This document shows, in pieces, positions 1-64,000 of a stretch of 64,000 bases of DNA. The position numbers were made by a program, and so were the translations under genes. Source of the DNA: Bradyrhizobium huanghuaihaiense (GTDB lineage Bacteria > Pseudomonadota > Alphaproteobacteria > Rhizobiales > Xanthobacteraceae). The stretch covers positions 124,001 through 188,000 of the forward strand of contig NZ_VLLA01000003.1 of the NCBI RefSeq assembly GCF_007830635.1, written 5' to 3'. Each line of letters opens with the position of its first letter. The first letter of the stretch is position 1. The notes under the pieces were generated by a model. It had not been told where the DNA came from and searched no databases. It was given only the letters and a program-made list of their open reading frames with translations.

Positions 1-697
1 CGATCTGCCGCTCGCGGACCGCGACCGCCATGATCGCCTCGGCATAATCGTTCACCGCCGCCTTGAGCTTGGGATCGGTGATATCCATCGCACGCATGCC
101 CTGCGCGGCCTGCTCGGCCGCCGACGGGTTGCGCGCCAGCAATCCAAGCGCGATCCGGCTCTGCGCCTCGGACAGGCGGGAGGCGAGCTCGCGGTCGGCG
201 GCGCCGGAGACCGCTGCGTCGAACTGCTCGCGCAGCGGCGGCAGGCCGGCGAGCAGCTGGGCGCGGCGGTCGATCAGCGTCGAGATCCGCTCGAGGCCAT
301 TGCGATAGGTCGCAAGCCGCTCGGTGACCCCGTCGATCATGTCCTGCTGCTCGGGCGCGAGCTCGATGCGGGTCTTCTTTAGAATGTCGCTGAGTGTCGA
401 GGCCGCCTCGCCCACCTGCTTGAACTGGATGCCGGCGCCGGGATCGGTGACGAAGTCGCGCGCGGCGAGCCGCAGCTCGTTCATGCGGCGGTCGATGTCC
501 TCGGCGAGGTCGCCGACGCTCTGCAGTCGCTGCAACTCGGCGAAGGTCGTGTCGATGTGCCGGATCGCAATCACGCTCGCGGTCGAGGTGACGATGATCA
601 CCGCCAGCACCAGGATGAAGCTTCCGAACGTCAGTTGGCCGATGGACAGCGAAAATATTCGCTTTTTCTCAGGGGGCGGCGTCAATTCGGCGGACAT
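1..697 (-). CDS. Methyl-accepting chemotaxis protein, N-terminal part (cut by window edge)
   Basis: The minus-strand reading frame is open from an ATG at 697 to the left edge, giving about 232 residues. It begins MSAELTPPPEKKRIFSLSIG, followed by one strong membrane segment at about residues 18-45. After that comes a long helical, Gln/Arg/Glu-rich region consistent with a four-helix sensor domain. The layout (short cytoplasmic N-terminus, TM1, helical periplasmic sensor) is that of a chemoreceptor. The second TM, HAMP and signalling domains would lie beyond the window, so the family call rests on architecture and helical composition. A histidine kinase with the same sensor fold is the main alternative. 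Confidence 0.65.
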   Translation of the reverse strand, partial: MSAELTPPPEKKRIFSLSIGQLTFGSFILVLAVIIVTSTASVIAIRHIDTTFAELQRLQSVGDLAEDIDRRMNELRLAARDFVTDPGAGIQFKQVGEAASTLSDILKKTRIELAPEQQDMIDGVTERLATYRNGLERISTLIDRRAQLLAGLPPLREQFDAAVSGAADRELASRLSEAQSRIALGLLARNPSAAEQAAQGMRAMDITDPKLKAAVNDYAEAIMAVAVRERQI

Positions 698-821
698 TGG
701 TTGCGTTGAGGACCGGGCTATTGAAAGCCCAATATACGACGTATTGCGGGCCCGGGGGAACATGCCTGCCGCCGCGGAATATCGTTAATATCGTTGTTCT
801 CGGCCCGCCCTCCGCACCGGA

Positions 822-1736
822 TTATGACGTTTTGACGCTTGCCCGCCATCCGGCCGGGATCGTCATGGCGGCGACGCCGAGAACGACGCAGGCAAGGCCG
901 ATCCAGGCGGTCCGGCTCAAGGTTTCGCCAAGCAAGGCGACGCTGATGGCGACCCCGATGGGGACGCGCAAATAGGCCTGCGCGGTGGTGCCGACCGAGC
1001 CCAGGGTCTGGATCAGGCGGAAGTAGATCGCAAACGCCGCGGCGGTCGAGAAGGTCGCCAGCGCGAGCAGCGCCAGCATGGAGCTAAGTGACGGCGACAG
1101 CGTCCAGGGCCGCTCGACGAGCAGCGAAGCCGGGATCAGGACCGCCGCCCCCGCCAGCAGCGAGCCGGCCGCGGGCGCCATGGGATCGAGGCCCTTGAAG
1201 CTGCGGCCGAAGATCGCGGCGCAGGCGTAGCAGACGGTGGCGGCGACGATCGCGGCCTCCGCGATGAGGCCGCTGCCGATGTCCTGGAAGGCGTCGACAC
1301 CGACGATCAACAGGATGCCAGCCATGCCGGCAACCACGCCGAACAGCTTTCGCGGGGTGGTCGCTTCGTGGCGGGTGACGATCGCGGTGAGCAGGAAGGT
1401 GAAGATCGGCCCGGCCGAATTGAGGATGGTGGCGAGCGCGGCATCGACATGGCGCTCGCCCCAGGCGATCAGCGTCCAGGGGATGACGCTGTTGAGCACG
1501 GCCTGGAATGCGAAGCGCTGCCAGGTCGCGGCATCCATGGGCATCTTGATGCCGCGCGCCCGCATGACGATGAGCAGCAAGAGGCCGGCGATCGCGGTGC
1601 GCGCCGCGATCAGCGTGATCGGCGGAATGGTGGCGACGCCGAGCTTGATGAAGGTGTAAGAGCCGCCCCAGAGCGTTGCGAGCGCGACCAGCAGCGCCAG
1701 CTCGACGGCGATGTTGGTGTCCTGCCGGTTGTCCAT
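822..1736 (-). CDS. DMT-family (EamA) transporter
   Basis: This 304-residue polytopic membrane protein has about ten hydrophobic segments arranged as two similar halves, the hallmark of EamA drug/metabolite transporters. The first half contains a typical start (LALLVALATLWGGSYTFIKL) and the second half repeats the pattern. It likely exports a small metabolite or amino acid across the inner membrane; the substrate cannot be read from sequence. The start at 1736 gives MDNRQDTN. It stands alone between the chemoreceptor and the Nudix/DHDPS pair, on the same strand as both. Confidence 0.85.
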   Translation of the reverse strand: MDNRQDTNIAVELALLVALATLWGGSYTFIKLGVATIPPITLIAARTAIAGLLLLIVMRARGIKMPMDAATWQRFAFQAVLNSVIPWTLIAWGERHVDAALATILNSAGPIFTFLLTAIVTRHEATTPRKLFGVVAGMAGILLIVGVDAFQDIGSGLIAEAAIVAATVCYACAAIFGRSFKGLDPMAPAAGSLLAGAAVLIPASLLVERPWTLSPSLSSMLALLALATFSTAAAFAIYFRLIQTLGSVGTTAQAYLRVPIGVAISVALLGETLSRTAWIGLACVVLGVAAMTIPAGWRASVKTS

Positions 1737-1815
1737 TGTGACTCTCGTCCATTCCGCGATGGACGGAACCTAGCGCGTCTGCGCCCGCCGATACTTCGTT
1801 GCGTGTCGAAGTGTA

Positions 1816-2610
1816 TCAGCCGACCGCGCCGACCTCGAACACCTCACCGTCATAGCCGGCCTCGCGGGGGATGCGGAGCTGGCGGCCGGTTTCGGTCTTG
1901 GTCATCACAGGCATGACGGTGACGATCGACATGCCCTTGGCATGGTCGAGCGCGGACTTCACCGTCGGCTGCTTCGCCAGCCGGATCAGATTGCGCGTGG
2001 TTGGGAACGGCAGCTTGAAGCGGCCACTGTCACCGCCCTCCACGGCCTCGCGCGCGGAGACCCAGATCGAGTCGGTCGATTCCATTCCGTCGTGAGCACC
2101 GAGCTGGTCGGGCGGCGCTGCTGCGAGGAAGAACCAGGTGTCGAAACGCTTCGGCATGCCCTCCGGCGTGATCCAGTGCGCGTAAGGCACCAGCGTGTCG
2201 AGCGCGAGCTGGAGGCCGTTGTCGGCGAGGATGCTGAGGAAGCTGATCTTGTGCTCGTTGAGCGCAACGCGATGCTTGTCCGCGATCTCGCCGGCGCGCC
2301 TGGCGTCGATCGGTGTGCCCGAGTCCTTCGAGCGCGCCAATAAAATGCCGCTCTCCTCAAAAGTCTCGCGGATCGCGGCGATCCGAAAACCGCGGTCCGC
2401 TTCGCTGAGGCCCTCGCCGCCTGAATACAGGTCGGCGCGAGCGACGATCTCGTTGTCGCCGGCATCGACGCTGCCACCGGGAAACACCAGCGCGCCCGAG
2501 TTGAACTCGATCTGATGATGGCGGACCATCATGAAGACCTCGACCTCCTTTGCCCCGTCACGGAGCAGAAGGATGGTCGAAGCCGGGCGTGACGCTGATG
2601 TCTCGGCCAT
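1816..2610 (-). CDS. NUDIX hydrolase
   Basis: This 264-residue protein carries a clear Nudix core REtfEEsGI at residues 81-89, which supplies the Mg-binding glutamates. It is preceded by a Gly-rich strand (FPGG, 43-46). It is longer than minimal Nudix enzymes because of an insertion before the box and a C-terminal extension, resembling the NUDT19/CoA-pyrophosphatase-like branch. Substrate is unknown; a nucleoside diphosphate linked to another moiety is expected. It starts 4 bases after the stop of the upstream DHDPS-like gene, so the two are probably co-transcribed and perhaps translationally coupled. Confidence 0.88.
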   Translation of the reverse strand: MAETSASRPASTILLLRDGAKEVEVFMMVRHHQIEFNSGALVFPGGSVDAGDNEIVARADLYSGGEGLSEADRGFRIAAIRETFEESGILLARSKDSGTPIDARRAGEIADKHRVALNEHKISFLSILADNGLQLALDTLVPYAHWITPEGMPKRFDTWFFLAAAPPDQLGAHDGMESTDSIWVSAREAVEGGDSGRFKLPFPTTRNLIRLAKQPTVKSALDHAKGMSIVTVMPVMTKTETGRQLRIPREAGYDGEVFEVGAVG

Positions 2611-2614
2611 TCGA

Positions 2615-3568
2615 TTAACCCGCGGCGCTGGATTGCGGGCCGAGATTGGCGCGCTTGTCGAAGCGGGCGACGCGCGACAGCAGATAGTCGACCTCGGCCT
2701 TCGCCGTCGCCGTCATCGTCGCGCCGGGCTTGCGCTGCGCGCTGGAGGCGATGATGCCGCGCTTCTGCAGCACATATTTGCGCACGGTGAGGCCGACGCC
2801 GGGCTGCTGCTCGTAGCGGATCAGCGGCAGATGCGCGTCGAACAGATCATGCGCGGCATCGCGCTTGCCGGCCTTGGAAAGATTCACGACGTCGATCAGC
2901 AGTTCCGGGAAGGCGTAGCCGGTCATCGCGCCGTCGGCACCGCGCTCCATCTCGAAGTCCAGGAACGTGCCGCCATTGCCGCAGAGGATCGAGAGCGGGC
3001 GGAGCGAGCCGTCCTTCTGGAAGCCGCGCAGCGTCGAGATCTTCTCCAGGCCCGGCCAGTCCTCGTGCTTGAGCATCACGCAGTTCGGATTGTCCATGAC
3101 GATCTTGCGGATCACGGCGGGGGTGAACACCACCTGCAGGGTCAGCGGGTAGTCCTGGAGCACCCAGGGCACGTCGGGCCCGATGGCTTCCGCCGCCTGC
3201 TTGAAATAGCCGACGATCTGGTCGTCGGTGCGAAGCGAGGGCGGCGGCGCGATCATCACGCCGGCCGCGCCGGCGTCCATCGAGGCCTTCGCCAGCGAAC
3301 GCATGGTGGCAAAGCCCGGCGCGGAGACGCCGACGATCACCTGCATCTTCTTGGCGCGCTTGACGTAGCGCACCGCCACCTGCTCGGCCTCGGCGGCATC
3401 GAGCTTGGGGGCCTCGCCGAGGATGCCCAGCACCGTGACGCCGTCGCAGCCGACCTCCTCGTAGAAGTCGGTCAGGCGGTCGATCGAGCGCTCGTCGATC
3501 CGGCCGTCATCGTGGAACGGTGTCGGCGCGATTGCGAAGGTGCCCTTGGCGTCGGCGGTTAGTTTCAT
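2615..3568 (-). CDS. Dihydrodipicolinate synthase/N-acetylneuraminate lyase family protein
   Basis: A class I aldolase of 317 residues. The Schiff-base lysine is in MLKHED (K167) and the proton-relay tyrosine in QDYP (Y140). A GILGE sequence near residue 48 replaces the GTTGE of true DapA. That substitution and the extended C-terminus argue against lysine biosynthesis; a catabolic 2-oxo acid aldolase or dehydratase is more likely. The ATG at 3568 is preferred over 3589 because GGACAGAGAGACCCA lies just upstream and the family begins with MKLTADAKG-like sequence. It heads a two-gene unit with the Nudix gene. Confidence 0.85.
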   Translation of the reverse strand: MKLTADAKGTFAIAPTPFHDDGRIDERSIDRLTDFYEEVGCDGVTVLGILGEAPKLDAAEAEQVAVRYVKRAKKMQVIVGVSAPGFATMRSLAKASMDAGAAGVMIAPPPSLRTDDQIVGYFKQAAEAIGPDVPWVLQDYPLTLQVVFTPAVIRKIVMDNPNCVMLKHEDWPGLEKISTLRGFQKDGSLRPLSILCGNGGTFLDFEMERGADGAMTGYAFPELLIDVVNLSKAGKRDAAHDLFDAHLPLIRYEQQPGVGLTVRKYVLQKRGIIASSAQRKPGATMTATAKAEVDYLLSRVARFDKRANLGPQSSAAG

Positions 3569-3593
3569 TGGGTCTCTCTGTCCTATCAATTGT

Positions 3594-3693
3594 CGTCATT
3601 CCGGGATGGCCCGAAGGGCCAGGCCCGGAATCCATAACCCCAACTGGTGGTTATGGATTCCGGGCTCGCGACTACGTCGCGCCCCGGAATGAC
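3594..3693. repeat. Palindromic intergenic repeat (family D, 'cgtcattccggg' type)
   Basis: A long imperfect inverted repeat. It begins cgtcattccggg, has an inner arm pair reading ggaatccataac / gttatggattcc, and closes with ccccggaatgac. It lies between the SDR end and the DHDPS-like start. Related copies are at 17001, 39613 and 44911. Confidence 0.85.
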
Positions 3694-3700
3694 AGTGTAG

Positions 3701-4579
3701 CTAAAACCTCCGCGCGCCCATCTTGATCTGCTCCTCGGAGAAGAAGATCTCCTGGGCATGATCGACGATGTCCTGGGCGTTCCAGCCCGAGTGCGGCGGC
3801 TTCCAGCCTTCCATCTCCATCATCCGCATTTCGCGCACGCCGCGGGGCCCGGACACGCCCAGCACCTTGCCGGTCTGGTCGCCCGACAAGTCGCTGACCA
3901 TGTATAGCACGGCCGGCGCGATGCCGTCCGGCCCCAGCGCCGCCCCCGGGTTCTCCTTATAGCGGGGCAGGTCTGCGGTCATGCGGGTCAGGGCACCCGG
4001 GGCGAGCGTCCAGATCCGGATGTTGTACTTCCGCCCCTCGATCGCCAGCACGTTGGACAGGCCCCAGATGCCGCCCTTGGCAGCTCCATAGTTGGTCTGG
4101 CCGAAATTGCCGATCAGCCCCGACGTCGAGGAGGTGTTGACGATGACGCCCCCGCCATTTTCCCGCATCCAGCGAAACACCGGCATGGTGCAACAAAAGG
4201 TACCCTTCAGGTGGACCTTGATGACCTTGTCCCAGTCGGCCTCGGAGGCCTTGGCGAAGGTCTGGTCGCGCAAAATGCCGGCGTTGTTGACCAGGATGTC
4301 GGCGCGGCCGAAGTGCTTGATGGCGTCGTCGAACACCGACTGGCCGCCCTCCATGGTGGAGATGTCAGCGCCGTTCGCGACCGCCTTGCCGCCCTCGGCC
4401 TTGATCGCGTCCACCACAAGCTGCGCCATGGACTTGTCGGCGCCGGAGCCGTCGCGGGGGCCGCCGAGATCGTTGACGACGACCGAGGCCCCTTCCCGCG
4501 CGAACAGCTTGGCGTAGGCCTCACCGAGCCCCCCGCCCGCGCCGGTGATCAGCGCAACCTTGCCGTCGAGTAGTCCCAT
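3701..4579 (-). CDS. SDR-family 3-hydroxyacyl-CoA dehydrogenase-like oxidoreductase
   Basis: A 292-residue short-chain dehydrogenase with the nucleotide-binding TGxxxGxG at 13-20, NNAG at 98-101 and the catalytic pair Y164/K168. The insert NDLGGPRDGSG after the second strand and the overall length are like the dehydrogenase domain of peroxisomal multifunctional enzyme type 2, so oxidation of a 3-hydroxyacyl-CoA is the likely reaction. It sits upstream in the chromosome of a MaoC hydratase and a thiolase on the same strand, which supports a beta-oxidation-like route. Substrate chain or ring type is not evident. Confidence 0.85.
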   Translation of the reverse strand: MGLLDGKVALITGAGGGLGEAYAKLFAREGASVVVNDLGGPRDGSGADKSMAQLVVDAIKAEGGKAVANGADISTMEGGQSVFDDAIKHFGRADILVNNAGILRDQTFAKASEADWDKVIKVHLKGTFCCTMPVFRWMRENGGGVIVNTSSTSGLIGNFGQTNYGAAKGGIWGLSNVLAIEGRKYNIRIWTLAPGALTRMTADLPRYKENPGAALGPDGIAPAVLYMVSDLSGDQTGKVLGVSGPRGVREMRMMEMEGWKPPHSGWNAQDIVDHAQEIFFSEEQIKMGARRF

Positions 4580-4608
4580 GGCGGCTTCTCCCTGTTTGTT
4601 TTTGTTCT

Positions 4609-4737
4609 CGTGTCCCGGACGCGATGCAGCGCGAAACGCTGCGTCGCAGAGCCGGGACCCAGCTCTTTGTTACGGCACTCTCTGGGCCCCGGCTCTGCAG
4701 CGCACCGCTACGCGCTGCGCTGCGTCCGGGGCACGAG
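4609..4737. repeat. Palindromic intergenic repeat (family E)
   Basis: An inverted repeat with outer arms cgtgtcccggacgc and gcgtccggggcacg and inner arms around cagagccgggacc and ggccccggctctg. It fills the gap between the SDR and MaoC genes. Confidence 0.85.
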
Positions 4738-4744
4738 AGCGGTG

Positions 4745-5605
4745 CTAACCCAGCACCGTCTTGCCGTTCTTGATCACGGTGACGCCGCGCGACTTCACCT
4801 TGGCTTCGAACGAGATCGTGTTGCCGTCCTTCCAGAGGTCCATGGTCACGGTCTCACCGGGATAGACCGGCGAAGAGAACCGCGCCACGTGCTGGCGGAA
4901 GGCGCCCGCATCATAGTCGGCATAGGTCTGCAGCACGCCGCGGCAGGTGATGCCGTAGGTGCACATGCCGTGCAGGATCGGGCGCGGGAAGCCGGCCTTC
5001 TTCGCAAACTCGGGATCGCTGTGCAGCGGGTTGCGGTCGCCGCAGAGGCGATAGACCAGCGCTTGGTCGGGACGCGTGACGATGTCGATGGTCTTGTCGG
5101 GGCTGCGCGAGGGGATCTTGTGCGGATCGGGCTGGGTCAGGTTCGGCCCACCAAAACCGCCGTCGCCGCGGGCAAAGCGCGAGGCCACCAGCGTCGCCAG
5201 CTTCTCGCCCTTCTCGTTCTTGAGCACGGTCTGGTGGCTGATCACGACGCCCTTGTCCTTGCCCTTGTCGTAGATCTCGAGCACGGAGGAGTCGGCGGTG
5301 ATGTTGGCGGCCACCGGCAGCGGCTGATGGAACGTGATGTCGCGCTCGCCGTCGACCACCATGACGCGGTTGAGGTTCATCTCGCCCGGCCCCGCGCCCC
5401 ACGCCGCGACGGAGGCAAACGTCGGCACCACCTTGAGCGGCCGCGGCGTGAACGTGCCCTCGTTGACGAAGGCGAGCTCGTTCTCGTCCATCGGGTCGGC
5501 GCCGAGACCGATGCCGTAGGCGTAGAGCATCACCTCGCGATCGCTGTAGGCATATTTCTGCCCGAGGTTTTTCAGGCCTTTGAGCTCTTCGTATCTGGCG
5601 GACAT
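4745..5605 (-). CDS. MaoC-family enoyl-CoA hydratase (two hot-dog domains)
   Basis: A 286-residue protein with an N-terminal hot-dog domain (about 1-150) and a C-terminal MaoC domain. The hydratase-2 motif YRLCGDRNPLHSDPEF spans residues 185-200 with the catalytic dyad D190 and H195. This is the double-hot-dog layout of R-specific 2-enoyl-CoA hydratases that hydrate trans-2-enoyl-CoA to the (3R)-hydroxyacyl-CoA. An MFE-2-like SDR is its natural partner and is encoded next to it. Repeats separate it from its neighbours, so operon membership is uncertain although all genes face the same way. Confidence 0.9.
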   Translation of the reverse strand: MSARYEELKGLKNLGQKYAYSDREVMLYAYGIGLGADPMDENELAFVNEGTFTPRPLKVVPTFASVAAWGAGPGEMNLNRVMVVDGERDITFHQPLPVAANITADSSVLEIYDKGKDKGVVISHQTVLKNEKGEKLATLVASRFARGDGGFGGPNLTQPDPHKIPSRSPDKTIDIVTRPDQALVYRLCGDRNPLHSDPEFAKKAGFPRPILHGMCTYGITCRGVLQTYADYDAGAFRQHVARFSSPVYPGETVTMDLWKDGNTISFEAKVKSRGVTVIKNGKTVLG

Positions 5606-5660
5606 TTTTCTGGTTTCCTCCCGGCATTCGTCTCAGCGAGCAGCGGCGCTCGTTAATGTG

Positions 5661-5807
5661 CCCTCTCCCCTTGTGGGAGAGGGCCGCACCGCTCTTGCGA
5701 CAAACTCACTCGGGTGAGGGGTTGGCTCCGCAGTGACACTTCTCGTGTGGAGAGAGACCCCTCACCCGGCAGCCTTCGGCTGCCACCCTCTCCCACAAGG
5801 GAGAGGG
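5661..5807. repeat. Palindromic intergenic repeat (family F, 'ccctctcccc' type)
   Basis: Outer arms ccctctccccttgtgggagaggg and ccctctcccacaagggagaggg flank inner arms ctcgggtgaggggt and acccctcacccggc. Each outer arm is itself a hairpin, so the element can fold as nested stem-loops. It lies between the MaoC and DUF35 genes. Confidence 0.9.
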
Positions 5808-5824
5808 TTACATCTCGCTTCGCG

Positions 5825-6214
5825 TCAAGCCGGCGTGAAGAACGGCAGCGGGGCGCCGTCGGTCGGCTTGAACACCACCTTCACCTTCTGGCCGATCTTG
5901 AGTTTCTCCAGATCGCAGTCGACGAAGTTGGTCTGCACCGACGGCCCCTCCTTCAGCGTGACGTAGCCGATGGCGTAAGGGCCGGTCGGCGACTTCCGCA
6001 TCAGGCTGTAGGTATAGATCGTGCCCTCGCCCGACGCTTCTTCCCACACCGTCTTGTCGGAGTAGCAGAACGGGCAGATCGAGCGCGGGAAGTAGTGCGC
6101 TTCGCCGCAGGCGGTGCAGCGCTTGATCATGAACTTGCCTTGCTTGGCCGCATCCCAGAAAGCTGTGGTTTCCGGATTGGTCACCGGGGCCGGATACTTT
6201 TTCACTTCGCTCAT
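5825..6214 (-). CDS. Zn-ribbon/OB-fold (DUF35) acyl-CoA-binding protein
   Basis: A 129-residue protein. The N-terminal rubredoxin-like zinc ribbon has C33-x2-C36 and C47-x2-C50, and it is followed by an OB fold. DUF35 proteins bind SCP-x-type thiolases or HMG-CoA synthase-like enzymes and channel acyl-CoA. The start at 6214 is set by the neighbour: its ATG overlaps the thiolase TGA by one base (TGATG), so the two are translationally coupled. The frame is open upstream to 6298, but that would run into the thiolase gene. Confidence 0.92.
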   Translation of the reverse strand: MSEVKKYPAPVTNPETTAFWDAAKQGKFMIKRCTACGEAHYFPRSICPFCYSDKTVWEEASGEGTIYTYSLMRKSPTGPYAIGYVTLKEGPSVQTNFVDCDLEKLKIGQKVKVVFKPTDGAPLPFFTPA

Positions 6215-7371
6215 CACACGCGCTCCAGAATGGCCGTCGAGGCGGCGTGGCGAACACCCAAGAGGCCGCCGGTGCCGTGGGCAATGGCGAGATCGCAATT
6301 CTTGACCTGCACCTTCGGATGGGCCTCGCCGCGCAGTTGGCGCACGGCCTCGATGAGCTTGGTCATGCCGCCGCGGTTGACGGGATGGTTGCTGCAGAGG
6401 CCGCCGCCGTCGGTGTTGAACGGCAGCTTGCCGACGCCGGAGATGAGGTTGCCGTCGGCGACGAACTTGCCGCCCTCACCCTTCTTGCAGAAGCCGAGGT
6501 CCTCGAGCTGCATCAGCACCGTGATGGTGAAGCTGTCATAGATCGAGGCGTATTTGATGTCCTTCGGCGTGATGCCGGCTTCCTCGAACGCACGCGGACC
6601 GGACCAGACGCCGGCGGAATATGTGAGGTCGAGATCCTTGCCGCCGCGCGGACCCTTCATCGCCTCGCCATGGCCGATCAGCTTGACCAGCGGCTTCTTC
6701 AGGCTCTTCGCAATCTCAGGAGTGGTCACGATCAGCGCGCCGCCGCCGTCGGAGACGACGCAGCAATCCATGCGATGCAGGGGATCAGAGATCATCGGCG
6801 AGTTCAGGACGTCCTCGACGGTGACGACGTCCTTCAGCATCGCATGCGGATTGTACTGCGCGTGATGCGAGGCCGCGACCTTGATCCAGGCGAGCTGTTC
6901 GCTGGTCGTGCCATAGTCGTGCATATGGCGCATGGCACACATGCCGTAGGCATTGTGCGTGGTCGCACCGTAAGCGGACTCGAAATCGAGCTCGGCGCCG
7001 GCCGCGCGCGGCGGCATTGCGCCAGTGCGCGGCTTGCCGGCGAGCGTGATCAGCGCGATCGAGCATTTGCCCGCCGCGATCGCCTCGGCGGCGTGGCCGA
7101 GGTGGATGATATAGGAACAGCCGCCGGTCTCGGTGGAATCGACGTGGCGGAGTTTTTTGGTGTTGAGGCCGAGATAGTCGACCATCGGCCAGGCGCCGCC
7201 GGGCGCATCGCCCGCGCAGAAATAGCCGTCGACATCGTCCTTGCTGATCCCGGCGTCCTCGATCGCGCCCTTGGCGACCTCGGCGTGGAGCTGGGCGGTG
7301 GATTTGTCCGGCGCATGCCGGGTCGGGTGTTCGTAGATCCCGGCAATGTAGGCCTTGCCCTTGATGGTCAA
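6214..7371 (-). CDS. Thiolase-family protein (SCP-x/lipid-transfer type)
   Basis: A 385-residue thiolase-fold enzyme with a candidate nucleophile Cys85 in ETGGCSY, plus late HPVNRGG and AHGTGG stretches typical of the SCP-x branch. The family cleaves 3-oxoacyl-CoA thiolytically or, together with a DUF35 partner, performs retro-aldol cleavage in steroid side-chain degradation. The one-base overlap with the DUF35 gene implies a stoichiometric complex. Whether this one is a thiolase or an aldolase cannot be decided from sequence alone. Confidence 0.9.
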   Translation of the reverse strand: MTIKGKAYIAGIYEHPTRHAPDKSTAQLHAEVAKGAIEDAGISKDDVDGYFCAGDAPGGAWPMVDYLGLNTKKLRHVDSTETGGCSYIIHLGHAAEAIAAGKCSIALITLAGKPRTGAMPPRAAGAELDFESAYGATTHNAYGMCAMRHMHDYGTTSEQLAWIKVAASHHAQYNPHAMLKDVVTVEDVLNSPMISDPLHRMDCCVVSDGGGALIVTTPEIAKSLKKPLVKLIGHGEAMKGPRGGKDLDLTYSAGVWSGPRAFEEAGITPKDIKYASIYDSFTITVLMQLEDLGFCKKGEGGKFVADGNLISGVGKLPFNTDGGGLCSNHPVNRGGMTKLIEAVRQLRGEAHPKVQVKNCDLAIAHGTGGLLGVRHAASTAILERV

Positions 7372-7492
7372 ACTCAGGTCTCCGCTCGCGTTTCTTCTTG
7401 GCTCTTTTTTCTGAACCGCACCGGCCTGATTGGCAAGCGCGGAAATATTCCGTCGGGCGAGAGAGCAGCGGGTTGGCGCAACTCCCCCGCTC

Positions 7493-7645
7493 CGTCATCC
7501 TGAGGTGCGAGTGGCGCGATGCAAAGCATCGCGCCGGCAGCCTCGAAGGATGCACGGCCGAGATGCTTCGGCGCACTCCTCGCGGCGACAGCCGGGCTGT
7601 CGCCCTTCGAGGCTCGCCGAAGAGGCGAGCGCCTCAGGGTGACGG
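7493..7645. repeat. Palindromic intergenic repeat (family I, 'cgtcatcctgagg' type)
   Basis: Outer arms cgtcatcctgaggtgcg and cgcctcagggtgacgg enclose inner hairpins gcgcgatgcaaagcatcgcgc and gcctcgaagg / cccttcgaggc. Confidence 0.88.
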
Positions 7646-7671
7646 TTATGCATTGCTCGCTCCCTCAACGC

Positions 7672-7754
7672 CGTCATTACGAGCGCCGCGAAACAATCCA
7701 GGAGTCTTTCCGCGGATGCATTTCTGGATTGCTTCGCTGCGCTCGCAATGACGG
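7672..7754. repeat. Palindromic intergenic repeat (family A, 'cgtcattgcgagcg' type)
   Basis: Arms cgtcattacgagcg and cgctcgcaatgacg enclose gaaacaatccag and ctggattgcttc. Related copies are at 12986, 29237 and 33533, and as an outer shell at 16015. Confidence 0.9.
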
Positions 7755-7879
7755 ATGCGACAGGCGAAATCCTAAAGGTGTTTTGCCCGACGGCGCAAGC
7801 GGATGTCTTTTTTGCCGAAAACAACCCCATGCACAGTAGGATGATGGTTGAATTCAAACGGAAAATCGTGCGGTCGATT

Positions 7880-7955
7880 GTAGCCCGGATGAGCGCAGCG
7901 ACATCCGGGATTCCGTGAAAACCGTCCCGGGTATCGCTTCGCTCACCCGGGCTAC
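7880..7955. repeat. Palindromic intergenic repeat (family B, 'gtagcccggatgagcg' type)
   Basis: Arms gtagcccggatgagcg and cgctcacccgggctac flank a short centre. Related copies are at 19113, 25038 and 27217. Confidence 0.9.
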
Positions 7956-7970
7956 AAGTAAATCAATGCC

Positions 7971-10900
7971 CTACTCTGCTGCGATCTGCCGTGGCGCGGG
8001 CGGCGGATTGGCGAGATCAGCTGCGAGCTGCGCGTAGCGGGCTTTGGCGTCCTGAACCGCCTTCTCTTTCACCGGGCCGTAGCCGCGGATGCGGTCGGGC
8101 AGCGAGAGCAATTCGACCGCGGTGTCGATCGTGACGGGCGACAACAGGCCGAGCACGGTGGTGACGTCCTTTTCGTAGCCGGCGATCAGGTCGCGCTCGA
8201 GCTTGCGGTCGGCACTGCGGCCGAAGATGTCGAGCGCCGTGCCGCGCAGGAATTTGAACTTTGCCAGCACGCGGAAGACCTTCAGCATCCACGGGCCGAA
8301 GGCGCGCTTCTTGGGGCGGCCGATCGCATCGATGCCGCTGCTGAGGATCGGCGGCGCGAGGTTGAAGCTGAACTTGAAGTCGCCCTCGAACTGGTCGCGG
8401 AGCTGCTGCTCGAAGGCGCCGTCGGTGAACAGGCGCGCGACTTCGTACTCATCCTTGTAGGCCAGCAGCTTGGCGTAATTCACGGCGACCGCGCGCGGCA
8501 ACGCATCGCCATAATCGCCCTGCTTGGCGGCATCGCGGACCTGGTCGACCAGCTTGCGATAGCGCTTGGCGAGGCGGGTGTTCTGGTAGGCGGTGAGATG
8601 CTTGGCGCGATGCTCGATGACCTCGTCGAGCGTCATGGCATCCAGCGTCTTCGGCGCAACGACCTCCTCCGTCCCCTTCAGCATGTCAGCAAGACGCTTG
8701 GGATCGGCGACCGCGAGGCGGCCGAGGCGGAAGGCTTCCTTGTTCATCTTGATCGAGACGCCGTTGACCTCGATGGCCTGCTCGATCGATTCAGCGGATA
8801 GCGGGAACAGCCCTTTCTGATAGGCATAGCCCATCATCATCATGTTGGTGGCGATGCTGTCGCCGAGCAGCTGCTCGGCCGGTCTGGTGAAGTCGAAGAA
8901 CACGGAGTCCTTGTGCAGCGCCGTCTCCAGCACCGCATTGAGCTTGCGGGTCTGGAAGTTGAAGTCGCGATTGAGGATGAAGTCGGCGGTGGGGATGACG
9001 TGGCTGTTGATGACGCCGCGGGTGCGGCTGCTGTCGCACAGCGAGATGGTGTCCTTGGCGACCGCGACCACTTCGTCGGCGGCGAGCACGAGATCGGCCG
9101 TGCCGGTGACGATGCGCGAGCAGGTCACCTCGGCCGGATGATCGGACAGGCGGACATGGCTGAGCACCGCACCGCCCTTTTGCGCCAGGCCCGACATGTC
9201 CAGGATCATCGACGCCTTGCCCTCGATATGGGCGGCCATGCCCAGCAGCGCGCCGATGGTGAGCACGCCGGTGCCGCCGACGCCGCCGACCGCGATGTTA
9301 TAGGGCTTGTCGAGCGTCGGACGCGATGCGGGCTCGGGCAGCTCGCCGATCTCGGCGAGTTCGGCCGGCGCACGGTGGCGCGGCGCGCCGCCGTCGATGG
9401 TGACGAAGGACGGACAGAAGCCCTTGAGGCAGGAATAGTCCTTGTTGCAGGACGACTGGTTGATGGCGCGCTTGCGGCCGAACTCGGTCTCCAGCGGCTC
9501 GACCGAGATGCAGTTCGACTGCACCGAGCAGTCGCCGCAGCCTTCGCAGACCGCCGGGTTGATCATGACACGGCGCGCCGGATCCTCCATCAGGCCGCGC
9601 TTGCGGCGGCGGCGCTTCTCGGCGGCGCAGGTCTGCACGAACACGATCGCCGACGTGCCCTTGTATTCGCGGCACATCTTCATGACGTTCTGGAGCTCGT
9701 CGCGGTGATATTTCTTCACGCCCGGCGCGATGGTGTCAGCCGGATAGGCGTCCGGATTTTCCGAGACGAGATAAATCTCGCTGATGCCCTCGGCGTGAAG
9801 CTGAGCCATGATCTTCTGCGGCGAGAGATCGCCGTCATGGCGCTGGCCGCCGGTCATGGCGACGGCGTCGTTGTAGAGGATCTTGTAGGTGATGTTCGCC
9901 TTGGAGGCGATCGACTGGCGGATGGCGAGACTGCCGGAATGGAAATAAGTGCCGTCGCCGAGGTTCGCGAAAATGTGGTTCTCGTTGGTGAAGGGTGCGA
10001 TGCCGACCCACGGCACGCCCTCGCCGCCCATATGGGTGAAGGTCTCAGTCGAGCGGTCCATCCACAGCGCCATGAAGTGGCAGCCGATGCCGGCGAGCGC
10101 GCGACTTCCCTCGGGGACCTTGGTCGAGGTGTTGTGGGGACAGCCGGAGCAGAAATAAGGGGTGCGGGACACCGGTGCGACCGCCTGCATCTGGGTCGCC
10201 TGACGGCCGTTGAACCAGTCGGCCTTGACGCGAAGCATCTCCGCGATCTCAGGGTTGAGATTAAGTCGGAGCAGTCGCTCGGTGAGCGAGGTCGCAAGCG
10301 AGGCGACGCTGAGCTCGGCGGCGAAGGTCAGGAAACGCTTGTCGTGCTCGTCCATCTTGCCGACGATGCGCGGGCGGACGTCGTCGCGCCAGTTGAACAG
10401 CTCCTGCTTGACCTGGTTCTCGACGATCTCGCGCCGCTCCTCGACGATGAAGATCTCTTCGAGGCCGACCGCGAACTGGCGCACGCCTTCCGGCTCCAGC
10501 GGCCAGGGCATCCCGATCTTGTAGAGGCGCAAGCCGATCTTGGCGGCGACCTCCTCGGTAATCCCGAGCTCGCGCAGCGCCTGCCGCACGTCCTCATAGC
10601 TCTTGCCGGACGCCATGATGCCGAAGCGGGCATTCGGCGAATCCATGGTGATGCGGTTGACCTTGTTGGCGCGCGCAAAGGCGATCGCGGCAAAGCCCTT
10701 GTAGTCCTGCAGGCGGCGGTCCTGCTCGAAGCGGTCGTCGGGCCAGCGTAGATTGAGGCCGCCGGGCGGCAGCTCGAAATCGGTGGGAATGATGAAGGGC
10801 TTCATCTCGTCGGTGAGATCGATCTCGGCGGTGGTCTCCACCGTCTCCGTGATCACCTTCATGCCGACCCAGCAGCCGGAGTAGCGCGACATCGCGATGC

Positions 10901-11462
10901 CGAGCAGGCCCATCTCGATCATCTCATGGATGCTCGAGGGATAGAGATACGGCATCAGCGCCGAGATGAAGGCATGGTCGGACTGATGCGGGACCGTCGA
11001 AGACTTGGCGCCGTGGTCGTCGCCGGCAAGGCACAGCACGCCGCCGTTCTTGGCCGAGCCGGCGGCATTGCCGTGGCGGAACACGTCGCCGCAGCGGTCG
11101 ACGCCGGGGCCCTTGCCGTACCAGATGCCGACCACGCCGTCATACTTGGCGCCGGGCGAGAGGTTGAGCTGCTGCGAGCCCCACACGGCAGTCGCGGCGA
11201 GGTCCTCGTTCACGCCGGGCTGGAACTTGATGTTGTACTGCTCGAGATGCTTGCGGGCGGCGAACAGCTGCTGGTCGTAGCCGCCGAGCGGCGAGCCGCG
11301 ATAGCCGGAAATGAAGCCCGCGGTGTTGAGGCCATTGGCGCGGTCGCGCCGGATCTGCGCCATCGGCAGGCGGACCAGGGCCTGGATGCCCGTGGTGAAG
11401 ACGTGTCCGGTCTGCTGGGTGTATTTCTGATCGAGACTGATCGGACCCTGGTTGATGCCCAT
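7971..11462 (-). CDS. Indolepyruvate ferredoxin oxidoreductase family protein (fused subunits)
   Basis: A single polypeptide of 1163 residues with alpha- and gamma-type 2-oxoacid oxidoreductase domains fused. Visible landmarks are the pyruvate/TPP-binding region with GDGTYFHSG and NDAVAMTGGQ (roughly residues 495-540), a Cys cluster CEGCGDC at 639-645 followed by further cysteines consistent with an iron-sulfur site, and a C-terminal gamma domain with GVGGTGVLT. It should oxidatively decarboxylate aryl- or branched 2-oxo acids to acyl-CoA, reducing ferredoxin. The ATG at 11462 is chosen because GAGGACAAGA sits directly upstream; 11474 has no such site. Fused versions of this size are common in aerobic Alphaproteobacteria. 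Confidence 0.92.
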   Translation of the reverse strand: MGINQGPISLDQKYTQQTGHVFTTGIQALVRLPMAQIRRDRANGLNTAGFISGYRGSPLGGYDQQLFAARKHLEQYNIKFQPGVNEDLAATAVWGSQQLNLSPGAKYDGVVGIWYGKGPGVDRCGDVFRHGNAAGSAKNGGVLCLAGDDHGAKSSTVPHQSDHAFISALMPYLYPSSIHEMIEMGLLGIAMSRYSGCWVGMKVITETVETTAEIDLTDEMKPFIIPTDFELPPGGLNLRWPDDRFEQDRRLQDYKGFAAIAFARANKVNRITMDSPNARFGIMASGKSYEDVRQALRELGITEEVAAKIGLRLYKIGMPWPLEPEGVRQFAVGLEEIFIVEERREIVENQVKQELFNWRDDVRPRIVGKMDEHDKRFLTFAAELSVASLATSLTERLLRLNLNPEIAEMLRVKADWFNGRQATQMQAVAPVSRTPYFCSGCPHNTSTKVPEGSRALAGIGCHFMALWMDRSTETFTHMGGEGVPWVGIAPFTNENHIFANLGDGTYFHSGSLAIRQSIASKANITYKILYNDAVAMTGGQRHDGDLSPQKIMAQLHAEGISEIYLVSENPDAYPADTIAPGVKKYHRDELQNVMKMCREYKGTSAIVFVQTCAAEKRRRRKRGLMEDPARRVMINPAVCEGCGDCSVQSNCISVEPLETEFGRKRAINQSSCNKDYSCLKGFCPSFVTIDGGAPRHRAPAELAEIGELPEPASRPTLDKPYNIAVGGVGGTGVLTIGALLGMAAHIEGKASMILDMSGLAQKGGAVLSHVRLSDHPAEVTCSRIVTGTADLVLAADEVVAVAKDTISLCDSSRTRGVINSHVIPTADFILNRDFNFQTRKLNAVLETALHKDSVFFDFTRPAEQLLGDSIATNMMMMGYAYQKGLFPLSAESIEQAIEVNGVSIKMNKEAFRLGRLAVADPKRLADMLKGTEEVVAPKTLDAMTLDEVIEHRAKHLTAYQNTRLAKRYRKLVDQVRDAAKQGDYGDALPRAVAVNYAKLLAYKDEYEVARLFTDGAFEQQLRDQFEGDFKFSFNLAPPILSSGIDAIGRPKKRAFGPWMLKVFRVLAKFKFLRGTALDIFGRSADRKLERDLIAGYEKDVTTVLGLLSPVTIDTAVELLSLPDRIRGYGPVKEKAVQDAKARYAQLAADLANPPPAPRQIAAE

Positions 11463-11742
11463 TCTTGTCCTCATCCGCCCTTTTGAGCGTTTGGCTGCTT
11501 AAGCCGTTGCCTGCCCGTCGTTTTTAGCTAGGGCGCGCCGACCACCTGTACCACTCTATGTCGGATATTTAACGCTCCGCACCACAAATCTGGACCAAAG
11601 GGAGCGCCGGGTAAAAATCGCAATTTCGTGGCTGCAAAGGCATCGGGCATTTTCAATTTGTGTCACCATACCCCCGCCATCGCGAAATGAATTGACGCTC
11701 CTTTCACGCGGGTGCGGTCGATTGGTCGCAGGAGAGGCTTCG

Positions 11743-12966
11743 ATGCGGACGATTCTGGCTGGCTTGGCTCTCGCGGGTTTGGCGTTGTGCAGTGCGGTTG
11801 GAAGCGCGGCCCGTGCCGCCGAACCGTCGCCGGAGCTGATCGCCTATGGCAAGGCTCTGGTCCAGGCCGGTGACTGCGCTGGCTGCCACACCGCCGATCC
11901 GGCAAAGCCGTTCGCTGGCGGAAAGCGCATCGACACACCCTTCGGCGCGATCTATGCGCCGAACCTGACGCCCGACCGCGACACCGGGATCGGCGCCTGG
12001 GCGGATGCCGATTTCACCCGGGCCCTGCGCTACGGCATCGCGCCGGATGGATCGAACTATTATCCGGCCTTCCCCTACCCTTACTTCACGAAGATGACGA
12101 AGGACGACACGCTGGCGATCCGCGCCTATCTCGGCACGCTCGCACCCGTGGCGAGCCGCAACAAGCCGCCGGAGCTGCGCTGGCCGTTCGGCTACCGCGG
12201 CCTGATGCGGATCTGGAACGCCGTGTATTTCAAGCCCGGCCTGTTCGAGCCGGATCAGAACCAGAGTGCAGCGTGGAACAGAGGCGGCTATCTCGTCACC
12301 GGTCTCGGCCATTGCGGCGCCTGCCACACGCCGAAGAACTATTTTGGCGCCGACAAGCAGGCCCAGGCGCTGTCGGGCAACGAGGTCGGCGGCTGGTACG
12401 CGCCGAGGCTCGATGGCGCCGCGCGCACCGGGCTGAAATCCTGGAGCGAGGCTGATATCGCGGAGTATCTGCAAAGCGGACGCAACGCGAAGAGTCATGC
12501 TGACGGTCCGATGGCCGAGGTGGTCGTCAATTCCACGGCGAAGATGAGCGATGCCGATGTCCGCGCGATCGCGCTGTATCTGAAAAGCCTGGCACCGGCA
12601 CGGCGCGAGACGATCGTCACGCCGCCCGACGATGCCGAGATGAAGGCCGGCCAGGCTGTCTACGCCAAGCTTTGCATCGCCTGCCACGAGGCCGACGGCT
12701 CAGGCGCGCCGCGGATCTATCCGCCGCTGCCGGGCAATGCGCTGCTGCAATCGGTCAATCCATCCTCGACCCTGCGCATCATCCTCGACGGCGCCTATAC
12801 CGTGACGACGCCGCGCGCGCCGAACACCGGCGAGATGCCGGCCTATGCCAAGACATTGTCCGACGGCGAGATCGCCGCGGTGACGAACTACATCCGCAAT
12901 TCCTGGGGTAATGCCGGTCCGCCGGTGACGCCGTCGCAGGTGGCGAGGGCAAGGAGGGAGGAGTAG
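11743..12966 (+). CDS. Triheme cytochrome c (alcohol/aldehyde/gluconate dehydrogenase cytochrome-subunit type)
   Basis: A 407-residue exported protein. A signal peptide (about 1-26, ending in ARA-A) is followed by three c-type heme sites, CAGCH at 45-49, CGACH at 191-195 and CIACH at 311-315. Three-heme proteins of this size are the electron-transfer subunit of membrane-bound alcohol, aldehyde or sugar dehydrogenases, passing electrons to quinone. No catalytic dehydrogenase subunit is adjacent, so its partner must be encoded elsewhere. The start at 11743 has AGGAG seven bases or so upstream; an earlier frame opening at 11692 lacks one and would precede the signal peptide. Confidence 0.92.
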   Translation: MRTILAGLALAGLALCSAVGSAARAAEPSPELIAYGKALVQAGDCAGCHTADPAKPFAGGKRIDTPFGAIYAPNLTPDRDTGIGAWADADFTRALRYGIAPDGSNYYPAFPYPYFTKMTKDDTLAIRAYLGTLAPVASRNKPPELRWPFGYRGLMRIWNAVYFKPGLFEPDQNQSAAWNRGGYLVTGLGHCGACHTPKNYFGADKQAQALSGNEVGGWYAPRLDGAARTGLKSWSEADIAEYLQSGRNAKSHADGPMAEVVVNSTAKMSDADVRAIALYLKSLAPARRETIVTPPDDAEMKAGQAVYAKLCIACHEADGSGAPRIYPPLPGNALLQSVNPSSTLRIILDGAYTVTTPRAPNTGEMPAYAKTLSDGEIAAVTNYIRNSWGNAGPPVTPSQVARARREE

Positions 12967-12985
12967 TCCTCCGCTGCCTCCTTCT

Positions 12986-13066
12986 CGTCATTGCGGGCGC
13001 AGCGAAGCAATCCAGAGTCCCTCCGAGGAAAGATTCTGGATTGCTTCGCTGCGCTCGCAATGACGG
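12986..13066. repeat. Palindromic intergenic repeat (family A)
   Basis: cgtcattgcgggcgcagcga and the matching gctgcgctcgcaatgacg flank gcaatccaga / tctggattgc. It lies between convergent genes and could serve as a bidirectional terminator. Confidence 0.9.
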
Positions 13067-13078
13067 CATGAATGGAGC

Positions 13079-13723
13079 CTACCTCTCCTCATCCCCCGTG
13101 AACACGAATTTCGGCATCTCCCATTTGTAGCGCACCGCGAGCAGACGGAAGCTGATGCCGAGCACGAAGGTCAGGATGGTCCAGAGCCCCGCGTTGAGCT
13201 GCAAACCGAACGCGGTCGCATAGAACAGCCCCGTCACCACCGAGACACTGGCGTAGAGCTCGGAGCGGAACAGCAGCGGCACGTCGTTACAGAGCACGTC
13301 GCGCAGCACGCCGCCGGCGCAACCCGTCACCATGCCGGAGACGATCACGATAGGCAGCGTCGCATCCATCTGCCAGGCGACGTCGCAACCGGTCATGGTG
13401 AAGACGACGAGGCCGATGGCATCGAGCACGATGAAGGCGACCTTCAGCCGGTGCACGAGGCGCGCGATCAGAATGGTAACGAAGGCCGCGCCGCCGGCGA
13501 GCGCGAGATAAACGGGGTTGGCGACCCAGGCCAGCGGATAGTGTCCGAGGAAGAGATCGCGCAGCGTGCCGCCGCCGAGCGCGGTGATGCAGCCGAGGAA
13601 GCAGACGCCCAGCCAATCCATGCTGCGGCGTCCGGCAGCGAGCGCAGCCGTCATGCCCTGTGCGGCCACCGCGACCAGCGACAGGAAATGCAGCACGGTA
13701 TCAGTCGGTGGCAGGCTCCACAT
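13079..13723 (-). CDS. TRIC-type (UPF0126) cation-channel family membrane protein
   Basis: A 214-residue membrane protein made of two three-helix repeats plus a last helix. Each repeat carries the family signature, GGGTLRDLFLG in the first and GGVLRDVLCNDVPL in the second. Bacterial members of the trimeric intracellular cation (TRIC) family form K+-permeable trimers with this glycine-rich kinked helix; the physiological role in bacteria is uncertain. The start at 13723 (MWSLPP) is preferred over 13747 because GGGAGGGAACAGGGCG lies directly upstream. Confidence 0.88.
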   Translation of the reverse strand: MWSLPPTDTVLHFLSLVAVAAQGMTAALAAGRRSMDWLGVCFLGCITALGGGTLRDLFLGHYPLAWVANPVYLALAGGAAFVTILIARLVHRLKVAFIVLDAIGLVVFTMTGCDVAWQMDATLPIVIVSGMVTGCAGGVLRDVLCNDVPLLFRSELYASVSVVTGLFYATAFGLQLNAGLWTILTFVLGISFRLLAVRYKWEMPKFVFTGDEER

Positions 13724-13889
13724 CGCCCTGTTCCCTCCCTCGCGCAATGGAACTCACGCGCGGGGCTCCCGGCGGAACAGGTTCCCGATTCCCGGGGCGA
13801 AGGCAACATGCGACGAAAGCATGAAGGGGGGCGGAACAGAATCTCGCACCTGATGGTTGTCCCGGCGCAATAACCGAGGAGACCAATCG

Positions 13890-14282
13890 ATGGCTGACGA
13901 CCGTTTTCCCAACGATCCGTATCGCCCGAACCTCGCCGACGATGAGTATCTTCGCGCGGCACGCCGGGATGCCGACCTTCAGGCGGATCCCGAGCTTGGC
14001 GAAGGCCCCGCCTCCAGCGGTAAGATCGCGCTGTTTGCCGTGGCTGTCGCCCTGGTGCTCGGCGCCGTGTTCTACGGCCTGAACAACAGCACCACGGGCA
14101 ACCAGGCGAGCAACGAGCCGACGCCGCGGACTGCCCAGCAGACGGCGCCGGCCAATCCGGCCGCCCCTCCCGGCATGCGTGACGTGACGCCGCGCAACAA
14201 CACCGAGCCGGGTGTGACCACGGGTGCTGCGCCGACCAAGCCGGCTCCGGACACGCAGAAGCCGTCTGACGGCGCGAAGTAA
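13890..14282 (+). CDS. Hypothetical single-span membrane protein with Pro/Thr-rich tail
   Basis: A 130-residue protein with no recognised domain. An acidic/Arg-rich N-terminal cytoplasmic part (1-45) precedes one membrane helix at about 45-65. The tail after it is unstructured and dominated by Pro, Ala, Thr and Asn, consistent with a periplasmic linker. The start at 13890 has GAGGAGACC upstream, whereas the frame opening at 13857 has none. Function unknown. Confidence 0.75.
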   Translation: MADDRFPNDPYRPNLADDEYLRAARRDADLQADPELGEGPASSGKIALFAVAVALVLGAVFYGLNNSTTGNQASNEPTPRTAQQTAPANPAAPPGMRDVTPRNNTEPGVTTGAAPTKPAPDTQKPSDGAK

Positions 14283-14301
14283 GAGCCACATGATAGCTGT
14301 C

Positions 14302-14400
14302 GTCGCCCGGCTTGACCGGGCGACCCAGTACTCCGAGGCGGCGGTGATTCAATCGAGAAGCCGCGGCGTACTGGATGCCCCGCTTTCGCGGGGCATGACA
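14302..14400. repeat. Palindromic intergenic repeat (family G)
   Basis: Nested inverted repeats: gcccggcttgaccgggc at the left, then ccagtac and gtactgg arms, and gccccgctttcgcggggc at the right. It lies between convergent genes. Confidence 0.85.
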
Positions 14401-14447
14401 CGAGAGGATGACAGAGCGGCGGGACTCAACATCCCGCCGCTGTTTGT

Positions 14448-15257
14448 TTAGCTGAACATCTTGTTGAGCTCGCCGCCGGAATAGCCGCTGCCAAGCTCGG
14501 CAAAGGTCCCCTTCTCCGCCATCTCCTTCGCGGCGCGCATGAAGCCGCCCCAGGCGGCGCGGGCGAGCGAGCCGCCGACGCTGATGCGGCGCACGCCGAG
14601 ATCTTCGGCTTCCCTCAGCGACAGGCCGGAGCCGCCGATCAGAAGGTTGAACGGCTTCGGTGCGACAGCCTTCACCACAGCAGTGATGTCCTCGCGGGTC
14701 TTGAGCCCCGGCGCATAGAGACAATCGGCACCGGCATCCGCGTAGGCGGTAAGCCGGTCGATGACGAGCTTGAGATCGGTGACGCCCCAGAGATAGGCCT
14801 CGCAGCGGCCGACCAAGAGCGTGCCGCTGTCGCCGATCGCCTTGCGCGAGGCCTTGATGCGCTCGACCGCCAGCGCGCGGTCGTAGAGCGGCTTGTCCTT
14901 GTCGCCGGTGGAATCTTCGATCGACAGGCCGGCGACGCCGGTGCGCACACCGCGCTCGACATTGTCGGCGACCTTGTCCGGCTCGACGGCAAAGCCGCCC
15001 TCGAAATCAGCGTTCACGGGGATGTCGACCGCCGAGCTCAATGCTGCCAGATGCTGACAGACGTCCTCGACGGTGACGTGATTGTCGGCCTTGCCGATGG
15101 TCCAGGCAAAACCTGCGCTCGATGACGCGATCGCCTTGAAACCGAGATGTTGCAACGCCTTGGCGCTGCCGACATCGACCGGATTGGGCAGGATGAAGCA
15201 GCCGCTCTCGTGCATCTTCTTGAACGTCGCGCGCTTGTCAGCGGTCGTCACATGCAT
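14448..15257 (-). CDS. Isocitrate lyase/PEP mutase family protein
   Basis: A 269-residue TIM-barrel enzyme. NADFEGGF near residue 89 and the later SIEDST and GRCEA stretches place it in the ICL/PEP-mutase superfamily, in the small 'carboxyvinyl-carboxyphosphonate phosphorylmutase-like' branch. It lacks the KKCGH catalytic loop of true isocitrate lyase, so C-C lyase activity on a 2-methylisocitrate- or oxaloacetate-like acid is possible but unproven. The start at 15257 (MHVTTADK) has GGGAGAGAAAC upstream. It is followed on the same strand by no close partner; two small monooxygenase-like genes lie upstream. Confidence 0.87.
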   Translation of the reverse strand: MHVTTADKRATFKKMHESGCFILPNPVDVGSAKALQHLGFKAIASSSAGFAWTIGKADNHVTVEDVCQHLAALSSAVDIPVNADFEGGFAVEPDKVADNVERGVRTGVAGLSIEDSTGDKDKPLYDRALAVERIKASRKAIGDSGTLLVGRCEAYLWGVTDLKLVIDRLTAYADAGADCLYAPGLKTREDITAVVKAVAPKPFNLLIGGSGLSLREAEDLGVRRISVGGSLARAAWGGFMRAAKEMAEKGTFAELGSGYSGGELNKMFS

Positions 15258-15308
15258 GTTTCTCTCCCTTGTTGGCCGCGCAGAGATAGGCACGCATCAT
15301 CGAGCGCG

Positions 15309-15659
15309 CTAGTGCGCGTCATGCACGGCGCGGCTGTCCTTCGGCGCCTCCTCGCGATCGTTCATGCCGTAGTCCCTGACAACGCTGGCGATGCGCAAGT
15401 GATAATCGGCGAAGATCTGCGCCCTGCCTTTGGCCTGGGTGCGGCGGTGCTCCATGGTGTTGCGCCAGGCCTGCACGGCTGCCTCGTCCCGCCAGAACGA
15501 CAGCGACAGGATCTTGCCCTTCTCGGTCAGGCTCTCGAAACGCTCGACCGAGATGAAGCCGTCGATGGTTTGCAGGAGCGGCTTCAGATCGGCTGCGAGG
15601 TCGAAATAGGTCTGGCGGTGTTCCGGCTTGGGCCAGACCTCGAAGATCACGGCGATCAT
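15309..15659 (-). CDS. Antibiotic biosynthesis monooxygenase (ABM)-like protein
   Basis: A 116-residue protein with a single ferredoxin-like alpha/beta barrel. It shows the ABM pattern, with MIAVIFEVWP at the start, then a DGFISVERF strand and SFWRDEAAVQAWR helix. Members form dimers and act in heme or quinol oxidation or as small stress proteins; the substrate is not evident. ATG at 15659 is favoured over 15665 because GAGGAG abuts the latter with no spacer. It lies 24 bases downstream of a NIPSNAP gene, probably in one transcript. Confidence 0.82.
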   Translation of the reverse strand: MIAVIFEVWPKPEHRQTYFDLAADLKPLLQTIDGFISVERFESLTEKGKILSLSFWRDEAAVQAWRNTMEHRRTQAKGRAQIFADYHLRIASVVRDYGMNDREEAPKDSRAVHDAH

Positions 15660-15683
15660 GGGCATCTCCTCATGTTTGACGGC

Positions 15684-15992
15684 CTACAATACCACCTTGC
15701 GCAGGAAGGTGCGCTCTTCGGCGAGGATGAATTTGTGCTCCTCGGCGAAATGGAAGTTCGCCATGCCCTCCGCATCCTGGCGCAGTCGGGCGCGATAGGC
15801 CTCATAGGCGGCGAGGCTCTCGAAGGTGATCAGCGCGAAGGCGATGTTGTTGGTGCCCTCATGCGGCATGAAATAGCCGATCAGGTCGCCGCCGCATTTC
15901 GGGATGATGGTGAGCCAGCGTTTTGAATATTCCTCGAACTGCGCACGCTTGAACGGATCGAGCTGGTAGCGGATGAAGACGGTGACGGACAT
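15684..15992 (-). CDS. NIPSNAP family protein
   Basis: A 102-residue dimeric alpha/beta-barrel protein ([20 protein letters not shown] at the N-terminus, then [15 protein letters not shown]) that matches the NIPSNAP pattern. Biochemical role in bacteria is unknown. It is the first gene of a short minus-strand unit with the ABM-like gene, and a palindromic repeat separates it from the divergent regulator. Confidence 0.82.
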
Positions 15993-16014
15993 GATGGACT
16001 CCTGTGTTTTCTGC

Positions 16015-16149
16015 CGTCATTGCGAGCGCAGGTCTCGTAGGGTGGGCAAAGCGAAGCGTGCCCACGGTCCTTTGTCCGCAACGACGGTTGGTGGGCACGT
16101 CGCTGCGCTCCTTTGCCCACCCTACGGCACCGGTGTGCTCGCAATGACG
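16015..16149. repeat. Composite palindromic repeat (family C nested in family A arms)
   Basis: An outer pair cgtcattgcgagcgc / gctcgcaatgacg encloses a complete family C element, gtagggtgggcaaagcgaagcgtgcccac to gtgggcacg...tgcccaccctacgg. It looks like one repeat inserted in another. Confidence 0.85.
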
Positions 16150-16208
16150 TGTTCGTGGCGACACGCTACGCGCTTGCCCGACCACAATGCTTCGGCTACC
16201 ATCGAAGC

Positions 16209-16907
16209 ATGAAATCAGGACCCGACATCGCCATGGTCGCCGCGCTGGTCGGCGACCCCGCCCGCGCCAACATGCTCACGGCGCTGATGAACGGACGCGC
16301 GCTGACCGCCAGCGAGCTGGCGCAGGAAGCCGGCATCACGCCGCAAACCGCGAGCTCGCATCTGGCCAAGCTCGAGGCCGGCGGGCTGGTGGAGCCGGAG
16401 AAGCAGGGACGCCACCGCTACTACCGCCTCACCGACGATGACGTCGCTGGCGTGCTCGAGGGGCTCGCGGGCCTTGCCGCGCGCACCGGCCATATGCGCG
16501 TGCGCACCGGACCGAAAGATCCGGCGCTGCGGCGCGCGCGGATCTGCTACGACCATCTCGCCGGCGATCTCGGCGTGCAGATGCTCGATTCCTTGCGCGA
16601 GCGGCATCTGGTCAAGCAGAAGAAGCAGGAGATCGAGCTGACCGCCGAGGGCGAGCGCTTTCTCGCCAAAAACCTGCAGATCTCGTCCGACATGCTGAGC
16701 CACCCGCGCCGCCCGGTCTGCAAGGCCTGCCTCGACTGGAGCGAGCGGCGTCATCATCTCGCCGGCACGCTGGGCGCCGCCATGATGCAGCGCTTTGCCG
16801 AGCTGAAATGGGCCGCGCGCGATCCCACGCCCGGCAGCCGCGTCGTCAATTTCACCCGCACCGGCGAGAAGCAGTTTGCCGCGCTGTTCGGCAACGGGAA
16901 GGATTAG
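16209..16907 (+). CDS. ArsR-like winged-helix transcriptional regulator
   Basis: A 232-residue regulator. The winged helix-turn-helix lies at about residues 10-80 (DPARANMLTALMNGRALTAS, then LAQEAGITPQTASSHLAKLE). A C-terminal effector domain follows, ending in a PVCKACLDWSERRHHLAG signature that recurs in a rhizobial ArsR subgroup. C-x2-C in that stretch might bind metal or sense redox state. The start at 16209 (MKSGPDIAM) matches the family; the frame is open upstream through the repeat to 16113, which I reject. Targets are unknown; the divergent NIPSNAP/ABM unit is the obvious candidate. Confidence 0.86.
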   Translation: MKSGPDIAMVAALVGDPARANMLTALMNGRALTASELAQEAGITPQTASSHLAKLEAGGLVEPEKQGRHRYYRLTDDDVAGVLEGLAGLAARTGHMRVRTGPKDPALRRARICYDHLAGDLGVQMLDSLRERHLVKQKKQEIELTAEGERFLAKNLQISSDMLSHPRRPVCKACLDWSERRHHLAGTLGAAMMQRFAELKWAARDPTPGSRVVNFTRTGEKQFAALFGNGKD

Positions 16908-17000
16908 TCACGCCGGGCGCGTGACAGCACACAATCACGTGTGAACGACTGCTACCGTCATGCCCGAGCTTGACCCGGCCATCCACGCGTTTATGGCCAC

Positions 17001-17081
17001 CGTCATTCCGGGACGATGCAAAGCATCGAACCCCGGAATCTCGAGGTTCCGGGTTCGCGCTATGCGCGCCCCGGAACGACG
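17001..17081. repeat. Palindromic intergenic repeat (family D)
   Basis: cgtcattccgggacgatgc ... gcgccccggaacgacg with inner arms ccccggaatctcgaggttccggg. It sits directly upstream of the hydrolase start. Confidence 0.88.
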
Positions 17082-17102
17082 CCGCTAACAAGAGACCTCC
17101 AA

Positions 17103-18113
17103 ATGAACCGCCTCCTTCTGGCCGCGCTCGCCGCCGCCCTTCTCGCTTCCCCACTCACATCCACCCGCGCCGCCGAGACCGCACCGCGCGAGCCCTACGG
17201 CATTGCGCTCGAGGGCTTTGCCTATCCCTATCCCGTGCACTTGCTCCCCGTCGTCAATGACGGCGAGCAGCTCAGCATGGCCTATATGGATGTCGCGCCG
17301 GCGCAGCCGAACGGCCGCACCGTGGTGCTGCTGCATGGACGCAATTTTCCGGCGAGCTATTGGGCACCCGTCATCAAGATGTTGAGCGAGGCCGGCTATC
17401 GTGTCGTGGTGCCGGACCAGATCGGCTTCGGCAAATCCTCCAAGCCGGCGGGCGAGCTGCATTTCGACAATCTGGCGCGCAACACCATCGCGCTGCTCGA
17501 CCACTTAGGGATCAACAAGGCCGAAATCGTCGCGCATTCGCTCGGCGGCATGCTGGGCGTGCGCATCGCCCGCGCCTACCCTGACCGCGTCGCCCATCTC
17601 GTGCTGACCGCCCCGATCGGCCTCGAGGACTATCGCCTCTACGTGCCGCCGACGCCGACCGAGAAGATCATCGAGACCGAGGACAAGCTCACCGCCGACG
17701 TCTATCGCAAGCAGCTCCAGACCAACTACGCGATCAAGCTGCCGCCTGAGGCGATCACGCCGTTCATCGATGCCCGCTTCAACATCAAGGGCAGCCCCGA
17801 TTATCCGCGCTGGCTGCGCGCCTTCGTCTCTTCCGGCCAGATGATCTATCGCGAGCCGGTCGCGCACGAGATCCCGCTGATCGCGCTGCCGACGCTGTTC
17901 ATCATGGGCGCCGACGACCACAACGCGCCGGGCCGGCCGCTCGCGCCGGAGGCTCTGCGCGCAAAAATGGGGCAGAACGCAGAGCTTGCGAAGCAGCTCG
18001 CCGCGAAGATGCCGAACGCGCGGGCCGAGGTGATCCCCGACACCGGGCATCTCGTCTTCCTGGAGTCGCCGGAGAAGTACAAAGAGCTGGTGCTGGGCTT
18101 TCTCGGCCGCTAG
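17103..18113 (+). CDS. Exported alpha/beta hydrolase
   Basis: A 336-residue protein with a signal peptide (about 1-23, cleavage near TRA-AE) and an alpha/beta-hydrolase core. The nucleophile elbow AHSLGG has Ser146, the oxyanion region is LLHGRN near 77-81, and the catalytic His is in PDTGHLVFLE near the C-terminus. A periplasmic esterase, lactonase or C-C hydrolase is likely; substrate cannot be inferred. The start at 17103 is immediately after a family D repeat, with only a weak ribosome site (AAGAGACCTCCAA). Confidence 0.88.
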   Translation: MNRLLLAALAAALLASPLTSTRAAETAPREPYGIALEGFAYPYPVHLLPVVNDGEQLSMAYMDVAPAQPNGRTVVLLHGRNFPASYWAPVIKMLSEAGYRVVVPDQIGFGKSSKPAGELHFDNLARNTIALLDHLGINKAEIVAHSLGGMLGVRIARAYPDRVAHLVLTAPIGLEDYRLYVPPTPTEKIIETEDKLTADVYRKQLQTNYAIKLPPEAITPFIDARFNIKGSPDYPRWLRAFVSSGQMIYREPVAHEIPLIALPTLFIMGADDHNAPGRPLAPEALRAKMGQNAELAKQLAAKMPNARAEVIPDTGHLVFLESPEKYKELVLGFLGR

Positions 18114-18309
18114 CGACAGCTGAGTGTCGCTTGAGGCAGGATGCGGCGCACGTTCATGCCGCATTCAGGTCATGATTGGCAGGTTTGGATCGCGACGTGT
18201 CGGCACGTGTCTCCCAGATTTAACGTGTCGAATCGTGTCTGTTGATTCATTGTGCGCCGCAAGCGCCCTGCCCCAAACAATCTGCCCCAAGGACGAGAAG
18301 GAAGATCAA

Positions 18310-18561
18310 ATGAAATATCTCTTCGCCGCCGCCATGCTCGCGAGCGCGGTCGTCGGTTTCAGCGAGGCGGCCAGCGCCGCGCAGGGTTGCGGTCCGGGCT
18401 GGTACCGTGGCCCCTATGGCGGCTGCCGCCCGATGCGCGGTGCGGTCGTTGTGCGCCCCGCCCCCATCGTGGTCGCCCCCGCGCCGGTCGTCGTCGTGCC
18501 GCGCGCCCGCGTGTGCCCCTATGGTTTCCGCTGGTGGGGTGGCCGCTGCCGCCCGATCTGA
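18310..18561 (+). CDS. Short exported GCG_CRPN-type protein
   Basis: An 83-residue protein with a signal peptide (cleavage near ASA-AQG at 24). It is followed by a GCGPGWYRGPYGGCRP stretch, a Val/Pro/Ala linker, and a closing CPYGFRWWGGRCRP. The first segment matches the 'GCG_CRPN' prefix known at the head of short Gly/Cys/Arg proteins in rhizobia, and the second is a degenerate repeat of it, giving four Cys in two pairs. Location is periplasmic or cell surface; function unknown. AAGGACGAGAAGGAAG precedes the ATG. A strong terminator follows. Confidence 0.82.
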   Translation: MKYLFAAAMLASAVVGFSEAASAAQGCGPGWYRGPYGGCRPMRGAVVVRPAPIVVAPAPVVVVPRARVCPYGFRWWGGRCRPI

Positions 18562-18585
18562 TCTCGTCTCTTCGCACTGCGAATT

Positions 18586-18622
18586 GGCCGCGCGGGAGTG
18601 CCCCGCGCGGCCTTTTTCTTTT
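18586..18622 (+). terminator. Rho-independent terminator
   Basis: A perfect 11-bp stem, ggccgcgcggg (18586-18596) with cccgcgcggcc (18602-18612), a 5-base loop, then TTTTTCTTTT. It begins 24 bases after the GCG_CRPN gene. Confidence 0.92.
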
Positions 18623-18670
18623 GAGGCCCTCCAACAGGCCATCGGCGGAGTCACGCAACAGCCACGAATC

Positions 18671-18700
18671 AAAACGGGGACCGCGATCGCGATCCCCGTC
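18671..18700 (-). terminator. Probable terminator of the Tat-exported small gene
   Basis: On the minus strand acggggatcgcg pairs with cgcggtccccgt, followed by TTTT. It is about 22 bases downstream of the stop at 18723. Confidence 0.7.
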
Positions 18701-18722
18701 CAAAGCATGGCTTGTGCGAAGC

Positions 18723-19004
18723 TTACCAGTGACGGCGATGCCAGCGCCGGCGATGCCAGCCCCAGTGGCGACGGCGCCAACCCCAGTGGCGGTGGTGGCC
18801 ACGCCAATGCACCTGCTCGGGCTTGAGCTGCGCGGTCTCATCGCCGGTGGTGACGGCCGGATGCAGATCGGCATCGGGCTGCGGCATGCGGCCCGGACCG
18901 CCGACCGGCTGCGGTGACAACGGCGCGGCCTGGGCGGTCGCGGCGAAGGCGGCGGCGCCCGCCGTCACACCCAATGCAAGTTTCAAAAAGTTCCGGCGCT
19001 CCAT
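18723..19004 (-). CDS. Tat-exported short His/Arg/Trp-rich protein
   Basis: A 93-residue protein with a twin-arginine signal: ERRNFLKLALG near the N-terminus, then an Ala-rich hydrophobic stretch ending at about AQA. The mature part ends in a basic aromatic run with repeated HW and RRxW units (HRHWGWRRRHWGWHRRRW). Tat export suggests folding or cofactor loading before translocation, and the His residues could bind metal or heme. ATG at 19004 is preferred because GAGGA lies seven bases upstream; ATG at 19010 is too close to it. No known family is recognised. Confidence 0.8.
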   Translation of the reverse strand: MERRNFLKLALGVTAGAAAFAATAQAAPLSPQPVGGPGRMPQPDADLHPAVTTGDETAQLKPEQVHWRGHHRHWGWRRRHWGWHRRRWHRRHW

Positions 19005-19112
19005 GGACATGTCCTCTAGGTGACCGAGCAAGTGATGCAGAGGAAGTGTCGCGGTCACGACATGAACCCAAGCTGAATCGCGCATTCAGATTCGTTGCGA
19101 AGTGGATAGCTT

Positions 19113-19183
19113 CGTAGCCCGCATGAGCGAAGCGACATGCGGGAACGCTTTCCCCGGATATCGCTGCGCTCATCCGGGCTACG
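19113..19183. repeat. Palindromic intergenic repeat (family B)
   Basis: cgtagcccgcatgagcg and cgctcatccgggctacg flank a short centre; same type as 7880 and 25038. Confidence 0.88.
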
Positions 19184-19192
19184 GGAGCGCAA

Positions 19193-19507
19193 CTACTTCA
19201 CGAACTCCTGCGCCAGCACCAGCGTCTCGCGCGAGCGCTTCACGTCGGGCCAGTCGCGGTTGAAATCGGCCACGAGCTGTTTGAGCGCATCGCCCTTCAG
19301 CACCGCATCGAGCTTGGCCTCGTCATCGAACTGATACATCGCCTGGTGCAGCGAGGGATCGTCGAGGCTCCAGAACCGCCAGGCTTTGCTGACGCCGAAC
19401 GCCTTCACCGCATCGGGCACGTGCTCGGTCTCGTACCATCTGTCGAAGGCGGCGCGCTTGCTCGCATCGGCGACGATGGCGCGGACGACGAAGAAGGCTG
19501 CCGGCAT
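19193..19507 (-). CDS. EthD-like dimeric alpha/beta-barrel hypothetical protein
   Basis: A 104-residue protein (MPAAFFVVRAIVADASKRAA, then FDRWYETEHVPDAVK) whose DRWYxTEHxPD stretch resembles the EthD/ABM-like dimeric barrel proteins. Function unknown. It is divergent from the large hydrolase gene at 19614, with about 100 bases between them that must hold both promoters. Confidence 0.7.
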   Translation of the reverse strand: MPAAFFVVRAIVADASKRAAFDRWYETEHVPDAVKAFGVSKAWRFWSLDDPSLHQAMYQFDDEAKLDAVLKGDALKQLVADFNRDWPDVKRSRETLVLAQEFVK

Positions 19508-19613
19508 CGGATTTCCTCCTGTTGTTTAGCCTCAGGATAGCCGGTTATAGTCGCCGCAACAAAAAGCCCGCGCGGCGGAACTTGCCGTCGCGCCATACAA
19601 GGGAGGGACAGCC

Positions 19614-21572
19614 GTGCGCAGGATCATCTCGGGTCTCATCGCGATCACCTGCCTGTGGCCTGCGCGCTCGCCGGCCGAAATCGTCCGCTTCGACATTTTG
19701 GAACGCGTGCCCGCCTTTGCCGGACGCAGCTTTGGCGCCGTCGGCACCTATGAGCGCATCACCGCGCGCGCGACCTTCGCGCTCAACCCGTCCGACGACC
19801 GCAACGCCGTCATCACCGACCTCGCGCTCGCACCGCGTGGCGCCGACGGCAAGGTCGAAGCCAGTGCCGACGTCGTGATCCTCAGGCCCAGCGATGCCAG
19901 CCACGGCAACGGCACGCTGCTGCTGGAAGTCCCCAATCGCGGCCGCAAGCTGGCGCCGCAGCTGTTCGACGATTCCGCGCAGCCCGGCGCCAACATTGCG
20001 GAGAAGGCCGAGGACGCCGGCATCGGCTTCCTGCACCGCCAGGGTTTTACGGTGGTCTGGGTGGGTTGGCAGGGCGAGATTCCGTCGAAGCCGGGGCAGC
20101 TCGCGATGACCGCGCCGGTGATCAAAGCCGTCACCGGCCCCGCGCGCGAAGAGGTGATCTTCGACAGCACGACCAATCCCGCGCGCGCGACGCTGACGTG
20201 GCCCGCAGCTGACGCCGCCAACCTCAACGTCACCGTGCGCGCGGCCTGGGCCGACGCGCGGCAAACGCCGTCAGGCCTTGCGGCAAAGCTGGTCGATCCC
20301 GTGACGGTGGAGATCATCCGACCCGAGGGCTTCGATGCCGGCGCGCTCTACGAGATCACCTACACCGCACGCGATCCGGTGCCGCTCGGCCTGGGCTTTG
20401 CCGCCGTGCGCGATGTCGTCAGCTTCCTCCGCCACGACGAAACGCCAGCGAACCCGCTACTGAATGGCCTGCATTCGTCCGTCAGCCGCGCCATCGGCTT
20501 CGGCGTCTCGCAATCCGGCCGTTTCCTGCGCGACTTCCTCTATCTCGGCTTCAACGAAGATCTCCAGGGCCGCACCGTGTTCGACGGATTGATGCCGCAT
20601 GTCGCGGGCACGCGGCGGATGGCGACCAATGTCCGCTTCGGCCAGCCCGGCCGCAACCCGCGCCATCCGCAGGATCCGGCGTGGCAGGCCGATCTGTTCC
20701 CGTTCACCTACGCGACGTTGAGCGATCCCTATTCCGGCAAGACCGACGGCCTGTTGCGGCGCTGCTCGCTCTCGGCCACCTGTCCGAAGGTGATGCAGAC
20801 CGACAGCGAGCACGAATGGTGGGCCTCGCACGCCTCACTGCTGGTCACCGACCTCGCCGGCAACCATCTCGACCTCCCCGACAACGTCCGCGCCTACATG
20901 ATCACGGGCACGCCGCATTTCGCCGAAGCCGCGGAGGCAATGCGCAAGGGCTTGCCGGCGATGTCGCTGCCGCAGAACCCGATGCATGCGGGCATGCCGA
21001 TGCGCGCGCTCCTCACCGATCTCAACGCCTGGATCAGCGATGGCATCAAGCCGCCCGCAAGCCGCATCCCGATGCGTGCCCACGGCACGCTGGTGCCGGC
21101 GTTAGGCGCGGTGCCGACGGATATTCCCGGCTTGCCCTATGCCGGCATCCACACGCTCTCCGTCTTCTCCGACCAGAGCGTGCTGCCGCCCAAGGAGATC
21201 GGCCGCTATCCCGTGTTCGTGCCGAAGGCGGACGCTGACGGCATGGCGATATCAGGTATCCGTCAGCTCGCAGTGGCGGTGCCGCGCGCGACCTACACCG
21301 CATGGAATCCGCGCGCGCAGGGCTTTGGCCCGACCGCGCTCTATCCGCTCCAAGGCGCGGTAGTGCCGTTCGCGCCAACGGAGGCCGCGCGGAAGGAAGT
21401 GCACGATCCCCGGCTGTCGATTGCGGAGCGCTATGCCGATGACGGGGCATATGTGGCGGCTGTGCGACGCGAGGCCGCGCGGCAGGTGGCGGAACGCTTG
21501 CTGCTGCCGGAGGATGCGGAGCGCGCGGTCGAGGCCGCGAAGCAAGGGAAGTTGGGGAAGCTCGGGCAGTAG
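19614..21572 (+). CDS. Large exported alpha/beta-hydrolase-domain protein
   Basis: A 652-residue protein. It starts with GTG at 19614, supported by gggaggg seven bases upstream. A signal peptide of about 22 residues (ending ARSPA) is followed by an N-terminal beta-rich region and a hydrolase domain with the nucleophile elbow GVSQSGRFLRDFLY (about residue 300). This is the 'alpha/beta hydrolase domain' family (PF20091-like) found in soil bacteria; no member's substrate is known to me. It is probably a periplasmic esterase or lactonase. Confidence 0.85.
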   Translation: MRRIISGLIAITCLWPARSPAEIVRFDILERVPAFAGRSFGAVGTYERITARATFALNPSDDRNAVITDLALAPRGADGKVEASADVVILRPSDASHGNGTLLLEVPNRGRKLAPQLFDDSAQPGANIAEKAEDAGIGFLHRQGFTVVWVGWQGEIPSKPGQLAMTAPVIKAVTGPAREEVIFDSTTNPARATLTWPAADAANLNVTVRAAWADARQTPSGLAAKLVDPVTVEIIRPEGFDAGALYEITYTARDPVPLGLGFAAVRDVVSFLRHDETPANPLLNGLHSSVSRAIGFGVSQSGRFLRDFLYLGFNEDLQGRTVFDGLMPHVAGTRRMATNVRFGQPGRNPRHPQDPAWQADLFPFTYATLSDPYSGKTDGLLRRCSLSATCPKVMQTDSEHEWWASHASLLVTDLAGNHLDLPDNVRAYMITGTPHFAEAAEAMRKGLPAMSLPQNPMHAGMPMRALLTDLNAWISDGIKPPASRIPMRAHGTLVPALGAVPTDIPGLPYAGIHTLSVFSDQSVLPPKEIGRYPVFVPKADADGMAISGIRQLAVAVPRATYTAWNPRAQGFGPTALYPLQGAVVPFAPTEAARKEVHDPRLSIAERYADDGAYVAAVRREAARQVAERLLLPEDAERAVEAAKQGKLGKLGQ

Positions 21573-21581
21573 TATCGGTCC

Positions 21582-21683
21582 GTAGGGCGGATTAGCGAAG
21601 CGTAATCCGCCACGCCTCCATCTGGCGAAGCAGACGTTGGTGGATTGCGCCAGCGGCGCAGCCGCTGGCTAATCCACCCTACG
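21582..21683. repeat. Palindromic intergenic repeat (family H)
   Basis: Outer arms cgtagggcggattagcg and gctaatccaccctacg, with an inner gcgccagcggcgcagccgctgg hairpin. Confidence 0.88.
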
Positions 21684-21756
21684 AAAAAACATCGCTCCGC
21701 TGTCGGAACGCCCGCTCGCCATCCGTCCTAGGCTTAAGACAGCACGGAGACCCCAC

Positions 21757-22404
21757 ATGTCCGACCTCACCCTCACCACCTTCGACTGGGTTCCCGAGAT
21801 GCCGCGCGGTCTGGTGCGCGATCTTCGCGTACGCTGGGCGCTGGAAGAAGCGTCCCTGCCCTACCGCGTCGCGAGCACGCCGTTCGGCGACCGCGGCGCT
21901 ACACATCTCGCGCACCAGCCGTTCGGCCAGGTGCCGTGGCTGACCGACGGCGACCTCTCGATCTTCGAGAGCGGCGCGATCCTGCTCCATCTCGGCGCGC
22001 TCAGCGCGAAGCTGATGCCGTCAGATCCGCGCGGCCGCAGCGAGGCGACAAAATGGGTGTTTGCCGCGCTCAATTCGGTGGAGATGGCAAGCCTGCCCTG
22101 GTCCATGTTCAAGTTCACCGGCAGCGACGACGGTTCACCGGCCGTGAAGTTCGTCGACGGCTTCCTGAAGATCCGCCTCAAGAATCTCGAGCCGGTGCTG
22201 GCCGGCCGCGAATGGCTGGCGGGCTCCTTCTCCGTCGCCGACATCCTGATGGCGGACGTGCTGCGCCCCGTCGACCGCTTCGACGGGCTCGCGGACAGTC
22301 CCGCCTGCCGCGCCTATCTCGCGCGCGCCACGGCCCGCCCGGCCTTCGCCAAGGCCCACGCCGACCAGATGGCGCATTTCGCCGCAGCGGATAAGGCGCG
22401 TTGA
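21757..22404 (+). CDS. Glutathione S-transferase family protein
   Basis: A 215-residue protein with an N-terminal thioredoxin-like domain and a helical C-terminal domain. FGQVPWLTDGDLSIFESGAI carries the cis-Pro and the Glu-Ser glutathione-contact pair near residues 50-71. WLAGSFSVADILMADVL in the C-terminal half is the usual N-capping-box helix. Cytosolic; likely detoxification or redox conjugation, substrate unknown. AGACCCC is the only weak ribosome site before ATG 21757. Confidence 0.9.
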   Translation: MSDLTLTTFDWVPEMPRGLVRDLRVRWALEEASLPYRVASTPFGDRGATHLAHQPFGQVPWLTDGDLSIFESGAILLHLGALSAKLMPSDPRGRSEATKWVFAALNSVEMASLPWSMFKFTGSDDGSPAVKFVDGFLKIRLKNLEPVLAGREWLAGSFSVADILMADVLRPVDRFDGLADSPACRAYLARATARPAFAKAHADQMAHFAAADKAR

Positions 22405-22636
22405 TAGGACGGATCAGCTCGTAGCTCGCAGAATGGGTCAGGCGAAAGCCGTGACCCACCAGGTCTGCCCGAACGAATGGAGAAGTGGTGGGCTAGGCTG
22501 GCGCTAACGCCGCCGCCGCTTCACACCAACTTCATTGGCGCATCGTCTTGCGGTTCCCGCGCACGCGGCGTAGCTTTCCACCACAGGTAGCTCATTCGAA
22601 TGTGATCTGTCGGGTTCGGCCTAGCGGGAGGGAGCG

Positions 22637-23269
22637 ATGGTGGACCAGGTCTCGTGGCAGCTTTCCGGTGACTATTTCGAAAATTGCAGTTGCAGCATCG
22701 TGTGCCCGTGCCTCGTGTCTGCGGGTGCCCCGCTGACCGCGCGACCGACCGAGGGCTTCTGCAACGTGCCGCTGATTTTCCACATCGAGACCGGGCGTTA
22801 CGGCGACGTCGCACTCGATGGACTGAACGTGCTGGTTATTCTCCATGCGCCCGGAGTCATGGCTGACGGGAACTGGTCGCAGGCCACCTATGTCGATCAG
22901 AGCGCCGACGATCGGCAGACCGAGGCGCTGGCTGCGATCTTCAGCGGCGCGGCCGGTGGTCCCATGGCCGCGTTCGTACCGCTGATCAGCAAGAACCTGG
23001 GGGTGAAGAAGGCCCCGATCACATTCCGGATCGACGGCAAGACTCGGTCCGCGGAAATCCCGGGCATTCTGCACATGTCCGTTGATCCGTTGCCGACCAT
23101 GCACCCGAGCGGCGAAATGTGGGCCAACATCGGCCACCCCGTCAGCCCCGACAGGATGGTGATGGCGGTCGGCGCCGCCGGCAATACGTACAGCGATCAT
23201 GGCATGCGCTGGGACAATTCCGGCAGGAACGGTCTCTATGCGCCGATCCAGTGGTCGAACCAGGCTTGA
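22637..23269 (+). CDS. DUF1326 domain protein
   Basis: A 210-residue protein filled by DUF1326. It has the cysteine cluster C17-x-C19-x3-C23-x-C25 (NCSCSIVCPC) and another Cys near residue 42. The rest is beta-rich with no membrane segment or signal peptide. The clustered Cys suggest metal or thiol chemistry, but no activity is established. GGGAGGGAGCG precedes the ATG. It is followed 51 bases later by a DUF2182 membrane protein, a pair that recurs in Proteobacteria, so the two probably act together. Confidence 0.88.
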   Translation: MVDQVSWQLSGDYFENCSCSIVCPCLVSAGAPLTARPTEGFCNVPLIFHIETGRYGDVALDGLNVLVILHAPGVMADGNWSQATYVDQSADDRQTEALAAIFSGAAGGPMAAFVPLISKNLGVKKAPITFRIDGKTRSAEIPGILHMSVDPLPTMHPSGEMWANIGHPVSPDRMVMAVGAAGNTYSDHGMRWDNSGRNGLYAPIQWSNQA

Positions 23270-23320
23270 TGCCGCTCCTGATGTGACGGTCTGCGAAAAG
23301 GCCGGCAACACGCATCACAA

Positions 23321-24142
23321 ATGACCGACAGCGCTCTCGAAACCGTGCTGCGCCGCGACCGCTGGATCGTCGGCGGCGCGATTCTGACCATCGTCGCGCT
23401 GGCATGGGCCTATGTGCTCTGGCTCGCGGACGACATGGACATGGGCGGCATGGACATGACCGGCTTCCGCATGATTCCGGCCGGGATCGGAATCATGTTG
23501 CCCACGAGCGAGCCGTGGCGAACGTTCGAGTTCGCATACGTATTCCTGATGTGGGCGGTGATGATGGTCGGAATGATGGCGCCTTCGGCCGCGCCCATGA
23601 TCCTCATGTACGCCAGCGTCGGCCGGCGGGCGAAGGCACAGGCCAAGCCGTTCGCGGCAACCGGCTGGTTTGCGGCCGGTTATCTCCTCGCCTGGGCCGG
23701 CTTTTCGCTTGTCGCAACCCTTCTGCAATGGGGGGTCGATCGCGCAGCCCTTCTCGACTCCCGGATGACGCTCGCCAGCAACCTGCTCGGCGCATGCGTG
23801 CTGATCGCGGCCGGCATCTATCAATGGACGCCGCTCAAGGACGTCTGCCTCGTCCAATGCCAGTCGCCGTTTCTGTTCCTGATGCGCCACGGCGGGTTTC
23901 GCGACACGCCGCGAGGCTGCCTGCTGCTGGGGCTTCGGCACGGAAGCTATTGTGTCGGCTGCTGCTGGCTCTTGATGGCACTTCTGTTCATAGGCGGCGT
24001 GATGAACGTGCTCTGGATCGCGCTGTTGGCGCTGCTCGTCCTGCTCGAGAAGCTGACGCCGGCCGGACGATGGATCGCGCGCGCTGCCGGCATTGCATGT
24101 GTGGCCGCGGGCGCGTGGCTGCTGGTGTCCTCGCTGCGGTGA
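23321..24142 (+). CDS. DUF2182 metal-binding-like integral membrane protein
   Basis: A 273-residue protein with about seven membrane helices. Two methionine-rich stretches stand out: DDMDMGGMDMTG at 38-48, in the loop after TM1, and MWAVMMVGMMAPSAAPMILM at 77-96, inside a helix, which is the signature of this family. Met-rich motifs of this kind often bind Cu(I). It lies just downstream of the DUF1326 gene and is likely in the same transcript. Function is not established; metal transport or membrane-protein metallation is a reasonable inference. Confidence 0.88.
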   Translation: MTDSALETVLRRDRWIVGGAILTIVALAWAYVLWLADDMDMGGMDMTGFRMIPAGIGIMLPTSEPWRTFEFAYVFLMWAVMMVGMMAPSAAPMILMYASVGRRAKAQAKPFAATGWFAAGYLLAWAGFSLVATLLQWGVDRAALLDSRMTLASNLLGACVLIAAGIYQWTPLKDVCLVQCQSPFLFLMRHGGFRDTPRGCLLLGLRHGSYCVGCCWLLMALLFIGGVMNVLWIALLALLVLLEKLTPAGRWIARAAGIACVAAGAWLLVSSLR

Positions 24143-24181
24143 TGCATTCTATGTTGCGAAAGCCACGCCTCCCTTGACGGG

Positions 24182-24628
24182 CTAAACCCACCCTCCCCGC
24201 GCCATCACCGCCGCACAGAGCAGGATGACCACGATGGCCGCGAGCTCCCCATGAATGATCGACGCCACCAACCGCTTCCGTTCGGCGTCGAGCACGGGCG
24301 CCTGCCCCGCCTTGATCGACGCGCTCCACGACAGGAACTCCTGCGTCGGAATGACGGACAGCGCTCCGAGGGCGACAAAGAGCGCGATCTTCGCCAGGAA
24401 GGCGTAGCAATGAAGGTAGTAGTCGTAGCCTTTCTCGAAAAAGAGCACCCGCAGCAGCCCGACGACAAACAGCGCCGCGGCTGCCGTGCCCAGCACGATA
24501 TCGGTGACCTGGAGCCGTCGCGCGGTCGACACCGTCAGTTCCTGCCGGATCAGCGTGAACTCGACCGCAACCGCCGCAACCAGCGTGAAGGCGCAGAGGT
24601 GATGGAAGAAGGCGAACAGCGTGGACAT
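24182..24628 (-). CDS. DUF2214 family membrane protein
   Basis: A 148-residue protein with four membrane helices. It contains FFHHLCAFTLVAAV at the start, a VLFFEKGYDYYLH loop and a KIALFVALG helix, matching DUF2214. The two adjacent His in TM1 and the lone His in the loop could ligate heme, as in other four-helix membrane proteins, but this is inference. Convergent with the DUF2182 gene, with 39 bases between the stops. Confidence 0.85.
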   Translation of the reverse strand: MSTLFAFFHHLCAFTLVAAVAVEFTLIRQELTVSTARRLQVTDIVLGTAAAALFVVGLLRVLFFEKGYDYYLHCYAFLAKIALFVALGALSVIPTQEFLSWSASIKAGQAPVLDAERKRLVASIIHGELAAIVVILLCAAVMARGGWV

Positions 24629-24665
24629 GGCAAATTCCCGATCGCCCGACGGGCAGTGAGGCTCA

Positions 24666-25013
24666 TCACACCAGTTTCATCGGCGTATCCTCGACCACGC
24701 GAAGGTCGATCGTGCCGATCAATCGCGAGCGGAGCGCCTCGGCGCTGCTGATCGCGTCGTTGGTCTGCCGCAACGTGCTGACGTTGGAACCAAGCGACAC
24801 GATCCCGCCCAGCACCAGCGCGATCGATCCGAGCGCCGCGGTCTGCCCCGTCCCCAACAGGCCGAGGATCGTGATCAACAGCAGCGCCGCACCGCCGCCG
24901 ATGGCGATCTTGGACGCCAGGATGTATTTCCGGCAGCGCTCGGCGATCTCGGCCAGCGCCTCGATCCGATCCTCGATGTCTGAGATTTCGTCAGTCAGAT
25001 CGTCTTCGGTCAT
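24666..25013 (-). CDS. Hypothetical two-span membrane protein
   Basis: A 115-residue protein with an acidic coiled-coil N-terminus (1-32), two hydrophobic helices (about 34-53 and 58-77) and a helical C-terminal tail ending in PMKLV. No family recognised. It lies 37 bases upstream of the DUF2214 gene on the same strand, so the pair may form a small membrane operon. Confidence 0.72.
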   Translation of the reverse strand: MTEDDLTDEISDIEDRIEALAEIAERCRKYILASKIAIGGGAALLLITILGLLGTGQTAALGSIALVLGGIVSLGSNVSTLRQTNDAISSAEALRSRLIGTIDLRVVEDTPMKLV

Positions 25014-25037
25014 TGGATCGAGGATGCCAAATCAGCT

Positions 25038-25112
25038 GTAGCCCGCATGAGCGAAGCGACATGCGGGACTCTTGGGCCGAAACCCGGATGTCGCTGTGCT
25101 CATCCGGGCTAC
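25038..25112. repeat. Palindromic intergenic repeat (family B)
   Basis: gtagcccgcatgagcg ... gtgctcatccgggctac, between the carboxylase stop and the small membrane-protein start. Confidence 0.88.
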
Positions 25113-25118
25113 GTGTCC

Positions 25119-26651
25119 TCACAACGGCAAATTGTCGTGCTTCTTCGCCGGCATTTCCGTCTTCTTGTCCTTCAGCATCGCCAGCGCGCGGGCGATGCGT
25201 TTGCGGGTCGAGTGCGGCATGATGACGTCGTCGATGTAGCCGCGCTCGGCGGCGATGAACGGCGACAGGAAGCGGTCCTCGTATTCCTTGGTGCGGGCGG
25301 CGATCTTGTCGGGGTCGCCGATGTCACTGCGGAAGATGATCTCGACCGCGCCCTTGGCGCCCATCACGGCGATCTGGGCGGTCGGCCAGGCGTAGTTCAT
25401 GTCGGCGCCGATCTCCTTGGAGGCCATGACGTCGAAGGCACCGCCATAGGCCTTGCGGGTGATGACGGTGACGAGCGGCACGGTGCACTGCGAATAGGCG
25501 AACAGCAGCTTTGCGCCGTGCTTGATCAGGCCGCCATATTCCTGCGCGGTGCCCGGCAGGAAGCCCGGAACGTCGACGAAGGTGACGATCGGGATGTTGA
25601 AGGCGTCGCAGAATCGGACGAAGCGCGCCGCTTTCCGCGACGCATCAGAGTCGAGCACGCCGGCCAGCACCATCGGCTGGTTGGCGACGAAGCCGACGGT
25701 GCGGCCGGCGATGCGGCCAAAGCCCGTGACGATGTTCTTGGCGAAGGATTCCGCGATCTCGAAGAAGTCGCCCTCGTCCACGACCTTCAGGATCAGCTCC
25801 TTCATGTCGTAAGGCTTGTTCGGATTGTCGGGGATCAGCGTGTCCAGGGAATCGTCGAGGCGCTCGATCGAATCGAAGCTCGGCCATTCCGGCACGCCGT
25901 CGGTGTTGTTCGACGGCAGGAAGTCGATCAGGCGCCGCATCTGCAGCAGCGTCTCGACGTCGTTCTCGAAGGCGCCGTCCGCGATCGAGGAGCGCGTGGC
26001 GTGCACCGAGGCGCCGCCGAGCTCCTCGGCGGTGACGACCTCGTTGGTGACGGTCTTCACCACGTCGGGGCCGGTGACGAACATGTAGCTGGTGTTCTTC
26101 ACCATGAAGATGAAGTCGGTCATGGCCGGCGAATAGACGTCGCCGCCGGCACAGGGCCCCATGATGACGGAGATCTGCGGGATCACGCCCGAGGCCAGCA
26201 CGTTGCGGCGGAACACATAGGAATAACCGGCGAGCGCAGCGACGCCCTCCTGGATGCGGGCGCCGCCGGCGTCATAGAGGCCGATGATGGGCGCCCGCGC
26301 CTTCATCGCCATGTCCTGGAGTTTCGTGATCTTCAGCGCGTGGGTCTCGGACAGCGACCCGCCGAACACCGTGAAGTCTTTGGCAAAGACAAACGTCTTG
26401 CGGCCGTTGACGGTGCCCCATCCCGTGACGACACCGTCGCCAGGCACCTTGGACTTCTCCATGCCGAACTCGGTGGAGCGGTGCTCGACGAACATGTCGA
26501 ACTCCTCGAACGATCCCTTGTCGAGCAAGAGCTCGATGCGCTCGCGCGCGGTCAGCTTGCCGCGGGCGTGCTGCGCCTCGATGCGCTTCTCCCCGCCGCC
26601 GAGCTTTGCGCCGGCACGACGATCTTCAAGGGCGTCCAGGATGTGTTTCAT
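25119..26651 (-). CDS. pccB: Propionyl-CoA carboxylase beta chain (acyl-CoA carboxyltransferase)
   Basis: A 510-residue carboxyltransferase of standard beta-chain length. It has the N-terminal and C-terminal crotonase-like halves with their Gly-rich oxyanion loops, [19 protein letters not shown] and [19 protein letters not shown]. It transfers CO2 from biotin to propionyl-CoA (or another short acyl-CoA), feeding methylmalonyl-CoA. The biotin carboxylase/carrier alpha subunit is not in the window. The start at 26651 (MKHILDAL) has GGCGGGAGCAA upstream. Confidence 0.93.
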
Positions 26652-26790
26652 TTGCTCCCGCCAGGTCTTAAGTGATGCGGGGTTCTAACACGGCATTTTG
26701 CGGCCCGGAAAGCCGCTTTCGTCGTCGCAGGGCTGCCCTGCCGTAGCGGGAAAGCACAAGGAATTACAAATTTTTGTCCGGGAGACGAGC

Positions 26791-27195
26791 ATGACGGAAG
26801 GAACGGCCGAGACGGGCGCGGCGACCGGCGGCGTCAACATCCTGCTGCGGCTGGAGGGCCTGACCCTGTTTGTGGGCATGGTGATGCTCTACGCGGCCTG
26901 GGATGGGTCGTGGCTGGTGTTTGCCCTGCTGTTCTTCGTGCCCGATCTGAGCTTCCTGGCATACCTGTCCGACGCCAAATTCGGCGCGATGGTCTACAAC
27001 GCCGCCCACAGCTACATGGCGCCGGTGACGCTGCTGACGCTGGGCTTCGGCCTTGCCTCGCCCCTCACCCTGTCCATCGCCTTGATCTGGCTCGCCCATA
27101 TCGGCATCGACCGGGCGCTCGGCTACGGCCTGAAATATTCCGCCGGGTTCGGCTTCACCCATCTCGGCCGGATCGGGCGGCAGAGGGATGCCTGA
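26791..27195 (+). CDS. DUF4260 membrane protein
   Basis: A 134-residue protein with three to four hydrophobic helices. WLVFALLFFVPDLSFLAYLS, then AHSYMAPVTLL and WLAHIGIDRALGYGLKY, match DUF4260. Function unknown. The start at 26791 has GGGAGACGAGC upstream; the frame extends upstream to 26698 without a ribosome site. Confidence 0.82.
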   Translation: MTEGTAETGAATGGVNILLRLEGLTLFVGMVMLYAAWDGSWLVFALLFFVPDLSFLAYLSDAKFGAMVYNAAHSYMAPVTLLTLGFGLASPLTLSIALIWLAHIGIDRALGYGLKYSAGFGFTHLGRIGRQRDA

Positions 27196-27216
27196 TCTCC
27201 CGCTTCGGCTGACTGC

Positions 27217-27302
27217 GTAGCCCGGATGGAGCGGAGCGTAATCCGGGACAAGTGCGGCGCGGGCGCGATCCCCGGATTGCGCTGCGCTCCATCCGGGCTA
27301 CG
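27217..27302. repeat. Palindromic intergenic repeat (family B)
   Basis: cgtagcccggatggagcg ... cgctccatccgggctacgg with inner gtaatccggg / ccccggattgc. Confidence 0.88.
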
Positions 27303-27440
27303 GGACCGTATCTGCCGCGCTTGCCGGTTGACCGGGCCGGCCGATTCAGGCTTGCTTCAAGCCTTGCGATCAGGCGCCGAATGTTGCGTGAGCCAAGTCG
27401 GTACGGCGGCGGTCATCATGCCCTGGCTCAAGCATCACCC

Positions 27441-28037
27441 ATGTCCGCGACGGTCGTCCCACTGCCGCCGAACCCATCGTCCGAAACCATCGACTTCCTG
27501 CGGCGCATGGCCAGCATGGTGTCGGGGCGGAACGGTGAGATGCTGCTGCGCGCAGCCAGCATGATCGAGTCGCTGAGCCAGCGCGCGATGTCGGCCGAAC
27601 GGCTGTATCATCAGGCGCAGGAAGAGAGCGCGCGCAGCACCGAGCTGCGCGAGGCCGCCGAGCTCGCCTCCGATGCCATGGTCGGCCAGATCGAGGCGCT
27701 GCAGAGACAGCTTGCGGACGTCACCGCGGCGGCGGCCGCCGAGCGCGCGGCCTTCGAAGCCGAGCGCAACAAGTTGCTCGGCCTGATGCAGCACGCAGAG
27801 AGTCACATCGGCAAGCTCACGAGCGAGCTCGACAGCTTGCGCGCCTCCGTGGACAGTTTCAACGAGACCGTGGTCTCGGTGCCGATCGAGGTGCTGCGGC
27901 TGGCGCGGACGCAGTTCGATTATCTCTCCAGCTGCTTTGCGCGCCGCGGCGACGTGATCTCGCGGGCGATGAGCGAGATCGGCGGCTTTGCCATCGACCA
28001 GGCGCTGACGGCGAAGAAGCCGGCGGACAAGGGCTGA
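27441..28037 (+). CDS. Hypothetical coiled-coil protein
   Basis: A 198-residue, soluble, almost wholly helical protein. Residues 45-150 are coiled-coil, rich in Glu, Arg, Ala and Gln. No domain is recognised and there is no signal peptide. ATG at 27441 (MSATVVPLPP) is the likeliest start, but no good ribosome site precedes it, and the frame is open back through the repeat to 27252. Stands alone between DUF4260 and the next hydrolase. Confidence 0.68.
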   Translation: MSATVVPLPPNPSSETIDFLRRMASMVSGRNGEMLLRAASMIESLSQRAMSAERLYHQAQEESARSTELREAAELASDAMVGQIEALQRQLADVTAAAAAERAAFEAERNKLLGLMQHAESHIGKLTSELDSLRASVDSFNETVVSVPIEVLRLARTQFDYLSSCFARRGDVISRAMSEIGGFAIDQALTAKKPADKG

Positions 28038-28109
28038 GACCGTCGCGCGTCAAATTGACAGCGCGCAGGTCCGTTGCTCTACTCCCCGAAAATCAAGAGG
28101 GAGGATCCG

Positions 28110-29102
28110 ATGCCGACGGCATTCCGCGCCGCCATGGTGCTCATTGCGCTCTGCGTTTCCACTGTGCTCGCCAATGCGCAGGCGCTTCCCAAGGAAGTCG
28201 CCACGCGCGCCGAGATCTACCCGATCCCCTCGCTCACCCTCTCCGACCAGCAATTTCTCAGCGGCGATGCCGCCGCGGGCAAGGCGGTGACGGTTGCCGG
28301 CGAATTCCGCGTTGCGCAAGGCACCGGCAAGCTGCCGGTCGTGGTGCTGATGCACGGCTCCAGCGGTGTCGGCGCCACCACCGAGGCCTGGGTGCACGCC
28401 TTCAACGCCATGGGCATCTCGACCTTCGTGATCGACGGCTTCACCGGCCGCGGGCTGACGGTGGTGGGGCCGAGCCAGGCCCTGCTCGGCCGGCTCAACC
28501 TGATCGTCGACATCTACCGCTCGCTGGAGATCCTGGCGAAGCACCCGCGCGTCGACCCCGACCGCATCGTGCTGATGGGTTTTTCGCGCGGCGGCCAGGC
28601 GACGCTTTATGCGAGCCTGGAGCGCTTCAACAAGCTCTGGAACAAGTCCGGCATCCAGTTCGCAGCGTACATCCCGTTCTATCCGGACTGCTCGACGACC
28701 TATGTCGGCGATAGCGAGATCGCCGCGCGCCCGATCCGCATCTTCCACGGCACGCCCGACGACTACAATCCCGTGAGGAGCTGCAAGGCCTTCGTCGAGC
28801 GGCTCAAGAGCGCCGGGCGGGACGTCGTGCTGACCGAATATCCCGACAGCGCGCACGGCTTTGACAGTGGCCTGCTCGGGGTCAACACCGTTGCCGTGTC
28901 GGCGAATGCGCAGACCGTGCGCAACTGCAAGATCAGGGAAGGTGACGGCGGCGTGCTGATGAACGGCGATACGAATGCGCCGTTCTCCTACAAGGATTCC
29001 TGCGTCGAGCTCAATCCGCATGTCGGCGGCAATCCGGCGACCGCCGCGGAGTCGCGCAAGGCCGTGGAGGAGTTTTTGCAGGTGTTGTTCAAGCTGGGAT
29101 GA
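28110..29102 (+). CDS. Exported dienelactone hydrolase-family protein
   Basis: A 330-residue protein with a signal peptide (about 1-24, ANAQA) and a dienelactone-hydrolase/alpha-beta-hydrolase core. The nucleophile elbow is MGFSRGG with Ser159, the acid is probably in HGTPDDYNP, and the His is in DSAHGF. Classical dienelactone hydrolase uses Cys, so this Ser form is more likely an esterase or carboxylesterase. The substrate is unknown. GAGGGAGGATCCG precedes the ATG. Confidence 0.87.
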   Translation: MPTAFRAAMVLIALCVSTVLANAQALPKEVATRAEIYPIPSLTLSDQQFLSGDAAAGKAVTVAGEFRVAQGTGKLPVVVLMHGSSGVGATTEAWVHAFNAMGISTFVIDGFTGRGLTVVGPSQALLGRLNLIVDIYRSLEILAKHPRVDPDRIVLMGFSRGGQATLYASLERFNKLWNKSGIQFAAYIPFYPDCSTTYVGDSEIAARPIRIFHGTPDDYNPVRSCKAFVERLKSAGRDVVLTEYPDSAHGFDSGLLGVNTVAVSANAQTVRNCKIREGDGGVLMNGDTNAPFSYKDSCVELNPHVGGNPATAAESRKAVEEFLQVLFKLG

Positions 29103-29126
29103 GACCGCCTGCTCCACACGCGCTGC

Positions 29127-29205
29127 CGTAGGGTGGGCAAAGCGGAGCGTGCCCACCAACTAGATGATGGTGGGCACGGCGCTGCGCGCCTTTGCCCACC
29201 CTACG
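29127..29205. repeat. Palindromic intergenic repeat (family C)
   Basis: cgtagggtgggcaaagcggagcgtgcccacc ... ggtgggcacgg ... tttgcccaccctacg. Related copies at 16037 and 41307. Confidence 0.88.
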
Positions 29206-29236
29206 GCTCCTCGGCCATGGGAGACACCGCATACTC

Positions 29237-29324
29237 CGTCATTGCGAGCGCAGCGAAGCAATCCAGAATCTTCCCGCGGCAGCAGTCTGGATTGCTTCGT
29301 CGCAAGAGCTCCTCGCAATGACGG
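29237..29324. repeat. Palindromic intergenic repeat (family A)
   Basis: cgtcattgcgagcgcagcga ... agctcctcgcaatgacgg, with gcaatccagaatc / cagtctggattgc inner arms. It lies between the convergent hydrolase and beta-lactamase genes. Confidence 0.9.
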
Positions 29325-29351
29325 TGATGGAGCGGCGCCGGCGCGACAGCG

Positions 29352-30209
29352 CTAGATCGCGCCGATCTCGGCAAGGCAGGCTTGCGTCAGCGGCATGCGC
29401 TCGCCGACGAGGCGCGGCTCCTTGCAATCCATGTTGAGCGCGAACACGGTGTGCGCCTCGCCCTTCTCGGCCCAGCCGACCATCCAGCCGAGCGATGGCT
29501 CGCCGCGCTCGGCACCCAGGAGACCGGACTTGGCGCGGATGACGCTGTCGCCGACCTTGGTCACCGGCAGGATATCGGCGACGAGGTCCTGGCTCCGCTT
29601 TGAGATCGGCAGCGCGCGGCGGCGCAGACGGTCGACGAAGTCGATCTGCTCGACCGGATCGATGCGCAAATTTCCGGTGAGCCAGAACTGGTCGATGCCG
29701 CCGCCGATGTCGCGATTGCCGTAGTCGAACTCGTCGACATATTTCTGCATGCGCTCCTGCCCGATGCGGCGCGCGATCTCCTGATAGACCGGCACCGCGC
29801 TGACAGCGATCGCGCTGCGCAACGTGTGATCCTTGTTCCAGGCTTCGATCGGCCGCTTGACGCCGTCCCAGGGAAACACGTCCTTGTCGGGATCAGCGAC
29901 GACACCGGTCTCGAGCGCGATCAGCGAGTTCGGAATCTTGAAGGTCGAGGCCGGCAGCTTGCCCTCGCCCGAGCGCTCCTTGTCGCTGGCGACGATCAGG
30001 TAGTCCTCGACCTTGTAGCCGACGAAGGTGCCTGAGGTGCCGAGATCGGTGAAACGCTTTGCGAGGCTGTCGCGGATCTCGTTGCGCGGCGGCGCGACAT
30101 GGGCGAGTGCACGTGACGGCAATGTGGCGGCTGCGGCGAGAAGGCCGAAGGTGGAGCGGCGGGTGAGCAAGAGCGGGATCCGGTAAATGATGAAGGTGGC
30201 CGCGACCAT
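29352..30209 (-). CDS. Class D (OXA-type) beta-lactamase homologue
   Basis: A 285-residue serine beta-lactamase-like protein. All class D landmarks are present: STFK with active Ser88 and Lys91, SAV at 137-139, YGN at 163-165, FWL near 175, and KSG at 227-229 in place of KTG. The N-terminus has TRRSTFGLLAAAATLP, which looks like a twin-arginine signal. If translated from the first ATG it would have 15 extra hydrophobic residues before the RR; a start a little downstream is possible. Expected to be periplasmic. Whether it hydrolyses any clinical beta-lactam is unknown. Confidence 0.88.
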   Translation of the reverse strand: MVAATFIIYRIPLLLTRRSTFGLLAAAATLPSRALAHVAPPRNEIRDSLAKRFTDLGTSGTFVGYKVEDYLIVASDKERSGEGKLPASTFKIPNSLIALETGVVADPDKDVFPWDGVKRPIEAWNKDHTLRSAIAVSAVPVYQEIARRIGQERMQKYVDEFDYGNRDIGGGIDQFWLTGNLRIDPVEQIDFVDRLRRRALPISKRSQDLVADILPVTKVGDSVIRAKSGLLGAERGEPSLGWMVGWAEKGEAHTVFALNMDCKEPRLVGERMPLTQACLAEIGAI

Positions 30210-30245
30210 GCAGCCGCTACGTGGTGAAACGATGACAGCTTGTTT

Positions 30246-30509
30246 CTACCGCCCCCGGCCCGACAGCCGCAGCACGAACACCAGCACTTCGGCGACGGCC
30301 TTGTAGAGATCCGGCGGAATCTCCTCGCCGAGCTCGACCTTGGAGAGCGCGCCGGCCAAAATTTCGTTTTCCTCGATCGGGATGTCGTTGGCCTTGGCGA
30401 TCTCGACGATCTTTTCGCCGATCGTGCCCTTGCCCTTGGCGACGACGACGGGCGCGCCAGAGCCCTTCTCGTAGTGCAGCGCGATCGCGAGCTTGGATGG
30501 ATCGCTCAT
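30246..30509 (-). CDS. FlhB C-terminal-domain homologue (FlhX/EscU-YscU-HrcU cytoplasmic type)
   Basis: An 87-residue soluble protein that is collinear with the cytoplasmic domain of FlhB after its autocleavage site. It shows ALHYEKGSGAPVVVAKG, then the EIAKANDIPIEENE and EIPPDLYKAVAEVL segments. The membrane part and the NPTH cleavage motif are absent. It could act as a stand-in for the cleaved FlhB tail in the substrate switch of flagellar or type III export. Its ATG overlaps the FliK stop by 4 bases (ATGA), so the two are coupled. Confidence 0.88.
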   Translation of the reverse strand: MSDPSKLAIALHYEKGSGAPVVVAKGKGTIGEKIVEIAKANDIPIEENEILAGALSKVELGEEIPPDLYKAVAEVLVFVLRLSGRGR

Positions 30510-32131
30510 GTGGCGCGGTCCAGGAAGTGGCCGGCGCGGGCCGGCGCCGGCTGCGGCGGCGTGCCGTCGCGCACGACGATATCGCCGGGCTTGAGCTCGG
30601 CCCTGGACATCGCCTGGCTGAGCTCGCCGATCCCGGCGCGGAGCTGCTGCGCGGTTGCCGGCCGCTCCGCCCACATCCGCACGAAGGTCTTGTCGCCGTT
30701 CAATGTGATCAGCGCGTGCACGGGCCCGGCCGGCTCGACATTGAGCGCGAAGCGCGCGCGCCAGGCGCGCTTGGCGGGATCGGCGGATTCGTTGCCGCCA
30801 TCGCGCGAGATCTCGAACTGCGCCATCGCGGTGCCCTGCGGGGTCGCGAACGGGATCTCGAAATTCCACTGCGGCACGGCCGGATCGATGCGGTGACCAG
30901 AGGCATCCGTGCGATCGGGGAGCGAGGCAACCTGCAACAATGTCTGCCGCGCGATCGCGGCATCGGTGTCATCGAGCAGACGATGCACGGTCGCGGCCAG
31001 AGGTGCGTCCGGCGCAAGCGATGGCAAAGCGACAGGCTGCGACGATGGCAGCGCGCCGCGGAGCGGCGGCGGTGTGGTCGCGCGCGCGGCGGCCTCGAAC
31101 ACGTGACCATCCGGCACGGCCTTGCTGGAGCCCGGCAAATTGCCGAGCATGCGCGGCAGGTTCTGCGTGACCTCTTGCAGCAGGCTCGCGGCAAGGCCTG
31201 CGGACATGGTTCGCGGCACCGCGGCTTGCGGATTGCCGCCCGCCATCTCCGCCAGCACGGCGGCGGCAAGCGCGCCGCGCGACAACTGCGTCGGTTGGGC
31301 GATCTGCGCGTCGGGCGACGGCAACACTGCCTGCGTGGTCTGACCTGCCACCAAAGCTGCGGAAGCTGCGGTCTGCGGCGTGGCCGCGGCACTCGTCGGC
31401 AGCGCGGCGCCTTGCGCCGGCGCCGGCGGCACGGTGGTCTCAAGGGTGGCCAGGGTCTGGCGCAGCACCAGCAGCGCGGCCTTCAAGTCCGGCGTCGCGC
31501 CAGGAGACGGCGTTGTGCCTGCGGCCAATGAGGCTTCGAGGAAGAGCCCGGACTTGTTGAATGCGGATTCGATATCGCCGCCATCAAGCGCGGTGTTGAG
31601 CGGCGTCTGCTGCGCCAGCACGTCCAGCACCGCCTGCTTCAATCCCGCTGGCAAATCACTGCTTGTCACGACGGAGGCCAAATTGGCGAACAGCGGCGCC
31701 TGGCTGCCCTGTTTCGTCACGGCCTCGGCCGAAGCGGCGCTGACGGCGACCTGCTCGGACGGGGTCAGGGTATTGCGCGCCGGGACTGCCGACGGCGCAA
31801 GCGGCGGGCTGTCCACCAGCGAGGCCGCGCGCGGCGTCAGCGTAATCTGATCGGCGCTCGCCTCGCCTGCCCCGTTCATCACGGCGAGCCGGATCGTGCC
31901 GTCGTTCTGCGACACCGCGAGCTGGAGGTTTTGCCCCGGCGTCAGCGCCACCTCCGACATCACGTCCATCGAGAGATTGGCGATCGCGATCCGCACCAGA
32001 TTGTCGGCCATCACGCTGACGACCCTTGCGTCGACGACGCTGCCGGCCTGAAGCACGAGATCGGGCGTCGTCGCATCAGCCACGGGGCTGGCGGCATTGA
32101 CGGGAACGATCGAGCTTATCGGCGTCGGCAT
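30506..32131 (-). CDS. fliK: Flagellar hook-length control protein FliK-like
   Basis: A 541-residue protein. A long low-complexity Ala/Pro/Thr-rich N-terminal region is followed by a folded C-terminal domain with WNFEIPFATPQGTAMAQFEI and FALNVEPAGPVHALITLNG, which is the FliK C-terminal domain. FliK measures hook length and contacts FlhB to change export substrate. No flagellar structural gene is near, and its partner in this unit is the detached FlhB tail. The ATG at 32131 (MPTPISSIVPV) is preferred over a frame opening at 32299 that lies in the ATP12 gene. Confidence 0.82.
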   Translation of the reverse strand: MPTPISSIVPVNAASPVADATTPDLVLQAGSVVDARVVSVMADNLVRIAIANLSMDVMSEVALTPGQNLQLAVSQNDGTIRLAVMNGAGEASADQITLTPRAASLVDSPPLAPSAVPARNTLTPSEQVAVSAASAEAVTKQGSQAPLFANLASVVTSSDLPAGLKQAVLDVLAQQTPLNTALDGGDIESAFNKSGLFLEASLAAGTTPSPGATPDLKAALLVLRQTLATLETTVPPAPAQGAALPTSAAATPQTAASAALVAGQTTQAVLPSPDAQIAQPTQLSRGALAAAVLAEMAGGNPQAAVPRTMSAGLAASLLQEVTQNLPRMLGNLPGSSKAVPDGHVFEAAARATTPPPLRGALPSSQPVALPSLAPDAPLAATVHRLLDDTDAAIARQTLLQVASLPDRTDASGHRIDPAVPQWNFEIPFATPQGTAMAQFEISRDGGNESADPAKRAWRARFALNVEPAGPVHALITLNGDKTFVRMWAERPATAQQLRAGIGELSQAMSRAELKPGDIVVRDGTPPQPAPARAGHFLDRAT

Positions 32132-32187
32132 CTCAGGAGCCCGGGGGAATGCTAGTCCCACCCTAAGGCCCCCTCGTAAACCTCTCG

Positions 32188-32982
32188 TTAAGGACCTTGG
32201 GCCGCGGGCGGCTTCATGGCCGCCAGAACCGTCACAGCGGCCTGAAAATCCTTCAGGCGGGCGGCGCGGCGGGCGGCCGCCTCCTCGTCCACGCCCCATT
32301 GTTCGGCGTTCCAGTCCTCATCGACATGGGCGGCGGCCCAGACCTGGTCCGCATCGCGCACGCCATGGGCGAGCGCCAACGCCAGCAGCGCCGAGCCGGT
32401 CAGGGTCGTCACCACGTGGAGGGCTGCGACCGACCAGGCATCGCCGGGCAGCGCGGCGCGGGCGGCCTTCAGCGCCTCGTCCGGCTGTTTCACATGCATG
32501 ACGCCCTCGGACAGGATGAAATGCGCGCCCAGCGTCTCCGCGGCCCAGAACAGCACGGGGTCCCAATGCGTGGCCTCACGGGCGACCAGCCCCTCGGGAT
32601 GGCCGGCCCGATAGAACAGCAGATCGGACTCGAAGTATTTTGCAAGATCGTCGCTGACGAGCTCGACACGGTCGACGACGCCCTCGACCACGCTGTTGGC
32701 GATCCGGGTCAGCGGCATGGTGACAGGGTCGATCGTCTCGCCCTGGGCCGCCCATTCCGCGGCCACCGCATCGGCCAGCGCGCGCGCGGGGATCGCCACC
32801 TGACGGCCGGAGGGCGTACGGATCGGCTTGCCGTCGAGCGTGATGGCAAAGCCGCCCTCGGCATCCGTGACGCCGGCCTCCTTATAGAAGCGCTTGCGCA
32901 GCGGCGTGCGCGCGGACTGGCGCGCCGATTCCCGCGGATCCGGCGGGGGCTGGCCTGCTGCTTCTTCGAACAATTCGCGCAT
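32188..32982 (-). CDS. ATP12-family F1-ATPase assembly chaperone
   Basis: A 264-residue alphaproteobacterial ATP12 homologue. It begins with a basic N-terminal stretch (TPLRKRFYKEAGVTD), then LDGKPIRTPSG, a central LLFYRAGHPE with the family Tyr-Arg, and late GALLALALAHG-like helices. ATP12 binds the F1 alpha subunit before assembly of the ATP synthase. ATG at 32982 (MRELFEEA) is selected because the open frame upstream to 33465 is a shadow of the opposite gene. The FliK start is 56 bases downstream on the same strand. Confidence 0.9.
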   Translation of the reverse strand: MRELFEEAAGQPPPDPRESARQSARTPLRKRFYKEAGVTDAEGGFAITLDGKPIRTPSGRQVAIPARALADAVAAEWAAQGETIDPVTMPLTRIANSVVEGVVDRVELVSDDLAKYFESDLLFYRAGHPEGLVAREATHWDPVLFWAAETLGAHFILSEGVMHVKQPDEALKAARAALPGDAWSVAALHVVTTLTGSALLALALAHGVRDADQVWAAAHVDEDWNAEQWGVDEEAAARRAARLKDFQAAVTVLAAMKPPAAQGP

Positions 32983-33057
32983 GTGAGTTTTCGGTCCCGG
33001 TCGCTGGATGCTAGGCTTGTAAGATAAGACCTGTGGCCGATAAAGCGAGCGGCGGGC

Positions 33058-33504
33058 ATGAGGGAACTTGCGGGCATTGGGGCCCTGTTGGCAGGACTTT
33101 GGCTGGCCGCGGCGGAGGCAGGTTTCCGCAGCCCGGAATCGCTGGTCCGCAACGTCTATGCCCATTACGGCGAAGGCGCGCCGGAGCTGTCGAAAGGCCT
33201 GCCGCGCGACGCCGTGACCGCCCGCCAGTTCTTCGATCCGCCCCTGCGCAAGGCCTGGAGCACGCCGAGGATCGAGCCCTATGATTTCCTGGTGCAGAGC
33301 CCGAGCTGGAAGCTCGGCCCGGTCGCGATTGAGATCGTCCGCAAGCAGTACGACAAGACCTATGTCGCGGCGAATTTCGACAATCACGGCCGCCGGGTGG
33401 TGCTGAACTTCGTCCTCGTGAACGGGCCCGAGGGCTGGCTGATCACTGATGTCGAGAGCCCGCACGACTCCTTGCGGATGTTTCTGGAGCAGTTTCGGAA
33501 TTGA
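33058..33504 (+). CDS. Exported small protein, DUF3828-like
   Basis: A 148-residue protein with an N-terminal hydrophobic segment (GALLAGLWLAAAEAG) acting as signal or anchor. A compact domain follows, with FRSPESLVRNVYAHYGEGAP, then a two-stranded stretch ending in NFVLVNGPEGWLITDVESP. This resembles DUF3828, which is of unknown function. Divergent from the ATP12 gene, with 75 bases shared between the two starts. Confidence 0.72.
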   Translation: MRELAGIGALLAGLWLAAAEAGFRSPESLVRNVYAHYGEGAPELSKGLPRDAVTARQFFDPPLRKAWSTPRIEPYDFLVQSPSWKLGPVAIEIVRKQYDKTYVAANFDNHGRRVVLNFVLVNGPEGWLITDVESPHDSLRMFLEQFRN

Positions 33505-33532
33505 GGGTGGCCAACCACTGCTGTCTCCGCAC

Positions 33533-33620
33533 CGTCATTGCGAGCGCAGCGAAGCAATCCAGAATCTTTCCGCGGAGGCAGTCTGGATTGCTTCGTCGCA
33601 AGAGATCCTCGCAATGACGG
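33533..33620. repeat. Palindromic intergenic repeat (family A)
   Basis: ccgtcattgcgagcgcagcg ... agatcctcgcaatgacgg with inner gcaatccagaatc / gtctggattgc. It lies between convergent genes. Confidence 0.9.
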
Positions 33621-33642
33621 GGCTAGCAGCGGAGCTCAGCCC

Positions 33643-34881
33643 CTACTCCTCCGGCGCGTTCTCGATCGGGTCGAACCGGCTCGCATCGAGCCCAAGCAGA
33701 TTCCACGACTGCTGCATATGCGGCGGCAGCGGCGCGGTGGCGTCGATCACGCCGCCGCGCGGATGCGGAATGACGATGCGGCGCGCGAGCAGATGCAGGC
33801 GGTTTTGCAGGCCGCCCGGCAGTTGCCAGTTCTCGATGTTGAAATATTTGGGATCGCCGACGATGGGATGGCCGATATGCTCCATGTGGGCGCGCAGCTG
33901 GTGGGTGCGGCCGGTCACCGGCTTCAGCGACACCCAGGTCAACTTGTTGCCGGCAGTCTCCACCACCGCGTAGTACGTCACCGCGTGGCTGGCGCCCTCG
34001 TCGCCATGCTGGGCGATGCGCATGATGGTGTCGTCTTCGCTCTCCTCCTTCGCCAGGAAGGTCGAGATGCGGCCCTGCTTGGGCTTGGGCAGGCCCGGCA
34101 CCAGCGCCCAATAGACCTTTCGCGCCGACCGCGAACGAAATGCACCGGTCAGATGCGAGGCGGCAAAGCGCGTCTTGGCGATCAGCAAGCAGCCCGAGGT
34201 CTCGCGATCGATGCGGTGCACGAGGCGCGGCTTCTGGCCCTTGGCATCGCGCATCACCTCCAGCATCTGGTCGATGTGCCGCGTCATGCCCGAGCCGCCC
34301 TGCACGGCAAGGCCCGCCGGCTTGTTCAGGACGAGGACGTCGTCGTCCTCCCAGATCGTCATCTCCTTCAGCGCCTTGAGCGTCTTCTGCGCAGCCTCCG
34401 AGAGCTCGCCGACAACCTTCGGCGCGTCGAGCTTCAGCGGCGGAATGCGGACGCTCTGCCCTTCCTCCAGCCGGTCCTTGCTGTCGACGCGCTTGCCGTC
34501 GACGCGGAGCTCGCCTTTGCGGACGACGCGCTGGATGTGGGAGAACGACAGGCCGGGAAAGCGCGCCTCGAGGAAGCGGTCGACGCGCATGTTGTTCTCG
34601 TCGGCCGTGACGGTGACGGTCTGCACCTTGGTCGGCAGCAGCGCCTCGACCGGCTTCTCCGGCGCAGGCCTTTCCTGGGCGGCTTTGGACGGCCGCCGCT
34701 CGGCACGCTCGGGGCCACGCCGCTCGGCACGCTCTCCGGCAAAGCGCGGCGGCTTCCCGCCGGGCTTGCCGCCCGGACGCGGTCCGGCCTTCTTCGCGCT
34801 GCGCGCCTGATGTGGACGTGCGTCGTCGCGCTCGTCACGCGAACGGGGCTTCGGGTTCATTCTCTTGATGCGGCGGCTCAT
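33643..34881 (-). CDS. RluA-family ribosomal RNA pseudouridine synthase (RluC/D-like)
   Basis: A 412-residue protein. The catalytic Asp225 is in HRIDRETSG, with an S4 RNA-binding domain before it (about 95-150: MRVDRFLEARFPGLSFSHIQ). The first 85 or so residues are an extra low-complexity Arg/Lys/Gly/Pro tail, absent from E. coli RluC, which should bind RNA. It converts specific 23S uridines to pseudouridine. It is the third gene of a likely operon with DegP and RarA; the intergenic distance to RarA is 15 bases. Confidence 0.92.
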   Translation of the reverse strand: MSRRIKRMNPKPRSRDERDDARPHQARSAKKAGPRPGGKPGGKPPRFAGERAERRGPERAERRPSKAAQERPAPEKPVEALLPTKVQTVTVTADENNMRVDRFLEARFPGLSFSHIQRVVRKGELRVDGKRVDSKDRLEEGQSVRIPPLKLDAPKVVGELSEAAQKTLKALKEMTIWEDDDVLVLNKPAGLAVQGGSGMTRHIDQMLEVMRDAKGQKPRLVHRIDRETSGCLLIAKTRFAASHLTGAFRSRSARKVYWALVPGLPKPKQGRISTFLAKEESEDDTIMRIAQHGDEGASHAVTYYAVVETAGNKLTWVSLKPVTGRTHQLRAHMEHIGHPIVGDPKYFNIENWQLPGGLQNRLHLLARRIVIPHPRGGVIDATAPLPPHMQQSWNLLGLDASRFDPIENAPEE

Positions 34882-34896
34882 GGTTGCCTGCGTACC

Positions 34897-36270
34897 CTAA
34901 AAGCGGCCTTCCGTCACGGTGAAATGGCCGCCTCTAGCGCGAGCCGCCCGCTCCTTGCGCAGCTTGGCCCAGTAATCCAGCCGCTTCCTGATCTCGCGCT
35001 CGAAGCCGCGCTCGGGCGGGTCGTAGAAGGTCTGGCGGCCCAGGGCTTCCGGGAAATAGTCCTGCCCGGAGAAGGCGTCGGGGGCGTCGTGGTCGTATTC
35101 GTAAGCCGCGCCGTAGCCTTCCGACTTCATCAGCTTGGTCGGCGAGTTCAGGATGTGCTTGGGCGGCAGCAACGAACCGGCCTGCTTGGCGACCTGCATC
35201 GCGGTGCCGAAGGCGGTGTAGACCGCGTTCGATTTCGGCGCGGTGGCGAGATAGACCACGGCCTGCGCGATGGCGAGCTCACCCTCGGGATGGCCGAGGA
35301 AGTCGAAGGCATCCTTCGCCGCATTGGCGATGACGAGCGCCTGCGGATCGGCGAGCCCGATGTCCTCCACCGCCATGCGCACGACGCGGCGGGCCAGGAA
35401 CAGCGGGTCCTCGCCAGCGTCGAGCATGCGCGCGAGATAATACAGCGCGGCGTCGGGATCGGAGCCGCGGACCGATTTATGCAGCGCCGAGATCAGATTG
35501 TAGTGGCCGTCGGCCGACTTGTCGTAGATCGGCGCGCGGCGCTGCAGGATGTCCTGCAACTGCGCGGCGTTGAAAATCTCGTCCGCTCGCGCCGAGCGCC
35601 AGACCTCTTCGGCGAGCGTCAGCGACGCGCGGCCGTCACCATCGGCCATGCGCACCAGCACCGCGCGCGCTTCGGCGTCCAGCGGCAGCTTCTTGCCCTC
35701 GACCGCCTCGGCATGCGCGAACAGCTTTTCGATCGCGGCCGCGTCGAGCGAGCGGAACACCAGCACGCGCGCGCGAGAGAGCAACGCCGCGTTGAGCTCG
35801 AAAGATGGATTCTCCGTGGTGGCGCCGACCATCACCACCGTGCCATCCTCCATCACGGGCAGAAACGAGTCCTGCTGGGCGCGGTTGAAGCGATGTACCT
35901 CGTCGACGAACAGCAACGTGCCCTTGCCCATCTCGCGGCGGGCGCGCGCGGCATCGAACGCTTTCTTGAGGTCGGCCACGCCGGAGAACACCGCGGAGAT
36001 CTGCTCGAAATGCAGATCGGTGGCGTCCGCCAAGAGCCGCGCCACCGTGGTCTTGCCGGTGCCGGGCGGGCCCCAGAACACCAGCGAGCCCAGCGTGCGC
36101 GTCTCCAGCATGCGCGTCAGCGCGCCGTCGGGACCGAGAATGTGATCCTGGCCCACGACCTCCGACAGCGCGCGCGGACGCAAGCGATCCGGCAGCGGAT
36201 GCGGGGCCTCGTGATCGAGCCCCGCCGCGGCAAAGAGCGTTGGCGTCTCCTGTGGTCGCTTCGGACTCAT
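34897..36270 (-). CDS. rarA: Replication-associated recombination protein RarA (MgsA)
   Basis: A 457-residue AAA+ ATPase with Walker A GPPGTGKTT at 67-75, Walker B LLFVDEVHRF near 120, and sensor region VGATTENPSFELN. Next come the C-terminal helical domains with EDIGLADPQAL and the PPKHILNSPTKLMK stretch typical of RarA/WRNIP1. It acts at stalled replication forks. Its ATG overlaps the DegP-like stop by four bases (ATGA), so translation is coupled. Confidence 0.93.
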   Translation of the reverse strand: MSPKRPQETPTLFAAAGLDHEAPHPLPDRLRPRALSEVVGQDHILGPDGALTRMLETRTLGSLVFWGPPGTGKTTVARLLADATDLHFEQISAVFSGVADLKKAFDAARARREMGKGTLLFVDEVHRFNRAQQDSFLPVMEDGTVVMVGATTENPSFELNAALLSRARVLVFRSLDAAAIEKLFAHAEAVEGKKLPLDAEARAVLVRMADGDGRASLTLAEEVWRSARADEIFNAAQLQDILQRRAPIYDKSADGHYNLISALHKSVRGSDPDAALYYLARMLDAGEDPLFLARRVVRMAVEDIGLADPQALVIANAAKDAFDFLGHPEGELAIAQAVVYLATAPKSNAVYTAFGTAMQVAKQAGSLLPPKHILNSPTKLMKSEGYGAAYEYDHDAPDAFSGQDYFPEALGRQTFYDPPERGFEREIRKRLDYWAKLRKERAARARGGHFTVTEGRF

Positions 36271-37676
36271 CCGCCCAGCGTGACGTTGATCTGCTGACCG
36301 CCGCGCACCAGCGTGATGCGCCAGATCCGCGGCCGCTCGCCCGCGGCCTTCTCGAGATCGCCGGTCTTGCTGATCTTCTGACTGTTGACGGCGAGGATGA
36401 TGTCACCCTTCTGGAAGCCCACACTCGCCGCCGCGCTGTCGCCGCCGAGATCGGCGATCACGACGCCTTCTGTGTCGGCGTCCAGATGCAGCTCGTCGGC
36501 AACCGCCGGCGTGATGGTCGAGACCTTCGCGCCCTGGAACGGCGAACGCGCGGTAATGACGAGCTCGCTGCGCCCGGTGTCGGGCGCGGTCTCCAGCGCC
36601 ACCGTCAGCTTGACCGGCTTGCCGCCGCGTTGCACGTCGATCTGGGCGGTGCCGCCCAAAGGACGCGTGGCGAACCGATAGTCGAAGGCGTTGGGATCAT
36701 CCACGGCCTGACCGTCGATCCCGGTGATGAGATCGGAGGATTTCAGGCCGGCCTTGGCCGCGGGACCGTTCGACACCACGCTCGCGACCAGCGCGCCGGT
36801 CGGCGAGCGCAGGCCGAGGCTCTCCGCGATCTCCGGCGTCACCGCCTGCAATTTCGCACCGAGCCAGGGACGCTTCACCGCCTTGCCGCCGCTCTTGGCG
36901 GAGGCAACGACGACACGCACCATGTTGGCGGGAATCGCAAAGCCGATGCCCTGCGAGCCGCCGGAGCGCGAATAGATCGCGGTGTTGATGCCGGCGAGCT
37001 TGCCGCTCATGTCGACCAGCGCACCGCCGGAATTGCCAGGATTGATCGCCGCATCGGTCTGGATGAAGAACTGGTAGTCGGTGATGCCGACCTGCGTGCG
37101 CGCCAACGCCGAGATGATGCCGTGCGTCACCGTTTGGCCGACGCCGAAGGGATTACCGATCGCGAGCACGATGTCGCCGACCAGCAGCTCGTCGGAATTG
37201 GTGAAGTCCAGCGTCGGGAATTTCTCCTTGGTGTCCTTCAGGCGGAGCACGGCCAGATCAGTGCGCGAGTCTTTCAGCAGAATCTCGGCCTCGAACTCAC
37301 GCTTGTCCGACAGCGACACCCTGACCTGGTCCGCACCCTCGATGACATGGACGTTGGTGACGACGAGGCCGGAGGCATCGACGATCACACCGGAACCGAG
37401 CGAGCGCTGCATCTGCTCGGGCTGCTGGCCCGGCACGCCGAAGAAGCGGCGGAAGATCGGATCGTCCAGCAGCGGGTTGCGGTTCTGCACTACCTTCGCG
37501 GCATAGACGTTGACGACCGCCGGCTGCACCCGCTGCACAATCGGCGCATAGGACAGCCGCAGTTCGGCCGGCGACGACGGGACCCGACGGTCCTGCGCAG
37601 CAGTCGGATTGAAGTGAGCTGAAAACGCTATGCACAATGCAGTGACGATAGCGGCGGGACGGATCGATCGAAACAT
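36267..37676 (-). CDS. DegP/DegQ-family serine protease (Do-like)
   Basis: A 469-residue periplasmic HtrA protease. Signal peptide about 1-27; catalytic triad H110 (TNVHVI), D140 (SRTDLAV) and S216 (NPGNSGG); two PDZ domains, about 245-345 and 375-465. It degrades and chaperones damaged envelope proteins. The start at 37676 is chosen over the upstream open frame to 38138, which has no ribosome site and overlaps the porin region. It leads an operon with RarA and RluA-type genes. Confidence 0.93.
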   Translation of the reverse strand: MFRSIRPAAIVTALCIAFSAHFNPTAAQDRRVPSSPAELRLSYAPIVQRVQPAVVNVYAAKVVQNRNPLLDDPIFRRFFGVPGQQPEQMQRSLGSGVIVDASGLVVTNVHVIEGADQVRVSLSDKREFEAEILLKDSRTDLAVLRLKDTKEKFPTLDFTNSDELLVGDIVLAIGNPFGVGQTVTHGIISALARTQVGITDYQFFIQTDAAINPGNSGGALVDMSGKLAGINTAIYSRSGGSQGIGFAIPANMVRVVVASAKSGGKAVKRPWLGAKLQAVTPEIAESLGLRSPTGALVASVVSNGPAAKAGLKSSDLITGIDGQAVDDPNAFDYRFATRPLGGTAQIDVQRGGKPVKLTVALETAPDTGRSELVITARSPFQGAKVSTITPAVADELHLDADTEGVVIADLGGDSAAASVGFQKGDIILAVNSQKISKTGDLEKAAGERPRIWRITLVRGGQQINVTLGG

Positions 37677-37989
37677 TCCTACCTCTCGGAAAAGACGACG
37701 GAATATAGGCGCGTTCGTCCCCCAATAGAAGGGCGCCGGGCGGCAATATTCGGCCCCATCCCCGGTGTGTCCGGAATGCAAGTGGGCCGTGCGAATCGGT
37801 AATTTGCCCGGGCGGTGGATTGGCATGATGCGCGTCATCTTGCATGCTGATGGGAAGCGGATTCGGTTGCGACGAATTTGCATCAGTGGGAACCGCGCAA
37901 CCGGGCGCAGCGTCGCGGGGCAGTCATCGACCACACCTAGGCTCTCCGTTCGCGACTTGGGGAAGTTCGTCAAACGATGGAGGCGTAAC

Positions 37990-39609
37990 GTGAGCAGGAC
38001 AATGATTGCAGCCACGGCGATTGGTCTCGCCGGCGCGCTGGCGGCCTCGCAGGCCCAGGCCCAATCGGCCAGCAACAGTGAGCAGGAAATTGCGCTGCTG
38101 AAGCAGCAGCTGAAGCTCCTGGAGCAGAAGCTCGACAAGCTCCAGAGTCAGACCGCCGCGAACACGGCCGCCACGGCGAAGGCCAAGGCCGAGGCCAAAG
38201 CTGAAGCGCGATCGGAGGCGAAGGCGGTCGTCGCCAATGCCAACGCGGCAATCCCGCTCAAGGGACCGGCGCATCCGTCAGGCGTCGTGGTGACGATGCC
38301 GAACAACCGGCCGACCATCTGCACCGCCGACGAGGCCAACTGCGTTGCCATCACCGGCCGCGTGCATTGGGATGTCGGCGGCTACGATTACCGCCCCAAC
38401 ACCGCGGCCACCGTACCGCAGAAACTGGACAGCGGCGAGAACGTCCGCCGTGCGCGCATCGGTGTCACCGGCAAATTCCTCAACGACTGGAATTTTGCCC
38501 TGATCTACGATTTCGGCGGCTCGTCCGACGGCTTTGGCGGCACCGGCGCCGCCGGCGCGACCCCTGTCGGCTTCCTGCCCGGCGGCGGCACGTCCGGCAT
38601 TGAGAACGCGTATATCAGCTACACCGGGCTGAAGCCGTTCGGCGGCAAGATGGCGATCGAAGCCGGCATCATGGATATTGCCTGGACCTTGGATGAATCC
38701 ACGAGCTCCAACGATATCGCCTTCATGGAGCGAGCCTCGGTCGGCATCATCGCGCAAAATATCGCCGCCGGCGATTTCCGTTCTGCCGCGGGCGCCCGCT
38801 GGTACAACGACGTGTTCTACGCCGGCGCCTACGTGACCGGCCCGACCACGGGTGCCATTCACTCGGCCTCGAGCGTTTCACCTCCCGGTACCAGCGAGCA
38901 ATACGGCGCGACGGCCCGCGTTGCGGGCCAGGTCGTGAGCGGCAACGACTACTCGGTGCATCTCGGCGCCGACGCCGAGTGGCTGATCCAGCCACCGCGC
39001 AATCTGGTCGCGAACACGCAAACGCTCACGCTCAGCGATCGTCCCGAGCTGCGCATCGATCCCACGACGCTGATCTCGACCGCTGCGATTGCAAATGTGT
39101 CGGGCGCGCAGGTCTATGGCGTGGAAGCCGCGGCCACCTATGGACCGCTCTGGGTCCAGGGCGAATACTACTGGTTCAACATCGATCGCGGTGCGAACAC
39201 TGCCGTGCCGCCCATCGGCACGTCGAGCCTGAAATTCCAGGGCGGCTACGCTCAAGCGGCCTATGTCCTGACCGGCGAATCGCGCAAGTACAATCCGGGC
39301 AACGCGGCCTATGGCGGCGTCAAGCCGAACAATCCGTTCTCGATCAACGGCGGCGGCTGGGGTGCATGGGAGATCGCCGGTCGCTACTCGACTGTGGATC
39401 TGAACGATCAGCTGGCGACCGCTGCCGGAATCGCCGGCGGGCGGCAGACCGTCTACACGCTGGCGCTCAACTGGTACGTCAACGGCAACGTCCGCTTCAT
39501 GCTCGACTACCTGCACGGCACGGTGTCGAAGCAGGCCACGGCGGTGTCGGCGGTGGACACCGGCTCGAAGTTCGACGCGGTCGCGTTGCGCACGCAGTTT
39601 GCGTTCTGA
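37990..39609 (+). CDS. Outer-membrane porin (phosphate-selective porin O/P-like)
   Basis: A 539-residue outer-membrane protein with GTG start at 37990 (GGAGGCG nine bases upstream). Signal peptide about 1-25 (AQAQ). It is followed by an Ala/Lys/Glu-rich coiled-coil (about 28-80), which often trimerises or binds peptidoglycan, and then by a beta-barrel with alternating aromatic strands ending in a C-terminal Phe (RTQFAF). The barrel resembles OprO/OprP. An earlier ATG at 37765 gives an implausible N-terminus. Ion preference cannot be read. Confidence 0.85.
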   Translation: MSRTMIAATAIGLAGALAASQAQAQSASNSEQEIALLKQQLKLLEQKLDKLQSQTAANTAATAKAKAEAKAEARSEAKAVVANANAAIPLKGPAHPSGVVVTMPNNRPTICTADEANCVAITGRVHWDVGGYDYRPNTAATVPQKLDSGENVRRARIGVTGKFLNDWNFALIYDFGGSSDGFGGTGAAGATPVGFLPGGGTSGIENAYISYTGLKPFGGKMAIEAGIMDIAWTLDESTSSNDIAFMERASVGIIAQNIAAGDFRSAAGARWYNDVFYAGAYVTGPTTGAIHSASSVSPPGTSEQYGATARVAGQVVSGNDYSVHLGADAEWLIQPPRNLVANTQTLTLSDRPELRIDPTTLISTAAIANVSGAQVYGVEAAATYGPLWVQGEYYWFNIDRGANTAVPPIGTSSLKFQGGYAQAAYVLTGESRKYNPGNAAYGGVKPNNPFSINGGGWGAWEIAGRYSTVDLNDQLATAAGIAGGRQTVYTLALNWYVNGNVRFMLDYLHGTVSKQATAVSAVDTGSKFDAVALRTQFAF

Positions 39610-39612
39610 GCC

Positions 39613-39747
39613 CGTCGTCCCGGGGCGCGCGAATGCGCGAACCCGGGACCCATAGCCACAGGGAGTGGTTTGGCGAAGGCTCGGAGTTGCCGGCTCGCGC
39701 CACAACTTGCCTCTGTGGTTATGGGTCCCTGCTTTCGCAGGGACGAC
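39613..39747. repeat. Palindromic intergenic repeat (family D variant)
   Basis: cgtcgtcccggggcgcgcg ... gcagggacgac, with inner arms gggacccatagccac and gtggttatgggtccc. It lies between convergent porin and regulator genes. Confidence 0.85.
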
Positions 39748-39774
39748 ACCGAGAGCTGGGCGGCCTACCTCTCA

Positions 39775-40152
39775 CTACGCCGCCCGCTTCGGCTTCTTCA
39801 CCACCACCGGCGGCGGCGCGCAGGACAGCCGCTGCTGATGGCTCTCGCCCCAGGCCTTGAGGATGTCGATCACCGGCTTGAGGCTCTCGCCAAGCTCGGA
39901 GAGGCAATACTCCACGCGCGGCGGCACTTCGGCATAGACCTTGCGGATGACGAGCTTGTCCTCCTCCAGCGCGCGCAGCTGTTTCGTGAGCATGCGCTGG
40001 GTGATGCCGGGCATCCGGCGACGCAATTCGCCGAAGCGCTGGGTTCCGCTCTGCAGGTGGTAGAGGATCACGCCCTTCCACTTGCCGTCGATCAGATCCA
40101 GCGTCGCCTCGACCGAGCAGCCGGGACGACGGGCGAAATTGCGCCGTTTCAT
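39775..40152 (-). CDS. HxlR-family transcriptional regulator
   Basis: A 125-residue winged-helix regulator. It has the family motif CSVEATLDLIDGKWKGVILY near the start and RMPGITQRMLTKQLRALEED as the recognition helix region. Cys12 of CSVE is the residue that senses reactive aldehydes or quinones in family members such as HxlR/YodB. ATG at 40152 (MKRRNF) is the usual start; ATG at 40176 gives eight extra residues. Divergent from the MDR oxidoreductase at 40284, which is its probable target. Confidence 0.9.
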   Translation of the reverse strand: MKRRNFARRPGCSVEATLDLIDGKWKGVILYHLQSGTQRFGELRRRMPGITQRMLTKQLRALEEDKLVIRKVYAEVPPRVEYCLSELGESLKPVIDILKAWGESHQQRLSCAPPPVVVKKPKRAA

Positions 40153-40165
40153 GCGTGTTTTCCCA

Positions 40166-40187
40166 ATAGTATCCAAACAGGGACTAT
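40166..40187. promoter_or_regulatory. Candidate operator in the HxlR/MDR divergent promoter
   Basis: An imperfect dyad ATAGT-atccaaacaggg-ACTAT lies 14 bases upstream of the HxlR start, within the 131-base divergent intergenic region. Arms of five bases separated by 12 fit a winged-helix dimer site. Only one copy is seen. Confidence 0.4.
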
Positions 40188-40283
40188 ATCCCCGAATTTA
40201 CAGTACTTGCCAAATGGACGCCAGCGGGACAGTTAGCAGGCCAGGCGTACGCGACAAGCTGCGCCAACTGATGGAGACACGCC

Positions 40284-41297
40284 ATGAAGGCCGTCGGCTA
40301 CAAGAAGTCGCTTCCGATCGAGGACTCGAATTCACTGATCGATTTCGAGGCCGCAAAACCCGAGCCGAAGGGGCGCGACATCCGCGTCGCCGTGAAGGCG
40401 ATCTCGGCCAATCCGGTCGATTACAAGGTACGCAAGCGCGCCGCCCCGCCCGAGGGCGAGGTGAAGATCCTGGGCTATGACGCCGCCGGCGTGGTCGATG
40501 CCGTCGGCCCCGATGTCACGCTGTTCAAGCCGGGCGACGAAGTGTTTTATGCCGGCTCGATCCTGCGCCAGGGCACCAACGCCGAATTCCACTTGGTCGA
40601 CGAACGCATCGTCGGCAACAAGCCGAAGTCGCTCTCGTTCGCGCAGGCAGCAGCCCTTCCCCTCACCTCCATCACCGCCTGGGAATTGCTGTTCGATCGG
40701 CTCGGCGCGGTACCCGGCAAGAGCGTCGATCCGCGCACGCTGCTGATCACGGGCGGTGCCGGCGGCGTCGGCTCGATCCTGATCCAACTCGCGCGCCGCC
40801 TCACCGGACTCACGGTGCTCGCGACCGCGACGCGGCCGGAATCGCAGAAATGGTGCCTCGATCTCGGCGCACACGCGGTGATCGATCACGGCAAGCCGAT
40901 GAAGGAGCAGATCGAGAAATTGAAGCTGCCGCCGGTCGCGCTGGTGGCGAGCCTTACCTTCACCGATCAGCACTACAAGGCGATCGCCGAGTTCATGGCG
41001 CCGCAGGGACGGTTCGGCCTGATCGACGATCCCCCGGAGTTCACCATGAGCACGTTCAAGGGCAAGGCGATCTCGGTGCACTGGGAATCGATGTTCACGC
41101 GCTCCTCGTTCCAGACCCCTGACATGATCGCACAGCATCATCTGCTCAACGATGTCGCCGACCTCATCGACAAGGGCGTGCTACGCACCACGCTCGACCA
41201 GACCTTTGGCACGATCAATGCCGCCAACCTCAAGCGCGCGCATTCGCTGCTGGAGAGCGGCAAGTCGCGCGGCAAGATCGTGCTGGAGGGGTGGTAG
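40284..41297 (+). CDS. Zinc-independent MDR oxidoreductase (quinone oxidoreductase-like)
   Basis: A 337-residue medium-chain dehydrogenase/reductase. The N-terminal GroES-like domain has ISANPVDYKVRK and GYDAAGVV, and the Rossmann domain has GGAGGVGSILIQLAR near residue 155. The catalytic-zinc Cys and structural four-Cys loop of alcohol dehydrogenases are absent, so it belongs to the quinone/enone reductase side. NADPH-dependent reduction of reactive quinones or enals fits with a neighbouring thiol-sensing HxlR regulator. The ribosome site GGAGACACGCC precedes the ATG. Confidence 0.9.
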   Translation: MKAVGYKKSLPIEDSNSLIDFEAAKPEPKGRDIRVAVKAISANPVDYKVRKRAAPPEGEVKILGYDAAGVVDAVGPDVTLFKPGDEVFYAGSILRQGTNAEFHLVDERIVGNKPKSLSFAQAAALPLTSITAWELLFDRLGAVPGKSVDPRTLLITGGAGGVGSILIQLARRLTGLTVLATATRPESQKWCLDLGAHAVIDHGKPMKEQIEKLKLPPVALVASLTFTDQHYKAIAEFMAPQGRFGLIDDPPEFTMSTFKGKAISVHWESMFTRSSFQTPDMIAQHHLLNDVADLIDKGVLRTTLDQTFGTINAANLKRAHSLLESGKSRGKIVLEGW

Positions 41298-41306
41298 CTA
41301 AGACCT

Positions 41307-41403
41307 CGTAGGGTGGGCAAAGGCGCACTTGCGCCGTGCCCACCATCTCCTCGACACGCGCAATCAAGGTGGTGGGCACGCTTGCGCTTTGCCCACCCTA
41401 CGG
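41307..41403. repeat. Palindromic intergenic repeat (family C)
   Basis: cgtagggtgggcaaaggcgcac ... ggtgggcacgcttgcg, then ctttgcccaccctacgg. Same type as 16037 and 29127. Confidence 0.88.
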
Positions 41404-41413
41404 CACCGGCGCT

Positions 41414-41710
41414 CTAGGCTGGCACCACGCCCTCGACAAATATCAATCGCCGCTCCAGCGCAGCGGCGCGGATCTTCAACGCCTCGGCATATTCCGGCGA
41501 AGCGTACCATTCCTTCAGCCTTGTCATCGACGGGAATTCGACGACGACGATGGCCTTCGGCGGAAGGTTGCCTTCCGCCAGCTCGGCCTTGCCGCCACGG
41601 ACGAGATAGCGCCCGCCAAACTGCGCGATCGTCTTCGCGGCGAGCGCGCGATAGGCTTCAAATCCCTCGAGGTCGCGCATCTCGACTTCAGAAATCACAT
41701 AAGCGGTCAT
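41414..41710 (-). CDS. DUF1330 family protein
   Basis: A 98-residue dimeric alpha/beta-barrel protein with the DUF1330 pattern AYVISEVEMRDLEGFEAYRA, then GGRYLVRGGKAELAEG and VVEFPSMTRLKEWY. Function unknown. It starts ten bases after the SDR gene ends and lies on the same strand, so it is probably the second gene of that unit. Confidence 0.85.
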   Translation of the reverse strand: MTAYVISEVEMRDLEGFEAYRALAAKTIAQFGGRYLVRGGKAELAEGNLPPKAIVVVEFPSMTRLKEWYASPEYAEALKIRAAALERRLIFVEGVVPA

Positions 41711-41719
41711 AGGTGGCTC

Positions 41720-42508
41720 TTATGCGATCGTATTGACGATGCCACCTTCCGCCCGCAGCGCCGCGCCATTGGTCGCGGACGCTTCCTTCGAGGCGACGTA
41801 GACAACCATGTTCGCGATCTCTTCGACACTCGCAAAACGCTGGATCAGCGAGCTCGGGCGATGCTGCTTGACGAAATTGGCTGCCGCCTCGTCCACGGAC
41901 TGCCCGTTTTGCTTCGCGAGATCCTTCACGAAAGTCTCAACGCCCTCCGACATGGTCGGGCCCGGCAGCACCGAATTGACGGTGACGCCGGTGCCGCGGG
42001 TGAGCTGCGCGAGGCCGCGCGCGACCGACAGCTGGGCCGTCTTGCTCATGCCGTAGTGGATCATCTCGACGGGAATGTTGAGTCCGGACTCCGAGGAGAT
42101 GAAGACGATGCGGCCCCAGTTGCGCTTGAGCATGCCTTTCATGTAGGCCCGCGACAGCCGCACGCCGCTCATCACGTTGACCTCGAAGAAGCGGGTCCAG
42201 TCCTCGTCGGGGATGTCGAAAAAATCCTTCGGCTCGAAGATGCCGGCGTTGTTGATGAGGATGTCGACCTCCGGCAGAGCGGCCACAAGCGCCTTGCAGC
42301 CGGCAGCGGTGGAGACGTCGGCGGCGATGCCGCGGACCTTGGCGCCCGTCCCTTCCAGCTTGCGCACGGCCGCATCGACCTTGTCCTTGCCGCGCCCGTT
42401 GATCACGACGCTCGCGCCCGAGGCGGCAAGGCCTTTGGCGATGGCATGGCCGATGCCGGCGGTCGAGCCGGTCACGAGGGCGGTCTTTCCGGAAAGGTCG
42501 ATGTTCAT
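41720..42508 (-). CDS. SDR-family oxidoreductase
   Basis: A 262-residue classical short-chain dehydrogenase with TGSTAGIGHAIAKGLAASGA near the N-terminus, NNAG at about 92, a catalytic Tyr-x3-Lys in HYGMSK, and PGPTMSEG after it. NADP(H) preference is suggested by NGRGKDK after the second strand. Substrate unknown. It forms a unit with the DUF1330 gene and is divergent from a Bug receptor gene at 42699. Confidence 0.9.
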   Translation of the reverse strand: MNIDLSGKTALVTGSTAGIGHAIAKGLAASGASVVINGRGKDKVDAAVRKLEGTGAKVRGIAADVSTAAGCKALVAALPEVDILINNAGIFEPKDFFDIPDEDWTRFFEVNVMSGVRLSRAYMKGMLKRNWGRIVFISSESGLNIPVEMIHYGMSKTAQLSVARGLAQLTRGTGVTVNSVLPGPTMSEGVETFVKDLAKQNGQSVDEAAANFVKQHRPSSLIQRFASVEEIANMVVYVASKEASATNGAALRAEGGIVNTIA

Positions 42509-42698
42509 ATACTATCTCCATCAGATTGATGATCGGGATATCGGACGCCGCGGATCGGGCTGCAATCGGCGCTCACCAATCAGTGAGATGCCCGGCACCT
42601 TTCCTGCAACCCCGCGAACGCCGCGCACCGCCACTGGAACGATTGTTGCTTGTCTATCCGGGATTCTCTTACTCACACAGAAACGGAAGAATGACGCG

Positions 42699-43676
42699 AT
42701 GAACAGAACGGCTTTAACGGTTGCGCTCGGTTTGGTCGGTTTGATTGCTGGCAACGCGCCCGCACCGGCTCAGGCGGTCTATCCGGAAAAGTCGCTGCAA
42801 TTGATCGTCCCCTTCCCGCCCGGCGGCGCCTCCGACGTGGTCGCGCGCATCATCGGCGGCGAATTGGAGACGCGGCTCGGCAAGCCCGTGATCATCATGA
42901 ACCGTCCCGGCGGCGGCACAACGATCGCGGCCAAGGAGGTCGCGCGCTCGGCGCCTGACGGGTACACCCTGTTCTTCAGCTCGAACTCGAGCTTCACGCT
43001 GCCGGCGGCCGTCAAGGAAAGCGTGCCTTACGATGCGGCGAAGGACTTTGAGCCAATCGGCCGGACCGGAAAGATCACGCTGGCGCTGGTCACCTACAAG
43101 GACAACCCGATCAACGATCTGCCTGGGCTGGTCGCCGAGGCGAAGGCCAATCCCGACAAGCTGTCGCTGGCATCCTTCGGCGTCGCTACGGTGTCGCATT
43201 TCGCCGGCGAGCTGTTCAAATCGGCCGCCGGGGTCAAGATGGTCCACCTGCCCTACAAGGGCAGCGCGCCAGCGATGAACGACCTCATCGGCAAGCACAT
43301 CCAGTATCACGTCGACACCGTGATCGCGGTGAAGCCGCAGATCGAAGCCGGCACCGTCAAGGTGCTCGCCGTGTTCTCGGGCAAGCGCACGCCCTTCCTG
43401 CCCGACGTGCCGACGCTCGCCGAGCTCGGCTATGGCAATATCGACTTCGCCTCATGGGGCGCCGTGGTCGCGCCCAGGGGGCTGCCGCCGGCCGTTCACG
43501 ACAAGCTGTCGGCGACGCTAGAGGAGATCATCAACAGTCCCTCCGTCGTCGAGCGCTTCAGCAAGGTCGGCTTCGAGCCGGGCTTTGCGCGCTTCGACGA
43601 TTGGGCCGGCGCGGTGACCAAGGAGACGGCGGAAATGAAGGACATCGCGCAGAAGGCGGGGATCAAGGAGGAGTAA
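42699..43676 (+). CDS. Bug/TctC-family tripartite tricarboxylate transporter solute receptor
   Basis: A 325-residue periplasmic binding protein. Signal peptide about 1-26 (APAQA). It shows the conserved motifs of Bug receptors, LIVPFPPGGASDVVAR near 38 and HLPYKGSAPAMNDL near 180. These receptors bind carboxylates and feed a TctAB permease, but no TctA/TctB gene is near. ATG at 42699 is taken because the signal peptide starts there; GGAAGAATGACGCG precedes it. Confidence 0.9.
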   Translation: MNRTALTVALGLVGLIAGNAPAPAQAVYPEKSLQLIVPFPPGGASDVVARIIGGELETRLGKPVIIMNRPGGGTTIAAKEVARSAPDGYTLFFSSNSSFTLPAAVKESVPYDAAKDFEPIGRTGKITLALVTYKDNPINDLPGLVAEAKANPDKLSLASFGVATVSHFAGELFKSAAGVKMVHLPYKGSAPAMNDLIGKHIQYHVDTVIAVKPQIEAGTVKVLAVFSGKRTPFLPDVPTLAELGYGNIDFASWGAVVAPRGLPPAVHDKLSATLEEIINSPSVVERFSKVGFEPGFARFDDWAGAVTKETAEMKDIAQKAGIKEE

Positions 43677-43751
43677 TCTTCTGCTCGCCAACGGAAGTGA
43701 TGGGTACGGCGCAAGTGCGCCGTGCTGTACAGGTCCGCCCCCGCTACACCG

Positions 43752-44258
43752 TCATTTTTTCTGGGCGACGGCCTGAATCTCCTTCCAGTCGAACCTGTCG
43801 GCGAGCGCCAATGCCTCGTCCTCGCCGACGCCCTGATAGGTGAAGCTGAACACCGCCTCTTTGCTGAGCGCGACGATCAGCATGCCGGACTTGTCCTTGA
43901 CGTGGAAAGTCTTGAAGACTTGCATGCCCCGTGCGCTACCGGTGATCATGTGACCATCCGCCGTCTGGACGTTCATGCCACTCTGAATCGGCGCCAGCGC
44001 GCCCTCGGCGGCCGGGCCGAGAATGATGGTGGCGTGAGCCTGCGCCTCACCGCGTTCGTAGTCGCGCGTCGCAGTGGTCACGCTGGTCTCTGCCATTTGC
44101 ATCGACATGCCCTCCGGCTTCCTGCCCTCCCAACCATTCAAATCGACCAGGAACGGCAGAAAGCGCTGAAATGCCTGCTGGGCTTGCGCGAGGCCGACCG
44201 GCCAGATCATTGAAAGCGCCAAAAGGACAATGGAAACCATGTATCGCGGCTTAAACAT
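43752..44258 (-). CDS. Hypothetical secreted protein
   Basis: A 168-residue protein with a signal peptide (about 1-26, AQAQ). The mature part is about 140 residues, begins FLPFLVDLNGWEGRKPEGMS and has alternating strands and a mid-sequence HMITGSARGMQVFKTFHV. No family recognised. It is the last gene before the ribosomal cluster and convergent with the Bug gene. Confidence 0.75.
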   Translation of the reverse strand: MFKPRYMVSIVLLALSMIWPVGLAQAQQAFQRFLPFLVDLNGWEGRKPEGMSMQMAETSVTTATRDYERGEAQAHATIILGPAAEGALAPIQSGMNVQTADGHMITGSARGMQVFKTFHVKDKSGMLIVALSKEAVFSFTYQGVGEDEALALADRFDWKEIQAVAQKK

Positions 44259-44360
44259 CGCTTTCCCTCGTAGGTTGAACGCGAACAGTAGAGTTGCATT
44301 CGTGGCGTGAGAAAGGCGGCACGGCAGCGAGGCCGGACGGTAGACGCGCGACGTTGTAGA

Positions 44361-44392
44361 TAAAAAAAGCGGCGCCCGAGGGCGCCGCTTTC
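44361..44392 (-). terminator. Rho-independent terminator of the rplQ end of the ribosomal supercluster
   Basis: On the minus strand aagcggcgccc pairs with gggcgccgctt around a 3-base loop and is followed by a run of seven Ts. It starts about 22 bases after the rplQ stop. Confidence 0.93.
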
Positions 44393-44413
44393 AATTCAGA
44401 TTTGCGATGCGGC

Positions 44414-44830
44414 TTACGCCGCCTCGGCTTCCTTTTCCTGCACCGGGCCGGAGTCCTGGCCCTTGGCGTCGACGTCGCGATCGACGAACTCGATCACGGC
44501 CATCGCGGCGTTGTCGCCGTAACGGAAGCCGGCCTTGATGATGCGGGTGTAGCCGCCCTGGCGGTCCTTGTAGCGGGTCGCCAGCACGTCGAAGAGCTTC
44601 TTGACCTGATCCTTGTCGCGCATCTCGGAGATCGCCTGGCGGCGCATGGCCAGCCCGCCCTTCTTGCCGAGGGTTACGAGCTTCTCGACGATCGGACGGA
44701 GCTCCTTGGCCTTGGGCAGCGTGGTGACGATCTGCTCGTGCTTGATCAGCGCGGCCGCCATGTTGGCGAACATCGCCTTGCGATGCTCGGCCGTGCGGTT
44801 GAGCTTCCGATGAACCTTGCCGTGACGCAT
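44414..44830 (-). CDS. rplQ: 50S ribosomal protein L17
   Basis: A 138-residue L17 ([20 protein letters not shown], then [20 protein letters not shown]). It surrounds the peptide exit tunnel on 23S rRNA. The C-terminal tail after residue 115 is acidic/Ala-rich as in other rhizobia. Last gene of the alpha part of the cluster, followed by a strong terminator. Confidence 0.97.
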
Positions 44831-44910
44831 GTGTGTAGTCCTTACTTTAAAACTGCCGCGACGGTTCGTCGGACATGTTGCTCAGGTGGGCTGCCTGCGT
44901 TCGCCCATGG

Positions 44911-44990
44911 TGTCATTCCGGACGACGCGAAGCGGCGATCCGGAATCTCGAGGTTCCGGGTTCGATGCTGCGCATCGCCCCGGAACGACG
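44911..44990. repeat. Palindromic intergenic repeat (family D) inside the alpha operon
   Basis: tgtcattccggacgacgcga ... gcgcatcgccccggaacgacg with an inner ggaatctcgaggttcc palindrome. It lies between rpoA and rplQ, where it would be transcribed. Confidence 0.88.
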
Positions 44991-44995
44991 AATTC

Positions 44996-46027
44996 TCAGT
45001 AATGATCCTCGAAGCGCTTGGCGAGCTCGTCGATGTTCTCCGGCGGCCAGCCCGGCACTTCCATGCCGAGGTGCAGACCCATCTGGGCCAGCACTTCCTT
45101 GATCTCGTTCAGCGACTTGCGGCCGAAGTTCGGGGTGCGAAGCATTTCCGCCTCGCTCTTCTGCACGAGATCGCCGATGTAGACGATGTTGTCGTTCTTC
45201 AGGCAGTTGGCCGAACGCACCGACAGCTCGAGCTCGTCCACCTTCTTGAGGAAGGCCGGGTTGAAGGCGAGGTCCGGGATGATCTCCTGGGCGACTTCCT
45301 TGCGCGGCTCTTCGAAGTTGACGAACACGTTGAGCTGATCCTGCAGAATGCGGGCGGCATAGGCCACCGAGTCATCCGGCGAGATCGCGCCGTTGGTCTC
45401 GATCGTCATGGTCAGCTTGTCGTAGTCGAGGATCTGGCCCTCGCGGGTGTTCTCGACCTTGTAGGAGACCTTGCGGACCGGCGAGTACAGGCTGTCGACC
45501 GGGATCAGGCCGATCGGCGCGTCCTCGGGACGGTTGCGCTCGGCGGGCACGTAGCCCTTGCCGGTGGAGACCGTGAACTCCATGCGGATCTCGGCGCCCT
45601 CGTCGAGGGTGCAGATCTGGAGGTCCGGGTTCAGCACCGTGACGTCGCCGACGGTCTGGATGTCGCCGGCGGTGACGACGCCCGGGCCCTGCTTCTTCAC
45701 GACCATGCGCTTGGGGCCTTCGCCCTGCATCTTGATCGAGATGTCCTTGATGTTCAGCACGATGTCGGTGACGTCCTCACGGACGCCAGCGATCGAGGAG
45801 AACTCGTGCAGCACGCCATCGATGTGCACCGACTGCACCGCCGCGCCCTGGAGCGAGGAGAGCAGGATGCGGCGCAGCGCGTTGCCGAGGGTCTGGCCGA
45901 AGCCGCGCTCGAGCGGTTCGGCGACGATGGTCGCGAAACGCGAGGAGTCACTGCCGGGCGTGACCTGGAGCTTGTTCGGCCGAATCAGTTCTTGCCAATT
46001 TTTCTGGATCGTCACTGTTTCACCCAT
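44996..46027 (-). CDS. rpoA: DNA-directed RNA polymerase subunit alpha
   Basis: A 343-residue alpha subunit. The N-terminal dimerisation domain (1-230) has [20 protein letters not shown] near 35-55, and the C-terminal domain (about 255-330) has [20 protein letters not shown] and [19 protein letters not shown]. It scaffolds RNA polymerase assembly and contacts UP elements and activators. ATG at 46027 (MGETVTIQK) is the canonical start. Confidence 0.98.
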
Positions 46028-46139
46028 ACAGGCCAGTCGAACTGCCGTTGCAGACACTGGCGTTGGAGAAAGGCTGCAGGCCACGCCCGCGGCTTCTTAC
46101 AAAAGTCATTGCGGGCGCCGATGCGCCCGCAACTTGGTA

Positions 46140-46529
46140 TCAAACGCGCCGACGCTTGCGGGGACGGCAGCCGTTGTGCGGGATCGTGGTCACGTCGCGG
46201 ATCGAGGTGACGGTGAAGCCCGCGGCCTGGAGCGCGCGGAGCGCCGATTCGCGGCCCGAACCGGGACCGGCGACTTCGACTTCCAGCGTGCGCATGCCGT
46301 GTTCCTGCGCCTTCTTCGACACGTCTTCCGCCGCAACCTGCGCGGCGTACGGGGTCGACTTGCGCGAGCCCTTGAAGCCCATCGTGCCGGCGGAAGACCA
46401 GGCAATCGTGTTGCCCTGCGCGTCGGTGATGGTGATGGTCGTGTTGTTGAACGACGAGTTCACGTGCGCAACGCCGGAGGCGATGTTCTTGCGCTCACGA
46501 CGGCGAACGCGGGTGGCTTCCTTGCCCAT
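46140..46529 (-). CDS. rpsK: 30S ribosomal protein S11
   Basis: A 129-residue S11 of normal length, with [20 protein letters not shown] near residue 18 and the C-terminal [18 protein letters not shown]. It forms part of the 30S platform at the mRNA exit. Between rpsM and rpoA as in most bacteria. Confidence 0.98.
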
Positions 46530-46650
46530 TGAGTCCCTTTCCTGAAGATCTCAAACGCCGCCGTAATGCCAGCGGCTACACCTGTGGAACGAAAAGCGCG
46601 TGGCGAACGGGTATCCCCTTTCGCCACACGCCGCGATGGAGTGCGAAAAC

Positions 46651-47019
46651 TTACTTCTTCTTGCCGGCGATGGCCTTGGCCGGACCCTTGCGCGTACGCG
46701 CATTGGTGTGGGTACGCTGACCGCGCACCGGCAGACCGCGACGATGACGCAGGCCGCGATAGCAGCCGAGGTCCATCAGACGCTTGATGTTGATGCCGAC
46801 CTCACGACGCAGGTCGCCCTCGACGAGATAGTCGCGGTCGATCACTTCGCGGATCTGAAGAACTTCGGCGTCGCTGAGCTGATTGACGCGACGATCCTCG
46901 GGGATCTTCACCTTCTCGATGATGTCACCGGCGATCTTCGGGCCGATGCCATGGATGTACTGAAGCGCGATCAGCACGCGCTTGTTGGTGGGAATGTTCA
47001 CGCCGGCAATACGGGCCAC
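46651..47019 (-). CDS. rpsM: 30S ribosomal protein S13
   Basis: A 122-residue S13 ([20 protein letters not shown], then [13 protein letters not shown]) with the basic C-terminal tail [18 protein letters not shown] that contacts P-site tRNA. The 186 bases between it and adk hold no other gene; rpmJ and infA are not here. Confidence 0.98.
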
Positions 47020-47205
47020 GGCCTTCTCTCCTGTTGCCGATCCCTCGTCAGGAATCGGGCTTAAGTGCTTGCTTTCTCGGGCAGGTGTTCACAAACGCGA
47101 ACACGACGCCCACCCCCGGTCTTCCTGGGGCCCGGCATCGTCTGAAACTATCCGACTTGGATGCGGGGCTTATTAGGGGATTCCAGGGGCTTTCGTCAAC
47201 CGCTG

Positions 47206-48072
47206 CTAGCGCTTGGCTCGCTTTTTCGTGACCTTTTTTGGTCCCTTCTTCGAACCTTTTTTGACGGTCTTCTTGGCGGTCTTTTTGACCGTTTTCTTGG
47301 CGGTTTTCTTCGCCGCCTTCTTGGTCCCCTTCACGGCCTTCTTCGCCGTCTTTTTGGTGGTTTTGGCCGATTTGGCGGCCTTTTTGGCTGTTTTCACCGC
47401 CTTTTTGGCCGATTTCTTGCCAGCCTTGGCTTTCTTGGCCGGCGCCGCCTTGGCCGCGCTGCGGGCGTGGGTCTTGGGTTCCACGGCCCCGAGCGCCAGG
47501 AGCTGGCGATGGATGGCGCGGGTGACCTCGTCGATGGCCATCATGCCGTCGATGGTGGAGAGCTTCCGCCGCTCGGAATAGTAGTGAATCAGTGGTTCCG
47601 TCTGGCTGCGGTAGCTCGCGAGGCGCTTGGTCAGGACCTCCGGGGTGTCGTCCACCCGGACCTCCTCGCCGCGCTCGCGCATCTGGGCAACGCGGGTCTC
47701 GACGCGACTCAGCAGCGCACTTTCGTTGACGCGGAGCTCGATCACGGCGTCGAGCTTCAGGTGCTTGTGCTTCAGCAACTCATCCAGCGCTTCCGCCTGC
47801 GGCACGGTGCGCGGGAAGCCGTCGAGGATGAAACCGTTCTTGGCGTCCGGCTGGTCGATGCGGTCGGAGATGATTCCAACCACGACGTCATCAGGGACGA
47901 GGCTGCCGCTGGCCATGATCTCCTTGGCCTTCAGCCCGACCGGCGTTCCCGCCGCAACGGCTGCGCGCAGCATCTCGCCGGTCGAGAGCTGGACGATGCC
48001 ATAGCGCTGCACCAAGAGCTGCGCCTGGGTCCCCTTGCCCGACCCCGGCGGTCCCAGAAGTATAATTCTCAT
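47206..48072 (-). CDS. adk: Adenylate kinase with long Lys/Ala-rich C-terminal tail
   Basis: A 288-residue protein. The adenylate kinase core, about 1-196, has P-loop GPPGSGKGT at 7-15, FPRT at 86-89, and a short LID without zinc cysteines, as in other Alphaproteobacteria. From about 197 the protein continues as a tail of roughly 90 residues made almost only of Lys, Ala, Thr and Val ([12 protein letters not shown]-like repeats) with a net charge of many positives. It resembles histone H1-like bacterial tails. The core makes 2 ADP from ATP and AMP. The ATG overlaps the stop of the SecY-like gene by four bases (ATGA). Confidence 0.95.
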
Positions 48073-49280
48073 CGGCGTACGCCCCCCGGATTGGTGAGCG
48101 ATACGTCGCGCACCTGTGTTTTGATATCAAGAGCGGTGCAAACCACAACCAGCGCCGCACCACCATCGACGACCATACTATAAGGCAGCCCTATCCCGTA
48201 AAGGTCGAACACCTCCGGAATCAACTGCAACGCAGTCAGGTAGACGGCTCCGACGACCGTCGTCAATGACACGACGCGATCGAGATAGTCCGCAGTCGCC
48301 TCGCCGGGCGCGACGCCGGGAATGGTGCCATCATGCTGCGCCAGGGATTTGGCCGTGTCCTCGGGATCGACGACATAGGCGGTGTAGACGAAGGCGAGCA
48401 CGAAGACCGCGATCGACACGAGGATCATGTGCGCCGGCTGCCCCAGCTGGAGATGCCGGTAGGCCGCGGCGACCAAGGGGTGATCGCCGCCCAGGGTGAA
48501 GCCGGCAAAGGCGAGCGGAAGAAAGAAGATCCACGGCGCCACCGTGACCGGAATTAGATACCCGGCGCTGTTGAGCTTGATCGGCAGCACGGCAGCGCGC
48601 GCCGGCAATTGCCGCGCGCCGACATTGAGCGCGCCGAACTCGACCCGAACATTTCGCCGCGCGCCTTCGACGAGAACGATCACGGCGACGGTCACGACCC
48701 AGAGCAAAGCGTGGATGAACACGAGATTGCCCGAGACCGCCCCGCTCCGCACGACATCTGCGATGCCGGCGACGTCTTGCGGCAGGGAGACGAGCATGCC
48801 GACACTCAAGATCACCGCCAGGCCGTTGCCGATGCCGTAGCGGGTGATCTGTTCGCTCAGCCACACCAGCACGAAGACGCCACCAACCATCGAGGCCGTA
48901 GCCGTCGTCACGAACCAGCCGTCCGGATTTCTGACGAGCTCCGGAATGGAAATCAGCGCGGAGGCGATGCCGTAGGCTTGAAAGGCAGCAAGAGCCAGCG
49001 TGAGTCCGAGCGTTGCACGGGCGACCTTGCGTCGGCCGTCCTCGCCCGAGCGCTCAAGCGAATTCAGGCCGCGCCACACCACGGACAGCAACCGGACAAA
49101 GATCGCCGCAGACAGATAGGGAATGAGGCCGAGCGAAAAGAGCGAAAGGCGGACGTTGAAGTTGGGCAACGACGAGAGGCGCGAAACATCCAGCCCCGCG
49201 ATCGGGATCTGGGTGCCGAGCCTGAAAAGGAGCAGCGCGCCAATCGTGAAAGCGATCCGGCGCGCGAGCTCCCTGCTCAT
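48069..49280 (-). CDS. Divergent second SecY-like translocase homologue
   Basis: A 403-residue, about ten-span membrane protein homologous to SecY along its length ([57 protein letters not shown]). It differs from its neighbour SecY in four ways. It is 16 residues shorter between GLD (29-31) and the IPY of TM2, exactly where SecY has the plug helix. A324 replaces the C5-loop Arg (PGVAPGE versus PGIRPGE). The basic C4 loop is changed to [10 protein letters not shown]. The C-terminal YEGLIRK tail is missing. It starts 17 bases after the secY stop with no clear ribosome site and overlaps adk by four bases, so coupling with both is likely. Likely role: a specialised or regulatory SecY-type channel; unproven. 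Confidence 0.9.
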
Positions 49281-49297
49281 CTAGAGCGTCGCCGCAG

Positions 49298-50629
49298 CTA
49301 GCGGCGGCGACCGCGCAGCTTGGACTTGCGGATCAGGCCTTCGTACTGATGGGCCAGCAGATAGCCCTGCACCTGCGCCACCGTGTCCATGGTGACGCTG
49401 ACGACGATCAGCAGCGAGGTACCGCCGAAGTAGAACGGCACCGAGGCATAGGAGATCAGGATCTCCGGGATCAAGCAGACGATGGCGAGATAGATCGCAC
49501 CGAGCACCGTGATGCGCGACAGCACGTAGTCGATATATTCGGCGGTGCGCTCGCCCGGACGGATGCCCGGAATGAAGCCGCCATGCTTCTTCAGATTGTC
49601 GGCGGTCTCGGTCGGGTTGAACACGATCGCGGTGTAGAAGAACGCGAAGAACACGATCAGCGCCAGATACATGATCAGGAACAGCGGACGGCCATGGCCG
49701 AGCTGAGTGGTGATCCACTGGAACCATTCCGGCCCGCTGCCGGCGTTGAAGTTCGCAACCGTGGTCGGCAGCAAGAGCAGCGAGGACGCGAAGATCGGCG
49801 GAATCACGCCCGAGGTGTTGAGCTTGAGCGGCAGATGCGAGGACTGGCCCTCGAACATCTTGTTGCCGACCTGGCGCTTCGGATACTGGATCAAGAGCCG
49901 GCGCTGGGCGCGCTCCATGAACACGATGAAGGCGATCACGGCGACGGCCATGATGATGACGACCAGGATCAGACCGGTCGACATCGCGCCCTGACGGCCG
50001 AGCTCGAGCATGTTGGCGAGCGCCGCGGGCAACTCGGCGACGATGCCGGCCAGAATGATCAGCGAGATGCCGTTGCCGATGCCGCGCGAGGTGATCTGCT
50101 CGCCCAGCCACATCAGGAACATGGTGCCGCCGGTCAGCGTGATCGCCGTGGACAGGCGGAAGAACATGCCGGGGTCGCTGACGACGTTGCCGGCGCCTTC
50201 GAGACCCACCGCGATACCGTAGGACTGGAACGCGGCCAGGATCACGGTCAGGTAGCGGGTGTACTGGTTCAGCAGCTTGCGGCCGGCCTCACCTTCCTTC
50301 TTCAGCGCCTCGAGCTGCGGCGAGACGGTGGTCAGGAGCTGGATGATGATCGAGGCCGAGATGTACGGCATGATGTTCAGCGCGAAGATCGCCATGCGGT
50401 GAATACCGCCGCCGGCGAACATGTTGAACATGCCGAGGATGCCGCCCGCCTGGGACTTGAACACCTGTTCCCAGATGTTGGGATCGATGCCCGGCAGCGG
50501 GATGTAGGTTCCGAGCCGATAAACGAGCAGCGCACCCAGTGTGAACCAGATGCGCTTCTTCAGTTCGTCGGCCTTGGCAAACGCGCCGAAATTGAGATTG
50601 GCTGCCAGTTGTTCCGCTGCAGAGACCAT
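49298..50629 (-). CDS. secY: Preprotein translocase subunit SecY (canonical)
   Basis: A 443-residue ten-span SecY. It has the plug region (about 61-76, AGGILGMFNMFAGGG), the C4 loop with YPKRQVGNK, the C5 loop with R357 in PGIRPGE, and a C-terminal QYEGLIRKSK tail. With SecE and SecG it forms the protein-conducting channel used by SecA and by ribosomes. It occupies the normal place after rplO. Conserved sites are all intact, in contrast to its downstream paralogue. Confidence 0.97.
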   Translation of the reverse strand: MVSAAEQLAANLNFGAFAKADELKKRIWFTLGALLVYRLGTYIPLPGIDPNIWEQVFKSQAGGILGMFNMFAGGGIHRMAIFALNIMPYISASIIIQLLTTVSPQLEALKKEGEAGRKLLNQYTRYLTVILAAFQSYGIAVGLEGAGNVVSDPGMFFRLSTAITLTGGTMFLMWLGEQITSRGIGNGISLIILAGIVAELPAALANMLELGRQGAMSTGLILVVIIMAVAVIAFIVFMERAQRRLLIQYPKRQVGNKMFEGQSSHLPLKLNTSGVIPPIFASSLLLLPTTVANFNAGSGPEWFQWITTQLGHGRPLFLIMYLALIVFFAFFYTAIVFNPTETADNLKKHGGFIPGIRPGERTAEYIDYVLSRITVLGAIYLAIVCLIPEILISYASVPFYFGGTSLLIVVSVTMDTVAQVQGYLLAHQYEGLIRKSKLRGRRR

Positions 50630-50744
50630 CTTGGACTTTCTCCCGCCGCCTGTTGCGCCGTCATGCCCGCGGCCGGGCTACTATCTAGCGGACGCCGGAC
50701 ATTATCTGGGGCTCGGCTTCGATAAGTCCACGTCCCGCATGCGT

Positions 50745-50766
50745 AAAGGCCCGCGAGCCGCGGGCC
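50745..50766 (-). other. Hairpin between rplO and secY
   Basis: A perfect 7-bp stem, ggcccgc (50748-50754) with gcgggcc (50760-50766), loop of 5. On the minus strand it is followed by only three T residues, so it may attenuate rather than terminate transcription. It lies 14 bases after the rplO stop. Confidence 0.5.
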
Positions 50767-50779
50767 AATGACGCAGTTG

Positions 50780-51265
50780 TTACGCCGCCTCGCCTTCTTC
50801 CTTGGCAGGGGCGAGGATCTTCACCGAGCCGCCGGCCTTCTCGACCGCCGCAATCGCGGTCTTGGTGGCGCCATGCACTTCGATGTTGAGCTTGGACTTG
50901 AGCTCGCCGCGGCCGAGCAGCCGCAGGCCGGCCTTGGCGCGGCGCAGCACGCCGCCCTTCACCAGGGCCTCGACGTTCACGACGCTGCCGGCGTCGATCT
51001 TCTTGGCATCAACCGCTTCCTGGAGCCGGTCGAGATTGATCTCGGCGAACTCCACGCGGAAGATGTTGTTGAAGCCGCGCTTGGGCAGACGGCGATGCAT
51101 CGGCATCTGGCCGCCTTCGAAACCCTTGATGCGCACGCCCGAACGCGCGGTCTGACCCTTGCCGCCACGGCCGGACTGCTTGCCCTTGCCCGAACCGATG
51201 CCGCGGCCGACGCGCATACGCTTTTTGCGCGAGCCGGCGTTGTCGGCGATATCGCTGAGCTTCAT
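50780..51265 (-). CDS. rplO: 50S ribosomal protein L15
   Basis: A 161-residue L15 with [20 protein letters not shown] after the start and the conserved [20 protein letters not shown] near 49-68. Early-assembly 50S protein. The C-terminus carries a short Ala/Glu tail typical of rhizobia. Confidence 0.98.
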
Positions 51266-51290
51266 CGCCCTTCTCCTTGTGTCTTGCGCC

Positions 51291-51329
51291 CGATCGTCAC
51301 CGAAAACCGGTCCCCGCTTTTCGGGATCG
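51291..51329. repeat. Short two-arm inverted repeat between rplO and rpmD
   Basis: Outer arms cgatc (51291-51295) and gatcg (51325-51329) enclose ccgaaaa (51300-51306) and ttttcgg (51318-51324) with a gtccccgc centre. It recalls a small palindrome that recurs in rhizobial genomes. Confidence 0.65.
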
Positions 51330-51340
51330 TGCGCCGCTTC

Positions 51341-51535
51341 TTACTTCTCGTCGACGATGCGGACGAGATGGTGAACCTTCTCGATCATGCCGCGGACCGC
51401 CGGGGTGTCCTGCAGTTCGCTGGTGCGACCGATCTTGTTGAGCTTGAGCCCGATCAGCGTCGAACGCTGCGAGTGATGGCGGCGGATCGCGCTGCCGATC
51501 TGCTCGAGCTTGATCGTTTTGGTGGCCTTGGCCAT
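51341..51535 (-). CDS. rpmD: 50S ribosomal protein L30
   Basis: A 64-residue L30 ([20 protein letters not shown], then [20 protein letters not shown]). Normal length. Between rpsE and rplO as in the standard spc order. Confidence 0.97.
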
Positions 51536-51558
51536 GGGAGTCTACTCCAAAGCTTCCG

Positions 51559-52152
51559 TTAGTCGGCAGCCGCCTCGGCATCGCCACCGATACGGCGCGA
51601 CTGCAGAGTGGACACCTTGATGTTGCGGCGGGCTGCGACCGAACGCGGCGAATCCTGATGCTTCAGCGCGTCGAAGGTCGCGCGAACCATGTTGTACGGG
51701 TTCGACGAGCCGATCGACTTCGCCACCACGTCCTGGACGCCGAGCGTCTCGAACACGGCGCGCATCGGGCCGCCGGCGATGATGCCGGTACCGGCCGGAG
51801 CTGCACGCAGGTAGACACGGCCCGCGCCATGACGGCCGGCGATGTCGTGATGGAGCGTGCGGCCCTCGCGCAGCGACACCCGGGTCAGGTTGCGCTTGGC
51901 GGACTCGGTTGCCTTGCGGATCGCCTCAGGCACTTCGCGCGCCTTGCCGTGACCGAAGCCGGCGCGGCCCTTCTGGTCGCCGATCACGACCAGCGCTGCG
52001 AAACCGAAGCGCTTGCCGCCCTTGACGACCTTGGCCACGCGGTTGATGTGGACGAGCTTGTCGACGAACTCGCTGTCGCGCTCCTCGCGCTCCTTGCGTT
52101 CGCGTCCGCCGCCGCGTTGATCGCGTCCACCACGTTGTTCGCGTTCTGCCAT
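51559..52152 (-). CDS. rpsE: 30S ribosomal protein S5
   Basis: A 197-residue S5. A charged, Arg/Gly/Glu-rich N-terminal extension of about 30 residues precedes the core ([20 protein letters not shown], then [20 protein letters not shown]). It shapes the mRNA entry site and decoding fidelity. Confidence 0.97.
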
Positions 52153-52196
52153 TTTTCCAATCCTTCAGAGGCTTACGCCTCAATCCTCAAATTCTG

Positions 52197-52559
52197 TTAG
52201 AAGCTCAGCCCGCTCTCACGCGCGGCGTCGGCAAGAGCCTTGACGCGCCCGTGGTAGAGGTAGCTGCCGCGATCGAACACGACTTCCTTGACGCCCTTCT
52301 CGGCGGCGCGCTCGGCCAGCAGCTTGCCGACCGCCTTCGCCGCATCGATGTCGGCACCAGTCTTGCCGCCGTCGCGCATCGCCTTCTCGAGCGAGGAGGC
52401 AGAGGCCAGCGTCTCGCCCTTCAGGTCGTCGATGACCTGGGCGTAGATGTGCTTGGACGAGCGGAACACCGACAGACGCGGACGGCCGCCACCGGAGCGG
52501 CGCAGCTTCAGCCGCACACTCCGCTTGCGCCGGGCATTCGTAACCTTGGCTTTGGACAT
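52197..52559 (-). CDS. rplR: 50S ribosomal protein L18
   Basis: A 120-residue L18 ([20 protein letters not shown], then HIYAQVIDD) that binds 5S rRNA. Ends with [19 protein letters not shown] as in other bacteria. Confidence 0.98.
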
Positions 52560-52570
52560 GACCGGCTCCG

Positions 52571-53104
52571 TTACTTCTTCTTGCCTTCCTTGCGGAAGAT
52601 GAATTCGCCCACATACTTCACGCCCTTGCCCTTGTAGGGCTCCGGCGGACGGTAGGCGCGGATCTCCGCGGCGACCTGGCCGACGCGCTGGACGTCGCTG
52701 CCCGAAACCGTGATTTCGGTCGGCTTCGGCACCGCGATCGTGATCCCTTCCGGGATCGGATAGATCACGTCGTGGCTGTAGCCGAGCGCGAGCTGCAGGT
52801 TTTTGCCCTGCATCGCGGCGCGATAGCCGACGCCGGTGATCTCGAGCTTCTTCTCGAAGCCCTTGGTGACGCCTTCGACCAGATTCGCGACCTGGGCGCG
52901 AGCGGTACCGTACAGGGCCCGCGCGCGGTTGGTCTCGGCGCGCGGCTTGACCTTGATCTGGCCGCTCTCGAGCTTCACCTCGACGTCGTCATGGACGACG
53001 AACTGAAGCTGGCCCTTCGGCCCCTTCATCTTGACGGTCTGCCCATCGACGGTCGCGGTCACACCCGACGGAACCGCCACAGGCCTTTTGCCAACTCGTG
53101 ACAT
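52571..53104 (-). CDS. rplF: 50S ribosomal protein L6
   Basis: A 177-residue L6 ([20 protein letters not shown]) with two similar halves and the late [16 protein letters not shown] stretch. ATG 53104 gives the canonical N-terminus; the open frame upstream to 53155 lies in the rpsH gap. Confidence 0.98.
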
Positions 53105-53120
53105 GGATGAAAAATCCTTC

Positions 53121-53519
53121 TCAGAACACCGTGAAGAGGACTTCACCGCCCACATTCGCGTCGCGCGCGCTGTGGTCGGCCATGATCCCCTTCGGCGTCG
53201 ACAACACCGAAATGCCGAGCCCGTTGTTGACCCGCGGCAGGTTCTTCACCGAGGCGTAGACACGACGCCCGGGCTTGGAAACGCGTTCGATCTCGCGGAT
53301 GACGGGCTCGCCGTCGAAATACTTCAGCTCGATCTCGATCTCGCTGCGGCCCGAGGGGTGCTCGAGCGTGGCGTAACCGCGGATGTAGCCCTCGGACTTG
53401 AGGACCTCGAGCACGTTCTCGCGCATCTTCGAGCCAGGCGTGGAGACCTTGGTCTTGGAGCGCATCTGCGCGTTGCGGATGCGGGTGATCAGATCGCTGA
53501 TTGGATCGTGCGTAGACAT
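53121..53519 (-). CDS. rpsH: 30S ribosomal protein S8
   Basis: A 132-residue S8 ([20 protein letters not shown]) ending in the conserved [20 protein letters not shown]. It binds the central domain of 16S rRNA and in E. coli represses the spc operon; a matching site near rplE was not sought. Confidence 0.98.
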
Positions 53520-53533
53520 CTAAACGCCCCTCC

Positions 53534-53839
53534 TTACCAGCTGGACTTCACGAGGCCCGGGACCATGCCCTTGGAGCCAAGGTCGCGCAGCGCGATACGG
53601 GACAGCTTGTTCTTGCGATAGTTCGAGCGCGGGCGGCCCGACAGCTCGCAACGCAGACGGATGCGGGTCGCCGACGAGTTGCGCGGCATCTCGGCCAGCT
53701 TCAGCGTCGCAGCGAAACGCTCTTCCATCGGCAGCTTCTTGTCGGCGATGATCGCCTTCAACCGCTCGCGCTTGGCGGCGGCGTTCTTCACCATCCGCTT
53801 GCGCCGGTTGTTCTTCTCGACTGAACTCTTCTTTGCCAT
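53534..53839 (-). CDS. rpsN: 30S ribosomal protein S14 (zinc-free type)
   Basis: A 101-residue S14 with N-terminal [20 protein letters not shown] and C-terminal [20 protein letters not shown]. The Cys-x2-Cys zinc ribbon of the short type is absent, as is usual for the 101-residue form. Confidence 0.98.
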
Positions 53840-53885
53840 GCTTGGCTCCTGGGTATCCGCGTTTGAGAGGCTTTAGGTCAGCGTC

Positions 53886-54443
53886 TCACTGCCGGAACGG
53901 GAAATTGAAAGCGGTCAACAAGGCCCTCGCCTCTTCGTCGGTCTTGGCCGTGGTGCAGACGGTGATGTCCATACCGCGGGCTTCCGTGACCTTGTCGAAG
54001 TCGATCTCGGGGAAAATGATGTGCTCCTTGATGCCGAGCGAGTAGTTGCCGCGGCCGTCAAAGCTCTTCGGGTTCAGGCCGCGGAAGTCGCGGACGCGCG
54101 GCAGCGCGACCGTCACCAGGCGATCGATGAACTCGTACATGCGGGCCTTGCGCAGCGTGACCTTGCAGCCGATCGGCTGGTTCTCACGCAGCTTGAAGGT
54201 CGCGATCGCGATACGCGAATAGGTCACGATCGCCTTCTGGCCGGCGATCTGGGTCAGCTCGGCAGCGGCGGTCTCGGCCTTCTTGCGGTCGTTGACGGAA
54301 TCGCCAACGCCCATGTTCAGCACGACCTTGTCCAGGCGCGGAACCTGCATCACGTTCTCATAACCGAACTTCTCGGTCAGAGCCGTGCGGATCTTCGCGT
54401 CATATTCCGCGCGCAGGCGCGGCGTGTAAGCGGCCTCAGCCAT
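53886..54443 (-). CDS. rplE: 50S ribosomal protein L5
   Basis: A 185-residue L5 ([20 protein letters not shown]) with [17 protein letters not shown] near 40 and the [18 protein letters not shown] block. It binds 5S rRNA. ATG 54443 is inside the last codons of rplX (8-base overlap), so the two are translationally coupled. Confidence 0.98.
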
Positions 54444-54750
54444 CGATCTCAGCTCCCGAGCTCTTGGCGATGCGGACCTTCTTGCCGTCCGCCAGAATCT
54501 TGAATCCGACGCGGGTCGGCTTTCCGTCCTTGCCGACATACGCGATGTTGGACAGTTGGATCGGCGCCTCTTTCGAGATGATGCCGCCCTCCTGCGCCTG
54601 CGTCTGCTTCTGGTGACGCTTGACCATGTTGACGCCGCGCACCAGCGCGGTGCCGGCGTCGGGACGAACCTCGAACACTTCGCCGGTACGGCCCTTGTCG
54701 CGGCCGGTCAGCACGACGACCTTGTCGCCCTTGCGGATCTTCGCAGCCAT
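54436..54750 (-). CDS. rplX: 50S ribosomal protein L24
   Basis: A 104-residue KOW protein ([20 protein letters not shown]) that starts 50S assembly. It overlaps the stop of rplN by one base (TGATG) and overlaps rplE by eight. Confidence 0.98.
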
Positions 54751-55118
54751 CACAGCACCTCCGGCGCGAGCGAAATGATCTTCATGTGGTTCTTGGCGCG
54801 CAGCTCGCGCGGCACGGGCCCGAAGATACGGGTGCCGACCGGCTCGGACTGGTTGTTGATCAGAACGGCGGCGTTGCGGTCGAAGCGGATGACCGAACCG
54901 TCGGCGCGGCGGATGTCCTTGCGGACGCGCACCACGACGGCCTTCATCACGTCGCCCTTCTTCACCTTGCCACGCGGAATCGCTTCCTTGATCGAGACGA
55001 CGATGATGTCGCCGATCGTGGCGTAGCGGCGCTTGGAGCCTCCGAGCACCTTGATACACATGACACGGCGTGCGCCAGAATTGTCGGCCACGTCGAGGTT
55101 GGTCTGCATCTGAATCAT
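54750..55118 (-). CDS. rplN: 50S ribosomal protein L14
   Basis: A 122-residue L14 ([20 protein letters not shown]). Conserved [20 protein letters not shown] block near 50-70. Lies at the 50S-30S interface. The 84 bases between it and rpsQ hold no gene. Confidence 0.98.
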
Positions 55119-55202
55119 TGATGCACCTCGTCCTCTTTCTAATTGCGCCAGCCCAGCCGGCGCTCAACATTTCCCTGAAGTCAGTCGGCTAAAGCCAACA
55201 GA

Positions 55203-55451
55203 TCAGGCGCTTTTCTTGTGTTCGCCCCGGATCACGACCCAGCGCTTCAACTTCGAAATCGGCTTCGATTCCTCGATCCACACCACATCGCCCGGCTTGA
55301 ACTCGTTGCTCTCGTCGTGCGCGTGATAGTTCTTCGAACGGCGGATCGTCTTCTTGTAGATCGGGTGCGTGAAACGGCGATCGACGCGCACCACGATGGT
55401 CTTGGCTTGCTTGTCGCTGACGACCACGCCCTGCAAAGTACGTTTCGGCAT
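55203..55451 (-). CDS. rpsQ: 30S ribosomal protein S17
   Basis: An 82-residue S17 ([20 protein letters not shown], then [20 protein letters not shown]). Normal length. ATG 55451 is the standard start; the frame opens upstream to 55520 inside rpmC. Confidence 0.98.
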
Positions 55452-55464
55452 CTTCGTAAGCCTC

Positions 55465-55671
55465 TTACTTCTTCTTCGCGCGCGTCTGCGCGGCGACGGT
55501 CTTGATCCGGGCGATGTCACGGCGGGCCTCGCGCAGGCGCGAGGTGTTCTCGAGCTGCCCGGTGGCGCGCTGGAAGCGCAGGTTGAAGCGCTCCTTCTTC
55601 AGGTTCAGGATGGCGTCATCCTGCTGGTCGGGGCTCATCGCGCGGATGTCTTCGATCTTCATCTGGGCCAT
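55465..55671 (-). CDS. rpmC: 50S ribosomal protein L29
   Basis: A 68-residue L29 ([20 protein letters not shown], then [20 protein letters not shown]). ATG 55671 has GGAG eight bases upstream, whereas ATG 55677, overlapping the rplP stop, has a spacer of only two. A docking site for trigger factor and SRP near the tunnel exit. Confidence 0.97.
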
Positions 55672-55676
55672 GGCCA

Positions 55677-56090
55677 TTACTCCGCAATGCGCTCGACGAA
55701 GCGCGTCTTGATCGGCAGCTTGGCCGCCGCAAGGGTCAGCGCCTCACGCGCCGTCTGGGTGTTGACGCCGTCGATCTCGAACAGCACCCGGCCCGGCTTG
55801 ACCCGAGCCACCCACAGTTCCGGCGAACCCTTGCCGGAGCCCATGCGGACTTCGGCCGGCTTCTTCGACACCGGAACATCGGGGAACACGCGGATCCAGA
55901 CGCGGCCGGCGCGCTTCATGTGGCGGGTCAGCGCGCGGCGGGCGGCCTCGATCTGGCGCGCGGTGACGCGCTCAGGCTCGGTCGCCTTCAGGCCGTACTG
56001 GCCGAACGCCAACGTCGCGCCCGAAGACGCAACGCCGTGGATGCGGCCCTTATGCGCCTTCCGGAACTTCGTTTTCTTAGGTTGCATCAT
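55677..56090 (-). CDS. rplP: 50S ribosomal protein L16
   Basis: A 137-residue L16 ([20 protein letters not shown], then [20 protein letters not shown]-like core). It organises the A-site tRNA region of the 50S. Confidence 0.98.
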
Positions 56091-56120
56091 GGCTTTAAGC
56101 CCTCAAATTCCTGTCTGGCT

Positions 56121-56846
56121 TTAGGCCGCAGCCGTATCGCGGCGCTGACGGCCACCACGATCACCACTACCGCCCGTCTCGCCTTCGGCCATTCTCTTGT
56201 CCTGGGCCATCGGATCGTGCTCGAGGATCTCGCCCTTGAAGATCCAGACCTTGACGCCGCAGGTGCCGAAGGTCGTGAACGCGGTCGCAACGCCGTAGTC
56301 GATGTCGGCACGCAGCGTGTGCAGCGGCACGCGACCTTCGCGGTACCACTCCATGCGCGCGATTTCCGCACCGCCGAGACGTCCCGAGCAGTTGATGCGG
56401 ATGCCTTCCGCGCCGAGACGCATCGCCGACTGCACGGCGCGCTTCATGGCGCGGCGGAACGCCACGCGGCGCTCCAGCTGCTGCGCGATCGACTCGGCCA
56501 CCAGCGTCGCATCGAGCTCCGGCTTGCGGATCTCGACGATGTTGATGACGACGTCGGACGAGGTGATGTCCGCAACGCGCTTGCGCAGCTTGTCGATGTC
56601 GGCGCCCTTCTTGCCGATCACCACGCCCGGACGGGCCGAGTGGATGGTGACGCGGCACTTCTTGTGCGGACGCTCGATCACGATGCGGGCGACGGCCGCC
56701 TGCTTGAGCTCCTTGTGCAGGATCTCGCGGATCTTGACGTCCTCGTGCAGCAGCTTGCCGTATTCCTGCTTGCCGGCGAACCAGCGGGAATCCCAGGTCC
56801 GGTTGATGCCGAGACGCAAACCGATCGGATTGATCTTTTGACCCAT
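56121..56846 (-). CDS. rpsC: 30S ribosomal protein S3
   Basis: A 241-residue S3 with N-terminal [22 protein letters not shown] domain (about 38-106) with [14 protein letters not shown], and a C-terminal tail rich in Gly, Arg and Asp. ATG 56846 is the standard start. Confidence 0.98.
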
Positions 56847-56863
56847 CGTGTTCTCCTGCGCCC

Positions 56864-57250
56864 TTAAGCCGCTGCTTCGGCTTCGACCTGACGAACGATG
56901 ATCGTCAGCTGCGAAAATGGTTTGTAGACACGGCCCGAACGGCCACGGCCGCGGGCGGCGAAGCGCTTCATCACGAGGCCGTTGCCGACGAAGGCCTGCG
57001 CCACGACGAGATCGTCGACGTCGAGGTCGTGGTTGTTCTCGGCGTTGGCGATAGCCGATTCCAGGCACTTCTTCACGTCGACCGCGATCCGCTTGCGCGA
57101 GAACTGCAGGTCGGCGAGCGCAGCGGAAGCCTTCCGGCCGCGAATGAGCTGGGCGACCAGGTTGAGCTTCTGCGGGCTCACCCGCAGCATCCGGGCGACC
57201 GCCTTGGCCTCGTTGTCGGCGAGGCTCCGTTCGCGCTTAGGTTTGCTCAT
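56864..57250 (-). CDS. rplV: 50S ribosomal protein L22
   Basis: A 128-residue L22 with [20 protein letters not shown] and the exit-tunnel hairpin region [21 protein letters not shown] short Lys-rich N-terminal extension. Confidence 0.98.
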
Positions 57251-57260
57251 CGTTTAATCC

Positions 57261-57539
57261 TCAAGCCTTCTTGGCTTTCTTGTCGCCGGAGTGGCCATGG
57301 AAGGTCCGGGTCGGCGAGAACTCGCCGAACTTGTGACCGACCATTTCCTCGTTGACCGCCACCGGCACGTGCTTCTGACCGTTGTAGACGCCGAAGGTCA
57401 GACCGACGAACTGCGGCAGGATCGTCGAGCGACGGCTCCAGATCTTGATGACGTCGTGACGGCCGGACGCGCGCGCGGCATCTGCCTTCTTGAGCAGAGA
57501 ACCCTCGACGAACGGGCCTTTCCAGACTGAACGAACCAT
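57261..57539 (-). CDS. rpsS: 30S ribosomal protein S19
   Basis: A 92-residue S19 ([20 protein letters not shown]) with [20 protein letters not shown] at the end. It binds 16S rRNA in the 30S head with S13. Confidence 0.98.
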
Positions 57540-57551
57540 GTCCGGCGTTCC

Positions 57552-58385
57552 TTACTTCTTCCGCTTGTGGCGGCTTAGGAGAATGAATTTGTTGGTCGAC
57601 TTGTTGGTGCGGGTCTTCTTGCCCTTGGTCGGCTTGCCCCACGGAGTGACCGGGTGGCGACCGCCCGAGGTACGACCTTCACCACCGCCGTGCGGATGGT
57701 CGATCGGGTTCATCGAAACACCGCGGTTGTGCGGCTTACGGCCCAGCCAACGGTTGCGGCCAGCCTTGCCGATCGAGGTGTTCATGTGATCCGGGTTCGA
57801 CACCGCGCCGATCGTGCCGCGGCAACGGCCGTGCACGAGACGCTGCTCGCCCGAGTTCAGGCGGACGATGACGTAATCCTGGTCGCGGCCGACGAGCTGG
57901 GCGTAGGTGCCCGCGGAACGGGCGAGCTGGCCGCCCTTCCCGATCTTGACCTCGATGTTGTGGATGATCGTGCCGACCGGCATGTTGCCGAGCGGCATGA
58001 CGTTGCCCGGCTTCACGTCGACATAGTTGCCGGCGACGATGGTGTCACCCACGGCCAGGCGCTGCGGCGCCAGGATGTAGGCCTGCTCGCCGTCCTGATA
58101 TTTGATCAGCGCGATGAAAGCAGTGCGGTTCGGATCGTATTCCAGCCGCTCGACCGTCGCGGGCGCATCGACCTTGTCGCGCTTGAAGTCGACGATGCGC
58201 AGCGTCTGCTTGTGACCGCCGCCGCGGAAGCGCACGGTGATACGGCCGGTGTTGTTACGACCGCCCGAGGAGTGCTTGCCTTCGGTCAGCGCCTTGACCG
58301 GCTTGCCCTTGTACAGGCTCGAACGATCGACCATGACCAGCTGGCGCTGGCCCGGCGTCGTGGGATTGAATGTCTTCAGTGCCAT
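57552..58385 (-). CDS. rplB: 50S ribosomal protein L2
   Basis: A 277-residue L2. [20 protein letters not shown] near 55 and the late [20 protein letters not shown] include the conserved His near the peptidyl transferase centre. Confidence 0.98.
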
Positions 58386-58397
58386 CGTCGTACGACC

Positions 58398-58700
58398 TTA
58401 CAGACCGGTGGTGACGTCGATCCGGTGGCCCTCTTCGAGGGTCACGATCGCGCGCTTGGTGTTCGACTGCGAACCGAGATTGCCGCGGAAGGCCTTGACC
58501 TTGCCCTTGCGGACCAGCGTGTTGACGCTCTTGACCTTGACGTCGAACAGCTTCTCGATCGCTTCCTTGATCTGCGGCTTGGTCGCCTTCGCGGCCACCT
58601 TGAACAGCACCTTGTTGTGCTCCGAGGCGATCGTCGCCTTTTCGGTCACGACCGGCGACAGGATCACGTCGTAGTGGCGAGGCTCGATGTTCTTCGTCAT
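58398..58700 (-). CDS. rplW: 50S ribosomal protein L23
   Basis: A 100-residue L23 ([20 protein letters not shown]). It sits at the tunnel exit where trigger factor and SecY dock. Four-base ATGA overlap with the rplD stop. Confidence 0.98.
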
Positions 58701-59317
58701 TTGAAGCGCGCCTCCAGCGCATCGATGGCGGCCTTGGTCAGAACGAGCTTCTGACGGCGCAGGATGTCATAGACGTTGATGCCCTGGATCGGCAGCACGT
58801 CCATGTTCGGGATGTTGCGGGCCGCAGCGGCGAAGCCGTTGTTGAGCTCGGCACCGTCGATGATCAGCGCGTTGGTGAGGCCGAGGCCCGAGAAGTGACC
58901 GAGCAGCGCCTTGGTCTTGGCAGCTTCCAGCGCGGCCTTCTCGATCACGACGAGATCGCCGTCCTTGGCCTTGGCCGAGAGCGCATGTTTCAGAGCGAGC
59001 GCGCGGACCTTCTTCGGCAGGTCGGTGGCGTGCGAACGCACCACCGGACCGAAGGCACGGCCGCCGCCACGGAACTGCGGCACGCGGGCCGAGCCGTGAC
59101 GAGCACCGCCGGTGCCCTTCTGCTTGTACATCTTCTTGCCGGTGCGCCAGATCTCGGCGCGGCCCTTGGCCTTGTGCGTGCCGGCCTGGCGCTTGTTGAG
59201 CTGCCACTGCACGCAACGCGCAATGATGTCTTCGCGCGGCTCGAGACCGAAAATGGCGTCGGAGAGCTGGACGGAGCCGGCTTCCTTACCTTCGAGGGTG
59301 GTGACCTTCAGTTCCAT
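58697..59317 (-). CDS. rplD: 50S ribosomal protein L4
   Basis: A 206-residue L4 ([20 protein letters not shown]) with [20 protein letters not shown] tunnel-extension loop. In E. coli it also represses the S10 operon. ATG 59317 is one base after the rplC stop; the open frame upstream to 59362 is inside rplC. Confidence 0.98.
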
Positions 59318-59318
59318 C

Positions 59319-60032
59319 TCACGCCTCCTGCGCAGCCGGAGCGGCGTCCGCTTCGCCAGCAACCTTGAACTTGCCGGGCTTCGGAGCTTCCTTCGGCAGC
59401 GGCTTCTTGACGGCGTCGCGCACGCGGATCCAGCCGCCCTTGGAGCCGGGAACGGCGCCTTCGACGAGGATCAGGCCGCGCTCGACATCGAGCTGAACGA
59501 CGCGGAGGTTGAGCGTGGTGATGCGGTCGACACCCATGTGGCCGGGCATCTTCTTGTTCTTCCAGGTCTTGCCGGGGTCCTGACGACCACCGGTCGAACC
59601 GATCGAGCGGTGCGAGATCGACACACCGTGCGTGGCGCGCAGACCGCCGAAGTTCCAGCGCTTCATACCGCCCGCGAAGCCCTTACCGACCGAGGTGCCG
59701 GTGACGTCGACGAACTGGCCGACGACGAAGTGGTCGGCCTGGATCTCGGCGCCGACCGGGATCATGGCGTCCGCGGTGACGCGGAACTCCTCGACCCGGC
59801 GCTTCGGCTCGACCTTGGCAACCGCGAACTGGCCGCGCTCAGCCTTGGGCATGTAAACGGTCTTGCGAGCACCAGAACCAAGCTGGAGTGCGACGTAACC
59901 GTTCTTCTCTTCGGTGCGGTGGCCTACGACCTGGCAATTGCCGAGCTTCAGCACGGTCACGGGGATATGTTCGCCGGCCTCCGTGAAGACCCGCGTCATC
60001 CCGACCTTTTGTGCGATCACTCCGGAGCGCAT
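59319..60032 (-). CDS. rplC: 50S ribosomal protein L3
   Basis: A 237-residue L3 ([20 protein letters not shown]) with the conserved [20 protein letters not shown] region whose methylated Gln-containing loop is near the peptidyl transferase centre. A Pro/Ala-rich tail follows residue 215. Confidence 0.98.
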
Positions 60033-60083
60033 CGGCTTGCTTCCTGTTCTCTTTGTCCGCTTTCGCGAACGGGATCCAAAATC

Positions 60084-60392
60084 TTAGAGCTTGATCTCGA
60101 CGTCGACACCGGCGGCCAGGTCGAGCTTCATCAAAGCATCGACGGTCTGCGGGGTCGGATCGACGATGTCGAGCAGGCGCTTGTGGGTGCGCATCTCGAA
60201 CTGTTCGCGGCTCTTCTTGTCGACGTGGGGCGAACGGTTGACGGTGAACTTCTCGATGCGGGTGGGCAGCGGAATGGGTCCGCGGACCTGCGCGCCGGTG
60301 CGCTTCGCCGTGTTCACGATCTCACGGGTCGACGTATCGAGGATACGATGGTCGAACGCCTTGAGACGGATACGAATGTTTTGGCCGTTCAT
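60084..60392 (-). CDS. rpsJ: 30S ribosomal protein S10
   Basis: A 102-residue S10 ([20 protein letters not shown]). First gene of the S10 block; the str part (tuf) precedes it by 81 bases, so the two operons are probably joined here. Also known as NusE, an antitermination factor. Confidence 0.98.
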
Positions 60393-60416
60393 TGCCGTGG
60401 TCTCTCTTCAGTGGGT

Positions 60417-60457
60417 GGCGAATAGCGAATAGCGAATGTCACCATTCGCTACTCGCC
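60417..60457. repeat. Inverted repeat in the tuf-rpsJ gap
   Basis: A perfect 9-bp stem, tagcgaatg (60430-60438) with cattcgcta (60443-60451), loop of 4, extended outward by ggcga / tcgcc with a bulge. The left arm contains the tandem unit gaatagc twice. No T-run follows on the minus strand, so it is more likely an RNA structure or a processing site than a terminator. Confidence 0.7.
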
Positions 60458-60473
60458 GTCCCTTTTCTCGTAA

Positions 60474-61664
<1,191 letters not shown>

Positions 61665-61704
61665 TTGACTCTCCGTTCAATCGTCAGCTTTCAACCGACG
61701 ACAA

Positions 61705-63777
<2,073 letters not shown>

Positions 63778-63810
63778 GGGGTGTTCCTTGCGAGTCCGTT
63801 TGTTTCGCCG

Positions 63811-64000
<190 letters not shown>

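What the first reader, a model, noticed from the sequence alone, without database searches (positions are those of the whole stretch)
48069..49280. A second SecY-like gene embedded between secY and adk in the ribosomal supercluster
Seen: the ORF is homologous to SecY along its whole length but clearly divergent (for example [15 protein letters not shown] versus EQITSRGIGNGISLI). It starts 17 bases after the secY stop and overlaps adk by four bases. Known: accessory SecY2 proteins of Gram-positives are encoded with SecA2 or glycoprotein-export genes, not in the spc operon. Inference: this copy is co-expressed with the main translocon and with the highly expressed ribosomal genes, so it may assemble with SecE/SecG or with SecY itself instead of serving a dedicated cargo operon.
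Basis: partly seen in the sequence, partly recalled or inferred. Interest (0 to 1): 0.85.

Follow-up and report, generated by a model that had tools for sequence, protein, structure and literature searches.

The report
Plugless second SecY in Bradyrhizobium
Some soil bacteria of the genus Bradyrhizobium carry, right behind their normal protein-export channel gene, an old and altered copy of it that has lost its sealing plug and an arginine needed by the export motor, while most of their relatives seem to have lost this copy again.

Summary
The ORF at 48069-49280 (minus strand) is real: a 403-aa SecY paralogue ("SecYb"), 36% identical to the adjacent SecY, 17 bp behind secY and overlapping adk by 4 bp. 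It does not score as a Gram-positive SecY2. It is an old tandem duplicate from within or at the base of the family, under purifying selection (dN/dS about 0.33; secY 0.05). A full-length copy is in 52 of 265 Bradyrhizobium genomes. Of 114 Bradyrhizobium junctions read, 24 are intact; the others are broken, partly deleted, or gaps ending like the 3' end of secYb, so the genus ancestor probably had it.

In 45 SecYb proteins most of the plug is deleted, the RPG arginine is gone, and TM5, TM7 and TM10 carry near-fixed changes. Two relatives (G126, G1330) lack the arginine but keep the plug; plug loss probably happened twice (p-AU 0.009; 0.048 without the plug columns). SecE and SecG are single-copy.

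In 59 related genomes intact and roughly 275-bp deletion alleles are interleaved on the flanking-gene tree and nearly unlinked to flanking SNPs, which suggests recombination.

Best reading: an ungated, SecA-uncoupled SecY variant with a dispensable membrane role. Function is inferred; slow decay remains open.

The parts
48069..49280 (-). secYb: divergent SecY paralogue, 403 aa
   Evidence: full-length match in 52 of 265 Bradyrhizobium genomes
49298..50629 (-). canonical secY, 443 aa, with whose family lineage secYb groups
47206..48072 (-). adk with Lys/Ala-rich tail, 4-nt overlap with secYb
49281..49297 (-). 17-bp spacer between secY and secYb (in relatives such as G126 a 4-nt overlap instead)
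49149..49193 (-). shortened region where most of the plug segment of SecY is deleted (SecYb residues 30-44)
48531..48545 (-). TM7 replacements: T246, P249, W250 at E. coli I278, S281, S282
48309..48311 (-). A324 in place of the C5-loop arginine (E. coli R357 of the RPG motif)
48082..48114 (-). adk leader inside the 3' end of secYb: hairpin (48093-48114) and GGGGGG Shine-Dalgarno-like run (48082-48087); kept also where secYb is lost

Best explanation
SecYb is an old tandem duplicate of secY that became an ungated variant. After duplication, within or at the base of the family, it lost the arginine of the C5-loop RPG motif that supports SecA-driven export and changed residues of pore and gate helices (TM5, TM7, TM10); later, probably in two lineages, its plug was deleted in part or in most of its length. 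It keeps the SecY fold, conserved gate helices and most of the hydrophobic pore ring, and would have to share the only SecE and SecG of the cell. It most likely works at low level as a SecA-uncoupled, plugless SecYb-E(G) complex that helps membrane-protein insertion or partners the main SecY or YidC. The benefit is conditional: the gene has been lost repeatedly, and in one large group intact and deleted alleles appear to be swapped between species by recombination. Shown: duplication, derived residues, purifying selection, decayed copies. Supported: arginine lost before the plug, presence in the genus ancestor. Indirect: allele exchange. Inferred: SecE/SecG sharing, insertion role, conditional benefit.
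For: Tree: 16 SecYb rows form one clade 100/100, which joins the family's SecY in a 45-row clade, 100/100; pairing the G126 copy with its own SecY is rejected, p-AU 0.005. Residues in 45 SecYb: R357 in 0 of 45, S188A 45, T404G 45, I278T 44, S281P 44, S282W 44, V411C 42 (the window's own SecY has Ser at 411). Plug segment (E. coli 46-73): 11-16 of 28 residues left. G126 and G1330 keep the plug but have Glu at 357. One single plug loss is disfavoured: p-AU 0.009, 0.048 with the plug columns left out. dN/dS: median 0.353 (658 of 780 pairs with dS under 0.8; secY 0.058) and 0.333 (153 pairs; secY 0.053, adk 0.057). Conservation is highest around TM1, TM4-5, TM7, TM8-9 and TM10 and lowest at the plug position. 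SecE and SecG single in 30 of 30. Predicted model: SecY fold, top eight matches by Z are SecA-bound SecY chains, Z 32-35. Literature: an RPG-to-EDP SecY loses SecA activation and translocation, and TM7/TM10 prlA4 changes partly restore it (PMC4826270, passages); plug-deletion SecY is tolerated, and a plugless proto-SecY was proposed to resemble ungated YidC or TatC (PMC8675477, passages).
Against: No expression, interaction or phenotype data. Codon adaptation is low. 90 of 114 Bradyrhizobium junctions lack an intact copy, so it is dispensable. Only the Arg of RPG is lost; P358 stays in 42 and G359 in 45 of 45, while the published variant changed all three. In a double mutant R357E did not stop ribosome-triggered channel opening (PMC3689939). 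The model does not prove an open state: within Thermus the resting chain 5aww (Z 28.5) matches no worse than the peptide-bound 5ch4 (27.4), E. coli translocating 5gae has 28.4, and 5aww is Foldseek's best hit by E-value; the five models ranged from pLDDT 45.7 to 78.2 and the canonical control was poor (66.8). A plugless pore might leak ions. Long branches could distort the trees, and whether SecYb lies inside or beside the family's SecY rests on a weak fork (82/62).
Confidence: 0.42

Rival explanations
1. Slow decay: secYb is a redundant duplicate under relaxed selection, kept mainly because its 3' end carries the hairpin and ribosome-binding site of adk; it is lost whenever a deletion keeps that leader.
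For: Intact in only 24 of 114 Bradyrhizobium junctions; 43 remnants, 46 short gaps, 1 frameshift. The adk leader hairpin is kept in nearly all 116 loci examined, which explains the conserved C-terminus. dN/dS is about six times that of secY. Low codon adaptation.
Against: dN/dS stays well below 1, and the 52 full-length matches in the genus have no internal stops (which cannot see frameshifted copies). SecYb residues S188A, S282W and T404G are fixed or nearly so in 45 proteins that go down to 57% identity. Gaps of 68-121 bp suffice before adk in 46 genomes, so 1.2 kb is not needed for it.
Confidence: 0.27
2. Regulator or decoy: SecYb binds the limited SecE (and SecG) or pairs with SecY in a dimer, lowering or tuning the number of active translocons, and does not itself handle substrates.
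For: Single SecE and SecG; E18, L19 and R22 kept in 45 of 45 while the RPG arginine is lost; same operon as secY.
Against: A pure decoy would not need conserved gate and pore helices; low predicted translation makes titration of SecE weak.
Confidence: 0.15
3. Target-variant allele: SecYb offers an altered channel when the main SecY is attacked by an outside agent (a toxin that enters through SecY or an inhibitor), which would explain patchy presence and exchange between species.
For: Interleaved intact and deletion alleles, nearly unlinked to flanking SNPs, as expected for a conditionally useful locus. Import of some toxins through SecY is recalled by me; the search did not find that paper.
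Against: The gap between secY and adk is no longer than secYb itself, so no toxin, immunity or resistance gene travels with it there. A SecYb without R357 is unlikely to replace SecY in export.
Confidence: 0.08

Closest known systems
Canonical SecY of the Sec translocon (PF00344; NCBIfam TIGR00967)
   Same: SecY fold, position in the spc operon, conserved gate helices, common ancestry with the family's SecY
   Different: Most of the plug and the RPG arginine lost, TM5/TM7/TM10 changes, short C-tail, faster evolution; scores 216.6 bits against the TIGR00967 cut-off of 253.6
Accessory SecY2 of Gram-positive bacteria (TIGR02920, NF009082)
   Same: A second, divergent SecY beside the normal one
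   Different: Scores far under both cut-offs (118.7 of 249.6; 134.9 of 353), as the canonical SecY also does; groups with its own family's SecY; lies between secY and adk
Laboratory plug-deletion and prlA SecY mutants
   Same: Loss of plug residues and changes in TM7/TM10, which are said to unlock the channel (PMC4826270 and PMC8675477, passages)
   Different: Natural, evolutionarily kept, and combined with loss of the RPG arginine; the exact substitutions differ
YidC/Oxa1 insertases
   Same: Proposed way of working: ungated lateral insertion, as argued for a plugless proto-SecY (PMC8675477)
   Different: SecYb is a full SecY, not a YidC; similarity of function is inference

Membership tests
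SecY family (PF00344) | Match to the family model over its length, above the curated cut-off | tested here: met
   219.3 bits, cut-off 32.2, positions 1-305 of 306
SecY family (PF00344) | SecY fold | tested here: met
   AlphaFold2 model, Z 35.2 to 8ya3_Y, 390 residues aligned, rmsd 4.6
Canonical SecY equivalog (TIGR00967) | Score above the NCBIfam cut-off | tested here: not met
   216.6 against 253.6 bits
Canonical SecY equivalog (TIGR00967) | Plug helix TM2a | tested here: not met
   11-16 of 28 residues left in E. coli 46-73 in 45 of 45 SecYb; 28 of 28 in G126; also present in G1330
Canonical SecY equivalog (TIGR00967) | C5 RPG motif with Arg357 | tested here: not met
   Arg in 0 of 45 SecYb; Ala 40, Met 2, Thr 1, Pro 1, Val 1; P358 42 of 45 and G359 45 of 45 kept
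Canonical SecY equivalog (TIGR00967) | Hydrophobic pore ring | tested here: inconclusive
   positions 82, 86, 187, 191, 408 stay Ile/Leu/Val apart from one Met at 191; I278 becomes Thr in 44 of 45; ring positions recalled
Canonical SecY equivalog (TIGR00967) | Binds SecE and SecG | not testable with these tools
   only indirect: one SecE and one SecG gene in 30 of 30 genomes
Accessory SecY2 (TIGR02920, NF009082) | Score above cut-off | tested here: not met
   118.7 against 249.6; 134.9 against 353
Accessory SecY2 (TIGR02920, NF009082) | Encoded with secA2 / glycoprotein export genes | tested here: not met
   neighbours are secY and adk in the intact loci mapped; a second, shorter SecA frame occurs elsewhere in 4 of 15 genomes with and 1 of 15 without SecYb
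Accessory SecY2 (TIGR02920, NF009082) | Phylogenetic grouping with Gram-positive SecY2 | tested here: inconclusive
   no Gram-positive SecY2 was in the tree; SecYb joins its own family's SecY at 100/100

The most novel reading that the evidence does not exclude
SecYb is a natural, ungated SecY: a plugless, SecA-uncoupled channel that acts as a SecE-sharing membrane-protein insertase, with surviving intermediates of the path (arginine lost first, plug later and twice). It is kept as a presence/absence polymorphism that moves between Bradyrhizobium species by recombination inside the ribosomal operon.
Probability: 0.27. Interest if true: 0.85.

Novelty: new variant of a known kind. Interest (0 to 1): 0.68.

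Why it matters
The plug and the RPG loop are regarded as core parts of the SecY channel. A natural SecY lineage that dropped the arginine and most of the plug, with intermediates still alive in sister genomes, makes the question of what gating is for, and whether an ungated SecY can still insert proteins as proposed for its ancestor, testable by genetics in soil bacteria. It also shows a presence/absence polymorphism inside one of the most conserved operons of bacteria.

Tried and rejected
Gram-positive SecY2: rejected on scores and neighbours; no SecY2 was in the tree. Transfer from a distant lineage: not supported, SecYb joins the family's SecY. Recent duplicate: rejected (36% identity, long branches). 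Strain-specific decaying copy: rejected (52 of 265). A partner set of extra SecE/SecG: none in 30 genomes. A partner SecA2: a second, shorter SecA_DEAD frame (666-675 aa) is in 4 of 15 genomes with and 1 of 15 without SecYb, too few to link; not pursued (PMC4452313 describes secondary SecA_DEAD proteins linked to type I secretion; title, abstract start and passages seen; Bradyrhizobium not mentioned). Wider searches at strict thresholds: order 3 of 397, all Bradyrhizobium; phylum 2 of 398, Bradyrhizobium; distant members could be missed. Class with PF00344, 193 genomes: 4 others had two matches; two look like one gene in two pieces (G816, G842), one is a weak 20.9-bit match under the cut-off (G740), one a very divergent copy (G788). 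Two other second SecYs in the family are not SecYb (G280, G287).

Codon-model omega from IQ-TREE printed no value, so only Nei-Gojobori dN/dS is quoted. The canonical SecY model was too poor to serve as a control. 'The SecYb model is in an open state' was dropped as a result: match scores are mixed and confounded by species. 'Conserved C-terminus SLTNPGG as a protein feature' was dropped: the same DNA is kept where the gene is lost. Charge changes at E. coli R340 and K364 were dropped as SecYb marks, since the window's own SecY has Thr and Glu there. A covariation test of the adk hairpin is uninformative because its pairs hardly vary.

Literature: no paper describing this gene appeared in the listings of searches (open PMC library only; one returned nothing). 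Papers seen as passages: PMC3689939, PMC8082313, PMC4826270, PMC4452313, PMC8675477; all others as listings. Pore-ring positions, TM boundaries, prl sites other than those, and the CDI-toxin/SecY link are recalled.

Full report
WHAT IS THERE. The ORF at 48069-49280 (-) is a 403-aa SecY homologue in full reading frame, 17 bp after secY and sharing 4 bp with adk. It is 36% identical to the neighbouring SecY and matches PF00344 end to end. The window lies in a 9.2-Mb genome (G000); all 43 loci found in named genome contigs are titled Bradyrhizobium. Forty-one of these encode the paralogue at 57-95% identity (L117 appears to be the frameshifted copy also seen as L035); the other two (L120, L121) have a broken copy beside secY. 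I call the gene secYb.

DISTRIBUTION. PF00344 over 117 Bradyrhizobium genomes: 113 have SecY and 23 have an intact second copy directly behind it. With a SecYb profile at a strict threshold, 52 of the 265 held Bradyrhizobium genomes have a full-length match, none with internal stops; this threshold passes over copies broken by frameshift or deletion. In the family sample (248 genomes, 17 of them Bradyrhizobium) two genomes outside the genus have it, G126 and G246, again between secY and adk. None outside the genus was found in order (3 of 397) or phylum (2 of 398) samples at a stricter cut, which distant members might miss.

ORIGIN. In a maximum-likelihood tree of 64 proteins the 16 SecYb rows are one clade (100/100) that joins the family's SecY in a 45-row clade (100/100), with other Alphaproteobacteria and E. 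coli outside. Whether it lies inside or beside the family's SecY rests on a weak fork (82/62). Pairing the G126 copy with its own SecY is rejected (p-AU 0.005). In 55 of 59 other loci examined in family and class the secY-adk distance is -4 to +25 bp; the four exceptions are two SecYb carriers, one Bradyrhizobium, and L060 with 81 bp. The ancestral arrangement is therefore most likely a direct secY-adk overlap, and secYb arose by tandem duplication between them.

LOSS. I read the secY-adk junction of 114 Bradyrhizobium genomes: 24 intact, 1 frameshifted, 43 with a remnant (two assigned by gap length only), 46 with a 68-121 bp gap. None has the bare 4-bp overlap. Even the short gaps end in a GGTGyGCG...CGCTCACC hairpin and GGGGGG run like the 3' end of secYb. 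So the genus ancestor probably had secYb, and its last codons double as the leader of adk. That the leader predates secYb is not excluded.

TWO ALLELES. In a 59-genome group, 20 genomes are intact, 1 is frameshifted and 38 carry a roughly 275-bp allele. The 38 share one deletion and one derived sequence, including a TTGGCG-N18-TATGAT promoter-like site: the pattern, written after seeing the sequences and allowing variants, is in 34 of 38 and in 0 of 26 intact loci. On the secY+adk tree intact and short alleles are interleaved: over the whole 116-row tree 18 changes of the intact label, at least 13 forced by well-supported branches. Allele state is associated mainly with the last 100 bp of secY (mean r2 0.098, max 0.78); elsewhere mean r2 per 100 bp is 0.008-0.048, chance 0.018. 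Repeated allele exchange by homologous recombination fits best; a persistent ancestral polymorphism is the alternative. The flanking tree itself may be affected by recombination.

SELECTION. dN/dS of SecYb is 0.16-0.44 in the 25 closest pairs, median 0.353 over 658 of 780 pairs, against 0.058 for secY of the same genomes. Among 153 pairs of the 59-genome group: 0.333, secY 0.053, adk 0.057. This is constraint, about six times weaker than on secY. Codon adaptation is low (0.442; secY 0.743, adk 0.526, four ordinary neighbours 0.44-0.65), so high protein levels are unlikely despite the operon.

ANATOMY (E. coli numbering, 45 SecYb). Plug segment 46-73: 11-16 of 28 residues left. R357 of the RPG motif: 0 of 45; P358 42 and G359 45 kept. 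S188A 45, T404G 45, I278T 44, S281P 44, S282W 44, V411C 42 (Ser in the window's SecY). The C-terminal tail is cut. E18, L19, R22, Q131, N185 and K268 stay in 45 of 45. Pore-ring positions 82, 86, 187, 191 and 408 stay Ile, Leu or Val, apart from one Met. Conservation is highest around TM1, TM4-5, TM7, TM8-9 and TM10 and lowest at the former plug (helix limits recalled).

ORDER OF EVENTS. G126 (another genus) and G1330 (Bradyrhizobium, L260) keep a full plug but have Glu at 357, Ala at 188, Trp at 282 and Cys at 411. G246 has a shorter plug deletion (18 of 28 left) and Glu at 357. The tree puts L260 with the genus and G246 outside; one single plug loss is disfavoured, p-AU 0.009 with and 0.048 without the plug columns, a test named after seeing the data. 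So arginine and gate residues changed first, and the plug went afterwards, probably twice.

STRUCTURE. AlphaFold2 with 29 sequences gives a SecY fold (best of five models pLDDT 78.2, worst 45.7; pTM 0.73). The eight best solved chains by Z are SecA-bound SecY (32.2-35.2). Resting Thermus SecY has 28.5, peptide-bound Thermus 27.4 and E. coli translocating 28.4, and resting 5aww is Foldseek's best hit by E-value. Species and state are mixed, so this does not decide open against closed. A canonical control of equal quality was not obtained.

PARTNERS. One SecE and one SecG in 30 of 30 genomes, with and without SecYb. SecYb, if it assembles, must share them.

MECHANISM. Published work seen as passages: an RPG-to-EDP SecY loses SecA activation and translocation, TM7/TM10 prlA4 changes partly restore it, and the authors say the defect is not simply a lost contact (PMC4826270); the plug seals the resting pore, and R357E in a double mutant did not stop ribosome-triggered opening (PMC3689939); a plugless, ungated proto-SecY has been proposed to resemble YidC or TatC (PMC8675477). 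SecYb combines loss of the RPG arginine, changes in the helices where unlocking mutations lie, and loss of most of the plug, while gate and pore helices stay under constraint. I therefore favour an ungated, SecA-uncoupled auxiliary channel or insertase that shares SecE and has a conditional benefit. Decay with a kept adk leader, a SecE-titrating regulator, and a target-variant allele are the rivals.

NOVELTY. No paper on this gene appeared in eight searches of open PMC full text. It is a member of the SecY family, but it fails the canonical and SecY2 equivalog cut-offs and lacks two features of canonical SecY: a new variant of a known kind.

Noticed in passing
window 48082-48114 and 115 other loci: A hairpin plus GGGGGG run directly before adk is kept in nearly all 116 loci, with or without secYb (seven of eight stem pairs form in 114-116 loci, the eighth in 107); it explains the conserved SecYb C-terminus and may control adk translation.
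   Followed up: partly
L042, L047, L199, L219 and 34 other short-allele loci, secY-adk gap: The 275-bp allele has GC-rich hairpins after the secY stop (14 inspected; compensatory changes seen by eye only) and a TTGGCG-N18-TATGAT promoter-like site before adk (34 of 38), as if adk had gained its own promoter.
   Followed up: partly
L243, secY-adk gap: An insertion of about 100 bp containing a palindrome-like repeat sits inside the short allele.
   Followed up: no
G280:C1:3476140-3477150 (L128, L134): A second, nearly canonical SecY (90% identical to the window's) without rplO, adk or rpsM in the 9 kb read around it, in another genus of the family.
   Followed up: no
G788:C103:16140-17171 (L173): A very divergent second SecY (428 aa, branch length over 5) in an alphaproteobacterial genome with 5% contamination; could be foreign.
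   Followed up: no
G011, G036, G056, G091, G094: A second, shorter SecA_DEAD frame (666-675 aa) in 5 of 30 Bradyrhizobium genomes.
   Followed up: no
window 47206-47500: Adk carries a C-terminal extension rich in Lys and Ala (NCBIfam PRK13808).
   Followed up: no
L037 (G074:C38:1-837): A chimeric SecY in a fragmentary contig: most of it about 50-57% identical to SecY, the last 40 residues typical Bradyrhizobium; looks like an assembly join.
   Followed up: partly
L060 (G254), secY-adk gap: An 81-bp gap between secY and adk in another genus of the family, ending in a G-rich run; possibly the scar of another lost secYb.
   Followed up: no
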